Source: Comamonas testosteroni (GTDB lineage: Bacteria > Pseudomonadota > Gammaproteobacteria > Burkholderiales > Burkholderiaceae_C). Taken from it: 64,000 bases of DNA. The translations under genes were made by a program, and so were the position numbers. Where the stretch lies: contig NZ_CP129672.1 in NCBI RefSeq assembly GCF_030505195.1, forward strand, positions 4,994,501 to 5,058,500. The letters are read 5' to 3'. Positions 1 through 64,000 of the stretch are shown piece by piece (within the stretch, counting starts at the first letter, position 1; each line of letters opens with the position of its first letter). The notes below the pieces were generated by a model, which saw only the letters and a program-made list of their open reading frames with translations, was not told the DNA's origin and did no database searches.

Positions 1-385
1 TGTGGAAACCATAGTCCACACATGCTTTGCCTTCTGCGCGGCGATGGTAGTCGGCCACGGCTGCGCGCAAGGACTGGCCTTTGGCCTGGGCGGCAAAGGG
101 GATGACCGTGGTGGTGCCGCCGCAGGCTGCAGCGCGGGTGCCGCTTTCGAAGTCGTCTGCCATGCGCACGGGCGGTTCCATGGGCTGATCCAGATGGCAG
201 TGGGCATCGATACCGCCCGGTGTGACCACTCGGCCTTGAGCGTCGTATTCGTGGGTGCCGGAAGGCAGCTTGTTGCCCAGCTGGGCGATCTTGCCGTTGC
301 GGATGCCGATGTCGGCTTCAAAGATGTCACTGGCGGTTGCGACTTGCGCATTGCGCACCACGATATCGAATTCGCAGGGGTTCAT
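1..385 (-). CDS. D-hydantoinase/dihydropyrimidinase, N-terminal part (cut by window edge)
   Basis: The minus strand is open from an ATG at 385 to the left edge, giving about 128 codons of a cyclic amidohydrolase. Seen: the start MNPCEFDIVVRNAQV, the beta-sandwich segment with GKIAQLG, then TPGGIDAHCHLDQP, whose His62 and His64 are the HxH metal ligands of the amidohydrolase barrel, and the family stretch GTTTVIPFA. Family members open cyclic ureides such as hydantoins and dihydropyrimidines in the cytosol. The MFS gene lies upstream on the same strand, so the two may be co-transcribed and handle one imported substrate. No clear Shine-Dalgarno precedes the ATG. The catalytic centre beyond the HxH lies outside the window, so substrate class (hydantoin, dihydropyrimidine, allantoin-like) is open. 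Confidence 0.85.
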   Translation of the reverse strand, partial: MNPCEFDIVVRNAQVATASDIFEADIGIRNGKIAQLGNKLPSGTHEYDAQGRVVTPGGIDAHCHLDQPMEPPVRMADDFESGTRAAACGGTTTVIPFAAQAKGQSLRAAVADYHRRAEGKACVDYGFH

Positions 386-568
386 GTTCGGGGTCGGTTC
401 TACGTTGAAAGTGAGTGGCTGCCGGTGCTGGCATGACTGTGGTGATGTGTGTGGCGCGCTCAAGCTCGATGAGGCAGTGGCTGCTTCGGAGGGGCTTCCT
501 TTGTGTACCGAGGAGGCAGGAGCGGCGCTGCGTCGGCAGGCCGCTCTGGCTGTCTTCATGCCTGAGGC

Positions 569-1874
569 TTACACGGGTACCTTCTTGCTGTAGTCGATCA
601 GCAAGGCCGAGCAGATGAACAAGCCCACGCCTGCGCCGGTGAACATCATCAGCGCCATGAAGTAGGAACCTGTTGCCTGCACGATGAGCCCCACGATGAT
701 GGGCACGCCAATACCGGCGCAATTGCCGCCGAGGTTCATGACGCCGCCCAGAAAGCCGACGCGATTGCGGGTTCCGATCAGGGAGGGGATGCACCAGAAC
801 AGGCCGCACCAGCGCAGGAAGAACAGGGTGATGGACAGCAGGATGACGACCGTGACGGGGTCGGTGATCTGCGAGACACCATAGATGGCGATGGTGGCGA
901 TGATCGATGCAATGCCGAACAGAGTGCGCAGCACGGTGGCCTGGTTGCCACCTTTCTCACGCCATTTGTCGGCGATCCAGCCGCCGATCATTTCTCCCAC
1001 GAAGCCGGAGAAGAACATGGCGAAAAGCGCGCCGCCCATGGCCTTGATGTCCATGCCGTGCACCTTGGACAGGTAGGTGGGCATCCAGGTCAGTAGACCG
1101 TAAAAGAGTGCGTTGAAGCACATCCAGCCAAAGAACATGCCCCACACCGAGCGGTACTTGAAGAAGTCCAGCAGCTTGCCCTTGCTGGTGCCGGCGTCGG
1201 CCCTGGCGTCTTCGGCATGTGCTGCTTCGATGTGACGGGCTTCGGCCTCGTTCACGCCGGAATGTTCGCGAGGGTGGTTGCGGATATAGGACCAGGCAAA
1301 GTAGCCCGCGATCATGGTGCCGACGCCGGCGACCACGAAGGAGATGCGCCAGGAGCCGAAGAAGGCGATCAGGCCTGCAATGATGATGGCCGCCCAGGGC
1401 GGCGCCCAACGGTGCGCCGCCGTCAAGCAGCGTGGCACCGCGGCCGCGCTCGTTCTGGGACATCCAGATGCCGTTGAGCTTGCCGCCGGCCGGGTAGATG
1501 GGGGCTTCGGCGGCTCCCAGGCCCAGGCGTGTCAGCAGCAGTGGGAACCAGCCCGTGGTGAAGGCGGCGATGGTTTGAAACAGACCCCAGCCCAGAGTGG
1601 CGCCGGCGATGACGGAGCGCGGGCCGTATTTGTCGGCAAGCATGCCTCCCGGGATCTGCATGAAGGCATAGGTCCAGAAAAAAGAGCTCAGCAACAAGCC
1701 CTGCATGGCAGGACTTAGATCGAATTCCTTGGCAATCATCGGCATGGCTACCGATAGCGAAGCTCGGTCGATGTAGTTGATCGAGATGAGGAACAACATC
1801 ATCAGGAAGATCTTCCATCGGACTTTGGTCGGAGCCTGCGTGTGCTCCGCTGCGGCTGTGGTCGGGATATGCAT
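569..1874 (-). pseudogene. MFS transporter (ACS family), single-base frameshift
   Basis: An anion:cation symporter-type MFS permease of about 430 residues, read in two frames. The N-terminal frame starts at 1874 (MHIPTTAAAEH) and shows NYIDRASLSVAMPMI and the loop motif GGMLADKYGPR. It runs to DGGAPLGAALG, then loses frame. The second frame resumes with AIIIAGLIAFFGSWR and continues to the normal C-terminus (DYSKKVPV). Removing one C from the GGCCGCCC run near 1388-1394 restores a single ORF, so the lesion is one extra base. Twelve hydrophobic segments would be expected in the repaired protein. A GGAG lies 11 bases before the ATG. The family imports organic acids and sugar acids; with the hydantoinase it could import the ureide substrate (inference). 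Real inactivation or a sequencing error cannot be told apart here. Confidence 0.8.
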
Positions 1875-1933
1875 CTTCGGGGTCACTCCATCCAGGGTTG
1901 GTTGATGTGATGAAAATTTAAATGTCGACAATG

Positions 1934-1943
1934 TTGTAAACAA
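1934..1943. promoter_or_regulatory. Palindromic operator candidate TTGTAAACAA
   Basis: A 10-base near-perfect palindrome in the AT-rich divergent intergenic region between the MFS gene and the racemase-family gene. It fits the TNGTNNNACNA-like sites bound by FCD-type GntR regulators, but no such regulator is in the window. A direct repeat GTTGTTGAC at 2055-2063 and 2067-2075 lies nearer the plus-strand gene. Inference only. Confidence 0.3.
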
Positions 1944-2147
1944 TATAGAAAACACCTATGTGAATAAATTTGCGTTGAAATATCTGCATTTTCGCAGTGC
2001 TACAGACGAAGTGGAATGTATTTTCTGGCGACTTTAAGAATTTACGCTTTTATTGTTGTTGACAGTGTTGTTGACGTTTTTCACTGGACTGAGAACAATA
2101 TGATTCGGCTGCTGAGACGATCAGCCCTTCACGGAGAAACACAAGAG

Positions 2148-2879
2148 ATGACTGCAACCAAGACATGCCTGGGCGTGCTGACGCCTTCTTCGAATACGGC
2201 GCTGGAGCCTCTGACCAGTGCGCTTGCCGCCAGCGCGGGTCGATGCTCGGCGCATTTTTCGCGCTTCACGGTGACGGAGATTTCGTTGGCGCAGGCCGCG
2301 CTCAATCAGTTTGATGACAGCAAGATTCTTGCGGCCGCAGAGCTGCTGGCGGATGCCAAAGTGGATGTGATCGGCTGGAGTGGTACCGCTGCTGGCTGGC
2401 GCGGTTTTGACTGCGATCGGCAGTTGTGCGAGCGCATCGAGCAGCGTACGGGCATCAAGGCAACGACGGCCATCCTGGCGCTCAATGAGCTGATGCAAAA
2501 GCTTTCCGTCAAAAAGCTGGCCATCGTGAGCCCCTATACCGCGGATGTGCAGCAATGTATCGTCAACAATTACCGCGCAGCCGGTGTGGAAACCACGGCT
2601 CACCGGCATCTGAACATTTCGGTCAATCACCGCTTCGCGCTCGTGGAGCCGGAGCAACTGCTGGGGCTGATTGCAGAGGTGATCGAGGAGGGCGCTCCCG
2701 ATGCGGTGGTGACTTACTGCACCAATCTGCATGCAGCGCAGCTGGCCGATCAGGTGGAGCGGCGCTGGAATGTGCCGCTGCTCGATACGGTAAGTACCAC
2801 GGTGTGGGGGATGCTGCGTGCGGCAGGGCGTAGCCCGGCGGATATCAAGGGGTGGGGGCGCTTGTTTGAAGTGGCGTGA
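2148..2879 (+). CDS. Asp/Glu racemase-superfamily enzyme (maleate isomerase/arylmalonate decarboxylase type)
   Basis: A 243-residue cytosolic enzyme with the family pattern: LTPSSNTALEP near the N-terminus, a P-loop-like VIGWSGTAAGW around residue 74, VSPYT near 128 and VVTYCTNLHAA with Cys191. Maleate isomerases and Asp/Glu racemases use two cysteines, one on each half. Here the first position is Gly79 and only Cys191 remains, the arrangement known from arylmalonate decarboxylase. The enzyme could therefore be a decarboxylase or one-Cys isomerase, but function is not proven. ATG 2148 is preferred over upstream ATGs because it starts directly at the conserved fold and has GGAGA about 12 bases before it. 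It is divergent from the MFS/hydantoinase pair and upstream of an FAH-family gene. Confidence 0.8.
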   Translation: MTATKTCLGVLTPSSNTALEPLTSALAASAGRCSAHFSRFTVTEISLAQAALNQFDDSKILAAAELLADAKVDVIGWSGTAAGWRGFDCDRQLCERIEQRTGIKATTAILALNELMQKLSVKKLAIVSPYTADVQQCIVNNYRAAGVETTAHRHLNISVNHRFALVEPEQLLGLIAEVIEEGAPDAVVTYCTNLHAAQLADQVERRWNVPLLDTVSTTVWGMLRAAGRSPADIKGWGRLFEVA

Positions 2880-3010
2880 CAGCGGGTGGCTCAAGCAGGG
2901 GCCGCCAGCAGGCTGTGGTGAAAGACGAGTCGAGGATGACGGTGCCTGGTGGTGGAATACCTGTGTTTGTGCCGAGCGCCCGAAAGTGATTTCCGAGGAA
3001 TGGAGAGACT

Positions 3011-3859
3011 ATGAAACTGGTTCGATTTGGAGCTGCCGGTGAGGAAAAGCCCGGTCTGCTGGATGCTCAAGGAGTGTTGCGCGATGCTTCGGCCTGGGTG
3101 GCGGACTGGCGCGGCGCCGAGCTGCATCCAGAAAAGCTGGCGCAATGGCGCGATCGACAATCCGAGGCGCTGCCGGCCGTGTCAGGAGCCCCCCGACTGG
3201 GCTGCCCGGTGGCGCAGGTGGGCAAGATCGTCTGCGTGGGGCTCAACTATGCAGACCATGCGGCAGAGGCGGGGGCTGCGCCACCGGCCGAACCGGTGCT
3301 GTTCATGAAGGCGGTCACGGCCATCAGCGGGCCCAATGATGCCATACAGATAGCGCCGGCGGCGACCAAGGTGGACTGGGAAGTGGAGCTGGGGGTGGTC
3401 ATCGGCAGCCGCGCCACGCGGGTGGGCGAGCAGGCCGCGCTGGGTCATGTGGCCGGCTATGTGCTGGGCAACGATGTGTCCGAGCGGGCTTGGCAGATGG
3501 AGCGCGGAGGCACCTGGGACAAGGGCAAGAGCCATGACAGCTTTGCACCGCTGGGACCCTGGCTGCTGACGGCCGACGAGGTGGCCGATCCGCACCGCAT
3601 TGCGTTGTGGCTTGAAGTGAACGGCCAGCGCATGCAAGGCAGCAATACCAGCAATTTCATCTTTGGCGTGCCCAAGATCATCAGCTATATCAGCCACTTC
3701 ATGACGCTGGAGGCCGGCGATGTGATTCTCACCGGAACGCCTGCGGGCGTGGGCCTGGGTCAAAAGCCAGAGCCCGTCTTTCTCAAGCCCGGCGACGTGG
3801 TGCGGTTGGGTGCTGACGGACTGGGCGAGCAGCGCCAGGTCTGCGTGGCGGTGAACTGA
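3011..3859 (+). CDS. Fumarylacetoacetate hydrolase (FAH) family protein
   Basis: A 282-residue cytosolic enzyme of the FAH / 2-hydroxyhepta-2,4-diene-1,7-dioate isomerase family. Seen: IVCVGLNYADHAAEAG, then VDWEVELGVVIG, whose two Glu residues are metal ligands, NDVSERAWQMERGG with the third acidic ligand, and the C-terminal ILTGTPAGVG. These are the normal family landmarks and the length is standard, so it should be an active Mg/Mn-dependent hydrolase, isomerase or hydratase acting on a keto/enol acid. GGAG lies 5 bases before the ATG. It follows the racemase-family gene by 131 bases on the same strand, so both probably act in one degradation route with the hydantoinase. The exact substrate (ureidoglycolate-like, catechol meta-cleavage product or other) cannot be read from sequence. 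Confidence 0.85.
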   Translation: MKLVRFGAAGEEKPGLLDAQGVLRDASAWVADWRGAELHPEKLAQWRDRQSEALPAVSGAPRLGCPVAQVGKIVCVGLNYADHAAEAGAAPPAEPVLFMKAVTAISGPNDAIQIAPAATKVDWEVELGVVIGSRATRVGEQAALGHVAGYVLGNDVSERAWQMERGGTWDKGKSHDSFAPLGPWLLTADEVADPHRIALWLEVNGQRMQGSNTSNFIFGVPKIISYISHFMTLEAGDVILTGTPAGVGLGQKPEPVFLKPGDVVRLGADGLGEQRQVCVAVN

Positions 3860-3870
3860 CGCAGCTTTTC

Positions 3871-3901
3871 CCCGGAGAGCTGGTTTTCAGAGCTTTCCGG
3901 G
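3871..3901. terminator. Inverted repeat between convergent genes
   Basis: CCCGGAGAGCT pairs with AGCTTTCCGGG across a 9-base loop, with one mismatch. It sits between the convergent FAH and GAF genes and overlaps the end of the GAF gene. There is no clear T-run on either side, so a terminator role is tentative. Confidence 0.4.
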
Positions 3902-4474
3902 AGAAGTCGGGCCGCAAGGCGTGCGCTTTTCTTCGGCCGGCTGCAGTTGTTGAGCCTGCTTGATATCGAGTCGCCTGGCGATGATCCTGGCCACGCATTC
4001 GAGTTTTTGCAGGTCCTTGGCCGTCAGGCTTTCATCGGCGGCCTGACTGAAGCAGCACAGCGTGCCGTAGACCTTGCCGCTGGCCAGCACGATAGGGGTG
4101 CTCAGATGAGCACCTACACGAAAAGGAGTTGCCGGCAGCTTGGTAAAGGCCGGGTGGGTGGCCGCATCCTGGACCAGACCGGGCAGAACGCCGTCGAGTA
4201 CGCACTGGCAAAACGACTCTTCCAGAGGGCCGCCGCCGCCAGTAGCAATCAATTCCTTGCCGGGAGCAGTATCGACATGCTGGAACATGCGTTGGCTGTT
4301 GCGGATCTCTGAGATAAAAATCACCTCCATATTGAGGTGCTGGCGCAGCTCCTGCAGGACCAGACGCACGCTTTCATCGACCAGTTCGTCGCTTTGATCT
4401 GCTGTGGCCAGCAACAATTCGCTGACCTGTACCTCCAGCGCCTCCGGTGCGTAATCCCAGTTGTGAATCGCCAT
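3887..4474 (-). CDS. GAF domain protein
   Basis: A 195-residue soluble protein. After a 25-residue leader it has one GAF domain (about residues 25-170), seen in VDESVRLVLQELRQHLNMEVIFISEI, EESFCQCVLDG, VGAHLSTPIVLASGKVYGTLCCFS and the final helix KLECVARIIARRLD. GAF domains bind small ligands or chromophores, and many sit in signalling proteins. Here there is no output domain, so it may act through a partner. The Cys-rich GTLCCFS strand is typical of a GAF subfamily in proteobacterial diguanylate cyclases. AGAGG precedes the ATG. It is convergent with the FAH gene and followed upstream by an XRE regulator on the same strand. No substrate can be named. Confidence 0.8.
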   Translation of the reverse strand: MAIHNWDYAPEALEVQVSELLLATADQSDELVDESVRLVLQELRQHLNMEVIFISEIRNSQRMFQHVDTAPGKELIATGGGGPLEESFCQCVLDGVLPGLVQDAATHPAFTKLPATPFRVGAHLSTPIVLASGKVYGTLCCFSQAADESLTAKDLQKLECVARIIARRLDIKQAQQLQPAEEKRTPCGPTSPGKL

Positions 4475-4557
4475 CTCTCAAACCTCTGAATGTCAGCAAA
4501 AAAACGGGCCATTGTGGCCGAGCAAACAGGGTTCTCAAGTTAACAAGACGTAAGACT

Positions 4558-4854
4558 TCATAGCGAATCCTGGCCGGTCACCGGACTGGCGATGCTGCTG
4601 GCTGCACCCTTCTGGTCGGTCTGGGGCTGAATCAGTGCCAGCACCTGGGCGTGGAGCTCGGCCGGCACGGCGATCAGCTCCATATTCAGTACACGGGCCA
4701 TTTCCTGCAGAGTGGAAAAGCGCGGGTCGACATCGCCGGTTTCAGTGCGCTGTACGGCCATACGCGACAGACCGGCACGTTCGGCCAGATCGGCCTGGGT
4801 GATGCGGGCGGCCTTGCGAGCCTGGGCCAGAGTCGTGATGAGTTCGGAAGTCAT
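4558..4854 (-). CDS. XRE-family HTH transcriptional regulator
   Basis: A 98-residue protein. Residues 1-65 form a Cro/CI-type helix-turn-helix (LITTLAQARKAARITQADLA, then AGLSRMAVQRTETG, and FSTLQEMARVLNMEL). The C-terminus, rich in Ala and Gln, is probably disordered. ATG 4854 fits the usual start of the domain; an in-frame ATG 39 bases upstream (4893) is possible. HipB-like antitoxins look like this, but no HipA kinase gene is adjacent, so it is a stand-alone regulator here. Targets unknown. Confidence 0.8.
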   Translation of the reverse strand: MTSELITTLAQARKAARITQADLAERAGLSRMAVQRTETGDVDPRFSTLQEMARVLNMELIAVPAELHAQVLALIQPQTDQKGAASSIASPVTGQDSL

Positions 4855-5006
4855 GCGTATCAATATACTCTTTGTAGCGCGGCACAAAAGCATGGCGTCT
4901 GCTGGAGGGCGTTTCCCCGGTCAGGCGGACCGCTGCAGTCTGCCATGCCGCTGCCATACTGCGAGGGCATGTTGGAAATGGTTCATCGAACAACAGGAGT
5001 GCGCAA

Positions 5007-6461
5007 TTGGACTGGATAGCAATGCAGCTGAGCCACGAGAGCGTCAAGCTCTGGCTGTCTGTGGGCTGGTCGCTGTATGTCGTCGTGGTAGGCATCTGGA
5101 TTCTGCTGCAGCGCAGCCAGCCGATTGCCACGCTGAGCTGGCTGTTGTCCATGGCAGCGCTACCTGTGGTGGGTCTGTTGGTCTATTACTACTTCGGTCC
5201 GCAGCGCATGAAACGCCAGCGTATCAAGCGGCTGCGCTCGCGCAAGCGTTCGCGTTTGCGCAACAGCATGCAAAAGCTCAGGGAGCGCATTCCGGCCCAG
5301 CAGGAACGTCTGCGTCAGGTGGCGCGGCTGGTTGGCATGACCAGCGATTTCCCGGTAAGCACGGCCACTTCCATGCAGTTGCTTGTGGGGGGGGGCGCTA
5401 CCTTTGATGCGATTGCCGAGGCCGTGAGCGCAGCACGCCACCATGTGCATCTGGAGTACTACATCTACGAGCCCGATCAGACTGGCACGGCCTTGCGTGA
5501 TTTGCTGATCGAGAAAGCACGTGCGGGCGTGCAGGTGCGTTTGCTGGTGGATGCTCTGGGCTCCAAGAAGCTGGGGCGAAAGTTTCTGGAGCCGCTACAG
5601 CAGGCCGGGGCCGAGGTGCTGCGCTTTCACGACGCCAAGATAGGGCGGCGGCTGCGGCCCGTGATCAACTTCCGTACCCACCGCAAGATTCTGGTCTGCG
5701 ATGGAAAAGTGGGCTTTACGGGCGGCGTGAACGTCACCGATGAAGAGAACGAGCGCATTTGTAACGATGCATATCATGACGTGCACATCCGGGTCGAAGG
5801 CTCCGTTGTCAATTGGCTGCAGACAGTGTTTCTCGAGGACTGGGCCTACACCCGCAGCGACGATCCGCATCGCCTGCCCGACGATCTAGATGATCTGCTG
5901 CCTGATTGCGAAGACGGTCCCATCCCCATGCAGGTCGTGACCTCTGGGCCTGATGACCACCTGGACGCCATCTACCGCGCCTATCTGGCGGCCATCAACG
6001 CGGCCCAGCAGCGCATCTTGCTGACCACGCCTTACTTTGTGCCGACCGAAGGCGCGCTGACGGCTCTCACCAATGCCGCGTTGCGTGGTGTGGAGGTCCG
6101 CATTCTGGTGCCGAAGAAGTCCGATTCGTTATTGGTGACGGCCGCTGCGCGCTCCTATTTTGACGAGCTGATTCGCTGTGGCGTGCATATCTATGAATAT
6201 GCAGCCAGCATGCTGCACTCCAAGACCTTGGTGGTCGATGACAATATGGCCATGATCGGCACAGCCAATTTTGACTATCGCAGCTTTTTCCTCAACTACG
6301 AGGTCTGTGTGATCGGCTACGGGCCAGAGCTGAATCAGGCCATCGCTGCCCAGTTCGATGCCGACCTGGGTCAGGCTCGAATGGTGCAATATCGCAGCGA
6401 AAAAGGCCTGCGACGACGGCTGATCGGTTCCGTGGCCCGATTGACATCACCGCTGCTGTAA
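5007..6461 (+). CDS. cls: Cardiolipin synthase
   Basis: A 484-residue inner-membrane phospholipase-D superfamily enzyme that joins two phosphatidylglycerols into cardiolipin. Two N-terminal membrane segments (residues about 10-32 and 38-58) precede two PLD domains, each with an HKD motif: HRKILVCDGKVGFTGG and HSKTLVVDDNMAMIGTANFD. ATG-less start: TTG at 5007 has AGGAG 7 bases upstream, a better fit than the ATG at 5022. It ends in TAATG, overlapping the sirtuin gene by one base, so the two are translationally coupled. Length and motif spacing are normal for ClsA-type enzymes. Confidence 0.92.
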   Translation: MDWIAMQLSHESVKLWLSVGWSLYVVVVGIWILLQRSQPIATLSWLLSMAALPVVGLLVYYYFGPQRMKRQRIKRLRSRKRSRLRNSMQKLRERIPAQQERLRQVARLVGMTSDFPVSTATSMQLLVGGGATFDAIAEAVSAARHHVHLEYYIYEPDQTGTALRDLLIEKARAGVQVRLLVDALGSKKLGRKFLEPLQQAGAEVLRFHDAKIGRRLRPVINFRTHRKILVCDGKVGFTGGVNVTDEENERICNDAYHDVHIRVEGSVVNWLQTVFLEDWAYTRSDDPHRLPDDLDDLLPDCEDGPIPMQVVTSGPDDHLDAIYRAYLAAINAAQQRILLTTPYFVPTEGALTALTNAALRGVEVRILVPKKSDSLLVTAAARSYFDELIRCGVHIYEYAASMLHSKTLVVDDNMAMIGTANFDYRSFFLNYEVCVIGYGPELNQAIAAQFDADLGQARMVQYRSEKGLRRRLIGSVARLTSPLL

Positions 6462-7312
6462 TGAGTGAAACCCTGAATCATTGTGTGGATGCTCTGGCGC
6501 TGTGGCGCCTGCAGGACTGGCTGCATGCGCACCCGCGCGTGGTGGTCATTGGTGGTGCCGGCTGCAGCACCGAAGCCGGCATTCCCGACTATCGTGACCG
6601 CAACGGACAGTGGAAGCGTCCACAGCCCGTGACCTATCAGGCCTTCATGGGCGATGTGCTGGTGCGTCAGCGCTACTGGGCGCGTTCCATGCTGGGCTGG
6701 CGCGTGATGGGTCAGGCGCGGCCCGGTTCCGCCCACCAGGCCCTGGCGCGACTGGAGCGGCAAGGCCGGCTGGAGTTGCTGATCACCCAGAATGTCGATG
6801 GCCTGCATGATGCGGCCGGCAGCCTGAACATCGTGGACCTGCACGGGCGCATCGACACCGTACGCTGCATGGACTGCGACAAGCGCTCTGCCCGTGCCGA
6901 TCTGCAGCAGCGGCTGTTGGCACTGAACCCGGCCTGGGCCCAGCTCTATGCCACACCTGCGCCCGATGGCGACGCCGATCTGGAAAACCAGGACTTCAGT
7001 CGCTTTGTCGTGCCGGCCTGCCCACATTGCGCAACGGGCCTGATCAAGCCCGATGTGGTGTTCTTTGGCGAGACCGTGCCGCGTGAGCGCGTGCAGACCT
7101 GCATGGCTGCCGTGGCCAGGGCTGACGCCGTGCTGATCGCCGGCTCTTCATTGATGGTGTATTCGGGTTACCGCTTTGCGCTGGCAGCGCATGAGCAGGG
7201 CAAGTCCATCGTGGCCATCAACCAAGGGGTGACGCGAGCCGATGTATTGCTGGATTTCAAGCTCGAGGCCGATGTGGGCCAGGTCTTGATGGGCCTGATC
7301 GAGGCAAGCTAA
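6461..7312 (+). CDS. Sir2-family NAD-dependent protein deacylase
   Basis: A 283-residue sirtuin. Seen in order: the NAD-binding GAGCSTEAGIPDYRD, the TQNVDGLH motif, catalytic HG (DLHGRIDTVRC), a zinc-binding pair of Cys-x2-Cys sites (CMDC and CPHC), FFGETVP and GSSLMVYSGY. Sirtuins remove acetyl or other acyl groups from lysine using NAD. The sequence resembles the class II (SIRT4-like) bacterial group rather than E. coli CobB. The ATG overlaps the cls stop codon. A low-complexity tetranucleotide tract begins directly after the stop. Confidence 0.9.
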   Translation: MSETLNHCVDALALWRLQDWLHAHPRVVVIGGAGCSTEAGIPDYRDRNGQWKRPQPVTYQAFMGDVLVRQRYWARSMLGWRVMGQARPGSAHQALARLERQGRLELLITQNVDGLHDAAGSLNIVDLHGRIDTVRCMDCDKRSARADLQQRLLALNPAWAQLYATPAPDGDADLENQDFSRFVVPACPHCATGLIKPDVVFFGETVPRERVQTCMAAVARADAVLIAGSSLMVYSGYRFALAAHEQGKSIVAINQGVTRADVLLDFKLEADVGQVLMGLIEAS

Positions 7313-7344
7313 CTCACTCACTCACTCCCTCCCTCCCTCCCTTT
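7311..7344. repeat. Tetranucleotide microsatellite-like tract
   Basis: About four copies of ACTC followed by about four copies of CCTC/TCCC, starting right at the sirtuin stop codon. Simple repeats of this kind are slippage-prone. It lies at the 3' end of the minus-strand reading frame described next. Confidence 0.7.
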
Positions 7345-7733
7345 GCGCAGTCGATGAGGGCAGGGCGCGGCAAACAGTCTGCATATTCCTCGAGCGTGCA
7401 GCGGTCTCGTTGAGGTAGATACATGGCAGCATGCCTCCGGTGTCGGCGATCACGGTCTCGAGTTCATTGCCACCGATCGGGTGCAAATCGTGGCGCAGCA
7501 GCGGCGCATGGCTGCGTTTCATGAAGCGGCGGGGAATGCCAAGGGGGGGGTGTGCCGCGCTTGAGCGGCTCGTGGCCTGCATGGGTGCGGGCCATGCGGC
7601 CAAAGCTCCAGCGTGAAACGCCTGGCGGAGCTGGGGCCGTCGGAATGTGCGGCCGTGCGCCAAAGGTATCGGGCAGTGTGCCGCGCTGGCGTTCAAACAG
7701 ACTGTTCAGGGTTTCGGTGCTACGGAGCATCAT
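7322..7733 (-). pseudogene. Small unrecognised ORF interrupted at a C8 tract
   Basis: GAGGA lies 4 bases before an ATG at 7733, 46 bases downstream of the thiolase stop, so a translated gene is likely. The frame as given is 89 residues (7464-7733: MMLRSTETLNSLFERQRG...) and crosses eight consecutive C residues on the minus strand (G8 on plus, 7543-7550). With seven Cs the frame would continue through a plausible sequence (LGIPRRFMKRSHAPLLRHDL...HPIGGNELETV) to 7322, giving about 136 residues. I do not recognise the family. Options are a phase-variable or decayed gene, a sequencing error in the homopolymer, or a short real ORF. Confidence 0.4.
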
Positions 7734-7779
7734 GGTTTCCTCGAGTGGAGTTGAAGTCTTGGTCTCTGTCGATATGAGC

Positions 7780-8913
7780 TCACGGTCTCTCCAGCACCGT
7801 CGCAATACCTTGCCCACCGCCGATGCATTGGGTGGCCAGGGCATATCGTCCCTGCTGTCGTGCAAGCAAGGCAGCTGCCTTGCCGGTGATGCGCGCACCA
7901 GTGGCGCCAAGTGGATGACCGATGGCGAGCCCACCGCCGTCAATATTCACGGTCTCCATGTCCAGGCCGAGGTCTCGGATGCAGGCCAGCGCCTGCGAAG
8001 AGAAAGCTTCGTTGATCTCAACCACGTCCAGATTGGCCACGGTGAGACCTGCGCGGGCCAGCGCCTTGCGTGCGGCGGGTATCGGACCGATGCCCATGAT
8101 CGCTGGGTCCACTCCCACGGTCGCGAAGCTGCGGATGCGCGCCAGTGCTTGCAGACCATGGCGTTCGGCAAAATCGTCGCTAGTGACCAGCACGGCCGCA
8201 GCGCCGTCGGTCAACGGCGACGATGTGCCCGCCGTGACCACGCCATCAGGCCTGAAGGCGGGCTTGAGCCCGGCCAGGGTCTCCAGTGTGGTGGCGGGGC
8301 GTATGCAGCCGTCGGCATCCAGCAGTTCTCCATCCGGTAAAAGAATAGGCACGATTTCATCGATCAGCAGACCCCGGTCGCGAGCAGCGGCGGCTTTCTG
8401 ATGGGATTGCAGTGCCAGCAACTCCTGGTCGGCGCGGGTCACCCCCCATCTCTGGGCCACGTTTTCCGCCGTTTCGCCCATTGAAATATAGGCGTCGGTA
8501 TTGGCCTGCAACTGGGGGTTCGGCGAGAAGTTGAAGCCGCCCTGCGGAACCATCGTCATGGATTCCACGCCCACGCAGAGGAAGGCGTCGCCCATGCCGG
8601 CCTCGATCTGCGCTGCGGCAATATGCACGGCCTGCATCGACGAGCCGCAAAACCGGTTCACAGTCATGCCGCCCACGGTCTCGGGCAGGCCGGCCAGCAG
8701 GCCGACGATGCGCGCCAGATTGTTGCCTTGCGAGGCCTCGGGGTAGGCGCAGCCGAGGATCACATCCTCCAGGAGTGCAGGATCCAGGTCGGAGCGCTTC
8801 AACAAACCCTGTACGACCTGGGCTGCCAGCGTGTCCGGCCGCACTTCGGCCAAGCGGCCCTTGCGGGCGAAGTGAAACGGCGAGCGCGCATATGCGGCAA
8901 TAACGGCTTTCAT
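7780..8913 (-). CDS. Thiolase (acetyl-CoA acyltransferase)
   Basis: A 377-residue cytosolic thiolase that splits 3-ketoacyl-CoA with CoA or condenses acyl-CoAs. The nucleophile is Cys89 in NRFCGSSMQA. The other active-site blocks are EINEAFSSQA, GGGLAIGHPLGATG and the C-terminal CIGGGQG with the second Cys. Sequence style is FadA/FadI-like rather than biosynthetic PhaA. The ATG overlaps the end of the upstream SDR remnant by four bases, so thiolase was probably the second gene of a two-gene unit divergent from the AraC-type regulator. It is now the only intact catabolic gene of the set. Confidence 0.9.
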   Translation of the reverse strand: MKAVIAAYARSPFHFARKGRLAEVRPDTLAAQVVQGLLKRSDLDPALLEDVILGCAYPEASQGNNLARIVGLLAGLPETVGGMTVNRFCGSSMQAVHIAAAQIEAGMGDAFLCVGVESMTMVPQGGFNFSPNPQLQANTDAYISMGETAENVAQRWGVTRADQELLALQSHQKAAAARDRGLLIDEIVPILLPDGELLDADGCIRPATTLETLAGLKPAFRPDGVVTAGTSSPLTDGAAAVLVTSDDFAERHGLQALARIRSFATVGVDPAIMGIGPIPAARKALARAGLTVANLDVVEINEAFSSQALACIRDLGLDMETVNIDGGGLAIGHPLGATGARITGKAAALLARQQGRYALATQCIGGGQGIATVLERP

Positions 8914-9419
8914 GACATGGGCTCCTTGCGATAGTCAATGCGCAGCGGCGCAGCGGCGTAGCGCTGGGCGGCGATGTTGCTGGACAACTGGCCAGCCATA
9001 GCTTGGCGTGCGGCCTCATAGGCATCCCACTTCTCGCCAGCATGCAGCGAGGAAGTAGAGACCTCTTCTCCACGCTCAAACCCCAGCAGTGCTGCATCGA
9101 CGAGGTCTTCGACGCCCGTCACGATGCTTGCATCCAGGCTCTCTACCGGCAATCCACCGATGGCCCAGAAGTCCGTGGCCGTGGCACCAGGCAACACTGC
9201 CTGAACCCGAACACCTTGGTCAGTCAACTCATGCTGCAGCGACTGGCTCAAAGCCAGTACAAAAGCCTTGCGCTGCTCGCCAGCGCGTTCAGCTGTTCGC
9301 CGCTGCGGGCGATCGGGATCAGGTCATAGCCACGCTGAGCGAGCTTTTGTTGCATGTGGCGCACCGATGCCGCTGGATGCCTCGGTAACGAGGGTGGTAC
9401 CGAGATGGGTTTGTGCCAT
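8910..9419 (-). pseudogene. Short-chain dehydrogenase/reductase, frameshifted and internally deleted
   Basis: Three pieces of one SDR survive. From ATG 9419: TTLVTEASSGIGAPHATK (the GxxxGIG cofactor loop, first Gly changed to Glu). After one extra A in the AAAA run near 9345-9348 the frame moves to LAQRGYDLIPIARSGEQLNA. This then jumps straight to KAFVLALSQSLQHELTDQ, in the frame that continues to the stop at 8910. A normal SDR has about 100 residues between these blocks, including the NNAG strand, the catalytic Ser and the Tyr of YxxxK; all are missing. The gene cannot make an active enzyme even if the frameshift were an error. Confidence 0.85.
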
Positions 9420-9489
9420 GGTGGAACTCCTTGAGGTTGATGGATGTTGTCCATGGCCTGAATGGTGCGATGTGCGTGGTTTGTCGTAA

Positions 9490-9506
9490 ATGACGTATAT
9501 AGTCAT
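9490..9506. promoter_or_regulatory. Operator candidate ATGAC-N7-GTCAT
   Basis: A 5-bp inverted repeat around a TATA core, placed in the 116-base gap between the SDR remnant and the divergent AraC-type regulator gene. It is well placed for an autoregulatory or divergent-promoter operator. Role inferred from position and symmetry only. Confidence 0.35.
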
Positions 9507-9535
9507 GAAAAAGGACATCGAAAAGGACGCTCCTT

Positions 9536-10480
9536 ATGCACCGCATCGGTTACATCCTGCCGGAAGGCTTCCAAGTCATGGCGCTGGCCACCCAGGCCGT
9601 GTTCGAACTCGCCAACCTGATGGCGGAGAAGCCTTTCTATGAGGTGGAGACCTATGCGATGAATGGCGCGGTCCGAGCTTCGGCAGGGCTTGCATTGCAG
9701 GCAAACCCTTTCACAGCCAACAGCAGGGCAGACACCTGGCTGGTTGCGGGCAATCTCACTCCAAGAGACGTCGCTCCGGCACCGGAGCTGATCCGGCTGC
9801 TGAGCAAAGTGACGGTATCCGCTTGGCGCGTGGCCGGCCTGTGCACGGGCGCTTTCCTGCTGGGCGACGCGGGCCTGCTTGATGGGCGCCGCGCCACCAC
9901 GCACTGGTATTGGGCCGAGGCCTTGCAGCAGCGCCACCCACAGGCGCAGATTGAGGCCGACCGCATCTACATTGCCGACGGACCGATCTGGACCTCTGCC
10001 GGTATGACAGCGGAGATCGACCTGGCGTTGGCGCTGGTGGAAAAAGACCTGGGCGCCAAGGTTGCACGGTCGGTTGCACACCGCCTGGTCATGCACCAGC
10101 GCCGCTCGGGCGGGCAGTCACAGCACTCGGAGATGCTCAAGCTGGCACCCAAGTCAGACCGCATCCAGCAGGCGTTGGAGCATGCTCGGCGCAACCTTTC
10201 TCAAGCATTGAGCGTGGAAGAGCTGGCAGAGGCTGCCAGCTTGAGTCCACGCCAGTTCAGCCGGGTGTTCACGGCCGAGACGGGGCAGTCCCCCGCCAAA
10301 GCCGTGGAGGGTCTTCGGCTTGAAGCCGCGCGGCTGATGATTGAGGGCAGTCGGCATCCGCTGGAGGTGATTGCTCAGGAGACAGGTTTTCGTGACCGGC
10401 GCCATATGCGCGAAGCCTTCCTGCGTGGCTTCGGCATGCCGCCACAGGCCGTACGGCGCGAAGCTCGGGTGGAGCCGTAA
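9536..10480 (+). CDS. GlxA-family (DJ-1/PfpI + AraC HTH) transcriptional regulator
   Basis: A 314-residue regulator. Residues 1-190 are a DJ-1/PfpI-like sensor domain (IGYILPEGFQVMALA at the start, AGLCTGAFLLGDAGLLDGRR with the nucleophile-elbow Cys, and THWYWAEAL). Residues 210-314 carry a two-helix-turn-helix AraC domain (LSVEELAEAASLSPRQFSRV and PLEVIAQETGFRDRRHMRE). Such proteins usually activate a neighbouring catabolic operon in response to a small ligand. It is divergent from the SDR/thiolase pair, which is the likely target. AAGGA stands 8 bases before the ATG. Confidence 0.88.
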   Translation: MHRIGYILPEGFQVMALATQAVFELANLMAEKPFYEVETYAMNGAVRASAGLALQANPFTANSRADTWLVAGNLTPRDVAPAPELIRLLSKVTVSAWRVAGLCTGAFLLGDAGLLDGRRATTHWYWAEALQQRHPQAQIEADRIYIADGPIWTSAGMTAEIDLALALVEKDLGAKVARSVAHRLVMHQRRSGGQSQHSEMLKLAPKSDRIQQALEHARRNLSQALSVEELAEAASLSPRQFSRVFTAETGQSPAKAVEGLRLEAARLMIEGSRHPLEVIAQETGFRDRRHMREAFLRGFGMPPQAVRREARVEP

Positions 10481-11002
10481 AACGTCTGACACGCTCCGTG
10501 AAATGCGTAACTTGCACCGTGCGTGGAACGACCAGCCGGGTACTGAGCCAACTGGCCATGATGGCGATCTGTAAACTGCGAACTAACTAACGCCGCAGTC
10601 GGCGCTGATGCGGGGGATATGCAAGTACTTGGATGTCTGCTCTAGCGCGGGGAGGCGGCTCCCCTGGGATCCCGATCTCTCATCATCTCGAATAAAAACA
10701 GGGTTGCTGTCAGCAGGCTGATGACTTGCGGGTGAGAGAGTTCCTCGCTGAGGTGTGCGATGCCCGTCAGCCTCCTTCAAAGTGCGGGGCACTGTGTGAA
10801 AGGTTTGGCGAGCATCACCTGAGGCTGGCCGTTGTAGTGCGCCTAAGGAGCTACTGGCAGCAGGTCCTGGTGTGTGGAGTTGCTCATCGTCTACGCATAT
10901 CTGCTGTAGAGCACGGAGCTATGCAACGACACCGATAAGTTCAAAAAGCGGCAGGCTTGACGCCTCACTGCCTTTGTTCACTGGATCTGCTCGGAAGCTC
11001 CG
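10481..11002. other. 522-base stretch without a recognisable gene
   Basis: Short open frames exist on both strands but none has a family signature or a good ribosome site. One small perfect hairpin (CGCCG-CAGT-CGGCG) lies near 10591-10604. The stretch may hold decayed gene remnants; I could not identify them. Confidence 0.5.
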
Positions 11003-12736
11003 TCAAAAAGTTTCCCAGTCATCGCCATGCTTGTCCGTAGCCTGCTGTGTTCCAGCGATAGCAACTGGTCGACGCAGCACAGGGGACTTGGTGGCCATGA
11101 ATGGCTTGGGTGACGACTCCGATACCTTTGCTACGGTCGCTGGTTTTGTCGGGTTGACCGAGGCTGCCTGCATTGCGGCAGAGGTATTTTGTTGGTGCTC
11201 TGACAACTTGAAGACTGCCACTGCTTCGACCAGCGACTGTGCTTGGTTGTGCAGGCTGCTGGCTGCGGCGGCCATTTCCTCGACCAATGCCGCATTTTGC
11301 TGCGTGGTTTGATCCATTTGGGTAACGGCTTCCCCAATCTGGGCCATCCCCGAGCTTTGCTCATGGCTGGCAGCGCTGATTTCACCCATGATATCGGTGA
11401 CGCGCCGAATGGCCGTGACCACATTGGTCATGGTCTCGCCAGCTTTGTCCACGAGCAAGGAGCCCTGCTCCACGCGCTGCACACTGGTGGTAATGAGCTG
11501 CTTGATTTCCTTGGCTGCCTCGGCTGAGCGTCCAGCCAGAGCCCGTACTTCGCTTGCCACCACCGCAAAGCCTCGTCCTTGCTCACCGGCGCGGGCAGCT
11601 TCGACGGCGGCGTTCAAAGCCAGAATATTGGTCTGGAAAGCGATGCCATCGATGACACCGATGATGTCGGAAATCTTGCGGCTGCTGTCATTGATGCTCT
11701 TCATGGTCTCCACGACCTCTGCGACCACTTCACCGCCCTGTGTGGCCACAGAGGATGCATTCACGGCCATCTGATTGGCCTCGCGTGCGTTGTCGGCATT
11801 TTGTTTGACCGTCGCACTCAACTGCTCCATGGATGCAGCAGTTTGTTCAAGAGCACTTGCTTGCTCTTCCGTGCGGCTGGATAGGTCGTTATTGCCCATG
11901 GCGATCTGAGCACTGCCCGACGCAACTCCCTGAGCATTGCCACGCACCGCCGACACTGTGCTCACGAGGCTGTGTTGCATGCGTTGCAGCGCACTCAGCA
12001 GTTGACCGGTTTCATCCTGAGACTTCACGGTGATCTGGCCGCTAAGATCACCTCTGGCCACACGGTCGGCTGCTGCCATGGCCAGGGACAGGGGGCCGGT
12101 GATGGATCGAGTAATCTTGATGGCCAGGGTTACCGCTAGAAGAATGGCGATTGCACCTGCCGCCAACACTTCCTGGAACAGATTGTCGGCAGCAGCTTCT
12201 GCCTTCTGGCTGGCCAAGTCGGAGCTTTGGGTCTGGTGATCCAGCATGCTGCGGATGACCCGCTGATATTCGAGTTGGTTGGGGCGCAGTTGGGTTTCCA
12301 GCAATCTCAGCGCTTCATCTCTTTGGCCCTGATCGAGCAGTCCAAGAAATTCATCACCGGATTTGAGGAAGGCCACGCGCCGCTGCTTCAGATCTTCCAG
12401 CAGCGATTGTCCCAGGCCGGAGTGCGTGTGCTTGCTCAGCGAATCCATTTCTGCAGCCAGCTCGGTGCGGGTCTTCTGAATCATGGCGCGTGCCGAGGCC
12501 TGGAGCGTCTCCGTGGAAAAGATCGCTAGGTTGCGGAACTGAATCGCCTGTTCATTGGCACCATCCGTGATGGTGTTCAGCGTGCGAATGATCGGGATTT
12601 GCTTCTGGGTGATGTCGGTCAGGGCTGAGCGCTGAGTCGACGACCCCCAAAGTGCCACCCCTCCCAGCACTAGTATCAGCACCATCAATGTCATGAACGA
12701 GAAAGTCAGCCGAGTGGAAATTTTCAAACGATCCAT
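11003..12736 (-). CDS. Methyl-accepting chemotaxis protein with CheR-binding pentapeptide
   Basis: A 577-residue inner-membrane chemoreceptor. Membrane segment 1 is at about residues 10-32, a periplasmic four-helix ligand domain (TarH-like) follows to about 190, then membrane segment 2, a HAMP linker ([20 protein letters not shown]) and a long cytoplasmic coiled coil. The signalling tip is intact: [20 protein letters not shown] and [20 protein letters not shown]. The extreme C-terminus DDWETF matches the NWETF tether that recruits CheR/CheB, found on high-abundance receptors. AGGAGG lies 8 bases before the ATG. No chemotaxis operon is adjacent. Ligand unknown. Confidence 0.92.
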
Positions 12737-13152
12737 TTCGCGCGCCTCCTTTAGCAGCCAATGTTTTCGGTTTGAGAGCTCGTGTCAATTTGTGTTCATG
12801 TATTCAAAGTGTAACTTTGCGAGGGTTTCAGGGGCGCCTTTTTTATGAGTGATTGCGGCTTCTGAACGACAGAGCCTAAGTCCTTGCCTTCTTCCTCCTT
12901 GCCGAACTGGATGAGCGTTGTTCCCTGTCCACTGATCTGCGTCATCCCGTCCGGCACTTTGGAGTAGCTGCCTGGACTCCAAAGCCAAGCTTTTCTTCAG
13001 GACAGGTCGAGATCTGCTCCAACTTTCGCTGGCCGGCTCCTGACTGGCTCACTGCAATGTTTCAGCCAATGCCGCAGTGCCATGCGTCGGCAGGGCAAGA
13101 CTGAGCTCCGATTGAATCAGGGTGGATATACGCGAAGGACTACCTTGAGGAA
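12737..13152. other. 416-base gap with a possible C-terminal gene remnant
   Basis: On the minus strand a frame open from about 12996 to a stop at 12796 reads as plausible protein (WSPGSYSKVPDGMTQISGQG, then TTLIQFGKEEEGKDLGSVVQ) but has no start codon and is closed by a stop just upstream. I do not recognise the family. The rest shows no gene. It separates the chemoreceptor and transporter genes, which lie on the same strand. Confidence 0.35.
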
Positions 13153-14109
13153 CTATGTCCCATGCAGGACGTGCAGCAGCATCAGCAGCAGCGGCATGGT
13201 CACCAGCGCCAGCAGTGTGGAGAGGGCAATGCTGGCCACCACCTCATCCTCGGCAACCTGGTAGCGCTGGGTGAAGAGCAGTGCGTTGGCGCCCACAGGC
13301 AAGGCTGAGCAGATCAGCATCACCCCCATGGCCGGGCCACGCAGCTGCAGCGTCCAGGCGCAGGTGAGAAACACAAGTGGGTGCACCAGCGACTTGACCA
13401 GCGTGATACGCATCGCGGCTCGCCAGTAAGCTCCGATCCTGGTGTATGCCAGCGTGATGCCGACGAGCAGCAACGCCATGGGACCCATGGCCGAGCCCAG
13501 CATCTTGAGCGAGGTATCAAGTACGTCAGGCAGAGGCCAGCCTGTCAATGACCACAGCAAGCCAGCCAGAATCGGCAAAGGCACAGGGTGGATGACGCTA
13601 TTGCGCACTGCCTGCCAGACAGTACGCCCCATGGACCGTTTGTTGTGGGTGTCGTCCGCATGCTGTTCACGCGAGGATGCCAACTCGAACACCATGGTCG
13701 CGGCCGTCAGCAATACCAGGGCGTGCACCGAGATCAAGGTGAACAGCGTCACCAGTCCCTGCTCGCCAAAGGCCAGGCCCACGAGCGGTACGCCGATCAT
13801 GGCGGCATTGCTGAACATGCTGGCCAATCCGCGCGCTGCAGCCAGGGTGTTGAAGCCGTAGACCAGCATCGTTGTCACGAATACGATGATGGCCGACAGG
13901 AAATACACGCCAATCGGTCGGTAATCCAATTCACCGATATGAACCTGAGCCATGGTGCGAAACAGCAGTGAAGGCAGCAGCAACAGGAACACAAGGTTGG
14001 ACATGTCCTTGACTGCAGCCTGCCGCACCAGCCCGACACGCGCCAGGCCAAAACCTGTACCGATCAACGCAATCACCGGTAGCAGGGCCGCTACTGCGGA
14101 ACCATTCAT
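13153..14109 (-). CDS. AEC (auxin efflux carrier) family transporter
   Basis: A 318-residue integral membrane protein of the AEC/BART superfamily with about ten hydrophobic segments in two halves. Seen: an N-terminal LLPVIALIGTGFGLARVGLV, the conserved NAAMIGVPLVGLAFGEQG in the first half, and CSALPVGANALLFTQRY in the second. Bacterial members (MleP, MdcF) carry dicarboxylates such as malate or malonate. The substrate here is unknown. GGAGAG lies 4 bases before the ATG. It has no obvious functional link with the neighbouring RNA-repair operon, although it lies downstream on the same strand. Confidence 0.88.
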   Translation of the reverse strand: MNGSAVAALLPVIALIGTGFGLARVGLVRQAAVKDMSNLVFLLLLPSLLFRTMAQVHIGELDYRPIGVYFLSAIIVFVTTMLVYGFNTLAAARGLASMFSNAAMIGVPLVGLAFGEQGLVTLFTLISVHALVLLTAATMVFELASSREQHADDTHNKRSMGRTVWQAVRNSVIHPVPLPILAGLLWSLTGWPLPDVLDTSLKMLGSAMGPMALLLVGITLAYTRIGAYWRAAMRITLVKSLVHPLVFLTCAWTLQLRGPAMGVMLICSALPVGANALLFTQRYQVAEDEVVASIALSTLLALVTMPLLLMLLHVLHGT

Positions 14110-14247
14110 TCAACTCTCCAACAAAACCGAATCGCTGCTTGCACCTTGCTCCAGGCTTGAGCATATGCACTTCTCGGGCGCTGAGCTTAACGCCTCTGCA
14201 CACTCGTTTTCGGATCCCGCTTCCTCTGCGAGCTATCGCACAACCTG

Positions 14248-14418
14248 CTAAATGAGCAAGTCTTGGTTGCTATTGGGCGAGGTGAAGCCCCAGCTTCGCT
14301 TGCCCGATTCACTGGCAAGCAGTGCCGTCAAATCGTGCTTCTGTTTGCAGTGCATGGCGCGCATGACCTCCTGTAGCAGGAATGCACCCGGAATGGCTTT
14401 GTGCTCAATGGTTTGCAC
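14248..14418 (-). CDS. 56-residue hypothetical protein at the end of the rtcB operon
   Basis: A GTG at 14418 preceded by AAAGGAG with a 7-base spacer opens a 56-residue frame: QTIEHKAIPGAFLLQEVMRA at the start, then MHCKQKHDLTALLASESGKR, ending NSNQDLLI. It begins 51 bases downstream of the rtcB stop on the same strand. The first half should be helical, with His, Cys and Lys-rich stretches, which would suit an RNA- or metal-binding peptide (speculative). No family recognised. The strong ribosome site is the main evidence that it is real. Confidence 0.5.
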   Translation of the reverse strand: MQTIEHKAIPGAFLLQEVMRAMHCKQKHDLTALLASESGKRSWGFTSPNSNQDLLI

Positions 14419-14468
14419 AATGGATCTCCTTTCAGGCAATGGGGCGTGAGTCCATGCTCTCGCTTCAT

Positions 14469-15695
14469 TCAACCCTTGATGCAGATCACCTGCTTGAGGG
14501 TATGGACCACTTCCACCAGGTCCTTCTGGGCGGCCATGACGGCGTCGATGTCCTTGTAGGCCATGGGGATCTCGTCGATCACGCCCTCGTCCTTGCGGCA
14601 TTCCACGCCTTCGGTGGCCTTGATCTGGTCAGCCACCGAGTACAGCTTTTTGGCCTTGGTGCGGCTCATTACGCGGCCCGCGCCGTGGCTGCAGCTTTCA
14701 AAGCTCTCGGGGTTGCCCAGGCCGCGCACGATATAGCTGCGCGCGCCCATGCTGCCGGGGATGATGCCCATCTCGCCGCGCTTGGCGCTCACGGCGCCCT
14801 TGCGGGTGACGAACACATCCTCGCCAAAGTGATGCTCCTTCTGCACATAGTTGTGGTGGCAGTTCACGGCCTCCACGTGGGACTCGAAAGGCTTGGTAAT
14901 CACCTGGCGCACGGTGGCGATCAGGTTGGCCATCATCACTTCGCGGTTGCTCATGGCGAACTTCTGCGCCCAGGACACGGCGCGCACATAGTCGCCAAAA
15001 TAGCGGGCACCCTCTTCCAGGTAGGCTAGGTCCCGGTCGGGCAGATTGCGCTGGTGCAGCTCGGCATCCTTCCTGGCCAGCTCGATGAAATGGTTGCCGA
15101 TGGCATTGCCCACGCCACGCGAGCCCGAGTGCAGCATGAACCAGACAAAGCCCAGTTCGTCCAGGCACACTTCCACGAAGTGATTGCCGCTCCCCAGGGT
15201 TCCCAGGTGCTTGCGGTTATTGGTCTTTTCGAGCCTAGGGTGCAGCTCGCACAGCGCGTCGAACTCGTCCACCAGCGTGGCCCATTTCTGGTCCACCAGA
15301 TCGGGAGGGTTCTCCCAGGCGCCAGGATCACGGCCACGGCTTCTGGGTGCCGAGCCATGGGGCACGGCTTTTTCAATGGCCGAGCGCAGCGTGGTCAGGC
15401 TGTCGGGCAGGTCTTCGGCGCGCAGCGTGGTCTTGGCGGCCATCATGCCGCAGCCGATATCCACGCCGACGGCTGCGGGGATGATGGCCTTGACGGTGGG
15501 AATCACCGAGCCGATGGTGGCACCAATGCCCAGGTGCACATCGGGCATGGCGGCAATATGTTTGAAGACAATGGGCAGGCGCGCGGCGTTGGTCAGCTGT
15601 TGCCGGGCTTCGGTTTCCACGGGCACACCCTTGGTCCACATCTTGACGGGCACGCCGCCAGCGACTTCCAGTAGTTGGTAATTGTGTTCGGACAT
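14469..15695 (-). CDS. rtcB: RNA-splicing ligase RtcB
   Basis: A 408-residue GTP- and Mn-dependent RNA ligase that joins 2',3'-cyclic phosphate or 3'-phosphate ends to 5'-OH ends. Seen: MPDVHLGIGATIGSVIP, the metal-binding AVGVDIGCGMMAAKT (Cys near 80), LGTLGSGNHFVEV, MLHSGSRGVGNAIG, NCHHNYVQKE and SHGAGRVMSRTKA, whose His near 334 is the guanylylation site. Length is typical of the E. coli type. AAGGA lies 7 bases before the ATG. It is the main protein product downstream of Ro60 and the Y RNAs. No rtcA cyclase gene follows, unlike enteric operons. Expression should depend on the sigma54 promoter upstream of the Ro60 gene. Confidence 0.96.
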   Translation of the reverse strand: MSEHNYQLLEVAGGVPVKMWTKGVPVETEARQQLTNAARLPIVFKHIAAMPDVHLGIGATIGSVIPTVKAIIPAAVGVDIGCGMMAAKTTLRAEDLPDSLTTLRSAIEKAVPHGSAPRSRGRDPGAWENPPDLVDQKWATLVDEFDALCELHPRLEKTNNRKHLGTLGSGNHFVEVCLDELGFVWFMLHSGSRGVGNAIGNHFIELARKDAELHQRNLPDRDLAYLEEGARYFGDYVRAVSWAQKFAMSNREVMMANLIATVRQVITKPFESHVEAVNCHHNYVQKEHHFGEDVFVTRKGAVSAKRGEMGIIPGSMGARSYIVRGLGNPESFESCSHGAGRVMSRTKAKKLYSVADQIKATEGVECRKDEGVIDEIPMAYKDIDAVMAAQKDLVEVVHTLKQVICIKG

Positions 15696-15821
15696 CTTGA
15701 TTTCCTTCAGGACCTACGCAAACAGGAGCGCAACAACGGACTGCCTGCTGAGGTAGTCGTCTTGCCTGGACCGGTTTTGCGCAAGTCGTTTCCTTGTTGT
15801 TCATGTCTTGGATGGCGGTCT

Positions 15822-15950
15822 TGCAGCGACAAGGGTTGGTGAAACATCGTGCTCTACCAGGCTGAGCTACAACAGCTTTGCAACTGCTGGCAGGATTCGA
15901 ACCTGCGACCACGAGATTAAAAGTCTGTAGTTCCACCGGCATTCGCTGCA
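15822..15950 (-). ncRNA. Y RNA 1 (YrlA-like, permuted tRNA-like domain)
   Basis: Read on the minus strand from 15950 to 15822. The outer stem is TGCAGCGA with TCGCTGCA (8 bp). An internal loop (ATGCC on one side, AACCCTTG on the other) is followed by the inner stem GGTGGAAC with GTTTCACC; this paired region with a loop is the expected Ro60-binding part. Inside, in permuted order: a small arm AGACTTTTAATCT (15914-15926, like a tRNA-Lys anticodon arm), a perfect T arm (GCAGG-TTCGAAT-CCTGC, 15890-15906), an acceptor-like strand CAGCAGTTGC, loop, the partner strand GCTGTTG, then TA and a canonical D arm (GCTC-AGCCTGGTA-GAGC, 15851-15867). Bacterial Y RNAs next to Ro60 genes with a tRNA-like domain are known (YrlA of Salmonella). 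Confidence 0.85.
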
Positions 15951-16002
15951 GGGCAGCCAAACCGAAAATTCAATGGGACTCACGCTTGCGCAAGTCTTGT
16001 TC

Positions 16003-16106
16003 AAAAAAGGCGGCGCGACCAGAGAAGCAAGACATAGCCATGACCGGTTTCCCGGCTGGGGAATCGAACCCCGGCAACCAGATGTAGTCCTGCTGGCATT
16101 CGCGCC
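16003..16106 (-). ncRNA. Y RNA 2 (T arm but no D arm), ends in a T6 tract
   Basis: Minus strand, 16106 to 16003. Outer stem GGCGCGA with TCGCGCC (7 bp); internal loop ATGCC / TCTCTGG; inner stem AGCAGGAC with GTCTTGCT (8 bp, one GU). It contains a T arm GGGG-TTCGATT-CCCC (16058-16072) and an acceptor-like hairpin closed by a GAAA tetraloop (CCGG-GAAA-CCGG, 16043-16056). There is no recognisable D arm. The outer stem is followed by GCC and six Ts, so the RNA can end at an intrinsic terminator made by its own closing stem. Leaky read-through here would set the ratio of Y RNAs to rtcB message. Confidence 0.78.
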
Positions 16107-16134
16107 AAACTCAAACCATGGTGATGAATGCCTT

Positions 16135-16270
16135 GCTGCGACAAGGGCTGGGTGAAACATAACCCGCGCTGTACCTTTGGCTACCGCTCGTTGATCTTTC
16201 GATCCGACGAGGCGGGCAGGAATCGAACCTGCAATCCGGGCACCCATGTAGTTCCACCGGCATTCGCAGC
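16135..16270 (-). ncRNA. Y RNA 3 (tRNA-like domain)
   Basis: Minus strand, 16270 to 16135. Outer stem GCTGCGA with TCGCAGC (7 bp), the same internal-loop sequences as Y RNA 1 (ATGCC and CAGCCCTTG), and the same inner stem GGTGGAAC with GTTTCACC. Inside: T arm GCAGG-TTCGATT-CCTGC (16216-16232), then an acceptor-like stem (CCGC-C-TCG with CGA-GCGG) whose loop folds into GATC-GAAA-GATC, then TA and a D-arm-like stretch with the GG pair (weaker than in Y RNA 1). The shared stems with Y RNA 1 show that they are duplicated paralogues with diverged inner domains. Confidence 0.82.
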
Positions 16271-16313
16271 CAGTCATTCAAACCGTTCAACTTCATCCAG
16301 GACATCTGCTGCG

Positions 16314-16372
16314 GGCGACAAGGGGTTGGTGAGACGGGACAGTTTGGATATGTAGTCCCACCAGCATTCGCC
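16314..16372 (-). ncRNA. Y RNA 4 (minimal, Ro-binding stem only)
   Basis: Minus strand, 16372 to 16314, directly after the Ro60 stop codon. Outer stem GGCGA with TCGCC, internal loop ATGC / ACCCCTTG, inner stem TGGTGGGAC with GTCTCACCA, closed by a loop of about 19 bases. It keeps the Ro-binding features of the other three RNAs (GCGAATGC, ACTAC, CACCAACC, CTTGTCGC) but has no tRNA-like domain, comparable to short second Y RNAs (YrlB) of other bacteria. Confidence 0.75.
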
Positions 16373-16394
16373 AACAACAGATAATCACTTCAAC

Positions 16395-17972
16395 TCACTG
16401 GGACTCGAGAGCGATCTTCTCGATCTCGCCTACCCAGTGCTCGGCGCCAAGCCTGCCTTCGGCAAAACTTGCCACCACATCGAACACCGCATCGCTGAAG
16501 CCGCCGACATTCAGAATGTCGTCACGCTCCATGGCCTGCGTCGTGCCATAGGGCTGGATGTCTATGCAGACCAGCCGGGCGTCGGGGTTGCGCTGCTTGA
16601 TGCGCTCCCACTGCAACATGGTTTCGGTGGCACCGCGGCGCACACCATCGACCCAGGACTCGTTGTCCGAGACCATGATCACCATATCCACCCTTGCCTT
16701 TTCATCGGCCAACTGCTTCAGTGGTGCACTGCAGTTGGTACCGCCGCCGCCGATCTTTGCTAGCTTGGTCGCATTGGTCATCACCGAGTCGCGGCCGTTG
16801 AGCTCCAGCTTCACCACCTTCTGCTCGAAGGGCAGTACACGGGCCGTCCTGTTCTTGCGCAGCACGGCGGCGGCCATCAGGCCGGCCACATCGATGCAGC
16901 GCACCGCCGTGGTGGCTCCGGTGCGATAACCCGTCACTGGGCTGTGCATGGAGCCTGATACATCGGGGCAGACCACTACCGCTCCTGCAAAGCAGGGCAC
17001 ATTGGCAATGGCATGCTCCATGGCATCTTGCAGCGCATCGCGCACCTGGGCCGGTACCTGCTCACCGGCAGCCTGGTAGGCCGACAGCAGTTGGTAGGGC
17101 ATGGCACGGGCCTTGGCCACGGCGTCGGCATCTCCCAGCTTGTGGGCGACCAGTGCCGCCATTCCCTTGATCTCGAACACGCCATGGCGTGCAAAGGTGT
17201 TGAGGTTCTGGCGCACCATCTGCCATGAGCCGCTGCGGGCGATCTGCGCCCATTGCTGGGCTTTCAGCTCAAGTGCGGTCAGCATCTGAAACGGCACATC
17301 AGGCAGCTCGGCACTCACCAGGCCCTGGGCCGCATCGCGCTTGAAACGCTCGAAGGCCTGGGTGATGGGAGGCAGAGATGCCTCATCAAAAGGCTTGCCG
17401 ATCAACCAGGCAAACCATGCGGAACGCCAAGCCTCCTGAGGCTTGGGGTGCACCATCTTCACCACATCGGCGAGCGATGGCTGCTTGCCCACGCAAGCGC
17501 TGAGCAGTTGCTTCTCGCTCGCATTGAGCAGCCAGTTCTGCACCAGCTTCTTGGGTGCCGAGCCCAGGGACTTGCGACCCATGGCGCCGCTGCGCACGAT
17601 CTGCACAAAGTTGCGCAGCATCTTGCCGTTGTCGATCACGCGGCCAAACACCTGGCTCAGCAGCGCGGTATCCCATACAGCCAGCGCGGCAGCCAGAGTG
17701 GCTGGCATGTCCTTCATATAGCCGCGTTGGCGGGCATAGACGGCCGTCTGGGCGGTAAAGCGCGTGTCCACCTCCAGCACCAGATTGCCCAACTGCTCCA
17801 GCTGATCCTGACCGCTGGCATAGAAAGTCTGGCTCAGGCAGCCGGTCACGGCCATCTGGGCCAACTGGTGGCGGGGGCTGAAGGCATAGGCTGCGGCGCC
17901 TTCCTGATTGACCGTGTTGGCGGCTGCAGTCAGTGCGCCGCGGCTGGTTTGAAACAATTGCGTGTTGACCAT
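16395..17972 (-). CDS. rsr: Ro60 orthologue (TROVE and vWA domains; Rsr)
   Basis: A 525-residue ring-type RNA-binding protein. Residues about 15-330 form the TROVE HEAT-repeat ring (RHQLAQMAVTGCLSQTFYAS, TRFTAQTAVYARQRGYMKD, RNFVQIVRSGAMGRKSLGS). Residues about 330-520 form a von Willebrand A domain with a MIDAS site: DVSGSMHS near 337, GGGTNCSAPL (Thr ligand) and MVSDNESW (Asp ligand). Family members bind Y RNAs on the ring surface and single-stranded ends of damaged or misfolded RNAs in the central hole. ATG 17972 is preferred (AGGAG upstream) over an ATG at 17996. The four Y RNAs and rtcB follow on the same strand, and a sigma54 promoter precedes. Confidence 0.93.
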   Translation of the reverse strand: MVNTQLFQTSRGALTAAANTVNQEGAAAYAFSPRHQLAQMAVTGCLSQTFYASGQDQLEQLGNLVLEVDTRFTAQTAVYARQRGYMKDMPATLAAALAVWDTALLSQVFGRVIDNGKMLRNFVQIVRSGAMGRKSLGSAPKKLVQNWLLNASEKQLLSACVGKQPSLADVVKMVHPKPQEAWRSAWFAWLIGKPFDEASLPPITQAFERFKRDAAQGLVSAELPDVPFQMLTALELKAQQWAQIARSGSWQMVRQNLNTFARHGVFEIKGMAALVAHKLGDADAVAKARAMPYQLLSAYQAAGEQVPAQVRDALQDAMEHAIANVPCFAGAVVVCPDVSGSMHSPVTGYRTGATTAVRCIDVAGLMAAAVLRKNRTARVLPFEQKVVKLELNGRDSVMTNATKLAKIGGGGTNCSAPLKQLADEKARVDMVIMVSDNESWVDGVRRGATETMLQWERIKQRNPDARLVCIDIQPYGTTQAMERDDILNVGGFSDAVFDVVASFAEGRLGAEHWVGEIEKIALESQ

Positions 17973-18015
17973 TCTTCTTCTCCTGTTTGCATTCAACTTG
18001 CAGATGCTTAGGTTA

Positions 18016-18032
18016 TTGCAAGCGGTGTGCCA
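18016..18032 (-). promoter_or_regulatory. Sigma54 promoter of the Ro60-Y RNA-rtcB operon
   Basis: On the minus strand the sequence reads TGGCAC-N5-TTGCA with GG/GC spacing exact for a -24/-12 element (consensus TGGCAC-N5-TTGCA). It lies 44 bases upstream of the Ro60 start codon and faces it. The divergent gene encodes RtcR, a sigma54-dependent activator, so the pairing of activator and promoter is as expected for rtc operons. Confidence 0.9.
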
Positions 18033-18174
18033 ACTTCTTGAAAGTGGAGTGGTTAAATTTTAAGTTATTGAATTAATTGGATAAATTTCATTTCAATTGC
18101 TTTTGGTGGCAGATGCGGTGGAAGAGGAATTGAAATATTATTAGAATTAAAGATAGATATTTATCCAAAAAGAT

Positions 18175-19785
18175 ATGTCAAAAAAGAATGTGGTGATTGG
18201 CTTCATGGGAACGCAGCTCGATTCAGGGCAGGGAGCAGGGCGCTGGAGCAAGTGGCGGCCTACGGTATCTCTGATGCAGCATGAAGACCAGGTGATAGAC
18301 CGGCTGGAGCTGCTGTACTCCAGCCGCTACGACAAGCTGGCGCAGACCCTGGTGCAGGACATTGCCAATGTCTCGCCCGAAACCCGGGTCAATCTGGTGG
18401 ACTCCGATGTCCAGGACCCTTGGGATTTTGGCGAGATGTATGCCTCGCTTTACGACTGGGCGCGCAATTACCGCTTTGATACCGAGCGCGAGAATTACTG
18501 GGTACACATCACCACGGGCACCCATGTGGCGCAGATTTGCATGTTCCTTATGGTGGAGTCGCGCCAGATACCGGGTGTGCTGCTGCAGACCTCGCCACCG
18601 CGCAAGCAGCAGATGGGCTCGCCGGGCAACATGATCCTGATCGATCTGGACCTCACGCGCTACGAAGCCCTGGCCCAGCGCTTCCATCTGGCCCAGACCG
18701 AGGCGCTGGACTTCCTCAAGAACGGCATAGCCACGCGCAACCCGCAGTTCAACCAGTTGATTGAAGAGATAGAGCGCGTGGCGATTCGCTCGCGTGCACC
18801 GATTCTTTTCACCGGGCCCACGGGTGCGGGCAAGTCGCATCTGGCGCGGCGCATCTTCGAGCTCAAGAAATCGCGCCACCAGGTGGCCGGCGATTTTGTC
18901 GAGGTCAACTGCGCCACCTTGCGTGGTGACGGCGCGGCCTCCACCTTGTTCGGCCACAGAAAGGGAGCGTTCACCGGGGCGGCGGCAGACCGTGCTGGCC
19001 TGCTGCGCACGGCGCATGAAGGCGTGCTGTTTCTCGACGAGATCGGCGAGCTCGGTCTGGACGAGCAGGCCATGCTGCTCAAGGCCGTGGAGGAAAAGCG
19101 CTTTTTCCCCATGGGCAGCGACAAGGAGGTCAGCAGCGATTTTCAGCTCATAGCCGGCACTCACCGTGACCTGCGCGTCGATGTGGCCGAGGGGCGCTTT
19201 CGCGAAGACCTGTTTGCGCGTATCAATCTCTGGTCCTATACCTTGCCGGGCCTGGCACAGCGCCCCGAAGATCTGGAGCCCAATATCGACCACCTGCTGC
19301 TTCGCGCCGTGGCCGAGACCGGCAGCTCCGTGCGCTTCAACGCCGAGGCCAGGGCGCTGTATCTGCAGTTCGCCAAGTCTGCCCAGGCTCCCTGGAGCGG
19401 CAACTTCCGCGACCTTGCGGCCAGCATCACGCGGCTGGCCACGCTGGCCGACAGCGGTCGCATCACGACCAGGCAGGTGGAGGCCGAGATCAAGCGCCTG
19501 GACTGGCTGTGGCAGCATTCGCAAAGCCATGTTCTGCCCAAGGCTGAGGTGGATCTGGGCGACTATCTGTCCGAAGACGCCATCGCCCAGATCGATCTGT
19601 TTGACCGCTTGCAACTGCAGTCCGTCATCGCCGTCTGCCGCGCATCGACCACGCTGTCCGATGCGGGTCGCAAACTGTTTGACCAGTCGCGCCAGCAAAA
19701 AGCCGTGGTCAACGATGCAGACCGGCTGCGCAAATTTCTGCATAAATTTGGTTTGAATTGGGAGCAGCTCAAACAAACATATTGA
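18175..19785 (+). CDS. rtcR: RtcR, CARF-domain sigma54-dependent transcriptional activator
   Basis: A 536-residue activator. Residues 1-185 are the RtcR CARF-like Rossmann sensor (VVIGFMGTQLDSG, YWVHITTGTHVAQICMFLM). Residues 190-430 form the AAA+ domain with Walker A GPTGAGKSH (near 213), the sigma54-contacting GAFTGA loop (near 264) and Walker B LFLDEIGEL. The C-terminus holds a DNA-binding helix-turn-helix. In enteric bacteria the CARF domain represses the ATPase until an RNA-repair ligand binds. The divergent sigma54 promoter is its expected target; binding sites should lie in 18033-18174, which is AT-rich. The stop codon lies inside a dispersed repeat. All motor residues look intact. Confidence 0.95.
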   Translation: MSKKNVVIGFMGTQLDSGQGAGRWSKWRPTVSLMQHEDQVIDRLELLYSSRYDKLAQTLVQDIANVSPETRVNLVDSDVQDPWDFGEMYASLYDWARNYRFDTERENYWVHITTGTHVAQICMFLMVESRQIPGVLLQTSPPRKQQMGSPGNMILIDLDLTRYEALAQRFHLAQTEALDFLKNGIATRNPQFNQLIEEIERVAIRSRAPILFTGPTGAGKSHLARRIFELKKSRHQVAGDFVEVNCATLRGDGAASTLFGHRKGAFTGAAADRAGLLRTAHEGVLFLDEIGELGLDEQAMLLKAVEEKRFFPMGSDKEVSSDFQLIAGTHRDLRVDVAEGRFREDLFARINLWSYTLPGLAQRPEDLEPNIDHLLLRAVAETGSSVRFNAEARALYLQFAKSAQAPWSGNFRDLAASITRLATLADSGRITTRQVEAEIKRLDWLWQHSQSHVLPKAEVDLGDYLSEDAIAQIDLFDRLQLQSVIAVCRASTTLSDAGRKLFDQSRQQKAVVNDADRLRKFLHKFGLNWEQLKQTY

Positions 19786-19836
19786 TAGCTGCTTGCGCTT
19801 TATCCATAAGGGATTAAGGCCAAAAAGACTTGAAGT
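19779..19836. repeat. Dispersed repeat copy A (TTGATAGCTGCTTGCGCTTT type)
   Basis: Reads TTGATAGCTGCTTGCGCTTT then ATCCATAAGG and TTAAGGCCA. The same element occurs at 43862-43925, with fragments at 29938-29985 and 30796-30835. This copy supplies the stop codon of rtcR. Similar intergenic elements are frequent in Comamonadaceae as far as I recall. Confidence 0.65.
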
Positions 19837-19887
19837 TGATGGGGCTGAGCCGCAAGCTTTGCCGGTTCGCAGGCATACTTCGGGCCC

Positions 19888-21327
19888 ATGGCTCATACCT
19901 TCTTCTGGCACGACTACGAAACTTTTGGCGCCCAGCCGCGCTATGACCGTCCCGCGCAGTTTGCGGGCATACGCACGGATGACCAGCTCAACGAAATCGG
20001 CGAGCCCGTGATGTGGTATTGCCAGCCGGCCAATGACTATCTGCCCGACCCGCAATCCTGTCTGATCACGGGCATCACGCCCCAGCGTGCACTGCAGGAA
20101 GGCGTTGCCGAGCATGAATTTGCAGCGCTGATCGAGGCCGAGCTGGCCCAGGCCGGCACTGTGGGCGTGGGCTACAACACGATCCGCTTTGACGACGAGA
20201 TCACGCGCTTCATGTTCTGGCGCAATCTCATTGACCCTTATGCGCGCGAGTGGCAGAACGGCTGCGGCCGCTGGGATTTGCTCGACGTGGTGCGCATGGT
20301 CTATGCGTTGCGCCCCGACGGCATTCAGTGGCCGACAAAGGAAGACGGCACGCCCAGCTTCAAGCTCGAGGATCTGGCCCGCGCCAATGGCCTGCTGCAC
20401 GAACAGGCCCACGATGCGCTGAGCGATGTGCGCGCCACGATTGCCCTGGCCCGGCTGATCCGCGAAAAGCAGCCGCGCCTGTTTGACTTTGCCTTTGGTC
20501 TGCATAAAAAGGACGGCGCCCTGCGCGAGATGGGCCTGCCCGCCACGCAGGAGCACGCGCGCCCCTTTCTGCATGTGACCGGCATGATCAGCCCCGCGCG
20601 CGGCTGTCTGGGCGTGATGTGGCCGCTGGCTACCCACCCCACCAACAAGAACGAAGTCATCTGCTGGGATCTGGCGGCCGACCCGGCCGAGCTCTCGGGC
20701 ATCAGCATCGAAGACCTGCGTCTGCGTTTGTTCACGCGTCAGGCCGAGCTGCCCGAGGGCGTGAGCCGTCTGCCCATCAAGAGCATCCACGTCAATAAGT
20801 CGCCCATGGTGGTGGGAAGCCTCAAGACCCTGAGCCCCGCAATGGCTGAAAAATGGGGTGTGGACATGGAGCTGGCGATGCGGCATGCGGCGATTGCCCG
20901 CGACCTGCCCGACATGAGCGCGCAATGGAAGGCCGTCTTCACGCGCGAGGCGGGTGAGCCGCTGGACGTGGACCAGGATCTGTATGGCGGCTTTGTAGGC
21001 AACGAGGACCGACGCCGTCTTGAGCGCATCAAGCGCCTCTCGCCGCAGGAGCTGGCGCTGGACAAGACCGGCTTTGATGACGCACGTCTGACCGAGCTGG
21101 TCTGGCGCTACCGTGCGCGCAACTTCCCTATGACGCTGAATGCCGCCGAGCAGCAGCGCTGGGAGGAGCACCGCGCGGCCTGCCTGATCGAAGGCCAGGG
21201 CGGCGCACGTACGGCCGAGCAGATGTTTGCCATGATCGACAGCCTGTCAGAAACCGCCGACGAGCGCGCCGAGGAGATTCTGGGCGAGCTCTATGACTAT
21301 GCCGATGCCATGGTGCCCGAACTCTGA
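19888..21327 (+). CDS. sbcB: Exodeoxyribonuclease I
   Basis: A 479-residue 3'-5' single-strand DNA exonuclease used in recombination and mismatch repair. Residues 1-190 carry the DnaQ/DEDDh fold: FFWHDYETFG (the acidic pair), GYNTIRFDDEITRFMFWRN, and HDALSDVRATIALARLI with the catalytic His-Asp pair. The middle region matches the SH3-like ExoI domain (PFLHVTGMISPARGC), and the C-terminal helical domain contains LYGGFVGNEDRR and FDDARLTELVWRYRARNFP. Length is the same as in E. coli. A strong terminator follows. Confidence 0.95.
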   Translation: MAHTFFWHDYETFGAQPRYDRPAQFAGIRTDDQLNEIGEPVMWYCQPANDYLPDPQSCLITGITPQRALQEGVAEHEFAALIEAELAQAGTVGVGYNTIRFDDEITRFMFWRNLIDPYAREWQNGCGRWDLLDVVRMVYALRPDGIQWPTKEDGTPSFKLEDLARANGLLHEQAHDALSDVRATIALARLIREKQPRLFDFAFGLHKKDGALREMGLPATQEHARPFLHVTGMISPARGCLGVMWPLATHPTNKNEVICWDLAADPAELSGISIEDLRLRLFTRQAELPEGVSRLPIKSIHVNKSPMVVGSLKTLSPAMAEKWGVDMELAMRHAAIARDLPDMSAQWKAVFTREAGEPLDVDQDLYGGFVGNEDRRRLERIKRLSPQELALDKTGFDDARLTELVWRYRARNFPMTLNAAEQQRWEEHRAACLIEGQGGARTAEQMFAMIDSLSETADERAEEILGELYDYADAMVPEL

Positions 21328-21348
21328 TCGCGCTGAACCTCAATAAAC

Positions 21349-21377
21349 AAGGCTGCCTGGCAGCCTTTTTTATTTTG
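21349..21377 (+). terminator. Intrinsic terminator after sbcB
   Basis: AAGGCTG-CCTGG-CAGCCTT stem-loop followed by TTTTTATTTT, 21 bases after the sbcB stop. A clean rho-independent terminator. Confidence 0.9.
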
Positions 21378-21415
21378 TCCCGATGTTTCAAAGTCCGTGC
21401 ATAGGGGGCCTTGAC

Positions 21416-22438
21416 CTAGCGTCGCGGCAGTATGTCCAGTTCCGCCATGCTGGGCAGGAAACTGCCGTTCCATACGGCGTTGGCCGGCACCGGGTTCTTG
21501 GTGGCATAGGCTTTGGCGACCTGCTCGGCCATCCTGGCCAGACGCTCGGTGCGCAACTGGCCGAAGCCTTCTTCGCGTGCGCCCTTGCTGTCGATGGCGG
21601 TCTCAATCGTCAGCTTCAGGCGTTTGACCTCCTGCGGCACGTTGACCAGTCCGTCCTTGGCTTTCATGGACGCAATGGCGGCTTCGGGATTGGCAATGCC
21701 TTCCCTGGCCCCACGCGCAAAGGCCTTGAGGAAGGCGCGCACGGCTTCCGGTTTTTCGGCAATCAGCCTGGGGCTGGCGATGATCACATTGCCGTAGAGC
21801 TGAACGCCATGCGTGGCGTAGGGCAGGACCACCACATCCTCGCGCTTGATGCCGCGGGCCTCCAGATTGAGCAGGCTGGTGAAGGTATAGCCGGTGACGG
21901 CATCCAGATCGCCGCGCGCCAGCATGGTTTCGCGCAGTTGCGGCTCCATGGTGCTCCATTGCACATCGCCCACGCCATTGGCCTGGGCGAAGATGGGGAA
22001 GGTGCGGCGGCCTGCGTCAAAGATGGGGGCTCCCATTTTCTTGCCCGTCAGGTCGGCGGCCTTGGTGATGCCCGACTTCTTGAGTGCCATCACCGAGGCC
22101 GGTGTGGTGTTGTAGATCACCATGATCGCCACAGGCTTGATGGGCGCATCGGGGTTGTTGGCGTGGAATTCCATCAGCGCGGCGAGGTCGGCAAAGCCCA
22201 GGTCATGGGTGCCGGAGGCCACGCGCTGGATGGCACCCGCACCGCTGGCGGCCTCCACATTCACATCCAGACCGGCCTGTTTGAAATAGCCTTTTTGCTC
22301 GGGGTGAACAAACAGGGCTGCTGGTCCTTCGAAGCGCCAGTCCAGCTGGAACTTGAGCGGCGTGTCCGCCGCCTGGGCCGAGCTCCAGCTCAGGGCTGCA
22401 GCAGCCGTGGCGGCCTGAAGAAAGGTTCGTTTGCGCAT
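21416..22438 (-). CDS. ABC transporter substrate-binding protein (NMT1/SsuA-like)
   Basis: A 340-residue periplasmic binding protein of the nitrate/sulfonate/taurine (NMT1/THI5-like) family. A signal peptide is clear: MRKRTFLQAATAAAALSWSS then AQA before ADTPLKFQLDWRFEG. Family landmarks are GPAALFVHPEQKGYFKQAGL, VASGTHDLGFADLAALMEF, TGKKMGAPIFDAGRR and GYTFTSLLNLEARGI. AAGGAG stands 4 bases before ATG 22438. No permease or ATPase gene adjoins, so the partners are elsewhere. The substrate is probably an aromatic or pyrimidine-like small molecule, or a sulfonate; sequence alone does not decide. Confidence 0.88.
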   Translation of the reverse strand: MRKRTFLQAATAAAALSWSSAQAADTPLKFQLDWRFEGPAALFVHPEQKGYFKQAGLDVNVEAASGAGAIQRVASGTHDLGFADLAALMEFHANNPDAPIKPVAIMVIYNTTPASVMALKKSGITKAADLTGKKMGAPIFDAGRRTFPIFAQANGVGDVQWSTMEPQLRETMLARGDLDAVTGYTFTSLLNLEARGIKREDVVVLPYATHGVQLYGNVIIASPRLIAEKPEAVRAFLKAFARGAREGIANPEAAIASMKAKDGLVNVPQEVKRLKLTIETAIDSKGAREEGFGQLRTERLARMAEQVAKAYATKNPVPANAVWNGSFLPSMAELDILPRR

Positions 22439-22759
22439 ATGGCTCCTTGGTTTATCGATGGCTAAGGGACTGCTGCTTGTGCGCAAGATCGATGCCAATG
22501 TGTATACAAAGCATGAACTGCTGAAGAGGGCACTGCGACGGTGCGTGCCGGACCTGCGTGTCCGGCTCTGGTGCATGGGGCGCCTGCGATGGTGCGTGGC
22601 CGTGCGCAGATCGAGCGCGGGTCGGCTGGCAGGCATCCGGCATGAATATTGCAATCCTGTGCAGCTTCAGGGCTGCTGCTGATTGCGCAGCCTGCTATCG
22701 AATCCATACCAGATCCGCCGCCAGGGCGAGAGCTGCCGCAAAGGCCGGGAGAGACTGCA
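22439..22759. other. Divergent intergenic region with operator-like palindrome and hairpin
   Basis: The 321 bases between two divergent genes hold TGTATACA (22501-22508, within TTTGTATACACA on the minus strand), a site type favoured by FCD GntR regulators, and a perfect 7-bp hairpin GCCGGAC-CTGCGT-GTCCGGC (22547-22566). No gene is recognised in this stretch. Confidence 0.4.
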
Positions 22760-23413
22760 ATGACCGAAATTGATTTTGCGCAACTGGACACCTATGCCCG
22801 CTACAAACTGATGGCCAGCCTGATCGTGCCGCGCCCGATTGCACTCGTGACCACGCTAGGTGTCGATGGCACGGTGAACGCGGCGCCTTTCAGCATGTTC
22901 AACATGATGGGCGAGGACCCGCCGGTGGTCATGCTCAGCGTCAACAAGCGCCAGGATATGGCGCAGAAGGACACGGCCACCAACATCCTGCGCACGAGCG
23001 AATTCGTGGTGCACATCACTGACGAGGCCATGGCCTCTGCCATGCATCGCTGCGGTGACAGTCTGCCGCCCGAGCACAGCGAGTTGCTGCACACAGGCCT
23101 GACGGCAACCCCGTCGCAGAGCGTGCAGCCGCCGCGCATTGCCCAGGCGCCGGTGGCCTTTGAATGCGTGTTGCATGAGACGCTGGAGACCGAGAGCCGC
23201 TATGTCTTTATCGGCCGAGTCCAATGGCTGGCCGTGCGCGAAGGGCTGGTGGACACCGAGAAATGGCGGGTGCGTCTTCAGGAGTTCTTCCCCGTGGGGC
23301 GTTTTGGGGCGAGCTTCTACGTCAACTGCCGCGACCGCTTTGCCGTCGAGGCCGATGAGGGCCGGGCGCCCGCGTTGAGCGTCACGGCCAGCACGGTCAT
23401 TGACGAGATGTAG
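22760..23413 (+). CDS. Flavin reductase-like FMN-binding split-barrel protein
   Basis: A 217-residue cytosolic flavoprotein of the flavin reductase-like domain family (DIM6/NTAB type). Seen: YKLMASLIVPRPIALVTTLG, NAAPFSMFNMMGEDPPVVML and ILRTSEFVVHI in the first barrel half, and HETLETESRYVFIGRVQWL in the second. Members supply reduced flavin to two-component monooxygenases or act as esterase-linked reductases. No monooxygenase is adjacent. ATG 22760 is preceded by GGGAGAG; the longer frame from 22649 lacks support. It is divergent from the ABC binding-protein gene, and may share its control. Confidence 0.85.
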   Translation: MTEIDFAQLDTYARYKLMASLIVPRPIALVTTLGVDGTVNAAPFSMFNMMGEDPPVVMLSVNKRQDMAQKDTATNILRTSEFVVHITDEAMASAMHRCGDSLPPEHSELLHTGLTATPSQSVQPPRIAQAPVAFECVLHETLETESRYVFIGRVQWLAVREGLVDTEKWRVRLQEFFPVGRFGASFYVNCRDRFAVEADEGRAPALSVTASTVIDEM

Positions 23414-23419
23414 GCCTGT

Positions 23420-24037
23420 TCAGGTGATCTGCTGCAGATTGCTGCGGGCCTGGGCCTCCAGCAGTTGCCGAAAGTGCGGCGTGGCATAAATGAAGGCCTG
23501 GTCCAGAAAGCCGCGCAGCACCTGCTTGCGCTTGAAGCCATAGACCAGACGCGGCACCCAGGCATATTCGGCGGCGACTTGGCGGTCGTATTCGGCAAAG
23601 CGTACGGGGTCAGCACCCAGAATCGCCAGATCGATATCGACCAGCAGCCGGGCATCGGCATCGGCTGGCGTGGTCTTGTGGCAGGTCGCCATGATCAGCT
23701 CATGCACTCGCCGCCAGCAGGCCTCGGGCGCGCCCGAGGCCTGCAGTTCCTGTGCCGCCCAGTCGGCGCTGCGCAGCTCGTTGTCGCTGGCTTTGATGTC
23801 GTAGACGGCATCGTGAAACCAGAGTGCCACAGCCACTTCGCCGGGCCGCTGCGCCTGTGCCCAGACGCAGTCGAGTTGGCCCAGGCATTCGGCCAGATGC
23901 TGCTGGGTGTGATAGTGGCGTTGGGGTTCGGCCCAGGCTGCGAGCAGGCGTTGCAGCAGATCTGCGGGGGGCGTCAGGCCCAGGGCCTGCCATGTACGCT
24001 GCCAGGAGGCTTGGAACAGGGAAGCTGCAGTGTCCAT
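23420..24037 (-). CDS. HD-domain family protein
   Basis: A 205-residue soluble protein. Metal-binding motifs of an HD phosphohydrolase are present: YHTQQHLAECL near 42-52, LWFHDAVYD near 71-79 (the HD pair) and LLVDIDLAILGA near 131. The family is widespread and often mis-annotated as an NMDA-receptor-like protein; its substrate is unknown. The enzyme probably hydrolyses a phosphate ester or nucleotide (family-level inference). It is convergent with the flavin reductase gene (7-base gap), and upstream on the same strand is the spore-maturation-like membrane protein gene, 61 bases away. Confidence 0.8.
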   Translation of the reverse strand: MDTAASLFQASWQRTWQALGLTPPADLLQRLLAAWAEPQRHYHTQQHLAECLGQLDCVWAQAQRPGEVAVALWFHDAVYDIKASDNELRSADWAAQELQASGAPEACWRRVHELIMATCHKTTPADADARLLVDIDLAILGADPVRFAEYDRQVAAEYAWVPRLVYGFKRKQVLRGFLDQAFIYATPHFRQLLEAQARSNLQQIT

Positions 24038-24097
24038 GGCTTTGCTCTCTGAATGATTTGATGAAAAACGGCTTGCAACGCCCGCCAGTTCTGAGAT

Positions 24098-25327
24098 TTA
24101 TCCAAAAAACTGATAGCAAACCACGATGGCAGCGACCACGCCGGCCAGCTCGGCCACCAGCGCGCAGGGCACGGCATGGCGCGCGCGCTGAATGCCCACG
24201 GCACCAAAGTACACGGCCAGCACGTAGAACGTGGTTTCGGTGCTGCCCTGAATCGTGGCAGCAGCCAGAGCCGCAAAACTGTCCACGCCCTGGCTTTGCA
24301 TGGTCTCGATCAGCATGGCGCGGGCCGCGCTGCCGGAAAAGGGCTTGACCAGTGCCGTCGGCAGGGCGTCGACAAAGCGGGCATCCACGCCAAGGGCATC
24401 TACTGCCCAGCGGATGGCTGAGAGTGCATATTCCAGTGCGCCCGAGGCGCGAAACACGCCCACGGCGCAAAGCATGGCGACCAGATAGGGCAACAGGCCT
24501 TTGGCGACATCAAAGCCCTCTTTGGCACCCTCGATAAAGCTGTCGTACACGGCGACCTTGCGCAGCGCGCCCAGACCCACGAACAGTACGATCAGCATAA
24601 ACAGCGTGAGGTTGCCCATCAGCGATGACAGCTGGGCCAGTGCCGCCGCGCTGAGCGTGGTGAGAAACGCCATAAAAGCGCCCAGCGCCAGTGCCACGGG
24701 CAACAGATAGGCCAGCACCACGGGGCTGAAGATGGGCAGGCGCTGCACCAGAGCCACGCTGAACATGCCCACCAGTGTAGAGGCGGAAGTGGCCAGCAGA
24801 ATCGGCAGGAAGACCAGCGTCGGATCGGCCGCACCCTGCTGCATGCGGTACATGAAGATGGTGACCGGCAGCAGCGTCAGCGACGAGGCATTGAGCACGA
24901 GAAACAGAATCTGCGCATTGGTCGCGGTGTCGGGCTGCGGGTTCAGCTCCTGCAAAGCACGCATGGCCTTGAGGCCCATGGGCGTGGCCGCGTTGTCCAG
25001 CCCCAGCCCGTTGGCGGCAAAGTTCAATGTGATCAGGCCCAGTGCTGGGTGACCGCGCGGCACCTCGGGCATGAGCTTGGCAAACAGCGGGCCCAGCATC
25101 TTTGCCAGCCATTCGACCACGCCCGCCTTTTCTGCAATGCGCAGAAAGCCCAGCCACAGCGTGAGCGTGCCAAACAGCAGCACCATCACTTCGACCGACA
25201 GCCTGGCCATGGCGAACAGGGCCTGAACCATGGATGAGAACACCTGGGCTTGACCGCCCAGCAGCCACTGCGCGAGCGCAGCTGCCGCTGCCACGAGAAA
25301 AAAACCGAGCCACAAGGCATTGAGCAT
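24098..25327 (-). CDS. SpmA-SpmB fusion, nucleoside-recognition (Gate) membrane protein
   Basis: A 409-residue integral membrane protein with two Gate/nucleoside-recognition domains. The N-terminal half is SpmA-like (FRIAEKAG-type start seen as LRIAEKAGVVEWLAKMLGP, then FAANGLGLDNAATPMGLKAM). The C-terminal half is SpmB-like (FIEGAKEGFDVAKGLLPYLV, KPFSGSAARAMLIE, GSTETTFYVLAVYFGAVGI). In Bacilli SpmA and SpmB act in spore-core dehydration; in non-spore-formers the fused form is of unknown function, perhaps a transporter. ATG 25327 starts at a good membrane segment; the frame is open 30 codons further upstream. Confidence 0.88.
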   Translation of the reverse strand: MLNALWLGFFLVAAAAALAQWLLGGQAQVFSSMVQALFAMARLSVEVMVLLFGTLTLWLGFLRIAEKAGVVEWLAKMLGPLFAKLMPEVPRGHPALGLITLNFAANGLGLDNAATPMGLKAMRALQELNPQPDTATNAQILFLVLNASSLTLLPVTIFMYRMQQGAADPTLVFLPILLATSASTLVGMFSVALVQRLPIFSPVVLAYLLPVALALGAFMAFLTTLSAAALAQLSSLMGNLTLFMLIVLFVGLGALRKVAVYDSFIEGAKEGFDVAKGLLPYLVAMLCAVGVFRASGALEYALSAIRWAVDALGVDARFVDALPTALVKPFSGSAARAMLIETMQSQGVDSFAALAAATIQGSTETTFYVLAVYFGAVGIQRARHAVPCALVAELAGVVAAIVVCYQFFG

Positions 25328-25461
25328 ATAAGCGCCTGTTTTGTACTGCAGCCGATTGTGGCGCGAAACCGGGGCAGCAATGGCACACTGTGGCTCCTTG
25401 GTTGCCCGGGAGAGCATGGCGGGCTCTCAGATGTTTTGAATCAGACAGGGACAGTGGACGG

Positions 25462-25887
25462 ATGACAGCAAAGCAAGTTCTCTGGGAGCAGCCCTATGGC
25501 AAGGGGCTGGCCCTGTTGATGTGTCTGTTCGGTTTTCTTGGCCTGATGAGCGGATGGATGTTGCTGGAGGCCGATTTTTCAGACGGCTGGCGCAATGCCG
25601 CCAGGATCCAGTGGGCGCTGGTGCTGCAGGCCATGCTGGCGCTGAACTCGGCCATGTGCTTCACGCTGGTGTGGCTGCTGTGGACGCGCAATCGCGCGGC
25701 TTTGCTGCTGGGCGCTCTTTACGTGATGCTCGGCGTGGTCAGCCAGGCTGGCATGTTCTGGTATGTCAGCAGGCTCGGCAGCCAGGTCGATATGCTGTCG
25801 CTGGGCCTGTGGCTGGGAGAGGCCATCTTCTGGTTCTGCATTGTGGGCTATCTCTACTGGCTCAGAAGTCGCGGCGTGCTGCGCTGA
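25462..25887 (+). CDS. Small four-helix membrane protein, function unknown
   Basis: 141 residues with four predicted membrane segments (about 18-40, 48-72, 78-100 and 108-130), short loops and a basic C-terminus (YWLRSRGVLR). I do not recognise the family. The ATG at 25462 has only a weak purine-rich leader (GTGGACGG). It lies alone between a divergent and a convergent gene. Codon use is like that of its neighbours. Confidence 0.6.
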   Translation: MTAKQVLWEQPYGKGLALLMCLFGFLGLMSGWMLLEADFSDGWRNAARIQWALVLQAMLALNSAMCFTLVWLLWTRNRAALLLGALYVMLGVVSQAGMFWYVSRLGSQVDMLSLGLWLGEAIFWFCIVGYLYWLRSRGVLR

Positions 25888-25894
25888 TCCGAAC

Positions 25895-27037
25895 TCAAGG
25901 CGTTGCCAGCACGCGCATCAATTGCCCATTGGATGAATCGGTGAGCAGGTACAGCAGGCCGTCCGGTCCCTGGCGCACATCGCGTACGCGCTGGCCCAGG
26001 CGCGGCAGCAGCACTTCGGTGGCGGTGACCCTGCCATCGGCGATCTGCAGGCGCTGCAGTTGCATGCCTTTGAGTGCACCCGTGATGAACGAGCCTTTCC
26101 AGGCCACGCCATAGCGCTCGCTGCTCAGATAGGCGAGTCCAGAGGTAGCGATGGACGGTACCCAGTAATGCCGGGGTTGTTCCATGCCCGTCTTTTCGGT
26201 GATGCCGGCACCGATCTTGCCGCCACCATAGTTTTCGCCGTATGTGATGACGGGCCAGCCGTAATTCTTGCCCGGCTCGATGCGGTTGAGTTCATCGCCG
26301 CCCTGCGGGCCATGTTCTGTCATCCAGAGCTCGTCTCCTGGCCCCAGCGCCGCACCCTGGCTGTTGCGGTGGCCATAGCTCCAGATCTCGGCCAGCGCAT
26401 CGGGCCTGCCCGCAAAGGGGTTGTCGCGAGGCACGCTGCCATCCTTGTTGACGCGCACGATCTTGCCCAGATGGGTTTGCAGATTCTGGGCCTCCTGCAT
26501 GGCCTTGTAGCGCTCTCCGAGCGTCAGAAACAGCGAGCCGTCGGGTTTGCCGTTCACCTTGCGTTCCACGATGCGGCAGCCGAAGTGCAAGGCCGAATCG
26601 ATCTTGGGGCGCTGGCTGAACAGAATCTGCACGTTTTCCAGAGAGCCGGCGTCGGCCGAGAGCTGGGCTTTGGCCAGGGCCGTGCTGTTCTTGCCTCTGT
26701 CCGCACCTTGCCCCGGCTCCGAGAAGCAGAAATAGAGCTGGCGGTTGCTGGCAAAGTCGCTGTCCAGCACCACATCCAGCAGGCCGCCTTGCCCGGCGGC
26801 GGCGATGGCGGGAAGGCCTTTGAGAGGGGCGTTGAGCCTGCCCCCGGCCTCCACAGTGCGCATGCGGCCGGGGCGCTCCGTGACCAGATAGCGTCCGTCC
26901 GGCAAAAAGGCCAGTGCCCAGGGGTGCTCCAGCCCCGTTGCCACGGTTTGCGTGCTCAGCTCGGCGGCCGCCAGTGCCTGCGAGCCGAGCAGGGCCAGCA
27001 CACTGCACGCGAGGGCATGAATGGTGATGCGGTGCAT
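25895..27037 (-). CDS. PQQ-dependent aldose sugar dehydrogenase-like protein (YliI type)
   Basis: A 380-residue periplasmic six-bladed beta-propeller oxidoreductase. A signal peptide (MHRITIHALACSVLALLGSQ, ALAA) precedes TGLEHPWALAFLPDGRYLVTE. Family landmarks are GQGGLLDVVLDSDF, the PQQ-near IWSYGHRNSQG, TEHGPQGGDELN, NYGWPVITYGENY and SIATSGLAYL. Members oxidise the reducing end of aldoses with PQQ and Ca. No PQQ-synthesis genes are in the window. It ends 8 bases from the convergent membrane protein gene. Confidence 0.9.
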   Translation of the reverse strand: MHRITIHALACSVLALLGSQALAAAELSTQTVATGLEHPWALAFLPDGRYLVTERPGRMRTVEAGGRLNAPLKGLPAIAAAGQGGLLDVVLDSDFASNRQLYFCFSEPGQGADRGKNSTALAKAQLSADAGSLENVQILFSQRPKIDSALHFGCRIVERKVNGKPDGSLFLTLGERYKAMQEAQNLQTHLGKIVRVNKDGSVPRDNPFAGRPDALAEIWSYGHRNSQGAALGPGDELWMTEHGPQGGDELNRIEPGKNYGWPVITYGENYGGGKIGAGITEKTGMEQPRHYWVPSIATSGLAYLSSERYGVAWKGSFITGALKGMQLQRLQIADGRVTATEVLLPRLGQRVRDVRQGPDGLLYLLTDSSNGQLMRVLATP

Positions 27038-27224
27038 TTTTTCCTCCTGGGTGGGCGGTCAATCGCTTGCTGTTTGCCTGTATTTATGACCCGGACTTGA
27101 TGCAGTTTGCCGACAAAAGATTGCGCGCAGGTGTATAAATCCGGCTTTTGCTCGCCGATGTTTTGGCGGGCGGCTTGCGTGTGCATAGCGCGGGTTTTGA
27201 CAACATTCAACAAGGAACGCAGCC

Positions 27225-27929
27225 ATGGGCGCGCAATGGAAAGCAAAGGGCAAGGCGCTGGTCGCCGATGCCAAGGGTAAGCTGTTTGGCAAGCTGGTCA
27301 AGGAAATCATGGTTGCCGCCCGTCTGGGCGGCGGCGACCCTGCTGCCAACTCGCGCCTGCGCATGGCGGTGGAAGCGGCCCGCAAGGCTTCCATGCCCAA
27401 GGACACGCTGGATCGCGCCATCAAGAAGGGCGCCGGCGTTGGTGCCGACGCAGTGAACTATTCCAGCGTGCTGTTTGAGGGCTATGCCCCTCATCGTGTG
27501 CCAGTGATGGTGGAATGTCTGACCGACAATCCCAATCGCACGGCTCCCAATATGCGTGTCTGCTTCCGCAAGGGCCAGATGAGCGCCGTGGCCTGGGATT
27601 TTGACCATGTGGGCATGATCGAAGGCGAGCCTGAAAACGGTGCCGACGTCGAAATGGCCGCCATCGAAGCCGGCGCGCAAGACTTCGAAGCGGGCGAAGA
27701 AGAAGGCACCACCCTGTTCATTACCGATATTGCCGATCTGGACGCCGTGAGCAAGGCTTTGCCCGCGCAAGGCATCAAGGTGCTGTCGGTCAAGCTGGGC
27801 TACAAGGCCAAGAACCCCATCAGCATGGGCAGCCTGTCTGCCGAGCAGCAGGAAGAAGTGCAGGAATTCCTGGCCGGTCTGGAAAACGACGACGATGTGC
27901 AGCATGTCTACGCAGGTCTGGTGGACTGA
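27225..27929 (+). CDS. YebC/PmpR-family protein, YeeN-type paralogue
   Basis: A 234-residue cytosolic protein of the YebC/TACO1 family. Seen: [20 protein letters not shown], the characteristic [20 protein letters not shown], and [19 protein letters not shown] in domain 2. The N-terminus ([19 protein letters not shown]) is the YeeN variant, unlike the [14 protein letters not shown] of the canonical YebC also present in this window at 39477. YebC proteins have been described as transcription regulators and, for canonical members, as ribosome-associated factors that help polyproline translation. A strong terminator follows. Confidence 0.9.
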
Positions 27930-27951
27930 AGTCATCGCAGCATGGCAAAAC

Positions 27952-27978
27952 GAGCGGCCCCGGGGTCGCTCTTTTTTT
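27952..27978 (+). terminator. Intrinsic terminator
   Basis: GAGCGGCCCC pairs with GGGGTCGCTC (one mismatch), followed by seven Ts, 22 bases after the YeeN-type gene. Confidence 0.88.
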
Positions 27979-28059
27979 GCCCCGAGTCGCCCCCGGCCGG
28001 CGGCCCGGCAGCCGCTTTCTATACTGCAAGCCTGCTGAACTGTCTTGTGGATCGACTTC

Positions 28060-29934
28060 ATGGTTTTTTTACCTCGCATTCCCGCGCCTGTTTCCCTGAC
28101 CGCTATGGCGGTGGCCTTGTTGCTGGCGGGCCCTGCGCCACAGGCGGCCGAGCCTGAAAGGCTGACGGGGGGTGCGCGACAGGCGGATTCGCCTGCCGAA
28201 CAGGATTTGCCTTTTTTCAGGCTGCGCCGTGCCGTGGTCGAGGCCGCGCAGGCCAAACGCTGGGACGATGCCATCGCCCAGGCGCGCAAGCTGCTGGACA
28301 TGACGCTGCCACGCGGCAATCCTTACGAGCAGCTCGATGCCTCCGGTTTGCTCTACACCTTGCTTTATCAGCAAGGGCAGTACGCGCAGGCCGTGTTGCA
28401 GACCGACCAGATGATGGCTCTGGCCGCAGCCGAGGGCTACGACCCGGTCAGCGGTCAGATGCAGGCGCTGATACAGCGGGGCCTGACGGCCGCCATGATG
28501 GCTGGCGATCAGGAGGCATTGGCTCGCTATCTGCAGGCGCTTTGGCAGGAATCCAAGGCTTTTGCGCCGCTGTGGCAGTGGGATGCGGAACACAAGCAAC
28601 TGCACTACCAGGCCGCGCAGCTCAGCGTGCCGCTGGTGCAGGGGCGCTGGGTACTGGTCCAGCTGGAGCCGGCCAGGGATCGCAACGACTCCGCGAACCT
28701 GGAGTACGTCTATCTGAAGCCCGATGGCAGGCGCTTGCGGGTCCGCATGCGGCTCGGTTATGACGATGGTCTTAAAGACATGGACGCTGCAGCCAGGCAG
28801 AAGTCGTTGCAGCAGGAGCATGGCATTTTTGCCCGCGAGCAGACGCCAGCGCTTGGGCTGAGGCTGCCGGCCTTGCCGTTCGCCGACGCTGTGCAAAGTC
28901 AGCAGGCCAGCCGCGAGAAAAAAGAAGAGGGGAGGCCCGACATCCTGCATCTGGATTGGGGGCTGGTGCGCGGCAACTGGAAATTGAGCCTGCACGCCGA
29001 GCAAATGGACAGCGAGCGTGATAGCGCGCTGCTGCAGCTACCCCAGCTGTGGCAGGCCATGCAATGGCCCAAAGCGCCCGAGCTGCCGCCAGAGCTACCG
29101 CGCCAGGAGCGCGAGGTGGCCAGTGCCTGGCGGGTCGATGAGGACTGGTCCAGGGCCGGTCAACTGGCCCGCGCGGCCTTGGTAGATGCCCAGTTCCCCG
29201 CCGAGCTGGCGCGCCTGAATACGGTGGCGGGCATCTCGGCCTTCAAGGTCGGTCAGAAAGCCGAGGCCAGCCGCTATCTGGATCAGGCGCTGCAGGCCTG
29301 GCCCTATGTCAGCCTGTTCAGGCTGGAGTCCGAGCTGGTGGACCAGGCTCAGCAATATGGGGCCGAGCTGGCGGCGCAGCAGGGCCGCGACGCCGATGCC
29401 GCTCGACTGATGCGCCAGTACCTGCGCAATGCAGGCGGGCTGCAGAACATCTGGGTGCAGGCCCAGGAGCCGCAGGTGGCCGATCTGGAAAATCGGCGCA
29501 CCGGCATGGTGCTGCCCATGCGTGCAGCAGGCTTTCATCTGCAAGAGCCTAAGGATTCGCAGCGCATGATGTACCGCGATCTGATGACTGGGCAACTGCT
29601 GGGTCTGACCACGGGGCTGAAGATCCCCGAGTCCGACGAGGCGCAGGAAAAGCTGCTTCGCACCGCGCTGGAAAAGCAGTTTCGCTTGAAGGCAGAGAGC
29701 TTGAAGAAGCGCAGCTTCACTGCGCAGACGCGCACCAGGGACCGCCGGCCTGAAGGTCGCGAATGGACGTTTGAAGTGAGCCCGCAGGAGAGCAGGCCGG
29801 GCGCAGCTCCCGTCAAGCGCGTCGTCTTCTGGATCGTTGACCAGGGCGCAAGCCGAGCCATCCTGCGCGCTTCGGTGGCGAGTCCGCGCGAGCAAACCCG
29901 GGCCGAGCAGCTGGCCCAGGCGCTGAGTTGGTAG
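28060..29934 (+). CDS. Exported TPR-like hypothetical protein
   Basis: A 624-residue protein with a likely signal peptide (MVFLPRIPAPVSLTAMAVAL, cleavage after PQAAE-like stretch). The mature part is rich in Ala, Gln and Arg and has tetratricopeptide-like helical pairs near residues 60-160 (KRWDDAIAQARKLLDMTLPR, QQGQYAQAVLQTDQMMALAA) and again around 365-440. A beta-rich stretch with YLKPDGRRLRVRM lies near 225. No enzyme motif is visible. Probably a periplasmic protein-interaction factor. ATG 28060 is preferred over a TTG at 28045. It lies downstream of a terminator and stands alone. Confidence 0.65.
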   Translation: MVFLPRIPAPVSLTAMAVALLLAGPAPQAAEPERLTGGARQADSPAEQDLPFFRLRRAVVEAAQAKRWDDAIAQARKLLDMTLPRGNPYEQLDASGLLYTLLYQQGQYAQAVLQTDQMMALAAAEGYDPVSGQMQALIQRGLTAAMMAGDQEALARYLQALWQESKAFAPLWQWDAEHKQLHYQAAQLSVPLVQGRWVLVQLEPARDRNDSANLEYVYLKPDGRRLRVRMRLGYDDGLKDMDAAARQKSLQQEHGIFAREQTPALGLRLPALPFADAVQSQQASREKKEEGRPDILHLDWGLVRGNWKLSLHAEQMDSERDSALLQLPQLWQAMQWPKAPELPPELPRQEREVASAWRVDEDWSRAGQLARAALVDAQFPAELARLNTVAGISAFKVGQKAEASRYLDQALQAWPYVSLFRLESELVDQAQQYGAELAAQQGRDADAARLMRQYLRNAGGLQNIWVQAQEPQVADLENRRTGMVLPMRAAGFHLQEPKDSQRMMYRDLMTGQLLGLTTGLKIPESDEAQEKLLRTALEKQFRLKAESLKKRSFTAQTRTRDRRPEGREWTFEVSPQESRPGAAPVKRVVFWIVDQGASRAILRASVASPREQTRAEQLAQALSW

Positions 29935-29937
29935 CTT

Positions 29938-29985
29938 TTTAGCTATTGATTCTTATTGTTGATTCTTATTTGATAGCTGCTTTCT
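29938..29985. repeat. Dispersed repeat fragment C with a direct repeat
   Basis: TTGATTCTTATT appears twice in tandem, followed by TTGATAGCTGCTTTCT, the left part of the dispersed repeat seen at 19779 and 43862. It overlaps the end of the epimerase remnant. Confidence 0.5.
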
Positions 29986-30403
29986 CAGGCTGGGTAAGGG
30001 ATGTCTGCTGATTTTGCTGAAATTCATTGGCAATCAGCGCCAGCCCCTGCCGGTAGCTGGTAACGGAAAACCCCGGAAATGCCTGCTTGAACTCTCTGAA
30101 GTCAAACAGATTGTCGTGGGCATAGCGGGGCAGCAGCTCTCGCAGCTCTGCCACGGGCTTGGAGATCAGGCCGGCTGCGCTCAGTGTCCAGCGGGGCAGC
30201 AGGCGATGGCGGGAAAACCTGCAAGAGCGGCCAAAGCTCTGGCTGGCCCAGCAGATCAGCTGCTTGTAGCTGGGACGCTCATCGTCGCACGGCAGATTCC
30301 AGGTCTGGCCGTAAGCATCAGGCGTCCAGATGAGGGTGCGCAGACGGTCGTCACGCACGGGGGCCAGAGGTGTCTTGCCGGCCTTGAGCCTGTCAATTAT
30401 CAC
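29966..30403 (-). pseudogene. C-terminal remnant of an NAD(P)-dependent epimerase/dehydratase-like protein
   Basis: 145 codons (from IIDRLKAGKTPLAPVRDDRL, then GQTWNLPCDDERPSYKQLI to the stop) match the C-terminal, substrate-binding half of NAD-dependent epimerase-type proteins. The whole N-terminal Rossmann domain with the GxxGxxG motif is absent. The sequence upstream of this piece, in the same frame, is not epimerase but the middle of a DJ-1-like amidotransferase (DFDAIYFTGGHAV), so a deletion or recombination joined two genes at about 30403. The protein cannot be a functional epimerase. Confidence 0.75.
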
Positions 30404-30720
30404 GGCATGGCCGCCGGTGAAATAAATCGCATCAAAGTCTGCGCGTCCACGGCATCAGGGGCGACCGCGTTGGAGAGCAGGGCCATGCGCGCTGAATCCC
30501 CCAGCCATGACTTGGCCGTGGCATCCCGGTTTGGCCATTTCAGCGAGCGCGGCTCCAGCAGCGAGTGGCCGCCCGGCGGGCTGACCAGGTGCTGCGCGTA
30601 ACCCCGCCGTGCAAAGACCTCCCAGGCATGGCTGAGCTCTGGCAGCCACAGGCCGATGGGCTCGGCAGGATCATCGTAATGGGCGACGTTGCTGAGGACG
30701 TGAAGAATGCGACGAGGCAT
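30400..30720 (-). pseudogene. N-terminal remnant of a type 1 glutamine amidotransferase/DJ-1 (Hsp31-like) protein
   Basis: From ATG 30720 (GGAG 7 bases upstream): MPRRILHVLSNVAHYDDPAE, then GLWLPELSHAWEVFARRGYA and LVSPPGGHSLLEPRSLKW, which is the start of a DJ-1/PfpI class I amidotransferase. The frame runs out at VDAQTLMRFISP. Shifting by one base near 30440 restores DFDAIYFTGGHAV, the strand before the nucleophile elbow, but the next residues belong to the epimerase remnant. The catalytic Cys and the second half of the domain are lost. Confidence 0.75.
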
Positions 30721-30795
30721 GGGGAGTCTCCTGTGGCTCCCAACTTAAGCTTGAAGTGCAGTTCAATGTCAAGCCTGCGATGTGCTTTAAGTATT

Positions 30796-30835
30796 CCTGT
30801 TTTGATAGCTATCATCGCTTGATAGGTAAGGGAGT
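30796..30835. repeat. Dispersed repeat fragment D with 12-bp palindrome
   Basis: TTTTGATAGCT followed by ATCATCGCTTGATAG; TGATAGCTATCA (30803-30814) is a perfect palindrome. It shares the GATAGC core with the other copies. It lies in the 292-base gap between the amidotransferase remnant and the metQ-like gene, which otherwise shows no gene. Confidence 0.45.
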
Positions 30836-31012
30836 GAGCTGGTTTTATTGATATTTGCCGAGCCGCGCTGTCAGCCATCCCGCTTTGTGATGGGGGAGGG
30901 CCCCAGCCTGGCTGCTGAGGTTTGCTTTATGCGTTAAGTTTCAAGCTGCTGTCCCTGAGTGTGCACATGCTTGGCGGACCAGCATTTCCCGGATTTGTCT
31001 TGAAAGGTGCCC

Positions 31013-31828
31013 ATGGTGCACAAGCGTTCTCTCGTAAAAGCCCTGGCGGTTGCCGCCCTTGTACCTTCCGCCCTGGTACCTGCCGCATTGCTGGCCCAGG
31101 CCCAGGATCTGGCTGTGACCGTTGGCGTGACGGCCGGCCCTCACGCCCAGATTGCCGAAGTGGCCAAGCAGGTTGCAGCCAGGCAGGGCCTGAAGGTCAG
31201 GCTGGTGGAGTTTGGCGACTTCATCCAGCCCAATGCGGCGCTGTCCACTGGCGATCTCGACGCCAACATCTACCAGCACCAGCCCTTCCTCGATGCCCAG
31301 AACAAGGACCGTGGCTACAAGCTGGTGCCCGTGGCCAAGGCCGTGAACCAGCAAATGGGCGTGTACTCCAAGAAGGTCAGAAAGCTGGCCGATCTCAAGA
31401 GCGGCGCGCGCGTGGGCATTCCCAACGATCCCACCAATGGCTCGCGTGCTCTGATGGTGCTGGCCAAGCAGGGATTGATCACGCTCAAGGCCGATGCCGG
31501 TGCGCGCGCCTCGGTGCTGGACATCACGGCCAATCCCAGAAAGCTCAGGTTTGTCGAGCTTGAAGCCGCCCAGCTGGCCCGTGCCCTTGATGATCTGGAT
31601 GCCGCGGCCGTCAACAGCAGCTATGCCGTGGCGGCCGGCCTGTCCCCTCAGGGCGACTCGCTGGCGCTGGAAGATGTGAACACGCCTTATGTGACCGTAC
31701 TCATCGTCACGCGTGCCGGTCATGAAAACAGCAAAGGCCTGCAGGCGTTTGTGAAGGCCTACCAGTCACCTGAGGTCAAGGCCTTTGTGGAAAAGACCTT
31801 CAAGGGTGCTTACACAACCGCATGGTGA
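31013..31828 (+). CDS. metQ: MetQ/NlpA-family substrate-binding protein without lipobox
   Basis: A 271-residue periplasmic methionine-type binding protein. The signal sequence runs to about residue 31 (VAALVPSALVPAALLAQAQD). MetQ proteins are usually lipoproteins, but there is no Cys at the cleavage site, so this one should be a soluble periplasmic protein. Family blocks: VGVTAGPHAQIAEVAKQVAA, VEFGDFIQPNAAL, YQHQPFLDAQ, VGIPNDPTNGSRALM and AAAVNSSYAVAAGL. AAAGG stands 5 bases before ATG 31013. The MetN ATPase and MetI permease are not adjacent. The next gene starts 4 bases after the stop and may be co-transcribed. Confidence 0.88.
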   Translation: MVHKRSLVKALAVAALVPSALVPAALLAQAQDLAVTVGVTAGPHAQIAEVAKQVAARQGLKVRLVEFGDFIQPNAALSTGDLDANIYQHQPFLDAQNKDRGYKLVPVAKAVNQQMGVYSKKVRKLADLKSGARVGIPNDPTNGSRALMVLAKQGLITLKADAGARASVLDITANPRKLRFVELEAAQLARALDDLDAAAVNSSYAVAAGLSPQGDSLALEDVNTPYVTVLIVTRAGHENSKGLQAFVKAYQSPEVKAFVEKTFKGAYTTAW

Positions 31829-31832
31829 GTGC

Positions 31833-32930
31833 ATGAATCAGCCCTGGAATCAACTGGATGAGGCGCTGTTCGAGCGCGCCAAGACTTTGCTGGACGAGGA
31901 ATGGCTGAGCCGTGACGCCGATCTGGCGTCGCTTCTGCCCGTGGTGCTGGAGCGCGGCGTAGGCCAGGATTGGCACAAGGCCGGCACTTTTCGCCACCAT
32001 CTGGCAGGCGTGGCGCGCTCTCTGGCGCTATGGCAGCAACCCAGGGAGGTGCGCCAGCTGGGTCTGCTGCACAGTGTCTACGGCAATGCCTTTGTCGATC
32101 TGGTCAAGTTCGATGCCGGCAACGAGCGCGAGCAGCTCAAGCGCCTGGTCGGAGAGCAGGCCGAGCATCTGGTCTACCTGTTTTGCACCATGAGCCGTAC
32201 CCAGTTCGTGCAAAAGCTGTTGGCGGGCGAGCTGGGAGCCGACGGCAGCTTGCAGATCGAGCGCAGCGGCCCCGAGCCGCGCGAGACCCTCAGGCTCACG
32301 GCCTATGAAGTGGCTGTATTCGCGATCGTCAGCATGGCCGACAGCATGGAGCAGTGGTTCAGCTGGCAGGAAGACATCTATTCGCGTTTCCCGGCCGTGG
32401 ACCACAGTCGTCAGCAGGCCGTGCACTGGGCGGCGTCGCTGTGGCCCGGCCCCATGCGCCCCAGCAGCCGCATGCTCAGCCAGATCAGCGGCCTGGGCCA
32501 TGCGCTGCAGCATCCTGCGCTCAAGACCCAGCTGCCGCTGCCGCCCGTGTTTGCAAGCGGCAGCCAGTTGCTGAGCGCGGGCAACGAGGCTGCGGCGGTG
32601 GCGCTGTACTGGTCGGTGATTCAGCTCGATCAGCCGCTGGTCGATCTGGACGCTGCCACCGCCACGCTGGAGCAGGCTGTGACCCTCAACCCCTGGGTGG
32701 GCGAGCCGCAGATGGTGCTGGCCCAGCTATACCTGAGCGCGGGCCGCAGCGCCGAGGCCGCTCGGGCTGCCGAGAGCGCGCTGCAATGCTTTTGCACCTG
32801 GGGCAATGCCTGGGACAAGCGCGTGCAGTGGGATGCCTGGATTGCCTGGACGCGTATCTTGCTGCAGTCGGCCCGGCAAGGCAGCTGGCCTGCGCGGCTG
32901 GATAAGCTCAACAATATGGCGCTGCGCTAG
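31833..32930 (+). CDS. DUF6817/HD-like protein with C-terminal TPR-like region
   Basis: A 365-residue soluble protein. Residues about 30-180 hold an HD-related helical domain: HKAGTFRHHLAGVARSLALW, QLGLLHSVYGNAFVDLVKFD and LTAYEVAVFAIVSMADSMEQ resemble DUF6817. The C-terminal part (about 250-340) is TPR-like (AAVALYWSVIQLDQPLVDLD, NPWVGEPQMVLAQLYLSAGR). Conserved His and Asp suggest metal or nucleotide chemistry, but no reaction can be named. It is close behind metQ on the same strand and followed by a strong bidirectional terminator. Confidence 0.6.
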   Translation: MNQPWNQLDEALFERAKTLLDEEWLSRDADLASLLPVVLERGVGQDWHKAGTFRHHLAGVARSLALWQQPREVRQLGLLHSVYGNAFVDLVKFDAGNEREQLKRLVGEQAEHLVYLFCTMSRTQFVQKLLAGELGADGSLQIERSGPEPRETLRLTAYEVAVFAIVSMADSMEQWFSWQEDIYSRFPAVDHSRQQAVHWAASLWPGPMRPSSRMLSQISGLGHALQHPALKTQLPLPPVFASGSQLLSAGNEAAAVALYWSVIQLDQPLVDLDAATATLEQAVTLNPWVGEPQMVLAQLYLSAGRSAEAARAAESALQCFCTWGNAWDKRVQWDAWIAWTRILLQSARQGSWPARLDKLNNMALR

Positions 32931-33001
32931 CGCTGACCAGCCGAGGCTCAGGCGTCTGTTCGCCAGGCGCTGCTGTTTTAGAGCAGGTTTCAGGCAAAGA
33001 G

Positions 33002-33036
33002 AACCCCCGGCAGTCTGGCGGCTGCCGGGGGTTTTC
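33002..33036. terminator. Strong terminator between convergent genes
   Basis: AACCCCCGGCAG pairs perfectly with CTGCCGGGGGTT across an 8-base loop, followed by TTTC on plus. AGAG before it gives a weaker T-run on minus. It serves the DUF6817 gene and probably upp. Confidence 0.9.
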
Positions 33037-33054
33037 GATTGAGGCGAAAGCCGC

Positions 33055-33687
33055 TTACTTGGTGCCGAAGATACGGTCGCCCGCATCACCCAGGCCGGGC
33101 AGGATGTAGCCATGGCTGTCCAGCTCGCGGTCCACGGCGGCGGTGTAGATGTCCACATCGGGGTGGGCGGCCTGCATGGTCTTCACGCCTTCGGGTGCGG
33201 CCAGCAGGCACATGAACTTGATGGACTTGGGCGCGCTCTTGTCCTTGAGCTGCTGCACAGCGGCCACGGCCGAGTTGCCGGTGGCCAGCATGGGGTCGAC
33301 CACGATCACGTCGCGCTCGCCCATGTTTTCGGGCATCTTGTAGTAGTACTCGACGGGCTTGAGCGTCTCGGGGTCACGGTACAGGCCGATGTGGCCGATA
33401 CGGGCGCCGGGCACCACGTTGAGCATGCCGTCCAGAAAGCCGTTGCCTGCGCGCAGGATGGAGACCAGGGCCAGTTTCTTGCCGTCGATGACCTTGCCCG
33501 TCATTTTTTCCATAGGCGTCTCGATCTCGATGTCCTGCAGCGGGAAGTCGCGCGTCAGCTCATAGGCCATCAGCGTGGACAGCTCGCCCAGCATGCGGCG
33601 AAAGCTGTTGGTCGATGCTTCCTTGCGGCGCATCAGTGTCAGTTTGTGCTGGACCAGAGGGTGGTCGATCAAATGCAAAGTGCTCAT
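33055..33687 (-). CDS. upp: Uracil phosphoribosyltransferase
   Basis: A 210-residue cytosolic pyrimidine-salvage enzyme making UMP from uracil and PRPP. Seen: [20 protein letters not shown] at the start, [34 protein letters not shown], the PRPP loop [15 protein letters not shown] and the C-terminal uracil-binding [16 protein letters not shown] 33687 fits the family start; the frame is open further upstream without support. It is close to the hydantoinase theme of pyrimidine metabolism but 33 kb away. The dehydratase gene precedes it on the same strand. Confidence 0.96.
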
Positions 33688-33799
33688 GTTCTTGGTCTTT
33701 GTGGTGAAGGCAGGCAGGCCCGCTTGTGGCGGGCTCGTGCTTGCAAAAAATGGGATCAGGCGGATGCGGGCCGGGCCGCAACGGACGCTATTTTCGCTG

Positions 33800-34774
33800 T
33801 CACTCGGACAGCAGGCTGGCAAAACGCTCTAAATCCACATTGCCGCCGCTGATCACAATGCCCACGCGCTTGCCCTTGAGCGGCAGACCGCCGTGGATGG
33901 CGGCTGCCAGAGACAGCGATCCCGTGGGCTCGACCACGATTTTCATGCGCTCGGCATAAAAGCGCATGGCCTGGACCAATTGCTCGTCGTTGACGGTAAG
34001 AACCTCGTTCACGCGCTGCTGGATGATGGCAAAGGTCAGATCGCCCGGCGCCTGGGTCTGGGCGCCGTCGGCAATGGTGCGCGGCGTATCGATCTTGACG
34101 ATATGGCCGGCGCGCAGCGACTGCTGCACATCGTTGCCGGCTTCCGGCTCGACCCCGATCACCTTGCATTGCGGAGCCAGGGCGTTGGCGGCCAGCAGAC
34201 TGCCCGAGAGCAGACCGCCGCCGCCCAGGCAGACAAACAGATAGTCCAGATCCGGCACTTCTTCCAGCAGTTCCTTGGCGGCCGTGCCCTGGCCGGCAAT
34301 CACGTCGCGGTGGTTGTAAGGCGGGATCAGCGTCATGCCGCGCTCGGTCGCCAGCTTGTCGGCGATGGCTTCGCGGTCTTCGGTGAAACGGTTGTAGGTG
34401 ACGACCTGGGCGCCATAGCCGCGCGTGGCCGCCATCTTGGAGGCGGGCGCATCCTCGGGCATGACGATCAGGGCCGGCATGTCCAGCAGTTGGGCCGCCT
34501 GGGCAATGGCCTGGGCATGGTTGCCGGAGGAAAAGGCCAGGGCACCGCCCTTGCGCTGCTCGGGCGTGAACTGGGCCAGAGCGTTATAGGCGCCGCGAAA
34601 CTTGAAAGCGCCTATGCGCTGCAGGTTCTCGCATTTGAAAAACAGGCGCGCGCCCAGTTGTTCGTCCATGGTGCGGCTGGTCAGCACCGGCGTGCGGTGG
34701 GCTACGCCCTGCAGGCGCTGGGCAGCGGCCACGACATCGTCATAAGTGGGCAGGGGGGCGGTGTTTGTGCTCAT
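33800..34774 (-). CDS. PLP-dependent threonine/serine dehydratase (no ACT domain)
   Basis: A 324-residue fold-type II PLP enzyme. Lys of AFKFRGA binds [16 protein letters not shown] and [10 protein letters not shown] are the phosphate/substrate loops; [12 protein letters not shown] and [10 protein letters not shown] are typical of the catabolic threonine dehydratase, serine racemase and threo-3-hydroxyaspartate ammonia-lyase group. No C-terminal regulatory ACT domain, so it is not the feedback-inhibited IlvA. The reaction is deamination of a beta-hydroxy amino acid to a keto acid. It lies 112 bases upstream of upp on the same strand. Confidence 0.9.
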
Positions 34775-34921
34775 GGCAGGACAGGCTGAGGTGGTGACTG
34801 AACCCATGATAACGGCGCATGGTCCACTCCGGCCCGAATCGCTGCGTTGCTGCTCAGCTACATGTCGATGGCGGCCAGCGGATCATCAAGAAGATAGAGA
34901 AATACGAGAAGAAAAGGCATG

Positions 34922-34944
34922 CAGCCCTTTATTGGGAAGGGCTG
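34922..34944 (-). terminator. Probable terminator of the crotonase gene
   Basis: CAGCCCTT pairs with AAGGGCTG across a 7-base loop. On the minus strand it is followed by a T-rich run (CCTTTTCTTCTC). It is 13 bases past the stop of the crotonase gene. Confidence 0.55.
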
Positions 34945-34956
34945 ATAGCTATTCAA

Positions 34957-35853
34957 TCAGGAGCGATCGTTCGCTGAAGGAAGTGTCGGTGCAAACGCCT
35001 GCAGCGGCTCCAGCGGGGGGAAGTCGCCGGCGCGCTTGGCCTGCATGGCACTCACGGCCTCCATGACATGGCGGTTGCTCCAGATGCCGCTCTGCACCCA
35101 GCCCATTTGCTGCAGCGAGTCGCTCACGCTGTGGTCGCGCGCGTAATTGATCACCTGCTTGCTGCCCCAGATGGCCACGGGCGGCTTGGCCGCAATCTCG
35201 CGCGCGCAGGCGAGAGCTGCGGTGACGGCGGCTTCGGGAGTCTCATAGACAGCATTGACCAGACCATGGCTGGCGGCCTCCTGGGCAGTCATGCGGCGGC
35301 CGGTGTAGGCCAGCTCCTTGACGATGCCCAGCGGCATCAGCTTGGGCAGGCGCTGCAGGCTGCCAAGGTCGGCGGTCATGCCGATATTGATCTCCTGCAC
35401 GCAGAAAAAGGACTCGGCGCTGGCATAGCGTATGCAGGCAGTGGCCACCAGATCCAGCCCTCCACCCACGCAGGCTCCCTGAATGGCGCAGATCACCGGC
35501 ATGCGCAGGGCTTCAATCTTGTTGAAGGTGGACTGCAACTGGGCCAGGGTGTCGATGATGGCGGCGCGGCCCTCTGGCGTGCGGTCATTGGGCGCAAAGT
35601 CGGGGTCGGCAAAGGTCTCAAGTGCCATGCCTGCGCAGAAATGCTTGCCCGTGCTGCTGATGACCAGGGCGCGCGACTGGCCGCTGCGCTGCAGCGTATC
35701 CAGCACCAGGTCCAGCTCCTGCCAGAATCTGGGGTTCAGGGTGTTGAAGGCATCGGGGCGGTTGAGCACCAGATGGGCGATATGGTCGACCAGGTCTAGG
35801 CGAAAGCTGCTCAGACCCGCGGTCAGCAAGGTGTCGTCAGAGATATGGGGCAT
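34957..35853 (-). CDS. Enoyl-CoA hydratase/isomerase, dienoyl-CoA isomerase type
   Basis: A 298-residue crotonase-fold enzyme. Seen: the oxyanion-hole strands KHFCAGMALETF and GACVGGGLDLVATA, then VQEINIGMTADLGSLQRLPK. The Glu of QE and the Asp of ADLG match the catalytic acids of delta3,5-delta2,4-dienoyl-CoA isomerase (ECH1), which moves double bonds during degradation of odd-position unsaturated acyl-CoAs, rather than the Glu pair of hydratases. It stands alone with a likely own promoter in 35854-36027. Confidence 0.88.
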   Translation of the reverse strand: MPHISDDTLLTAGLSSFRLDLVDHIAHLVLNRPDAFNTLNPRFWQELDLVLDTLQRSGQSRALVISSTGKHFCAGMALETFADPDFAPNDRTPEGRAAIIDTLAQLQSTFNKIEALRMPVICAIQGACVGGGLDLVATACIRYASAESFFCVQEINIGMTADLGSLQRLPKLMPLGIVKELAYTGRRMTAQEAASHGLVNAVYETPEAAVTAALACAREIAAKPPVAIWGSKQVINYARDHSVSDSLQQMGWVQSGIWSNRHVMEAVSAMQAKRAGDFPPLEPLQAFAPTLPSANDRS

Positions 35854-36027
35854 GCCGGCATGGTGTCTTGCGGCATCGGCCGGGCCAGTCGCACTCGCGA
35901 CTGCAGACAGAAGAATCGGGCTGGGTCAAACCCGCAGTGCCAGCCGTTCCTTTCTGGGTGCAATGGAGCGGCTGGCAGAGAAGCTGGTGAAGAGCCGGAT
36001 GCTGTGTTCCAGCAACTTCGACCAGGA

Positions 36028-37602
36028 TCAGGCAGTCAGGGCTGGCGCTCTGTCCGCAGTATGGACCTTGAACACGGCCACCATGCCGGTCAGGCGCTGG
36101 GCCTGGTCGCTCAAAGAGACAGCGGCAGCCGTGGATTCTTCAACCAGGGCAGCATTTTGCTGCGTCATCTGATCCAGGTTGGTCACGGCCTGGTTGACCT
36201 GGCTGATACCGTCATGTTGCTCCATGGCCGAAGCACTGATCTCGCCAATCATGTCCGAGACCTTGCTCACGCTGCTGACGATTTCCTCCATCACGCGGCC
36301 CGCCTGGGAGACCTGGCTGGCGCCTTCCTGGGCGGCGTCCACGGAAGTGGTGATGAGCGCCTTGATCTCCTTGGCGGCCTCGGCGCTGCGGTGGGCCAGG
36401 GCGCGTACCTCGCCGGCGACCACGGCAAATCCTCTGCCTTGCTCGCCGGCACGGGCGGCCTCGACAGCCGCGTTGAGGGCCAGGATATTGGTCTGGAAGG
36501 CAATCGAGTCGATCACGCCGATGATGTCGGAGATGCGGTGTGCGCTATCGCTGATGCGCCCCATGCTGCTGACCACGGACTGCACCACATGGCCACCGCG
36601 CTGAGCCACCTGTGCGGCATTGCCTGCCAGGTGGTTGGCCTGACGGGCAGTGTCCGAGGCCTGGGCGACGGTGGCGGTCAGCTGCTCCATGCTGGCCGCA
36701 GTTTCCTCGAGATTGGCTGCAGTCTGCTCGGTGCGTGCGGACAGGTCGTGGTTGCCAGTGGCAATTTCGGACGAGGCGGTGCTGATGGAGTGCACGCTGG
36801 TGCGTACATCGCTCACCAGGCTGCGTAGCTGGGCCGCCATGGTCGAGACGGAGCTGAGCAGGTGGCCGAACTCGTCATGGCGGTCGTTGCCGGCGGTCAC
36901 CGTGAGATCGCCCTGCGCAATGGCCTGGGTCAACTCCACGGCTTCGTTCAGAGGTTGGGTGATGGAGCGGGTGAGGGCCAGCGCCAGGCCCAGAGCGGCC
37001 GTCAGCACAAGAGCCTGTACTGCCCATGAAAGCCAGATCGCTTTTTGGTGGTCTTGCTGCAGCTGAAGGCTGGCGGCGTCGCGCTGCTGCTCCTGCAGCT
37101 TCACAAAGCTCTGCAGCGAATCGACATAGCGGGCAATGGCACCCAGATATTGCAGGCGGATGAAGTCGCGCATGGCTTCGATATCGCCGGTCAGCTTGAT
37201 CTCCCGCGCCTGCTTGTTCAGCGCCAGAACTTCGGCGCGCACGGCTGCAATTTTTTGCAGAGCGGCCTTGTCGGCGTCGCTTTGAGCCAGTTTGATGACC
37301 TGCGCCTGCAGTGCCCCATTGACGGCCACGCCTTCGCTGACACGCTCGTCCATGCGCTGGGTCAGTGCTTCGTCGGTGGTCATATTGCTGGTGAGCACGC
37401 GCTCGCCCGTGGTCTCGGTCGCACCTTTCCACTGCAGGGCGAGGTTGATGCGATTGTCATAGTCGGCCAGGGTCTGCATGCCGATTTGCAGGGCCTTGGT
37501 GGACGAGTGCTGGTTCCACAGCGAGACGGCCAGCATCATGGTCAGAAGCCCGCCCAAAGTGCACCACAGCTTGGTGGATACACGCCATTGATTGAATTGC
37601 AT
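36028..37602 (-). CDS. Methyl-accepting chemotaxis protein
   Basis: A 524-residue chemoreceptor. Membrane segment 1 is at about residues 10-30, a periplasmic helical domain (4HB_MCP style) reaches to about 190, membrane segment 2 follows, then HAMP ([20 protein letters not shown]) and the coiled coil. The hairpin tip is intact: [20 protein letters not shown] and [19 protein letters not shown]. Unlike the receptor at 11003 it lacks the C-terminal pentapeptide (ends [10 protein letters not shown]), so it should rely on other receptors for adaptation. Start is uncertain: ATG 37602, or an alternative 57 bases upstream (TTG 37659). Confidence 0.9.
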
Positions 37603-37812
37603 TGGCTGAAAATTTGCAAAAGCACTGCCCGGCCGGAGCGAACTGGTGGTCTGCGGCAAGACCGGGCAGCGTGGTTAGCGTAGAGGAAGAAGCAGCTGTG
37701 CCTGCAGGCAGCAGCACATGTCCAAGAGTCTGGCGGCAGGCACCAGGAGCTGGATTTATTATGTATCGACATAATGAGTGCAGCCTTGAGGATTTTCTCT
37801 GCTGCGACCATG

Positions 37813-37835
37813 AAAAAGGCCTGCTGACGCAGGCC
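37813..37835 (-). terminator. Intrinsic terminator of the HerA-like gene
   Basis: On the minus strand GGCCTGC-GTCA-GCAGGCC is followed by TTTTTC. It starts 26 bases after the stop of the ATPase gene. Confidence 0.85.
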
Positions 37836-37860
37836 CTTGGAGCGAGTGAGTGCGTTGGAA

Positions 37861-39396
37861 TCAGCGCTTTTTGTTGCCCAGAATGCCGCCCAGCACGCCG
37901 CGCAGAATCTCCTTGCCCAGGCTGTTGCCCACGGTGCGCACCGTGGACTTGGCCATGGTCTGCACCAGACCGTCGTGCTGGCCGCCGCGCGGGCCGGTAC
38001 GCCCGAACAGCAGCTCCTTGAGCCCGTCCATCATGGAGTCGGTGGCGCTGGCTTGCTGGGCTGAGTCTGCCGCTCCGGCCGCGACAGGGGCGTCGCCGGG
38101 CTTGACAGGCGTTGCGCTCGCTGTGCGGTCGCGCAATATCTCGAAGGCCGATTCGCGGTCCACGGCTTTTTCATAGACGCCAGCGACCAGGGAACCATCG
38201 ATCAGGGCCTTGCGCTGCTCGGCCGTGATGGGGCCGAGCTGGCTGCCAGGCGGAATCACGAACACGCGCTCGGTCACGCTGGGGCGGCCTTTGTCGTCAA
38301 GGAAGCTGACCAGGGCCTCGCCCACGGCCAGCTCGGTGATGGCAGCGGCAATATCCAGGCCCGGGTTGGGGCGCATGGTGGAGGCGGCCGAGGCCACGGC
38401 CTTCTGGTCGCGTGGGGTGAACGCGCGCAAGGCATGCTGCACGCGGTTGCCCAGCTGCCCAAGCACGCTGTCGGGAACGTCCAGCGGATTCTGGGTGACG
38501 AAGTACACGCCCACGCCCTTGGAGCGAACCAGACGCACGACCAGCTCGATGCGCTCGATCAGCACCTTGGGCGCATCGTTGAACAGCAGGTGGGCCTCGT
38601 CGAAGAAAAACACCAGCTTGGGCTTCTCGGGGTCGCCGATCTCCGGCAACTGCTCGAACAGCTCGGACAGAAGCCAGAGCAAAAAAGTCGAGTACAGACG
38701 CGGCGCGTTCATCAGCTTGTCCGCCGCCAGCACGTTGATCACGCCCATGCCGTTGGCGTCGGTCTGCATCAGATCGTTGATGTCGAGCATGGGCTCGCCA
38801 AAGAACTTGTCGCCGCCTTGGCTTTCAATGCCCAGCAGTCCGCGCTGTATGGCGCCCACACTGGCCGAGCTGATGTTGCCGTACTGGGTGGTGAACTGCT
38901 TGGCGTTGTCGCCCACAAAGTTCAGCATGGCGCGCAGATCCTTGAGATCCAGCAGCAGCATGCCGTTGTCGTCGGCAATCTTGAACACCAGATTGAGCAC
39001 GCCCATCTGGGTTTCGTTCAGATTCAGCATGCGGCCGATCAGCAGCGGGCCCATGTCCGAGATGGTGGCGCGCACGGGATGGCCCTGCTCGCCGAACACA
39101 TCCCACAGCGTGGCGGGGCAGGCCAGGGGCTGGGGCAGGTCCAGGCCGCGATCCTTGAGCGATGCGGCCAGCTTGCCTTCGATCTTGCCGGCCTGGCTGA
39201 TGCCGCTGAGATCTCCTTTGACGTCGGCCATGAAGACCGGCACGCCGATTTGCGAGAAGCTTTCGGCCAGTTTTTGTAGCGTGACCGTCTTGCCGGTGCC
39301 GGTGGCGCCTGTAATCAGGCCATGCCGATTGGCCAGTCCGGGCAGCAGGACACATTCTGTGGCAGAGTGCTGGGCAATCAAAAGGGGTGAAGCCAT
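37861..39396 (-). CDS. HerA-like helicase/ATPase (DUF853, YjgR type)
   Basis: A 511-residue cytosolic P-loop ATPase of the DUF853/HerA-FtsK superfamily. Walker A is [14 protein letters not shown] (near residues 30-43), Walker B is [12 protein letters not shown], and the arginine-finger/sensor region has [21 protein letters not shown] conserved [17 protein letters not shown] follows Walker A. The C-terminal 90 residues are low-complexity with a final helix ([19 protein letters not shown]). The exact role is unknown; a hexameric DNA- or protein-remodelling motor is likely. GAGGAAA precedes ATG 39396. No NurA-type nuclease partner is near. Confidence 0.9.
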
Positions 39397-39476
39397 TTCG
39401 GGTTTCCTCTGGGGGGGCATGCAGTCAAAAGTAAAATCGCTCCCGCTAGGTTAAATCAAATATCAAAGGATTCCCT

Positions 39477-40196
39477 GTGGCAGGACACAGCAAATGGGCC
39501 AACATTCAGCACCGCAAGGGTCGCCAGGATGAAAAACGTGGCCGCATCTGGACGCGCATCATTCGTGAAATCATGGTTGCCGCCCGCCAAGGCGGCGGCG
39601 ATCTGAGTGCCAATCCACGTCTGCGTCTGGCAGTGGACAAGGCCAAGGCCGCCAATATGCCGGCCGACAATATCAAGCGCAATATCGACAAGGCCACGGG
39701 CAACCTCGACGGCGTGACCTATGAGGAAATCCGTTACGAAGGCTATGGCATCGGCGGCGCGGCCATCATTGTGGACACAATGACGGACAATCGTGTACGT
39801 ACGGTGGCCGATGTTCGCCATGCATTCAGCAAGTACGGTGGCAATATGGGCACCGAAGGCTCGGTGGCCTTCCAGTTCAAGCACGTGGGTCAGATCATGT
39901 TCGCCCCCGGCACAGACGAAGAAAAAGTCATGGAGATCGCTCTGGAGGCTGGCGCCGACGATGTGATCACCGATGACGAAGGTGGCATCGAGGTGCTGAC
40001 GGCCCCCGGCGACTTTGAAGCCGTGCGTGATGTACTGCAGGCCGCCGGCTTTACCGCCGACATGGCCGAGGTGACCATGCGCCCCGAAAATACAATCGCT
40101 CTCGAAGGCGATGATGCAGCTCGCATGCAGAAGCTGCTGGACATGATTGAAGACTTGGATGACGTTCAGGACGTCTACCACAACGCAGAACTATGA
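39477..40196 (+). CDS. yebC: YebC/PmpR-family protein, canonical
   Basis: A 239-residue protein with the canonical N-terminus [40 protein letters not shown], the [17 protein letters not shown] loop and the acidic C-terminal domain ending [11 protein letters not shown]. It starts with GTG at 39477, AAAGGA 6 bases upstream. Canonical YebC proteins are reported as transcription regulators and as translation factors for proline-rich stretches. It overlaps purD by four bases (ATGA), so the two are coupled. A diverged YeeN-type paralogue is at 27225. Confidence 0.95.
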
Positions 40197-41485
40197 AAAT
40201 TCTTGTGATTGGCGGCGGTGGCCGTGAGCACGCTCTGGCGTGGAAGTTGGCCGAATCGCCCAAGGCGACCAAGGTCTATGTGGCTCCCGGTAACGGTGGC
40301 ACTGCCCTGGCTGGCGGCAAGCTGGAGAACCTCAACATCACCGATGTGAAGGCTCTGCGCGAATGGGCCCAGGCCGAAAAAATTGTCGTGACCGTGGTTG
40401 GGCCCGAGGCTCCGCTGGCGTCCGGCGTGGTCGATGAGTTCCGTGCCCACGGACTCAAGGTCTTTGGCCCGACCAAGGCTGCAGCGCAGCTGGAGTCCTC
40501 CAAGGCCTTCTCCAAGGACTTCATGGCGCGCCACAGCATCCCCACGGCGCAATATGAAACCTTCACCGACGCCGTCGCGGCCCACGCCTATGTGGATCGC
40601 CTGGGCGCTCCCATCGTCATCAAGGCCGACGGCCTGGCTGCCGGCAAGGGGGTGGTGGTGGCCATGTCGCTGCATGAAGCCCACGATGCCGTGGACTTCA
40701 TGCTGGTGGACAACAAGTACGGTGTCCAGCACAACGAAGGCGGTGCACGCGTCGTGATCGAGGAGTTCCTCGAAGGCGAGGAAGCCAGCTTCATCGTGCT
40801 GTGCGACGGCAAGAACGTGCTGGCGCTGGCGACCAGCCAGGATCACAAGCGTCTCAAGGATGGCGACCAGGGCCCCAATACCGGCGGCATGGGCGCTTAT
40901 TCGCCTGCGCCCGTGGTGACGGCCGATGTGCATGCCCGCGCCATGCGCGAGATCATCCTGCCCACCATCCGTGGCATGGAAAAAGACGGCGTGCCCTACA
41001 CCGGCTTCCTGTATGCAGGTCTGATGATCGACAAGGCCGGGCATCTCAAGACGCTGGAGTTTAACTGCCGCATGGGCGATCCGGAAACCCAGCCCATCAT
41101 GATGCGTCTGAAGAGTGATCTGGTGGACGTGATGGTGGCAGCCTGCGAAGGCAAGCTGGATCAGCTGGAGCTGCAGTGGGACCGTCGTACCGCACTGGGC
41201 GTGGTCATGGCTGCCGCCGGCTACCCCGAAAACCCGCGCAAGGGCGATGCCATCACAGGGCTGCCCGCCGCAGCCGACGATGCCATGGTCTTCCATGCCG
41301 GCACCCAGCTGGGCGATGACGGACAGCCCGTGACCAGCGGTGGTCGCGTGCTGTGTGTGACCGTGCTGGCCGACAGTGTCAAGCAGGCGCAGCAGAAGGT
41401 GTATGACGTGGCACGTGGCATCCATTTCGATGGAGCCCAGTATCGCCGCGACATCGGCTTCCGCGCCGTCAAGAAAGCCGACTGA
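40193..41485 (+). CDS. purD: Phosphoribosylamine-glycine ligase (GAR synthetase)
   Basis: A 430-residue ATP-grasp enzyme of purine synthesis, converting phosphoribosylamine and glycine to GAR. Seen: [35 protein letters not shown], the ATP-grasp [37 protein letters not shown] and [19 protein letters not shown]. Length normal. It overlaps yebC by 4 bases and hemF by 1 base (TGATG), forming a three-gene unit closed by a terminator-like hairpin after hemF. Confidence 0.97.
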
Positions 41486-42438
41486 TGATCCAGGCATCCT
41501 CATCTTCTGTGGCTGATCAGCTGCCTGCGGCCGAGGTGCGTGAGTACCTGATGGGTCTGCAGACCCGTATCACCGAGGCGCTGGAAGCGATCGAAGGCGA
41601 GGGTGGTGCGCGTTTTCTGGCAGACGCCTGGCACAAGGAGCCGGGCGAAAAGCTGCAAGGCAACGGCGTCACCAAGATCATGGAGGGCGGGCGCGTGTTC
41701 GAGCGTGCAGGCTGCGGTTTCTCGCATGTGCGCGGGCCGCAGCTGCCGCCTTCGGCCACACAGCACCGGCCCGAGCTGGCGGGTGCGCCGTTCGAGGCCA
41801 TGGGCGTGTCGCTGGTATTTCACCCGCGCAATCCCCTGGTACCCACGGTGCACATGAATGTGCGCATGATCTCGGCCGGCCATGAGGGGCAGTCCAAGAC
41901 CTGCTGGTTTGGCGGCGGCATGGATTTGACGCCAGTCTATGGCTTTGAAGAAGATGCCGTGCATTTCCATCAGGCCTGCCACGATGCGCTGGCACCATTT
42001 GGCGAGCCGCTGTACCCGCGTTTCAAGCAATGGTGTGACGAGTACTTCTTTCTCAAGCATCGCAACGAGCAGCGCGGCATCGGCGGTATCTTCTTCGATG
42101 ATTTCAGTGAATTGGGTCAGCAGCAGAGCTTTGCCATGCTGCGCTCGGTGGGCGATGCCTTTCTGAAGGCCTATCTGCCCATCGTGGAGCGACGCAAGAA
42201 TTTGCCTTACACCCAGCAGCAGGTGGACTTTCAGCGATACCGCCGTGGGCGCTATGTGGAGTTCAATCTGGTCTGGGACCGCGGCACGCATTTCGGCCTG
42301 CAGTCCGGCGGCCGTACCGAATCCATTTTGCTGTCCATGCCGCCCCATGCGGACTGGAGCTATCAGCGCGAGGATGCACCGGGTACCCCTGAGCGTGATT
42401 TGCTGGATAAATTCCTGATTCGCCGCGACTGGCTGTAA
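41485..42438 (+). CDS. hemF: Oxygen-dependent coproporphyrinogen III oxidase
   Basis: A 317-residue cytosolic haem-synthesis enzyme that oxidatively decarboxylates coproporphyrinogen III to protoporphyrinogen IX. Seen: [20 protein letters not shown], the conserved [10 protein letters not shown] (His), [29 protein letters not shown] and [20 protein letters not shown]. Length typical. The ATG shares a base with the purD stop codon. In many relatives nadD follows here; instead a hairpin and a 229-base gap separate hemF from rsfS. Confidence 0.97.
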
Positions 42439-42446
42439 TCAGTCTG

Positions 42447-42493
42447 TTTCCTTGCCGGCAGCGCATAAAGCCCTGTCAGCAAGGAAATTTTTT
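42447..42493 (+). terminator. Terminator-like hairpin after hemF
   Basis: TTTCCTTGC pairs with GCAAGGAAA across a 23-base loop, followed at once by six Ts. The long loop lowers confidence. The remaining gap to rsfS (42494-42667) holds no gene that I can see. Confidence 0.55.
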
Positions 42494-42667
42494 GAAAACT
42501 ATAATTTCCATAGCTGGATGCGCGCTATCGACTGGCGCGTCAACCTTTTTCAATGCGTGAAGAGCACAGGTCTTAGGGGCCTGAACGCAGACGCTAACCC
42601 AGCCCTGATACGGGTGTGGCGCAGCACACGCTATATTGATCCCATCATTTACTGATTCCATCGCCTG

Positions 42668-43345
42668 ATGACCACCTCCACCAAATCGGATTCCGCAGCC
42701 AAGCGCGACGTCACCAAACTCCAGCGAGCCATTGTTGACGGCCTCGAAGACGTCAAGGCCCCCGACATCCAGGTGTTCAACACCGAAGCACTGTCGCCGC
42801 TGTTCGAGCGCGTGATCGTGGCCTCGGGTACTTCCAACCGCCAGACCAAGGCACTTGCCTCCAGCGTGCGTGAAGCCGTCAAGGAAGCAGGGTTTCCCGT
42901 GCCCCGCCAGGAAGGTGAGCAAAACGGTGAATGGATCATCGTGGACTGCGGCTCGGTGGTCTGCCACATCATGCAGCCGGCCATCCGCCAGTACTACCGC
43001 CTGGAAGAAATCTGGGGCGAGACACCGGTGCGTATGAAGATCGGTGCCGCCAAGCCCAAGCCCGCCGAAGTGGCCGCCAAGAAGCTGGCTGCCAAGCTGG
43101 CCGTGGAAAAGGCTGCTGCGGAAAACACCGTGGTCGCGAAAAAGCCTGCCGCCAAGAAGGCTGCGGCCAAGAAGCCTGCCACCAAGACGACTGCCGGTGC
43201 CAAGCCTGCAGCCAAGAAGTCTGCTGCCAAGTCCGCCGCTGCCAAGACGGTCAAGACCGTGATCGTCAAGCCCAGCACGCCCCGTACTGCCAAGCCGGTT
43301 GCGGCCAAACCCGCAGCCAAGCGTGCTCCCCGCGCCAAGGCCTAA
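42668..43345 (+). CDS. rsfS: Ribosomal silencing factor RsfS with histone H1-like C-terminal tail
   Basis: A 225-residue protein; RsfS is usually about 105-130 residues. Residues 1-125 are the RsfS/Iojap domain, which binds ribosomal protein uL14 and blocks subunit joining in starvation (DGLEDVKAPDIQVFNTEALS, RVIVASGTSNRQTKALA, GEWIIVDCGSVVCHIM). The remaining ~100 residues are almost only Lys, Ala, Pro, Thr and Val in AKKPAAKK-like repeats, as in bacterial histone H1-like proteins. Such a strongly basic tail would add RNA or DNA binding (inference). It is followed by rlmH with no gap. Confidence 0.93.
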   Translation: MTTSTKSDSAAKRDVTKLQRAIVDGLEDVKAPDIQVFNTEALSPLFERVIVASGTSNRQTKALASSVREAVKEAGFPVPRQEGEQNGEWIIVDCGSVVCHIMQPAIRQYYRLEEIWGETPVRMKIGAAKPKPAEVAAKKLAAKLAVEKAAAENTVVAKKPAAKKAAAKKPATKTTAGAKPAAKKSAAKSAAAKTVKTVIVKPSTPRTAKPVAAKPAAKRAPRAKA

Positions 43346-43813
43346 ATGAAGTTGACCATCGTGGCTGTAGGCCTGCATGTGCCCGATTGGGCGCAGACGG
43401 CCTACGACGATTACGCCAAGCGCTTTCCACCCGAACTCAAGGTCGAACTCAAGGCCGTCAAGACCGAGCCGCGCGGCTCCAAGACGCTGGAGACCTTGTA
43501 TGCGGCAGAGCGCAAGCGTATCGAAGCCGCCATTCCCAGAGGCACCCGCATCGTGGTCCTCGACGAGCGCGGAACCAATCTGACCACCAAGGCGCTGGCC
43601 CAGCGTCTCAAGGGCTGGCAGCTAGAGAGCGATGATGTGGCCCTGGTCATCGGCGGACCCGACGGGCTGGACCCCGAGTTCAAGGCCTCGGCACATGAGC
43701 GCATCCGTCTCTCCGACCTGACCCTGCCGCATGCCATGGTGCGCGTGCTGCTGATCGAGCAGCTCTACCGCGCCTGGTCGGTCAATGCCGGCCATCCCTA
43801 CCACCGCGAATAA
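43346..43813 (+). CDS. rlmH: 23S rRNA (pseudouridine1915-N3)-methyltransferase
   Basis: A 155-residue SPOUT methyltransferase that acts on pseudouridine 1915 of helix 69 in 70S ribosomes. Seen: [38 protein letters not shown], the knot [10 protein letters not shown] and the C-terminal [20 protein letters not shown] with NAGHPYHRE. Length is the same as in E. coli. The ATG follows the rsfS stop directly, as in the common rsfS-rlmH pair. Confidence 0.97.
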
Positions 43814-43861
43814 GCGCTTGTGATCGGACTCTGCGTGCAATTTCGCGCAGTGCGTGATACT

Positions 43862-43925
43862 ATGATTTTGATAGCCTGTTGCGCTTTATATATGGGCGCT
43901 AGAGGCCATTTTTAATCAAAATCAT
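43862..43925. repeat. Dispersed repeat copy B with 11-bp inverted ends
   Basis: ATGATTTTGAT at the left end and ATCAAAATCAT at the right end form a perfect inverted repeat around TAGCCTGTTGCGCTTTAT and GGCGCTAGAGGCCA. The right arm overlaps the maf start codon (ATG 43924). The element matches copy A at 19779-19836. Confidence 0.7.
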
Positions 43926-44538
43926 GGCGCCATTTCTCTATCTTGCATCCCAAAGTCCCCGCCGTCGTCAGCTGCTGGAGCAGTTGGGCGTAGCGCATGA
44001 GTTGCTGCTGCCCAATGCAGCCGGCGATATCGCCGAGGATGCCGAGGCCATAGAGGTCGAGCTGGCCGGGGAAGATCCCCATGACTATGTGCAGCGCGTG
44101 ACGGCCGGCAAGCTCGATGCGGCCGTGGCTCGCCATGCGCGGCGCGGTCTGCCGGCAGCGCCCATTCTGTGCTCCGACACCACCGTGGCACTGGGCAAGC
44201 AGATTCTGGGCAAGCCCGCCGATGCCGAAGACGCGCGACGCATCCTGCGTCTGCTCTCCGGGGCCGAACATGAGGTGCTGACCGCCGTGGCGCTGCAAAG
44301 CGGCGGGCGGCGTCTGCAGGCGCTGTCGGTATCCACCGTGCGCTTCGCGCCCATGACCGAGGCACAGATCGATGCCTATGTGGTCACGGGCGAGCCCATG
44401 GGCAAGGCCGGTGCCTATGGCATACAGGGCAGGGCGGCCGCGCATATTGCGCAGATCTGCGGCAGCTATTCAGCCATCATGGGCCTGCCCGTATACGAAA
44501 CTGCCGAGCTTTTGCGCCAGCTGGGCTGGCCGCTCTGA
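43924..44538 (+). CDS. maf: Maf-family nucleotide pyrophosphatase
   Basis: A 204-residue cytosolic house-cleaning NTP pyrophosphatase. Seen: [18 protein letters not shown] (substrate-binding SxRR motif), [36 protein letters not shown] and [16 protein letters not shown]. Members hydrolyse modified or canonical nucleotides (dTTP/UTP in the YhdE type, 7-methyl-GTP in the YceF type). This set of residues looks YhdE-like, with moderate confidence. No Shine-Dalgarno is seen at normal distance; the start codon is within the arm of an inverted repeat. The order rlmH-maf-rng is usual in beta-proteobacteria. Confidence 0.93.
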
Positions 44539-44677
44539 ATCTTTGGCGCAATCGACACTCTGTTCTTGAGGCTTGCCCAAGGGAAGGTCTGCATGGCAGC
44601 TGTCTTGCGCCAGCCATGCGCGCGTCGCACACTGGGCGCAGCAAAAGCCAAGACATATCAAGAAAGAACGACAGTCA

Positions 44678-46165
44678 ATGCAGCAAGATATTCTGATCAA
44701 CTGGTCGCCGCAGGAAACGCGGGTGGCGATTGTCGAGAATGGTGCCGTGCAGGAGCTGCACATGGAGCGCCCGCTGGAGCGGGGGCTCGTCGGCAACATC
44801 TATCTGGGCAAGGTCTCGCGCGTGCTGCCCGGCATGCAGTCCGCCTTCATCGATATCGGTCTGGAGCGTGCGGCCTTTTTGCACGTGGCCGATGTCTGGC
44901 AGCGCCAGGAAAGCGGCGAAGCTCCGATGTTTGCGCGCAAGGACCAGCCGCTGACACCCATCGAAAAGCAGGTGTTCGAAGGCCAGTCCATCATGGTGCA
45001 GGTCATCAAGGACCCCATAGGCACCAAGGGCGCGCGTCTGTCCACGCAGATCAGCATTGCAGGGCGCCTGCTGGTGTTTCTGCCGCAGGACGACCATATC
45101 GGCATCTCCCAGAAAATCCCCCAGAACGAGCGCGACGCCTTGCGGGCCCGTCTGCAGGAGCTGGTCGGCACCAAGGACGGCGGCGGGGGCGGCGGATTCA
45201 TTCTGCGCACCAATGGCGAGGAATCCAGCGATGCCGAGCTGGCCGATGACATCCGCTATCTGCGCAAGACCTGGGCGCGCATCAAGGATGCCGCGCAGAA
45301 GCTGCCCGTGATGTCGGTGCTGCATCAGGACCTGAACCTGCTGCAGCGTGTGCTGCGGGATCTGGTCGGCGAGAACACCCAGAGCATCCGCATCGATTCG
45401 CGCGAGCAGTTTGCGCTGCTCAAGAGCTTTGGCCAGGAATACATGCCGGCGGCAGTGCCCAAGCTGGCGCTGTACAAGGGCGAGCGGCCGATTTTCGACC
45501 TCTACAACATTGACGAGGAAATCGCGCGTGCGCTGGGGCGGCGTGTGGATCTGAAGTCGGGCGGCTATCTGATCGTCGATCAGACCGAAGCCCTGACCAC
45601 CATCGATGTCAACACGGGGGGCTATGTCGGCGCGCGCAATTTTGACGACACCATCTTCAAGACCAACCTGGAAGCGGCGCACGCCATTGCGCGTCAGTTG
45701 CGGCTGCGCAATCTGGGTGGCATCGTCATCGTGGACTTCATCGACATGGTGCGCGAGGAGCATCAGGGCGAGGTGCTCTCCGAATTCCGCCGCCAGCTGG
45801 CACGTGACCGCGTCAAGACCATGGCCGGCGGCTTCTCGCAGCTGGGCCTGCTGGAGATGACGCGCAAGCGTACTCGCGAGTCGCTGGCCCATATGCTGTG
45901 CGAGCCCTGTGCCGCCTGCTCCGGCAAGGGCAACGTCAAGACCGCGCGCAGCATCTGCTACGAGGTTCTGCGTGAAATCCTGCGCGAAGCGCGCCAGTTC
46001 AATCCCCATGAGTTCCGCATCGTGGCGTCCCCCAAGGTGGTGGAGATGTTTCTCGACGAGGAAAGCCAGCATCTGGCCAGCCTCTCCGACTTCATCGGCA
46101 AGCCGATCTCCCTGCAGGCCGAGACTGCGATGGCGCAGGAGCAATATGACATTGTTCTACTTTGA
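44678..46165 (+). CDS. rng: Ribonuclease G
   Basis: A 495-residue endoribonuclease that matures the 5' end of 16S rRNA and turns over some mRNAs. Residues about 35-130 hold the S1 domain (GNIYLGKVSRVLPGMQSAFI and DIGLERAAFLHVADV). The catalytic domain has TTIDVNTGGYVGARNFDDT and GGIVIVDFIDM (Asp metal ligands), and the Zn-link CEPCAACSGKG joins dimers. ATG 44678 gives the usual start MQQDILINWSPQETRVAIVE. The gene is complete although IS30 debris begins 10 bases after its stop. Confidence 0.95.
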   Translation: MQQDILINWSPQETRVAIVENGAVQELHMERPLERGLVGNIYLGKVSRVLPGMQSAFIDIGLERAAFLHVADVWQRQESGEAPMFARKDQPLTPIEKQVFEGQSIMVQVIKDPIGTKGARLSTQISIAGRLLVFLPQDDHIGISQKIPQNERDALRARLQELVGTKDGGGGGGFILRTNGEESSDAELADDIRYLRKTWARIKDAAQKLPVMSVLHQDLNLLQRVLRDLVGENTQSIRIDSREQFALLKSFGQEYMPAAVPKLALYKGERPIFDLYNIDEEIARALGRRVDLKSGGYLIVDQTEALTTIDVNTGGYVGARNFDDTIFKTNLEAAHAIARQLRLRNLGGIVIVDFIDMVREEHQGEVLSEFRRQLARDRVKTMAGGFSQLGLLEMTRKRTRESLAHMLCEPCAACSGKGNVKTARSICYEVLREILREARQFNPHEFRIVASPKVVEMFLDEESQHLASLSDFIGKPISLQAETAMAQEQYDIVLL

Positions 46166-46174
46166 GTGGCGGAG

Positions 46175-47321
46175 TCAACCGGTCAATGCAACACATGCGC
46201 TGGACATCTCAGCGGCTGTACGGAAGCCGAGCGTCTTGCGCGACCTCTCGTTTAATTGTCTCGCTATCGCGTCGAGTTGATGGTGGGACAGCCCCGATAG
46301 GTTCATGCCCTTGGGCATGTACTGCCTGAGCCACCCATTCATGTTCTCATTGCTCGCACGCTGCCATGGGCTTTGCGGGTCGCAGAAGTAAACTTGGATG
46401 TCCGTAGCCAGGGTGAATTGCTTGTGCGCATGCATCTCTGTACCCCGGTCCCAGGTCAGAGATTGGTAGAGTTCCTGTGGCAGTTTGCGAGCATGCTTAA
46501 TGAGCGCGTTGACGACTGTCTGCGAGTCTTTGCCATCGCATCACGTACCGCGTTTGAAGCTCGACCAAGGTTGTTGCCACTTCCAAAGACCAGATCGCCT
46601 TCCCAATGCCCAGGCACAGCTCGGTCTTCAGCGCACGCCGGGCGCTCACGGATCGATGACGGCATCGGCGATCTGACCATGGATGGCCGTCTTCTGCGTG
46701 TAGTGCCGTGAGCGGCGCATTCCGCAGGTGCGTCTGAGGTGTTCCAACAGTTCTTTCTTCAAGGCGCCATGCGCTTGAATGAACAGACTGCGGTAGATGG
46801 TTTCGTGTGACACGTGGCGGCTCTCGTCGCAAGGATAAGTCTGCTTGAGCCAACCAGTAATCTACTGCGTCGACCACAGCACCCGTAACTTGTGGGCCAC
46901 GGTTTGGACCAATGCGCGGTTCATAACGAGTTTGCAGCATTTGGACGCCTCGCTCGGTCCCAGGCAGCTGCATCTGCCTGGTTCGCACGATAGCTGTAGT
47001 GCCCACCATTGCGCTTGATCTCCCGGCTGATTGTCGATGGTGCTCGTCCCAGTCGTGCAGCGATGGCCCGAATCGATGCCCCCGCTGCGATGGCTCGCGA
47101 GATCTCTTCTCGTTCGGCCAGCGTCAATGCGGTTGCGGCCCGTGCTGTTGGGCGGGACGGATTCCACCTGTCTCGGCCAGGATTCGATGGATCGAAGAGT
47201 GGGCGCGATAAAAGAACTTGCCGATCTCATGCAACGTCCAGCCATGCTTCCAGCGCTCCCACATCAGCGCCTTCTGGCTGTCCGAATAGTAGATTCTGGG
47301 TCGCTGCTTCATTTGCAACAC
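46175..47321 (-). mobile_element. IS30-family transposase, decayed by frameshifts
   Basis: Pieces of one IS30-type transposase lie in several frames on the minus strand. In order from 47321: MKQRPRIYYSDSQKALMWER and the leader of the N-terminal HTH; then TLAEREEISRAIAAGASIRA and APSTISREIKRNGGHYSYRA, the HTH_38 DNA-binding part; then AVPGHWEGDLVFGSGNN, the start of the DDE catalytic core; finally VYFCDPQSPWQRASNENMNG and LSHHQLDAIARQLNERSRKT, the last Glu motif and C-terminus. At least three frameshifts separate these. No clear terminal inverted repeats or target duplication were identified. Confidence 0.85.
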
Positions 47322-47352
47322 AATGACCGCCTCTGGCGGAAGGAGTGCTTAC

Positions 47353-47739
47353 ATGAAGCAAAGACCGCGGATTTATTTCACAGAATCGCAGATGTCGCTG
47401 ATGTGGGAACGGCTGGAAAGCCGGCGATACCTTGCACGAGATCGACAAGCTATTTGATCGACTGCACACCTCCATTCATACCATTCTGAGTGCCACGGGG
47501 GTATCCCGCCAATGGTCCAGCATCTGTATCGCAGGGCACTGACGCTGGCCGAGCTTGAAGAAACTTCCAGGGCGTTGGCCGCAGGTGAGTCAATACGCTG
47601 CGTGGCCGCTCGTTTTAAAAGGGCGGTATCCACCGTCAGTCGCGAAATCCAACGCAACGGGGGCAAGACGTGGTTAACGTGCGGCGAATGCCGGCAAAGC
47701 GGCTTGGGAGCGAGCACTGCGGCCCAACCTGACACATAG
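47353..47739 (+). mobile_element. IS30-family transposase, truncated N-terminal fragment (opposite orientation)
   Basis: From ATG 47353 the plus strand reads MKQRPRIYFTESQMSLMWER, shifts frame, then gives the same HTH block as the neighbouring copy (TLAELEETSRALAAGESIRC and RAVSTVSREIQRNGG) and, after a further shift, ANAGKAAWERALRPN. It stops there, losing the whole DDE core. It is head to head with the copy on the minus strand (start codons 31 bases apart) and is diverged from it, so these are two separate insertions, not an inverted duplication. Confidence 0.8.
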
Positions 47740-47810
47740 AATGTGTACTTGATCTTTTGAGCTTAAATTTTGTGCAAAAACAATTCAATTTGTATATGTG
47801 TTGAAAGGCT

Positions 47811-48350
47811 TTACTGCTCCGCTTTTTGTATAGGAGCGGGAGACTGCGGTGCGCGAAAAGGAAGCCCAAAAATCCACTCTTCATAGGTCCGCGCATTCTC
47901 GAAATGTGCATGCGCAGCATCAAAGTCATTGGTCTTCAGCGGCGCGGCTGCTGAAAGGCTGTGAATGCCCACGATTTGGCCGGCCTCGTTTTGAACGAGG
48001 CCCCATTCCGTCTTTCCAGTAATGGGATCTGGATAGAGCTTCCGGAGGTGCCGTCGGATGCCCGGTGACCGTGGATCGCGTACCAGATCTGACAGCTGTT
48101 CTGGGCCTGTGGCTCCGATAACGCCAATCGGCAGATTAGCGCCCACCGCTGGTGCCTGCATTCCCGAGTAGCTGTAGAGTGCAGCTTCAAATTCGCGCCC
48201 GATCAAGAGCAGCTCCTGCTCTGCTTGCCTACGACTGTAGGCATCACCTCGCGAGATACTGTACGCGCTGACATAGCCCAGCACCGCCACGACAACGAGC
48301 AGAAAGACATAGCCGAAGCCGCGTTCACCAGTCCGCATACGCCTGCCCAT
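47811..48350 (-). CDS. Pseudopilin-like protein without Glu5
   Basis: A 179-residue protein with a prepilin-like N-terminus: MRTGERGFGYVFLLVVVAVL, a short basic leader, GF cleavage and one membrane helix, then a globular part with AEQELLLIGREFEAALYSYS and LYPDPITGKTEWGLV. Glu at position +5, conserved in major pilins, is missing, which is typical of GspK-type minor pseudopilins. It is the last gene of the secretion operon; its start (ATG 48350 or 48338) overlaps the end of the preceding pseudopilin gene. IS30 debris lies beyond its stop. Confidence 0.75.
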   Translation of the reverse strand: MGRRMRTGERGFGYVFLLVVVAVLGYVSAYSISRGDAYSRRQAEQELLLIGREFEAALYSYSGMQAPAVGANLPIGVIGATGPEQLSDLVRDPRSPGIRRHLRKLYPDPITGKTEWGLVQNEAGQIVGIHSLSAAAPLKTNDFDAAHAHFENARTYEEWIFGLPFRAPQSPAPIQKAEQ

Positions 48351-48717
48351 TGCGTGCAGTTCCACTCGCGCCGCTTCGCACACTGAAAACCTCTCCTGTT
48401 TCGCCTTCGGGCACTTCCACGATCACCCAGGTCGAATCCGATTCGGTCATTGGATCCACAGGCAGGGCGCGTAGGTAGCGCTGCGTAACCAGCTCGTCAA
48501 GGTTCTCTGGGTATCGGCCTTTGTCGCCCCTGAAGTCGTCGATCACCGATCGCACCACGCGCAGGTTCTCCCGCAGGACGGCCTCTTTGCTGTCGTCGAT
48601 GCGCAGGCTGTATCGAGGGTATACCATCAGAGTGAGGGTGGCCACGATGGCGAGCGTTACCATGAGCTCAATCAGGGTGAAGCCGGCGAGGTGGTATTGC
48701 ATTTGCTTGCGATCCAT
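48325..48717 (-). CDS. Pseudopilin (GspG-like)
   Basis: A 130-residue type IV pilin-like protein. The N-terminus has the prepilin peptidase site and pilin helix: HLAGFTLIELMVTLAIVATL, with Glu5 present. The body has DSKEAVLRENLRVVRSVIDD and RGDKGRYPENLDELV, the short GspG-like fold, and a C-terminus with PVDPMTESDSTWVIVE. It should be processed by a prepilin peptidase (none in the window) and polymerise in the periplasmic pseudopilus. Starts overlap the end of the upstream pseudopilin gene; ATG 48717 or 48726 are both possible. Confidence 0.82.
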   Translation of the reverse strand: MDRKQMQYHLAGFTLIELMVTLAIVATLTLMVYPRYSLRIDDSKEAVLRENLRVVRSVIDDFRGDKGRYPENLDELVTQRYLRALPVDPMTESDSTWVIVEVPEGETGEVFSVRSGASGTARNGQAYADW

Positions 48718-48719
48718 GG

Positions 48720-49235
48720 TCACCATTCCCGGAGGGGTACCCCGTTGAGGCCTGTGACGACAGAGGATGTGTAGACGTCATAGACGTCGTCTCCAGGCTC
48801 TGGTGCATCCGGTTCGCTTGCGTAGGAGCGAAGCTGCCAAGTCTCGCTTGCCGATGTTGTCGAGTCCGTGTGGAAGGGGTCTCGGGGAATGCGCCGTAGG
48901 AAGTAAATCTTCTCACGTTTCAGACTGCGCTTGTCCGCAACCCCTTCAGCGAGTATTTCCAGGTTGGGCGGATAGCCCGTCGCACCGGCCTTTCGATCGA
49001 TGCGCCCGCCATCCGACGCGCGTTTGTAGGCATCCAGCCCTCCGCGGATCTCCCGCAAGGCCCAGCGCAGTTCGGCTTCCTTTTGCCGCTGGCTCGCGAT
49101 CTGTGCGATAGGCACTACCATAGCAGCGAGCACGGCCACGATGCCCAGTGTTACTAGCAGCTCGATGAGCGTGAATCCCCGCCGGCTCCTTCGTTTGCCA
49201 AAGACATGTGCCGGGAGGCGAGAGCAGCGAGGCAT
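48720..49235 (-). CDS. Pseudopilin (GspG/GspH-like)
   Basis: A 171-residue prepilin with a longer basic leader (MPRCSRLPAHVFGKRRSRRG) and the helix FTLIELLVTLGIVAVLAAMV with Glu5. The globular part has RQKEAELRWALREIRGGLDA, YPPNLEILAEGV and RRIPRDPFHTDS, a GspG-like arrangement. It lies 2 bases downstream of the secretin gene and overlaps the next pseudopilin, so the three pseudopilins are translated together and are probably parts of one filament tip and shaft. Confidence 0.82.
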   Translation of the reverse strand: MPRCSRLPAHVFGKRRSRRGFTLIELLVTLGIVAVLAAMVVPIAQIASQRQKEAELRWALREIRGGLDAYKRASDGGRIDRKAGATGYPPNLEILAEGVADKRSLKREKIYFLRRIPRDPFHTDSTTSASETWQLRSYASEPDAPEPGDDVYDVYTSSVVTGLNGVPLREW

Positions 49236-49237
49236 CT

Positions 49238-51568
49238 TCAGGGCTCCACCGAGAACTCGTGTGCAGGCGGCGGCGATGTCGTCACACTGCTGCCCTTTAG
49301 GCCCACCGGCGCAATTGCCGTAATTCGCAGACTGGATTGCGCGGGGGAGGAGGCGAGGGCGCGCAGGTTGAATGTCGCCAGCACACCGGCGCCCTCCACG
49401 CCACCGTCTCCCGTGAGGGTGCCCGTCATCAGCACCTGTCCGGATGAATCCACCCTTTGTGCGAAGTTGCTCTTGCCGCCAGTACGCTTGAAGAAGTCCC
49501 CTTCAGTGACGGAGATGACCTGAAACGCTTTCGGATCGAATGCGACGGAGACAGGTAGGCTGGCAATCGGCTGCGGTGAATCGATAGCGAGCTGAACGGC
49601 AACCATGTCTCCCTTCTTGACCTTGGATGGCCCAAGCCAGCGTGCCCTGGCGGAGGTCGCTACTTTCTCGCCTGCCGAGGCCCCTGTAGTGTCCGTGACA
49701 CCTGGCGATGGACTGGCTGCGGCAGGTGCCGATGGCGTTGCTGGCATAGGTACACCGGAGGCGGACTTTTTGGGGGTAGATGCGGAGCCCGGCAGTGCCG
49801 CTGGGGCAGGCGCGTACTGGCCCACAAAGGCTTCGGTGCCGGAGTCGTACTCCAGCATGGAGGCAGCCGGCTTGCGGATGTTGCGTACGATCCGAGGGGT
49901 GATCGAGAGAATGATCTCGGTCTTGGTCGCGTTGTCCAGCTGGCTGCCGAACAACCGGCCGGCCACGGGGAGGTCGCCCAAGCCTGGCACCTTGTTCGCG
50001 GAGGTCCGTTCCTCGTTGTTGATCAGCCCAGCGAGGATCTGGTTCTCACCATCCTTAAGGCGCAGAACGGTCTGGGCTGAACGTGTCCCGATCCGATAGG
50101 CAATGGAGCCCGCCTGGGTCTTGATCTGCTCCACTAGGTTACTGACCTCCAGCGAGATGCTCATCCCCACCTCGCCGTCCACGTAGACCACGGGCTCCAC
50201 ATCAAGCTTCAAACCAACGTCGACGTAATTGATCGACTCGGCAAGAAAGCCCGTCGCAGTCGAGGTGCTGGTGATGTTTGGCACCTTGTCGCCGATGAGG
50301 ATCTTGGCCTTTTGGCGGTTCCTGACCCGGATGCGCGGATTGGCCAATACCTCGCCGTCGGTGCCTACTTTCCGGGCGTTGATGGTGGTGGCGCCAATGC
50401 TGGCGCCGATTCGACTGTCGTCGCCAGCGGCGCGCCAGAGCTCGGAAAGGGTCAGGCCAGACGTGTTTGAACCCAGCGGTGTCAGTCCGAGCTGCTCGGG
50501 CCAGCGAATACCCAGCTCCATGAGCCGGATGCGGTTTACCTCAAGAACCTCCACTTCGAGCATCACTTCCGGTTCCGCAACGTCGTGCGCAGCGACCAGC
50601 TTCTCGGCCAGCTCAATGGCTTCTGCCGTGTCACGCATGACCAGCATGTTGAGCTTCTCATCCGCCACCAGGTCCTTGGTTTTCAGGATGGTTTTGAGCG
50701 TCGCAGCGACCGTTTTCACCTCTGCATTGGAGAGGTAGAAGATGCGCACTTTCAGTGGCTGATACTCCCGCGTCTTGGCCTGGGTGCTCGGATAGATGAG
50801 CACGCTGTTGGCATCCAAGACCTGCTGCTCCAGCTGGTTGGTGAGCAGCGTCAGCTTGACTGCAGCCTCGATGGTGGAATTGCGCAGGTATATCGATGTC
50901 TTCTGGTCCAGCTTGACGTCGCGATCGAAGAGGAAATTGATCCCCGAGGTTCTGGAGATCACCTCGAACACGGACTTGAGCGGTGTGTCCTTGAACTCGA
51001 TCGAAATAGGCTTGCGGTAACTCTGGCTGAGCGCCTGGCGCTGACCACCCCTCGACCCCGCCTCCAGCTTGGCAATCTCCTGTGCCAAGACAGCGGCCTC
51101 TGGGTGGTTGGGCGACTCGAGCTGCACCTGCCGCACCAACGCCCGGGCCGTGTCCCATTCCTTCTTGTCCAGTGCCAGCCTGGCCTGGTTCACCAAAGCA
51201 CGGTGCTTATCCTGGACATCCAGCGCATAGAGCAGATCCGAGGCCTCCGTTGCGCTGCGTGGCACCCCCAGCGCCCTGCCGAGGGCGGCGCGTGCTTGTT
51301 CTGGCTGCCCATTCTTCAGGGCAGTCTTGGCCGCCTCCCGGTCGTCGTTTTCAACCGCATCTCGGGCGTTGTGCGTCTCCAGGCGATAGCGCGCCGAATG
51401 TGGCTCCTGGCGGCTGGCCTCTGCGAGCTTCTCGGTCGCAGCGCGGCGGTTTCCTTCCCTCGCCAGCTGCTGGCCTTCTTCGTAAGGCGTAGGAGCAGCA
51501 CACCCGGAAACCGCACACGCGCACGCTATTACCCGAGCGGCGATCCACCCTCTGCGCCGATCGGTCAT
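49238..51568 (-). CDS. gspD: Lipoprotein secretin (GspD/PilQ-like) with cohesin-like C-terminal domain
   Basis: A 776-residue outer-membrane secretin. A lipobox (VSGCAAP) ends the signal peptide. Then come TPR-like helices (residues 30-170: EEGQQLAREGNRRAATEKLA), a secretin/TonB short N-terminal domain (ISIEFKDTPLKSVFEVISRT), N-domains (VRIFYLSNAEVKTVAATLKT), and the secretin barrel (VLANPRIRVRNRQKAKILIG, QILAGLINNEERTSANKVPG, TEIILSITPRIVR). After a Pro/Ser/Ala-rich linker, residues about 650-776 form a cohesin-like domain (VSVAFDPKAFQVISVTEGDF). The secretin forms the outer-membrane channel. The cohesin-like tail is unusual and may bind cargo or assembly partners. The start overlaps the PilP-like gene. 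Confidence 0.9.
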   Translation of the reverse strand: MTDRRRGWIAARVIACACAVSGCAAPTPYEEGQQLAREGNRRAATEKLAEASRQEPHSARYRLETHNARDAVENDDREAAKTALKNGQPEQARAALGRALGVPRSATEASDLLYALDVQDKHRALVNQARLALDKKEWDTARALVRQVQLESPNHPEAAVLAQEIAKLEAGSRGGQRQALSQSYRKPISIEFKDTPLKSVFEVISRTSGINFLFDRDVKLDQKTSIYLRNSTIEAAVKLTLLTNQLEQQVLDANSVLIYPSTQAKTREYQPLKVRIFYLSNAEVKTVAATLKTILKTKDLVADEKLNMLVMRDTAEAIELAEKLVAAHDVAEPEVMLEVEVLEVNRIRLMELGIRWPEQLGLTPLGSNTSGLTLSELWRAAGDDSRIGASIGATTINARKVGTDGEVLANPRIRVRNRQKAKILIGDKVPNITSTSTATGFLAESINYVDVGLKLDVEPVVYVDGEVGMSISLEVSNLVEQIKTQAGSIAYRIGTRSAQTVLRLKDGENQILAGLINNEERTSANKVPGLGDLPVAGRLFGSQLDNATKTEIILSITPRIVRNIRKPAASMLEYDSGTEAFVGQYAPAPAALPGSASTPKKSASGVPMPATPSAPAAASPSPGVTDTTGASAGEKVATSARARWLGPSKVKKGDMVAVQLAIDSPQPIASLPVSVAFDPKAFQVISVTEGDFFKRTGGKSNFAQRVDSSGQVLMTGTLTGDGGVEGAGVLATFNLRALASSPAQSSLRITAIAPVGLKGSSVTTSPPPAHEFSVEP

Positions 51569-52107
51569 AAGGCGTCTCCGATCAGAAGCGTTTGCCGCTC
51601 GTTCAGCGGTACATAAATCAGTGTCATATGAGGAGGGCTGATCTTCTCGATGCGATAGTTGGCGGTCACCACTGCACCTTCGCGGGCCGTATAGGTGAAG
51701 TCGCCCTGTGACAGGTACACCTCCCACTGAGCGTCCTGCAGCTTCTTTCCCAGCACCGTGAAGGGCAAGGTGGGTGCGGTTGGCGCTGGGGGCGGGGGAG
51801 GGGCCACAGGTGGGGGAGGCGGGGGCGTCCAGGACTTCGAACCGAAGAGGTCCACACTGCCGGGCGCCGGAGTGCTTTCAGGAGAGGGGGCCAGGGCCAG
51901 GACGTCAGTGCGGGGACGCAATGCCAGCAAGGCCATGGTCGGGCTCTGCGCTTTGGCAGGGCCTGGCGCCACCTCCCGGCGCTGCGCTGGCTTGACCACA
52001 TCTGCAGGAGCCTCGTCGGGAGGCGGCTGCAGGGCGAGGTAGCCCGCGACGCCAAGCAAGGGAATCCATATAAGCCAGCGGCGTTGAGGAGTGATCTTCA
52101 TCATCAT
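51565..52107 (-). CDS. PilP-like secretion-system protein
   Basis: A 180-residue protein with one N-terminal membrane helix (WLIWIPLLGVAGYLAL), a long Pro-rich linker (PPPPPPVAPPPPP) and a small beta domain (LPFTVLGKKLQDAQWEVYLS, REGAVVTANYRIEKISPPHM). This build, and its place just upstream of the secretin gene, match PilP, the inner-membrane lipoprotein or GspC-like protein that links the inner platform to the secretin. It has no Cys lipobox, so it is membrane-anchored instead. Three ATGs in a row (52107, 52104, 52101) leave the exact start open. It overlaps the secretin by 4 bases. Confidence 0.65.
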   Translation of the reverse strand: MMMKITPQRRWLIWIPLLGVAGYLALQPPPDEAPADVVKPAQRREVAPGPAKAQSPTMALLALRPRTDVLALAPSPESTPAPGSVDLFGSKSWTPPPPPPVAPPPPPAPTAPTLPFTVLGKKLQDAQWEVYLSQGDFTYTAREGAVVTANYRIEKISPPHMTLIYVPLNERQTLLIGDAL

Positions 52108-52111
52108 GTCC

Positions 52112-52723
52112 TCACGGCGTCGGCGGGTTGTCTGGAGCCGTGACCAAGGGCTTGCCCGGCAGGACCCAGAACGAGACGCGGATGGTGACTTCCGGCTTGT
52201 CGCGGGCAATATCTTCCCTGCGCAGCATCAATTGGTCGATGCTCATGCCAGGGAAGTCACGAAGCATTTGCTGGGCCAAGGCCTTGATCCTGGGGTAGGG
52301 GGCCTGCACGGGCAGCATGATTTGCTGCTGATGGAAGCCGCCATAGCCCTGGGTGGTGAGTCGATACTCTGCTTCGGTAATCCTGACCTGATGCTCCGCC
52401 GCCATGGCATACACACGGCGGATCAGCGCGTTCACTTCCATGTCGGAATACGCGATCTGCTTGAGGGCGGCCAGGGTTTCCTGCTCTGGGTCGATGGGTG
52501 GGGCCGCGGGCTGCGACTGCTCGAGCTTGGTCAGCCGGCCCTTCTGCAATTGCAGTGTTTGGTCGTCCGCTCGAAGGGCCTGCTTGGCATCGATCGCAAG
52601 CCAGTACACGAAGGCGCTGGCCGTGAGCAACAGCCCGAGCACAGGGATTCCCCAGCCCTGTCGCCAGAACCAGACTTCCAGCACCAGCCGGAGGTTAGTG
52701 TTTCGACCCGGTGTCATCGCCAT
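52112..52723 (-). CDS. PilO/GspM-like inner-membrane platform protein
   Basis: A 203-residue bitopic protein: short cytoplasmic N-terminus, one membrane helix (GWGIPVLGLLLTASAFVYWL), a coiled-coil stretch (ADDQTLQLQKGRLTKLEQSQ) and a periplasmic ferredoxin-like domain (MAAEHQVRITEAEYRLTTQG, YPRIKALAQQMLRDFPGMSI). This is the usual build of PilO and GspM, which pair with PilN and GspL in the inner-membrane platform. It overlaps the PilN-like gene by 10 bases. Confidence 0.75.
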   Translation of the reverse strand: MAMTPGRNTNLRLVLEVWFWRQGWGIPVLGLLLTASAFVYWLAIDAKQALRADDQTLQLQKGRLTKLEQSQPAAPPIDPEQETLAALKQIAYSDMEVNALIRRVYAMAAEHQVRITEAEYRLTTQGYGGFHQQQIMLPVQAPYPRIKALAQQMLRDFPGMSIDQLMLRREDIARDKPEVTIRVSFWVLPGKPLVTAPDNPPTP

Positions 52724-53292
52724 GGGCTCTCCCGCAGCGCAATGCTGAAGGTCAGGCGCGCCGGCCGGTTGGGGTCCTGGTCGTTGGTGATGTGCCGTTG
52801 CAAGCGGACATCGCCGAAGACCCCTCGATGTGCCAGATCTCCTGCATAAGCAACAACCAGATCAATGACCTTTGCCTCGGCTTCGATCGCGATCGTGCTT
52901 CCGCTCTCTGGCTCAATGCGAAGCAGGGCAATGTGCGGTGGGGTTGCTTGCTCAAGAGCATCCAGGATGCTGGGCCATGGCGTATTGAGGTGCCCGATCA
53001 TCCGGTTCAGCCCACGACGTGTTTCGCGGTCGACGGAGGATGGCTGCGCCCCAGATGCTGTGATTTTGGGCGTTCCGAGCGCGGAGGCGATCTTTTCGTC
53101 AACCTTCGAGGCCTCCGTCGCAAGACGCTCGCGCTCGGCTTGGACTGCAGCGAGGTCCACCACAAGCCACGAGAGGAGAGCGATGGATCCCAAGAGTGCA
53201 GTCCACAAGATGGCTGCGGATACCCGGCGCTCTCCAGCACCCCAAGGCTGCCATTGGAGAGTGGAATGAAACGTGGAGCGGGCCCATTTCAT
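52714..53292 (-). CDS. PilN-like inner-membrane platform protein
   Basis: A 192-residue bitopic protein: cytoplasmic start MKWARSTFHSTLQWQPWGAG, one membrane helix (ILWTALLGSIALLSWLVVDL), then a coiled coil (AAVQAERERLATEASKVDEK) and a periplasmic domain (DALEQATPPHIALLRIEPES). The build matches PilN or the C-terminal part of GspL. GGAG lies 6 bases before ATG 53292. It overlaps the next upstream gene by 4 bases. Confidence 0.75.
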   Translation of the reverse strand: MKWARSTFHSTLQWQPWGAGERRVSAAILWTALLGSIALLSWLVVDLAAVQAERERLATEASKVDEKIASALGTPKITASGAQPSSVDRETRRGLNRMIGHLNTPWPSILDALEQATPPHIALLRIEPESGSTIAIEAEAKVIDLVVAYAGDLAHRGVFGDVRLQRHITNDQDPNRPARLTFSIALRESPWR

Positions 53293-54113
53293 GGGGAACT
53301 CCAGGTTGTGACCGCGTTGAAGACGTTCAGCAGATGAACAGCATCTCCGTCTGTTCCAGGCCGGGGAATTAGGGAAAGGTGCGACTGAAGCTGGGCATCC
53401 ACCCATTGGAGGCCATCAGGAACTGATGCTTCTTCGAGCGTCCCGAGATGGATCCACTCTAGAGAATCGCCGAGTAGGTTGGACCTCACCCGTTCTTTTC
53501 GCCATTCCGCCTGCACAACGCGTCCAATTTCACCGCCTTGCGGTTCTTGCCGCAAACGAAAGCTTCGCAGGTGCTGGCATTGCTTGCCGCTGTAATGCAG
53601 CAGGTGGGCTTCATGTGCACTGGAGACACAGCGCCAAGCGCCGGCTGAATCACGGGCGCACGCACTGCGGTCCATCAACTGCAGCCCGGCCTCGAGGACG
53701 GAGGTGACCGAAGGGCGAGCGCCCAAATGCTCCAAGAGATCAGAACTCATGGCTCGGCAGATGAACGGCGCGTTGGCAGACCAGTAGCCATCAGCGATCC
53801 AGGTCGCACCGCCAGGCAATGTTCCCAGCCGATAGCGTGCATTGGCGGACGCTGCAGCGCGCAGCTCTCCCAAACTGCGCACTCCGTCGGGAACGATCTG
53901 CAGCCACTGGGGCATTTGCTCGATGCCACAGACCCAGCGCACGGGCATCCGCTGCTGCAGAACGGCCAGCCGCGCGAACCCTGCGCTGAAATCCGAGGTC
54001 TCGATGGGACCGCTCTCGGCTCCAAGAGCCACCTGCCAGGCGAGGCCGCTCTTGCCGAGGGCGGCCAGGACGGAGCGCTGTGGTCCCTTGCGTTCAAAGA
54101 GAGAGCGTGACAC
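53289..54113 (-). CDS. Cytoplasmic platform protein, probably PilM/GspL-like (diverged)
   Basis: A 274-residue protein without a membrane helix, between gspE and the PilN-like gene, which is where PilM or the cytoplasmic half of GspL lies in related operons. Sequence features are GKSGLAWQVALGAESGPIET and YRLGTLPGGATWIADGYWSA, with no certain actin-fold motif. The call rests mainly on position and size. It overlaps both neighbours, so production is coupled. I do not recognise it beyond that. Confidence 0.55.
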   Translation of the reverse strand: MSRSLFERKGPQRSVLAALGKSGLAWQVALGAESGPIETSDFSAGFARLAVLQQRMPVRWVCGIEQMPQWLQIVPDGVRSLGELRAAASANARYRLGTLPGGATWIADGYWSANAPFICRAMSSDLLEHLGARPSVTSVLEAGLQLMDRSACARDSAGAWRCVSSAHEAHLLHYSGKQCQHLRSFRLRQEPQGGEIGRVVQAEWRKERVRSNLLGDSLEWIHLGTLEEASVPDGLQWVDAQLQSHLSLIPRPGTDGDAVHLLNVFNAVTTWSSP

Positions 54114-55779
54114 GCCGCACCTCCTCCAAACTCGTCAGTCCGTCACGCACGAGGGCGAGGGCAGAACCCTGCAAGGTGGCGAACCCTTTCAGCTTGGCGC
54201 GCTCCTTGATCTGCCTGACCGGCGCGCCGCCAATGATCATCTCGCGCATCTCGTCATCAAGCAGCAGCGTCTCGGCGATCGCGCGGCGCCCCTTGTAGCC
54301 GGTTCCGCGGCAGTGTGCGCAGCCAACCCCACGCATGAACCGGAAGTGATGATGATCAGACGGGTCCCGTTCGAGTCCGCGCCAGTCGGCTTCCTCGGGC
54401 TCATAGGGTTGAGCGCAGTTCGGGCAATTCAGCCGGATCAGACGCTGCGCCCAGATGCCATTCAACGCGGAAGCCAGCGCGTACGGATCCAGACCCATGT
54501 GTGTGAATCGGCCAAACACGTCAAACACGTTGTTCGCGTGAACGGTGGTGAGCACCAGGTGGCCAGTCAGCGCGGACTGGATGGCAATCTCGGCGGTTTC
54601 CTTGTCCCGGATCTCCCCGACCATGATCTTGTCGGGATCGTGGCGCAGGATGGAGCGCAGACCCCGGGCGAAGCTCAGGCCCTTGCGCTCGTTGACCGGA
54701 ATCTGAAGCACCCCGGGGAGCTGGTACTCGACGGGATCCTCGATCGTGATGATCTTTTCCTGGCCCGAGTTGGTTTCGGTCAGTGATGCGTACAGCGTGG
54801 TAGTCTTGCCTGACCCTGTCGGACCCGTCACCAGCAGCATGCCGTAGGCGGCCCGGGTCAGCTCTCGCAGCAACTCGATCGAGTGCTTGTCGAAGCCAAG
54901 TGCATCCAGGCTCAGACGGCCGTGCGCCTCGATGATGGCCTGCTTGTCCAAAATGCGGATCACAGCATCTTCTCCGTGGATGCTGGGCATAATCGACACG
55001 CGAAGATCGATCAGGCGGCCCTGGGCATGAACCTGGAAGCTGCCGTCCTGTGGGACACGCCGCTCGGAGATGTCGAGATTGGCAACGACCTTGATACGAG
55101 AGATCACCTGCTCTGCCAGAGCCACGCCACTGGACTGCTTGATCTCATCCAGTACGCCGTCGATCCGGTACTTGATGGCGAGGCCTGCCGCTGTACTCTC
55201 CAGGTGGACGTCGCTTGCCCCGGATCTGAGTGCGTCGTAGAGCGTCGAACTCACCAACTTGACGGCAGGGCTGGTAGCTTCCGCAACGCTGGCCAGCGAG
55301 AGCGACTCGATCAAAGCCGTAGAATCGGCCGCAGTTGCAGCGCCGGATTCGAGCTGGTCCATGGCCTTCATGGAGCCCTCCTGCAGATGCAGGTATGCGT
55401 GGATGTCTTCCCGCGTGGTGAGCAACTGCTCGACGGGCTGCCGAGCTGCTTGCTCAAGCTTGCTCAGCAAGACATCGTCAAATGGATCGGTGATGATCGC
55501 CAAAACGTCCCCCCGCCCGGGCTTGCTCATCAACAGGGCGTGGAACTGTTGCGCCTGCATCAAGGGCCATGCCCCAAACTCTGGTGTCCACTGCTGCATC
55601 CGAGCCGTATCCGCCACCTCCATCCCGAACGTGTCGGCGATCAGTGCCGTGGCTTGTTGCAGAGGAATGGACAGCTCGTCAGACACGCACTGTGAGAGTG
55701 CCAGGCTCCGGCTGGCTGCCGTGTGGCGCAGCTCATGCAGCCGGGTGACGTCCAGGGACGCGTGGGCGAGATCACTCAT
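54094..55779 (-). CDS. gspE: Type II secretion/type IV pilus assembly ATPase (GspE/PilB)
   Basis: A 561-residue hexameric ATPase that powers (pseudo)pilus assembly from the cytoplasm. Residues 1-170 are the N1 domain (T2SSE_N). The catalytic part has Walker A GPTGSGKTTTLYASL, the Asp box IITIEDPVEYQLPG, Walker B LRHDPDKIMVGEIRD, the His box SALTGHLVLTTVHANN, and a tetracysteine zinc site (CPNC and CAHC). All key residues are present. The gene overlaps gspF by 4 bases and its downstream partner by 20 bases. Confidence 0.95.
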   Translation of the reverse strand: MSDLAHASLDVTRLHELRHTAASRSLALSQCVSDELSIPLQQATALIADTFGMEVADTARMQQWTPEFGAWPLMQAQQFHALLMSKPGRGDVLAIITDPFDDVLLSKLEQAARQPVEQLLTTREDIHAYLHLQEGSMKAMDQLESGAATAADSTALIESLSLASVAEATSPAVKLVSSTLYDALRSGASDVHLESTAAGLAIKYRIDGVLDEIKQSSGVALAEQVISRIKVVANLDISERRVPQDGSFQVHAQGRLIDLRVSIMPSIHGEDAVIRILDKQAIIEAHGRLSLDALGFDKHSIELLRELTRAAYGMLLVTGPTGSGKTTTLYASLTETNSGQEKIITIEDPVEYQLPGVLQIPVNERKGLSFARGLRSILRHDPDKIMVGEIRDKETAEIAIQSALTGHLVLTTVHANNVFDVFGRFTHMGLDPYALASALNGIWAQRLIRLNCPNCAQPYEPEEADWRGLERDPSDHHHFRFMRGVGCAHCRGTGYKGRRAIAETLLLDDEMREMIIGGAPVRQIKERAKLKGFATLQGSALALVRDGLTSLEEVRRVTLSL

Positions 55780-56978
55780 TGGATGCTGCCCGCCAAATCA
55801 AATACGGGGATGTACAGAAGGATCACGATCAGCCCGATCACGATGCCGATGATGGCCATGAGGATGGGTTCAAAGGTCTTGGTGAACTGCTCAATCCAGC
55901 GCGCAGTCTCCGATTCGTAGAAGGCAGCGGCTTTGCCGAGCATCATTCCGATCTGCCCAGAGCGTTCGCCAACGCGAAGAAGACGCTGGGCGACGTTGGT
56001 GCAAAAACCATGGGCCTCCATGGCCGAGGTTAGCGACGAGCCCTCATAGACCTGGTGCCGAACCTTCTGCCAATGCAGTTGCCGGGCCGGCATCAGGACC
56101 GAGGAGGCGAGGTGCATGGCCCGTTCAATCGGCAACCCGCCCTCCAGCAGCATGCTCATGGTGAGGTAGAGCCGCGAGAGTTCCAGCACTTCCAACCGTG
56201 GTGTGGCACCAGGGACGAAGCGAAGGACCCGCCACCATTGCCCGGATTTCTTCAGCTCCGACAGCTTCCAAGCGAGCCCGAGAATGCCGGCCCCGAGAAC
56301 GGAAGAAGTCAAACCGCGGTGCTCTGCGATCCATTGGCCCGTGAGCAGCAAGAGGTGGGAAGCGACGGGCAACTCGCGTGAGCCGTTTTGGTAGACCCCC
56401 GCAAACTTCGGAACCACGTACCCCAGAAGGAACAGGGCCACGAGCGACCCTACGCTTATCAGAATCACAGGATAGATGGCCGCGCTGGTGATCTTGTGCC
56501 GCAGGCCTTGCAACTGTGTCTCGTACTGCAGGTAGCGCAGCAATGCCCGGGGGAGGTCGCTGGTGTCCTCGGAGGACTGGATGACGCCCACGAGGAGGGG
56601 GGGAAACACCTCCGGCTGCTGCTGCATCGCCTGAGATAGGCGCAGGCCTTGCTTGAGATGCTCCAGCAGGCGCTGCAGCACCAGTTGCCCCTGAGCCGTT
56701 GACGTGCGTTCGAGGAGGGTATCCAGCGTTTCCGTGATGCTCAGGCCGGCTGATACCAGCGCATTGAGCTCCTGAACGAAGAGCAAGAGGTCAAACTTCG
56801 CGGCTCGCGAGCCGAAAGATGACCCGAGAGAGCGGCTCGTGGCGCGGCACGTCAAAGTGACCAGGTTGCGCGTGGCGACTTGGCGCTCGAGATCCGCCTC
56901 ATCGAGCGCATCGATCTTGATTTCGACAATACGCTGGCTCGCATCCATCGCGCGCACCAAGAAGCGTTGGCCAGACAC
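55776..56978 (-). CDS. gspF: Type II secretion system inner-membrane platform protein GspF
   Basis: A 400-residue polytopic protein with two GspF/T2SSF domains (residues about 60-185 and 270-395). Seen: LFVQELNALVSAGLSITETL, then YLQYETQLQGLRHKITSAAI and YPVILISVGSLVALFLLGYV in half 1, and RLYLTMSMLLEGGLPIERAM plus FEPILMAIIGIVIGLIVILL in half 2. Three or four membrane helices. It is the core rotor-like part with which the ATPase moves pseudopilins. Normal length. Confidence 0.95.
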   Translation of the reverse strand: MSGQRFLVRAMDASQRIVEIKIDALDEADLERQVATRNLVTLTCRATSRSLGSSFGSRAAKFDLLLFVQELNALVSAGLSITETLDTLLERTSTAQGQLVLQRLLEHLKQGLRLSQAMQQQPEVFPPLLVGVIQSSEDTSDLPRALLRYLQYETQLQGLRHKITSAAIYPVILISVGSLVALFLLGYVVPKFAGVYQNGSRELPVASHLLLLTGQWIAEHRGLTSSVLGAGILGLAWKLSELKKSGQWWRVLRFVPGATPRLEVLELSRLYLTMSMLLEGGLPIERAMHLASSVLMPARQLHWQKVRHQVYEGSSLTSAMEAHGFCTNVAQRLLRVGERSGQIGMMLGKAAAFYESETARWIEQFTKTFEPILMAIIGIVIGLIVILLYIPVFDLAGSIQ

Positions 56979-56989
56979 GAGTCGTGGCC

Positions 56990-57421
56990 TCAGTTGTTGC
57001 TGATGTCTGCGGCGTCACCGGTGCCGCCAGGGCGCCCGTCCTTGCCGTAGCTCAGGAGTTCGAAGTCCTGGTTCTGATCGCCGGGACTGCGGTAAATGTA
57101 AGGCTTGGACCATGGATCCAGAGGCACTGCCTTCTCCAGGTACGGGCCGCGCCACTTTGCTGCGGCCGCAGATTCAGCAGGAGGACGCATGAGCGCCTCC
57201 AGTCCCTCCTGTGTCGTTGGGTACTGGCCTACATCGACACGGTAGGTATGCAGCGCCTTAGCGAACCCTTCGATCTGTGACTTCGCCACCGCCTGTTCAG
57301 AGCGTCCAATTTGCGTGAAGTAACGCGGGCCGACATACGCGGCCAGCAGGCCGATGATGGCCACCACCACAAGCAGCTCAAGCAGGGTGAAGCCGCGGAG
57401 GTCGGAGCGTTGGAGTTTCAT
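56990..57421 (-). CDS. gspG: Major pseudopilin GspG
   Basis: A 143-residue major pseudopilin with MKLQRSDLRGFTLLELLVVV at the start (cleavage after G, Glu5), helix IIGLLAAYVGPRYFTQ, and the GspG body: KSQIEGFAKALHTYRVDVGQ, YPTTQEGLEALM, GPYLEKAVPLDPW and the Ca-binding loop area FELLSYGKDGRPGGTGDAAD. It is a textbook GspG in length and motifs. It is second in the operon, 11 bases from gspF. Confidence 0.95.
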   Translation of the reverse strand: MKLQRSDLRGFTLLELLVVVAIIGLLAAYVGPRYFTQIGRSEQAVAKSQIEGFAKALHTYRVDVGQYPTTQEGLEALMRPPAESAAAAKWRGPYLEKAVPLDPWSKPYIYRSPGDQNQDFELLSYGKDGRPGGTGDAADISNN

Positions 57422-57426
57422 GGCAA

Positions 57427-58116
57427 TTAATTTGGGAGAAGTGTGACGCGATAGCGCTCGGCGCTGGCGAGAACGGAAGGCACGTACAGCAGCGTCTCCC
57501 GGAATCCCGGGATGCGTCTATCACTGCGAGCTACGGCACCTTCGCCAGCGTTGTAGGCCGCCAGAGCGAGCGGCCAACTGTTTTGGTACCGGGTCAGAAG
57601 CACCTTGAGATGTCGGGTGCCTGCATCGATATTGACCTCGGGGCGGTGCAAATCAGCCGCGGTGGTTACCCCGTATTGAAGGGCCGTTGCGGGCATCAAT
57701 TGCATGAGGCCACGGGCCCCCTTTGCTGACACTGCATGGGTGTTGAATCTAGATTCCACCTCGATCAAGGCGAGAACAGATGCGGGGTCGACCCCATGTC
57801 GAGTGCCTGATGCCACAGCTAGTCTACGGATCGAATCCATCCCGTGAGAACTCGCTCTGGAGCGCGCAATGTGGCTTTCGTCAGGGTCTGTTGGACTGGA
57901 GTTACGGGCTCCAAGTGTCGTGGGGTGAAAATTCTTGTCTGTCGGGTGGCTCGCCCAATGATGCTGACCGTCTACGCCTAGCATCAGGTGAGGATGCGCT
58001 TGGGCTGCCACGTCGGTGGCTGCCGCCCAGACTGCCGCAATCAGAAATGCCCTCGCCGTGTATTGAAGGCAGCATAGGGGCCCCGATACACGGAACGATT
58101 CTGAGAAAACGTGCAT
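57427..58116 (-). CDS. Lytic transglycosylase (SLT domain)
   Basis: A 229-residue exported protein. The N-terminus is hydrophobic (ARAFLIAAVWAAATDVAAQ), followed by a 60-residue linker and an SLT domain: ASVLALIEVESRFNTHAVSA (with the catalytic Glu), GARGLMQLMPATALQYGV, DLHRPEVNIDAGTRHLKVLL and LALAAYNAGEGAV. It cuts peptidoglycan glycan strands to let an envelope machine pass. It leads the secretion operon, 5 bases before gspG, so it should open the wall for this system. Confidence 0.9.
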   Translation of the reverse strand: MHVFSESFRVSGPLCCLQYTARAFLIAAVWAAATDVAAQAHPHLMLGVDGQHHWASHPTDKNFHPTTLGARNSSPTDPDESHIARSRASSHGMDSIRRLAVASGTRHGVDPASVLALIEVESRFNTHAVSAKGARGLMQLMPATALQYGVTTAADLHRPEVNIDAGTRHLKVLLTRYQNSWPLALAAYNAGEGAVARSDRRIPGFRETLLYVPSVLASAERYRVTLLPN

Positions 58117-58749
58117 TAATCCCCCTCTGAATGGACTCCGGTCGTTTGCCGTAGCTATTTTTTATGAAAAGCCATGCAATTAAATGGCAGTCATGCTGTT
58201 AGTCAGCTCCCAAGGATAACCCTATCCTAGCATCAATTTAGTTGATATTCAGATGCTGAATATGCAAAAAACCAAGATATCGCGCCATTTATCCCACATT
58301 TCTGCCACGCGGCTTGTGAGAAAGATATTTAGAGGAATTTAATGCAATCGATTGACTGTGGTTAAGTATTTTCTCCTTTGCGAAAAAATAAGAATAGTAA
58401 ATCCGTCCTACTTCGAGTGCATTGCAAGAGAGGTAAATGAAGAAGCAATTGCATGGTGTAAGTTTTTCGCAAGCAATGCGGCAATAATAAATTGCAGACT
58501 AATACGCATCTAGACCTTATAGGTCATTAGATACCTCCCGATCAAGGGCTGGCGCATAAAAATAGCTACCACAGCGCCACGCTGCGTATACAGCATCATT
58601 TTCAATAAAAAATCAGAGACGATCTGTCACAAATCAGGGCTCGGGAGGAGTCTTAAGCACATCTTTATCCATGGCTGAAAATAGGCCAGGGAATGGCACG
58701 TCTATATGTTTTCACTGGTTAACTAGCCATATAAGGAGGGTCTGGAATC
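58117..58749. other. 633-base AT-rich divergent control region
   Basis: No gene is seen between the secretion operon and the Rhs genes. The stretch is clearly richer in AT than both flanks. It holds a hairpin AGGATA-ACCC-TATCCT (58213-58228), a near-palindrome ATATTCAG-ATG-CTGAATAT (58245-58263) and a strong ribosome site AAGGAGG before ATG 58750. It probably carries both divergent promoters and a long leader; no sigma70 pair is certain. Confidence 0.5.
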
Positions 58750-60294
58750 ATGCAATATTTCCACAAATGGAGCGCTGTAGTTGCAGCAGCGTTTTCTCTA
58801 TATGGGTATTCGGCTGGCGCGAATGCACAGTGTTCACTCACATTTACCTCGCCAGGACGTGGAAGTACAGTAAGTACGCCAAACATCGTGGTGAGCGGAA
58901 CCGGTGGAGGGCAGTCCCAACTAGGCGACCAAGGTACGGTGACGGCGACATTGAACGGTGTTCCATTCTTTAATTACTCCGGATCCTTTACTGCAGCTGT
59001 GGCTTTTCTGGAGGGGCGTGGAGTGCCTGTCACGATGCGCGTTGGCCAAAACCGCTTGTCAGTCACCGGCAGCGTCGGCGGATGCAGTGCTTCGGACGAC
59101 ATGACCGTCCTGTACGAGCCGGCAACGCCAGCGCCAAAACTGGCGAAGGCCTTGGGCAATGGTCGGGACGATCTTGGCAACAACCAGGCCTGCTCGGTTG
59201 CCGGCAATCCCATCAATTTTTCAGTTGGCAACAAGTACCAAGAAGAGACCGACTACGAGAGGAAAAACTCAGGCTTCCCACTGCGTTTTAGTCGCCACTA
59301 CAACAGCGTAAGCGGTGACTGGACTCACTCGTATTCGACTCGTCTGCGGATTACGACGTCTTCCACAACGCTGATATTTGCTGATGGCAGAGAGTCTGTC
59401 TTCAGCGGAAGCGGGGTGCTCACGAAGGAGTCTACCGAACTCGGAAGCCTGTCCCAGACTGCCAGCGGCTACCGCTATGTAGCTGTGGGCAATGAGGTGT
59501 ATGAGTTCAACTCGGTCGGGCGCCTGACGAAGCAGACCAATGCAGTTGGTCAGTCGCATAGCTTGGTGTATGCCGCCTCCGGCGGAGTCACGGTTTCCGA
59601 TGACTATGGCAACAGCCTGGCATTCACCGAGGACAGTCGCCTGCAGCCCGTTTCAATGACTGCGCCAGGTGCAACGCTCTCCTACTCGTTTGGCGCCCGA
59701 CAACTCCTCCAGTCCGTCACGAGCACGATGGGTGCTGATATCAAGATCAGGACGTATCACTACGAAAACTCGCTCTACCCGCGGCTGCTTACTGGCATCA
59801 CCGATGAGCGGGGCATCCGATTTGCAACCTGGACATATGACTCGCAGGGCCGCCCGACCTCGAGCACACATGCCGATGGTGCCGAGGCGACAACGGTGGC
59901 CTACAACGTAGACGGCACCACCACGGTGACCAATGCACTGGGCAAGCCTACGACCTACCACTTCGCGGTGATCGACGGCGTGCGTCGGATCACTCAAGTC
60001 GTCGGCGAACCGACCGCGAACTGCCCCATGAGTAACTCGACCTACACACACGATGTGAGGGGGTTGCCAGCGTCCAAGACTGATAACAACGGGAATGTGA
60101 CGACTTATCAATACAACGATCGTGGACTCGAAACCTTGCGCGTTGAGGCCAGCGGCACGCCAAGCGCACGATCAATCGCGACAACCTGGCATGCCACCTT
60201 GCCTTTGATCACGCAGATCGTGAAGCCTGAGAACACGACAACGTTCACCTATGACGCTCAGGGACGACTCCTGACCAGAACCATTAATGACTGA
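58750..60294 (+). CDS. Rhs/YD-repeat protein, N-terminal half, exported
   Basis: A 514-residue protein with a signal peptide (MQYFHKWSAVVAAAFSLYGY, cleavage near AGANA-QCS), an Ig-like domain with a Cys pair (TFTSPGRGSTVSTPNIVVSG), then a DUF6531 entry segment (NPINFSVGNKYQEETDYERK, GFPLRFSRHYNS) and YD repeats (VYEFNSVGRLTKQTNAVGQS, ATWTYDSQGRPTSSTHADGA, TTYQYNDRGLETLRVEASGT). It ends in the middle of the YD series (FTYDAQGRLLTRTIND). Rhs proteins form a hollow beta cocoon that encloses a toxin; this half would give the first part of the shell. AAGGAGG precedes the ATG. A second half with its own signal peptide follows after 25 bases. Confidence 0.88.
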   Translation: MQYFHKWSAVVAAAFSLYGYSAGANAQCSLTFTSPGRGSTVSTPNIVVSGTGGGQSQLGDQGTVTATLNGVPFFNYSGSFTAAVAFLEGRGVPVTMRVGQNRLSVTGSVGGCSASDDMTVLYEPATPAPKLAKALGNGRDDLGNNQACSVAGNPINFSVGNKYQEETDYERKNSGFPLRFSRHYNSVSGDWTHSYSTRLRITTSSTTLIFADGRESVFSGSGVLTKESTELGSLSQTASGYRYVAVGNEVYEFNSVGRLTKQTNAVGQSHSLVYAASGGVTVSDDYGNSLAFTEDSRLQPVSMTAPGATLSYSFGARQLLQSVTSTMGADIKIRTYHYENSLYPRLLTGITDERGIRFATWTYDSQGRPTSSTHADGAEATTVAYNVDGTTTVTNALGKPTTYHFAVIDGVRRITQVVGEPTANCPMSNSTYTHDVRGLPASKTDNNGNVTTYQYNDRGLETLRVEASGTPSARSIATTWHATLPLITQIVKPENTTTFTYDAQGRLLTRTIND

Positions 60295-60319
60295 GCCGTC
60301 CAGAAACAGGGAGGAATCC

Positions 60320-63040
60320 ATGGTAAATCGTAAATTCGTCCAGCACGCGCTGGCATTTGCCGTCACCGCAGTTTTTGCCGCAGAGGGCGCATTGGCTGCG
60401 ACCCGTACGTGGACTTACGGGTATTCGCCAGCCGGTCAACTCATCTCGTCTCAAGGCCCTCGTACCGAGATGAGCGACGCATCTACCTACGTCTATGACG
60501 CTGCAGGAAACCAGAGCCAGGTTCTCAATGCGCTTGGACAAGCCACGAGCCTCTCCAACTTCGATAGCTTCGGCAGCCCTCAGACCGTGACTGACCCCAA
60601 CGGCATCGTCACCACGCTGAGCTACACGCCACGGGGGTGGCTGGCTTCAGTCTCCAAGGGGGGCTCAACGACAAGCTTTACCTACAACGCCACCGGAGAC
60701 ATCACCCGCATTACCCAAGGGGACGGTAGCTGGCTGGAGCACACCTGGGACAACGCACGACGTCTGATCGCCATCGAGAACAACCTCGGTGAGCGAACGG
60801 AGTACGTCTTGGACGCACTTGGGGCTCGAACCTCCGAGAATGTCAAGAGTAGACCGGGAACGATCGTGCGCCAGCAGCAGTGGGTGTACGACGAGCTCGG
60901 CCGCCTGTTGCGCACGATTGGAGCAAATTCCCAAACCAGCCATGTCGCCTATGACGCAAATAGCAACGTCGCCAGCACCACCAATGCGCTCGGGAGAACG
61001 AGCACCCTTGCGTACGATGCCCTGGACAGGCTTGTCAGCGTCACGGACCCGCTCAATGGCGTGACAGCAACGGGCTATGACTCCGCAGACAATGTGAGCC
61101 AGGTAACCGATGCCCGTGGATTGACCACCAGCTACACCCACGACGGGTTTGGGAACCGCACTGCGCTTGCCAGTCCGGACACGGGGGCATCAGCCTTCAT
61201 CCACGATTCCGCTGGCAATGTCGTGCAGTTCACTGATGCACGCGGCGTGGTCAGCACCAGAACCTACGACGCGCTCAATCGCATCACGTCGAAGGCCTGG
61301 CCCTCCGCGCCTGGCCTGGCAACGCAGTTCAGCTATGACGACATCACTGGAGGCAACCTTGGCGTTGGGTACCTAACGGGTGTTACTGATGCCAGTGGCT
61401 CCCTGCGGTATGTCTATGACGCGCGGGGCAATGTGGTCGGCCAGGTCCGGCAGACTGCGCTGGGCGGTGCCAATCGGACCGAGGCATTGGCATACGGGTA
61501 TGACGCTGCAAACCGGGTCACCTCCATCGACTACCCAGGCGGGGTCAAGATCCAATACTCGCGCAATTCGGCAGGGCAGCTTACTGGGGCCTCGGCGCAA
61601 GTCGGCAGCGGCGCTCCGGTTCATTTGGTGAGCGGGGCGACCTATCTCCCCTTCGGTCCTCTCAACGCGCTCACATGGGGTAACGGTCTGATCTTGAGCC
61701 GAACTTTTGATCAGGACTTTCGGCTTGTGACCCACAGTGTGGGAACCACGTTGGATGGAACGTATTCCTATGATGCTGAGGGGAACATCACAGGGATCGC
61801 ATCGGCTTCAGGCACACCGCTCAGTTTCGGGTATGACGAGCTGGATCGGCTGATCAGCAGCAGCGACGGTGGCGAGGTCACCGGCTATGAATACGATTCC
61901 GTCGGGAATCGTGTCCGCAAGACCACTACCGCGGCCGGGAGTGCGCCTGTGTCCGTGAACTACAGCTACGCCATCGACAGCAACAGACTGACGGCTATCG
62001 ACGGTCAAGTTGTGTCATCTGATGCTGCCGGCAATCTCGCGCAGGATCGGGCCAATCGCATACTCGTCCATGATGCGCAAGGGCGATTGGCGTCCGTATC
62101 CATCGATGGTGCAGTAGTAGCCTCGTTCATCTACAACGGGCTGGGGCAGCGCACCCACAAAATCACGCCTGCAGGTACCACCACCTATCTGTACGATCTC
62201 TCCGGCCAATTGCTGGGCAGCACAGCATATGGGAACTCGGGTGCGCCGTCGAAGTCTGAATACTTCGTTTGGATTGGCTCACTTCCGGTGGCTGTGCTGA
62301 ATGTGACCCATGATGCGGCTGGAGCTGCCGGGAATCTGGAGACTATCTACCTCCATGCAGACCACCTTGACACGCCGAGGCACGCCACCAATGGAGGGCA
62401 GGCGGTGGTCTGGCAGTTGCCGGAGACGCAGGCCTTCGGTGACCGCGATGCTGCAACAGATCCGGATGGAGATGGGAGCCACACGCACATCGCCCTGCGG
62501 TTTCCTGGGCAGATTCGTGATGATGAAACTGGTTTGAACTACAACTACTTCCGGGACTACGATCCGGAGACAGGGCGCTATGTTCAGAGCGATCCGATCG
62601 GGTTACTGGGCGGAACTAATACTTTTGCCTATGTGGATGCAAACCCATTGATGTTTGTTGACCCACTCGGCTTGCAGCGGGGAGGTAGTCCATCATCGCC
62701 GTATGGTCGTCCCGGGTACATCCCGAGTACGCGCGAAATTAACCGTAGTGGTGGCTCAATTCCAGCTGGGGCTCCTACCGCCTCCGAAAATGGCGGCTAT
62801 CCGAGCGACAGATCAATTCTTCAGCAATTCACCAATCTACCGAATCCAACACAGGGATTGCCTGGACATTATGTGGGAATAAACTACCCTTGGAGCATGC
62901 CTAGACTAGGGCAGGTCTGTGAAAAATGGGAGGGCATATCCCCACCAAATCCAAGAGGAAATATTTGCCGCTCAAATTGGGGAGGACCTGAGATGAGGCC
63001 AATGCGATGCGTGGCATGGAAACTTGTGGAGGATCGGTAG
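60320..63040 (+). CDS. Rhs/YD-repeat protein, C-terminal half with toxin-like tail, exported
   Basis: A 906-residue protein. Its own signal peptide (MVNRKFVQHALAFAVTAVFA, AEGALA) is followed directly by YD repeats that continue where the first half stopped (ATRTWTYGYSPAGQLISSQG). About 25 YD repeats lead to the RHS core end: FRDYDPETGRYVQSDPIGLL and the boundary motif FVDPLGL, where self-cleavage releases the tail in studied Rhs proteins. The last ~110 residues (RGGSPSSPYGRPGYIPSTRE, PGHYVGINYPWSMPRLG, VCEKWEGISPPNPRGNICRS) are unlike the repeats, contain several Cys, and should be the variable toxin. GGGAGGAA precedes ATG 60320. Its stop overlaps the next small gene. Confidence 0.88.
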   Translation: MVNRKFVQHALAFAVTAVFAAEGALAATRTWTYGYSPAGQLISSQGPRTEMSDASTYVYDAAGNQSQVLNALGQATSLSNFDSFGSPQTVTDPNGIVTTLSYTPRGWLASVSKGGSTTSFTYNATGDITRITQGDGSWLEHTWDNARRLIAIENNLGERTEYVLDALGARTSENVKSRPGTIVRQQQWVYDELGRLLRTIGANSQTSHVAYDANSNVASTTNALGRTSTLAYDALDRLVSVTDPLNGVTATGYDSADNVSQVTDARGLTTSYTHDGFGNRTALASPDTGASAFIHDSAGNVVQFTDARGVVSTRTYDALNRITSKAWPSAPGLATQFSYDDITGGNLGVGYLTGVTDASGSLRYVYDARGNVVGQVRQTALGGANRTEALAYGYDAANRVTSIDYPGGVKIQYSRNSAGQLTGASAQVGSGAPVHLVSGATYLPFGPLNALTWGNGLILSRTFDQDFRLVTHSVGTTLDGTYSYDAEGNITGIASASGTPLSFGYDELDRLISSSDGGEVTGYEYDSVGNRVRKTTTAAGSAPVSVNYSYAIDSNRLTAIDGQVVSSDAAGNLAQDRANRILVHDAQGRLASVSIDGAVVASFIYNGLGQRTHKITPAGTTTYLYDLSGQLLGSTAYGNSGAPSKSEYFVWIGSLPVAVLNVTHDAAGAAGNLETIYLHADHLDTPRHATNGGQAVVWQLPETQAFGDRDAATDPDGDGSHTHIALRFPGQIRDDETGLNYNYFRDYDPETGRYVQSDPIGLLGGTNTFAYVDANPLMFVDPLGLQRGGSPSSPYGRPGYIPSTREINRSGGSIPAGAPTASENGGYPSDRSILQQFTNLPNPTQGLPGHYVGINYPWSMPRLGQVCEKWEGISPPNPRGNICRSNWGGPEMRPMRCVAWKLVEDR

Positions 63041-63276
63041 TGACCACAAATGGACGGAGGAACTTAGTAGTAGTTGCTGTCTTGACTGTGATAGGCGGTG
63101 CGCCATGGCTGATTGCATATTTGGCAAGAGACGTTCCCACTGCACAACAGGCATGTACTAAGAAATGTGCTTCCTTTAATAAAGATGGCGTTCTTGTTTA
63201 TCGAGGGCCTCTAACGCCAAAAGATTTCGGCAAAGATGCCCGCAGTGATTGCGAGTGTCGAGAGCCCAATCAGTAG
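63040..63276 (+). CDS. Putative immunity protein, one membrane helix
   Basis: GTG at 63040 overlaps the Rhs stop codon (TAGTG) and has GGAGG 7 bases upstream. The frame gives 78 residues: a short basic N-terminus, a membrane helix (NLVVVAVLTVIGGAPWLIAY), then a Cys-containing periplasmic part (ACTKKCASFNKDGVLVYRGP, DARSDCECREPNQ). Its place directly behind the toxin tail is the usual one for an immunity gene. A periplasmic immunity domain would fit a toxin acting in, or entering through, the periplasm. No family recognised. It could also start at ATG 63007 in the same frame. Confidence 0.55.
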   Translation: MTTNGRRNLVVVAVLTVIGGAPWLIAYLARDVPTAQQACTKKCASFNKDGVLVYRGPLTPKDFGKDARSDCECREPNQ

Positions 63277-63309
63277 ATCAACGGATTTAAGAATTTTGCA
63301 TGAGTCTAG

Positions 63310-63979
63310 TTACTCGGCGGAACTAATACATTTGGCTATGTCAATGGCAATCCATTGACTTGGGCGGACCCGCGTGGCCTTTGCCCCTTCTGTTTGGCAA
63401 TGCCGCTTGTGGCGGGCGGCATTACGGCGACTGAGATTGCTGTAGGAGTTGTCGGTGCGGGAGCTTTGATGGGACTGGATCGCCTCATGAGTTCTGGGCT
63501 GCCTCCAGGATTCATTCCTGGGGACAAAGGTGCAGAACAATGGGGAAGGAATAGCGGCATCGATCCGAATGACGCTCGTGGCCGCTTTCATGGAGTCAAG
63601 CAGAGCGATAAGGGGCGTGGTCGCGACAAGTACGAGGTTAATCCTCAAACCGGTGAAGTGTGTAACCCGGACGGCGACGTAGTCGGCGATCTGGGTGATG
63701 CCCCAAGCATGCCTGCTTGCAGGTGTTTGCACCTTCAACGAGGGCACAAAAACCCCGAATAGCGGGGAGCCAGACTCGTCTCATGTGAACCCTGGCAGGG
63801 CCAAGAGCGTAAGTACGGCACGGACGGGAAACCTGAGTACGACATTGATTGGGACCACAACCATGGGCAAGGCGTTCCGCACGGGCACAACTGGGGGCGT
63901 GGCCCTAACGGCCAGCCGGTTCGCGGACCTGGTGTGTCGATTAGCCCTTGGCTGCAAGGGCGTGGACCTGAGGGATAAA
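63310..63979 (+). pseudogene. Displaced (orphan) Rhs toxin tip, interrupted by an in-frame stop
   Basis: The frame starts without a start codon (TAG at 63307-63309) and repeats the end of the Rhs core: LLGGTNTFGYVNGNPLTWAD and PRGL, homologous to 62602-62672. A new tail follows: a hydrophobic helix (MPLVAGGITATEIAVGVVGA), then FHGVKQSDKGRGRDKYEVNP and QTGEVCNPDGDVVGDLGDA. It stops at TAG 63760, but the same frame goes on with KYGTDGKPEYDIDWDHNHGQ and GVPHGHNWGRGPNGQP to TAA at 63977. The His- and Asp-rich end looks like a nuclease-type toxin. The class of silent tips stored behind rhs genes is known; recombination can swap them in. Confidence 0.75.
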
Positions 63980-63980
63980 G

Positions 63981-64000
63981 ATGCAAGAGCAAGAGATGGT
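63981..64000 (+). CDS. Start of a gene behind the orphan tip (cut by window edge)
   Basis: GAGGGATAAAG then ATG at 63981 opens a frame beginning MQEQEM that leaves the window. Its place directly behind the orphan toxin tip suggests the matching immunity gene. Only six full codons are visible. Confidence 0.4.

Follow-up and report, generated by a model that had tools for sequence, protein, structure and literature searches.

Y RNA-like elements with a common Ro-binding module and different heads in an RtcR-type RNA-repair operon of Comamonas testosteroni

The RtcR/sigma54 RNA-repair operon of Comamonas testosteroni probably produces, together with Ro60 and RtcB, four Y RNAs that have a Ro60-docking module in common and differ in the heads attached to it. 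The four elements, designated Y1 to Y4, were found between rsr and rtcB in the 64-kb window, which is the whole stretch of DNA analysed in this study. Their stems, their classes, the order of these classes and the cloverleaf register of Y4 are supported by comparison with related loci. Our best guess is that the Y RNAs serve as Ro60 adaptors with different heads, one of which would mimic a whole tRNA.

The rsr–rtcB operon

The rsr gene (16395..17996, minus strand) encodes an orthologue of Ro60, a protein of RNA quality control. Its product exceeds the Pfam cut-offs for TROVE (26.5 bits, cut-off 23) and for vWA_Ro60 (75.4 bits, cut-off 27.7); in a six-frame search of the genome TROVE reached 20.2 bits, which is under the cut-off. 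Among proteins of solved structure, Rsr (2nvo, E 6e-20) is the top match, and the protein is 98% identical to its orthologue from C. testosteroni ATCC 11996. The NCBIfam Rsr equivalog model NF041674 gave only 77.4 bits against a cut-off of 900. As predicted from its sequence, the Ro60 of the window is a divergent Rsr. The start codon of rsr is probably the ATG at 17972, which is preceded by an AGGAG-like site, rather than the TTG of the longest open reading frame (17967-17996).

The rtcB gene (14469..15695, minus strand) encodes an RNA ligase matching PF01139 with 427.7 bits; the NCBIfam RtcB-type models also match the product, all under their cut-offs. The divergently oriented rtcR gene (18175..19785, plus strand) encodes a sigma54 activator (NF038308, 824.8 bits, cut-off 650). 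A promoter-like motif for sigma54, TGGCACACCGCTTGCA, is located upstream of rsr (18017..18032, minus strand) and is the only match to the sigma54 site with no mismatch in the window. The genes are arranged in the order rsr, Y RNAs, rtcB, with rtcR divergent, and the RtcR activator, the sigma54 promoter and RtcB that characterise an RtcR RNA-repair operon are all present. A search of the genome with PF01137 for the RtcA cyclase gave no match.

Four elements with a common Ro-binding module

Measured from GCGA to TCGC, the four elements span the positions 16315-16371 (Y1), 16138-16267 (Y2), 16015-16103 (Y3) and 15826-15946 (Y4) on the minus strand, and their outer stems run 1-4 nt beyond these ends. 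The module common to all of them consists of an outer stem (5, 7, 8 and 8 bp), the internal loop AAUGC / NNNCUUG (CUGG in Y3) and an inner stem of 6-9 bp. A module finder, which requires the 5′ motif, four closing pairs, the inner stem and the loop spacing, was run on both strands of the window. At a score of at least 11 it returned Y1–Y4 only (14.9-16.3), and lowering the threshold to 9 added a single match at 47436-47479 with a score of 10.1. General features of bacterial Y RNAs are a position beside a Ro60/Rsr gene and a conserved Ro-binding stem. Both are found in all four elements, which look like real Y RNAs.

An earlier sequence-only reading of this DNA had placed four Y-like elements on the minus strand between Ro60 and rtcB, and the module finder recovered exactly these. 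The sequences which that reading described as shared near the two ends are common to all elements at one end, where GCGAATGC is present in four of four, and to three elements at the other, where Y3 has CTGGTCGC instead of CTTGTCGC. Its outer stems of 5-8 bp stand, while for the inner stems 6-9 bp has to be given rather than 8-9 bp.

The heads of the four elements are different. Y1 (16314..16372, minus strand), identified by the module finder and in the alignment of its class, beta, is a bare Ro-binding hairpin of YrlB-like architecture, with an outer stem of 5 bp, an inner stem of 8-9 bp and a possible small ACA/UGU cap. Y3 (16011..16107, minus strand), of class gamma, consists of the Ro stem, a T arm (16058-16072) and a GAAA-capped acceptor-like hairpin (16044-16055), without a D arm. 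Y2 (16135..16270, minus strand), of cluster C8, is YrlA-like without an anticodon loop and contains a T arm (16216-16232), a long acceptor-like hairpin (16184-16215) and a degenerate D arm (16168-16183), GCC..AGC, which is mismatched in the YrlA alignment. Y4 (15822..15950, minus strand), of class delta, is YrlA-like with all three arms. The heads of Y1, without tRNA parts, and of Y3, without a D arm, had been described in this way before; the description of Y2 and Y4 as both having T arm, acceptor-like stem and D arm is right for Y4 and has to be amended for Y2.

The covariance-model search suggested in the earlier reading was performed with the Rfam models. Against YrlA (RF02553, gathering threshold 69 bits), Y4 scored 76.3 bits, above the threshold, and Y2 (52.2 bits) and Y3 (26.5 bits) fell below it. 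Y1 gave no Y RNA match at E values up to 5, the only overlap being a sub-threshold one with H19_2. YrlB (RF02565, gathering threshold 97 bits) accordingly did not match Y1 at this E value, and its only match in the region was Y3 with 21.6 bits. The tRNA model RF00005 matched a part of Y4 with 22.4 bits, under the cut-off of 29. In terms of architecture, the permuted T arm, acceptor and D arm of YrlA on a Ro-binding stem are present in Y4, accompanied by degeneration of the D arm in Y2, reduced by the D arm in Y3 and absent from Y1. Three further YrlA-like matches in the genome, of 40.4 bits each, were rejected. They straddle tandem tRNA genes repeated every 125 nt (G000:C1:1594875-1595322), an arrangement that scores as YrlA-like since each T arm is followed by the D arm of the neighbouring gene.

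The tRNA-like head of Y4

The head of Y4 reads as a complete circularly permuted tRNA including the anticodon arm. Starting from the Ro stem, it proceeds through tRNA positions 30-31 (GA), the 7-nt loop 32-38 (CUUUUAA, anticodon UUU), positions 39-43 (UCUCG) and the variable positions 44-48 (UGGUC) to the T arm. This is followed by the closed acceptor stem, U8 and A9, the D arm, A26, positions 27-29 (CGA) and the return to the Ro stem. On the minus strand, the 3′ part of the anticodon arm, positions 30-43 (GA, CTTTTAA, TCTCG), lies at 15912..15925, with the loop CTTTTAA at 15917-15923 and the anticodon TTT at 15919-15921. The T arm is located at 15890..15906, and the acceptor stem at 15870..15889; the latter has 7 bp, one or two of them G-U, and is closed by a loop where a tRNA has its two ends. 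The D arm, which reads GCTC..GAGC and has GG in the loop, occupies 15851..15867, and positions 27-29 (CGA) at 15847..15849 are the partner of 15912-15914 in the anticodon stem. All five anticodon-stem pairs can be formed, and the Ro stem is inserted in the 5′ strand of this stem, between positions 29 and 30. The sequence-only reading had recognised a full tRNA mimic, a term that suits Y4, and had overlooked the anticodon arm.

No linear tRNA gene was detected by ARAGORN in the window. Rotated Y4 heads were folded into a cloverleaf by the same program in 348 of 2203 cases. Since the anticodon it called shifted with the point at which the Ro stem was cut, an explicit register test was used instead. 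The test set comprised those elements from the related loci described below that have a T arm of at least 4 pairs and a four-pair D arm with a GG loop (72 of 238), and a variable loop of 4-6 nt was allowed. All five anticodon-stem pairs are present in 53 of these 72 elements, compared with a mean of 30.5 and a maximum of 37 when the 27-29 partners were shuffled (300 shuffles); in the remaining 19 the full stem is absent. Within class delta, 45 of 60 elements have the five pairs. With a rigid register, five pairs were found in 42 of 63 delta elements, U33 in 48 and R37 in 57, the mean being 4.33 pairs against 3.25 after shuffling.

Among the 53 five-pair elements, C32 occurs in 47, U33 in 51 and a purine at position 37 in 49, and every one of the five pairs is represented by more than one Watson-Crick type. 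The loop consensus CU-NNN-RA is constant and the anticodons vary: UUU and CUU occur nine times each, UCU and AUU five times each and GUC four times, besides others. Forty of the 53 anticodons are among the 40 read from the fetched tRNA loci of this genome and 13 are absent from them. When the head of Y4 is joined linearly, a sequence of 73 nt is obtained, to which tRNA-Lys(UUU) is the nearest tRNA of the same genome (78%). For the body alone, Lys is nearest by just 0.5 points, and body-only scores barely separate the isotypes (27 own tRNAs usable). For 20 of the 53 elements there is no usable own-genome tRNA with a matching anticodon.

Folding and covariation

The minimum free energies of Y1 (z -3.4) and Y4 (z -3.3) are better than those of all 200 shuffled sequences. 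The values of Y2 and Y3 are weak (z -1.7 each, with 13 and 12 of the 200 shuffles equally good), and the case for these two elements therefore rests on their relatives. The single-sequence fold of Y4 does not contain a cloverleaf. With the delta alignment, RNAalifold recovered the Ro stems and the T, acceptor and D arms and left the anticodon stem unpaired. This alignment (A1) contains only elements preselected for five anticodon pairs, the 53 having been reduced to 48 by taking out over-long elements and core repeats; 46 rows were used, in which the window replaces L001, and L101 and L103 are omitted. Because of the preselection, its percentages for the anticodon helix are given by construction, and the fair test of this helix is the register test with its 53 of 72 elements.

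In the delta alignment, 96.5% of the cells of 36 named pairs are paired against 85.1% after shuffling, 20 of the 36 pairs have changed on both sides against 13.4, and the score is 0.343 against 0.136, the shuffled values being controls rather than probabilities because the sequences are related. The signal is lost when the partners are slid. The beta alignment (A3) contains 33 of 34 rows, with L022 omitted, and the window replaces L001 in both A2 and A3. In its 33 sequences 95.0% of the cells are paired and 7 of 16 pairs have changed on both sides; the cap, with no changed pairs and pairing in 69.6% of the cells, is unsupported. Gamma gives a modest signal, with 88.5% of the cells paired (shuffled 86.3%) and two-sided changes in 10 pairs, compared with 6.1 after shuffling. 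Additional pair types in gamma are not above the shuffled level (275/500), and its GCC/GGC closing stem, paired in 49% of the cells, is unsupported. The paired changes that the sequence-only reading would expect of the stems in relatives are seen in delta and beta and to a modest extent in gamma.

Classes and order of the elements in related loci

From 75 deduplicated loci, L087 was excluded as it is without downstream sequence, which left 74 regions downstream of rsr. With a finder threshold of 15, 170 elements were obtained and Y1 and others were lost. A threshold of 12, chosen after a shuffle check, gave 238 elements in the 74 regions, compared with 0.1 per dinucleotide-shuffled set (10 shuffles). 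The 162 kb upstream of rsr contain four matches, themselves Y-like, in L078 and L081. In these two loci Y-like elements were seen only on the upstream side of rsr; those of L078 start at -2348 and -1800 from the rsr end. Counted as lower bounds, at least one element is present in 63 of the 65 loci with rtcB downstream, and four or more are present in 35, the maximum being ten. The two loci without elements are L086 and L017. The counts are lower bounds because the regions of L016 and L017 began too late, at a stopless frame near the Ro60 end: three and no elements, respectively, are in the clustered set versus four and three on the whole locus.

In a class-level search of 369 genomes, Ro60 matches were obtained in 8, the one of the window included. 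Three of the others are strong, and their loci L106, L107 and L108 contain four, one and one elements. A Ro60 relative with 54% identity, followed by five Y-like elements at 6865-7664, was also observed on a 165-kb viral contig from IMG/VR (L115).

The elements were grouped into classes, which are sequence clusters over at least 75% of the length. Class alpha (19 elements in 19 loci) has two hairpins and no recognised T loop, and class beta (36 in 36 loci, plus 4 in 4 of cluster C9) is bare. Class gamma (40 in 40 loci) has a T arm and an acceptor hairpin, and class delta (64 in 53 loci, single in 43) has T arm, acceptor and D arm. Class epsilon is composed of C4 (12 elements in 12 loci) and C5 (9 in 9). 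In the window, Y1 belongs to beta, Y3 to gamma and Y4 to delta, and Y2 is a member of cluster C8, with 5 elements in 5 Comamonas loci. The rest is made up of smaller clusters, which belong for the most part to other families within the order. The arrangement alpha, beta, gamma, last delta, epsilon is kept in 204 of 207 class pairs, with exceptions in L045, L098 and L102. The bare, T-only and T+D forms occur together in 39 of the 67 element-bearing loci, in 15 of them along with alpha, and all five kinds occur in 8.

These results do not agree with two statements of the sequence-only reading, namely that a four-member set is unusual and that it shows a stepwise loss of tRNA parts in one operon. 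Sets of four or more, and the three forms side by side, are common in the relatives. The top own-class matches of Y1, Y3 and Y4 in other genera reach 77, 121 and 129 bits, compared with 39 bits for the best match within the locus; the elements are thus closer to their own class elsewhere than to each other, which argues against stepwise loss inside the operon. As judged by this comparison, the forms with a bare stem, with the T arm only and with the full head represent distinct classes of greater age, which stand in a fixed order. A local loss of the D arm is plausible for Y2, as this arm is degenerate in the five C8 loci and intact at the same slot in L040 and L045.

Further tRNA-like heads were observed in the relatives. 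The C4 elements are the last Y elements before rtcB in L005, L007, L012-L014, L016, L021, L058-L060, L073 and L097. In 12 of 12, the Ro stem is directly followed by GGTAGACGCA, and its return is directly preceded by GGCGGAG or a variant differing in one letter. The RNAalifold structure of C4 has an anticodon-like hairpin closed by a D stem, besides a long variable hairpin, a T arm and an acceptor capped by a tetraloop; judging by general tRNA features, we take it to be a Leu-type tRNA of class II with its opening in the D loop. The C5 elements (L018, L071, L082, L088, L089, L093, L095, L098 and L103) have the 5′ half in nine of nine and TAGCTCAG at the 3′ half in five of nine, and look like class I tRNAs whose opening is in the D loop and which keep the anticodon-like hairpin. 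Cluster C16, the first elements of L098 and L102, has Leu-like heads that possess a variable arm and have their opening at the anticodon stem. In L019, L020, L023 and L025, three of which are named Undibacterium and one a Burkholderiales MAG, the head of a Y-like element holds CGGTCCTAAG (element motif positions 7654, 7663, 7677 and 7848), a string absent elsewhere in the 796 kb of loci. Presumably it resembles helix 69/71 of 23S rRNA; an Rfam LSU search of L023 gave no match at E values up to 1.

Proposed role of the Y RNAs

In the route that we propose, RtcR would respond to tRNA damage by switching on rsr and rtcB together with the Y RNAs. Ro60 would then be loaded with Y RNAs of differing heads, namely the bare Y1, the minihelix Y3, the partial Y2 and the whole permuted tRNA Y4. 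Through their tRNA-like heads, Y4, Y2 and Y3 may act as tethers for PNPase or further enzymes that bind tRNA; YrlA is reported to associate with Rsr and PNPase and to tether the latter (PMC8394870). The bare Y1 would occupy Ro60 without tethering, so that a single pool of Ro60 could be either tethered or free. Each head might in this way provide Ro60 with its own partner or gate.

An unlikely role, compatible with that of adaptors, is that of a panel of tRNA decoys. The heads on Ro60 would bind or blunt anticodon nucleases or other tRNA-damaging enzymes, the products of which switch on RtcR, and the loop of Y4 would be the bait. In favour of this role are the loop consensus, kept around varying anticodon letters, and the additional tRNA-shaped heads in the relatives. 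According to PMC7790460, the RtcR operon of Salmonella is induced by anticodon-loop tRNA fragments, and YrlA is proposed to be a competitive inhibitor of a nuclease. However, no fragments of YrlA were seen in Salmonella according to the same paper, so that YrlA does not appear to be a substrate there, and an isotype-specific bait is made unlikely by the 13 of 53 anticodons outside the 40 of this genome.

That only one or two of the elements are functional, Y4 and perhaps Y1, like YrlA and YrlB in Salmonella, and that Y2 and Y3 are decaying copies, is distinctly unlikely. Decay would account for the broken D arm of Y2 and the weak folding of Y2 and Y3, and Salmonella has, according to PMC9879122, just yrlB and yrlA, in the same order with the bare form first and the tRNA-like form second. 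Gamma elements, however, occur as a single copy in each of 40 loci, and their T arm and Ro stems are conserved; Y2 is kept in five Comamonas loci.

The location of the elements inside the operon would also be expected of cis-acting structures in the rsr–rtcB message, such as an rtcB leader or attenuator, in place of free RNAs. A run of TTTTTT (16003-16008) comes after Y3, and TTTT follows within 16 nt in 34 of 40 gamma elements, as if the gamma outer stem doubled as a terminator, which could attenuate rtcB; the terminator scan accepts loops of 3-8 nt only, is blind to this stem and counts for neither side. We nevertheless regard a purely cis-acting role as very unlikely in view of the common Ro-binding module, the Y-like elements upstream of rsr in L078 and L081, and the binding of bacterial Y RNAs by Rsr described in the literature. 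The interpretation of the short minus-strand frames 15867-16277 and 16111-16377 as genes, with the repeats due to chance, has virtually no probability: both frames exist, but the module has a mean of 0.1 per shuffled set, the length differences among aligned relatives are not multiples of three, and the stems show paired changes.

The preferred explanation of the Y RNAs as Ro60 adaptors gives the set a wider meaning. According to PMC8394870, a bacterial Y RNA is composed of a Ro-binding stem and of the D, T and acceptor arms of a tRNA. One class would go beyond this description by retaining a whole tRNA including the anticodon loop. Up to five head types in a fixed order offer a natural series, from bare through minihelix and a head without anticodon loop to the full form, in which the purpose of the heads can be probed. 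The Y RNAs are moreover linked in a direct way to an operon whose Salmonella counterpart responds to damage of the anticodon loop. More speculatively, and with a rather small chance of being right, the Burkholderiales Ro60 might carry an ordered panel of tRNA impersonators, with the gamma minihelix, the delta whole tRNA opened in the anticodon stem and, in the relatives, the epsilon whole tRNA opened in the D loop, including the class II Leu-type. The Ro-binding stem would be the same in all of them and the point of the tRNA at which it is attached would differ, and the panel would attract or dock the enzymes that damage and repair tRNA in the operon induced by this damage.

Comparison with known systems

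The closest known counterpart of Y4 is YrlA of Salmonella and others, which has the same GCGAAUGC/CUUGUCGC loop in the Ro stem and the same permuted T, acceptor and D arms, and lies beside rsr and rtcB. The Rfam consensus of YrlA is without an anticodon arm, whereas that of Y4 is a 13-nt insertion. The literature covered by our search, which included parts of PMC7790460, PMC8394870, PMC11472068, PMC4726728, PMC9879122, PMC4987338 and PMC7824862 and had the primary Y RNA papers outside its scope, contains no clear report of a Y RNA with an anticodon. Y1 is similar to YrlB, the bare form of which was read from a portion of the Rfam model; both are bare Ro-binding hairpins nearer to rsr than the tRNA-like element, and Y1 is the shorter one (57 nt, GCGA to TCGC).

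The Rsr/Y RNA/PNPase complex (RYPER) of D. radiodurans, as described in the literature, likewise combines a Ro60 orthologue with a Y RNA tether. One Y RNA is described for D. radiodurans, in contrast to the predicted panel of heads in an RtcR operon here. The rsr-yrlBA-rtcBA operon of Salmonella resembles the window in having RtcR, a sigma54 promoter, rsr, Y RNAs and rtcB in the same order, the Y RNAs starting with the bare form and ending with a tRNA-like one adjacent to rtcB. It contains two Y RNAs instead of four and also rtcA, which was not found in this genome. Judging by these likenesses, the predicted set of the window is one that would work like YrlB and YrlA, but with more heads and with an anticodon arm.
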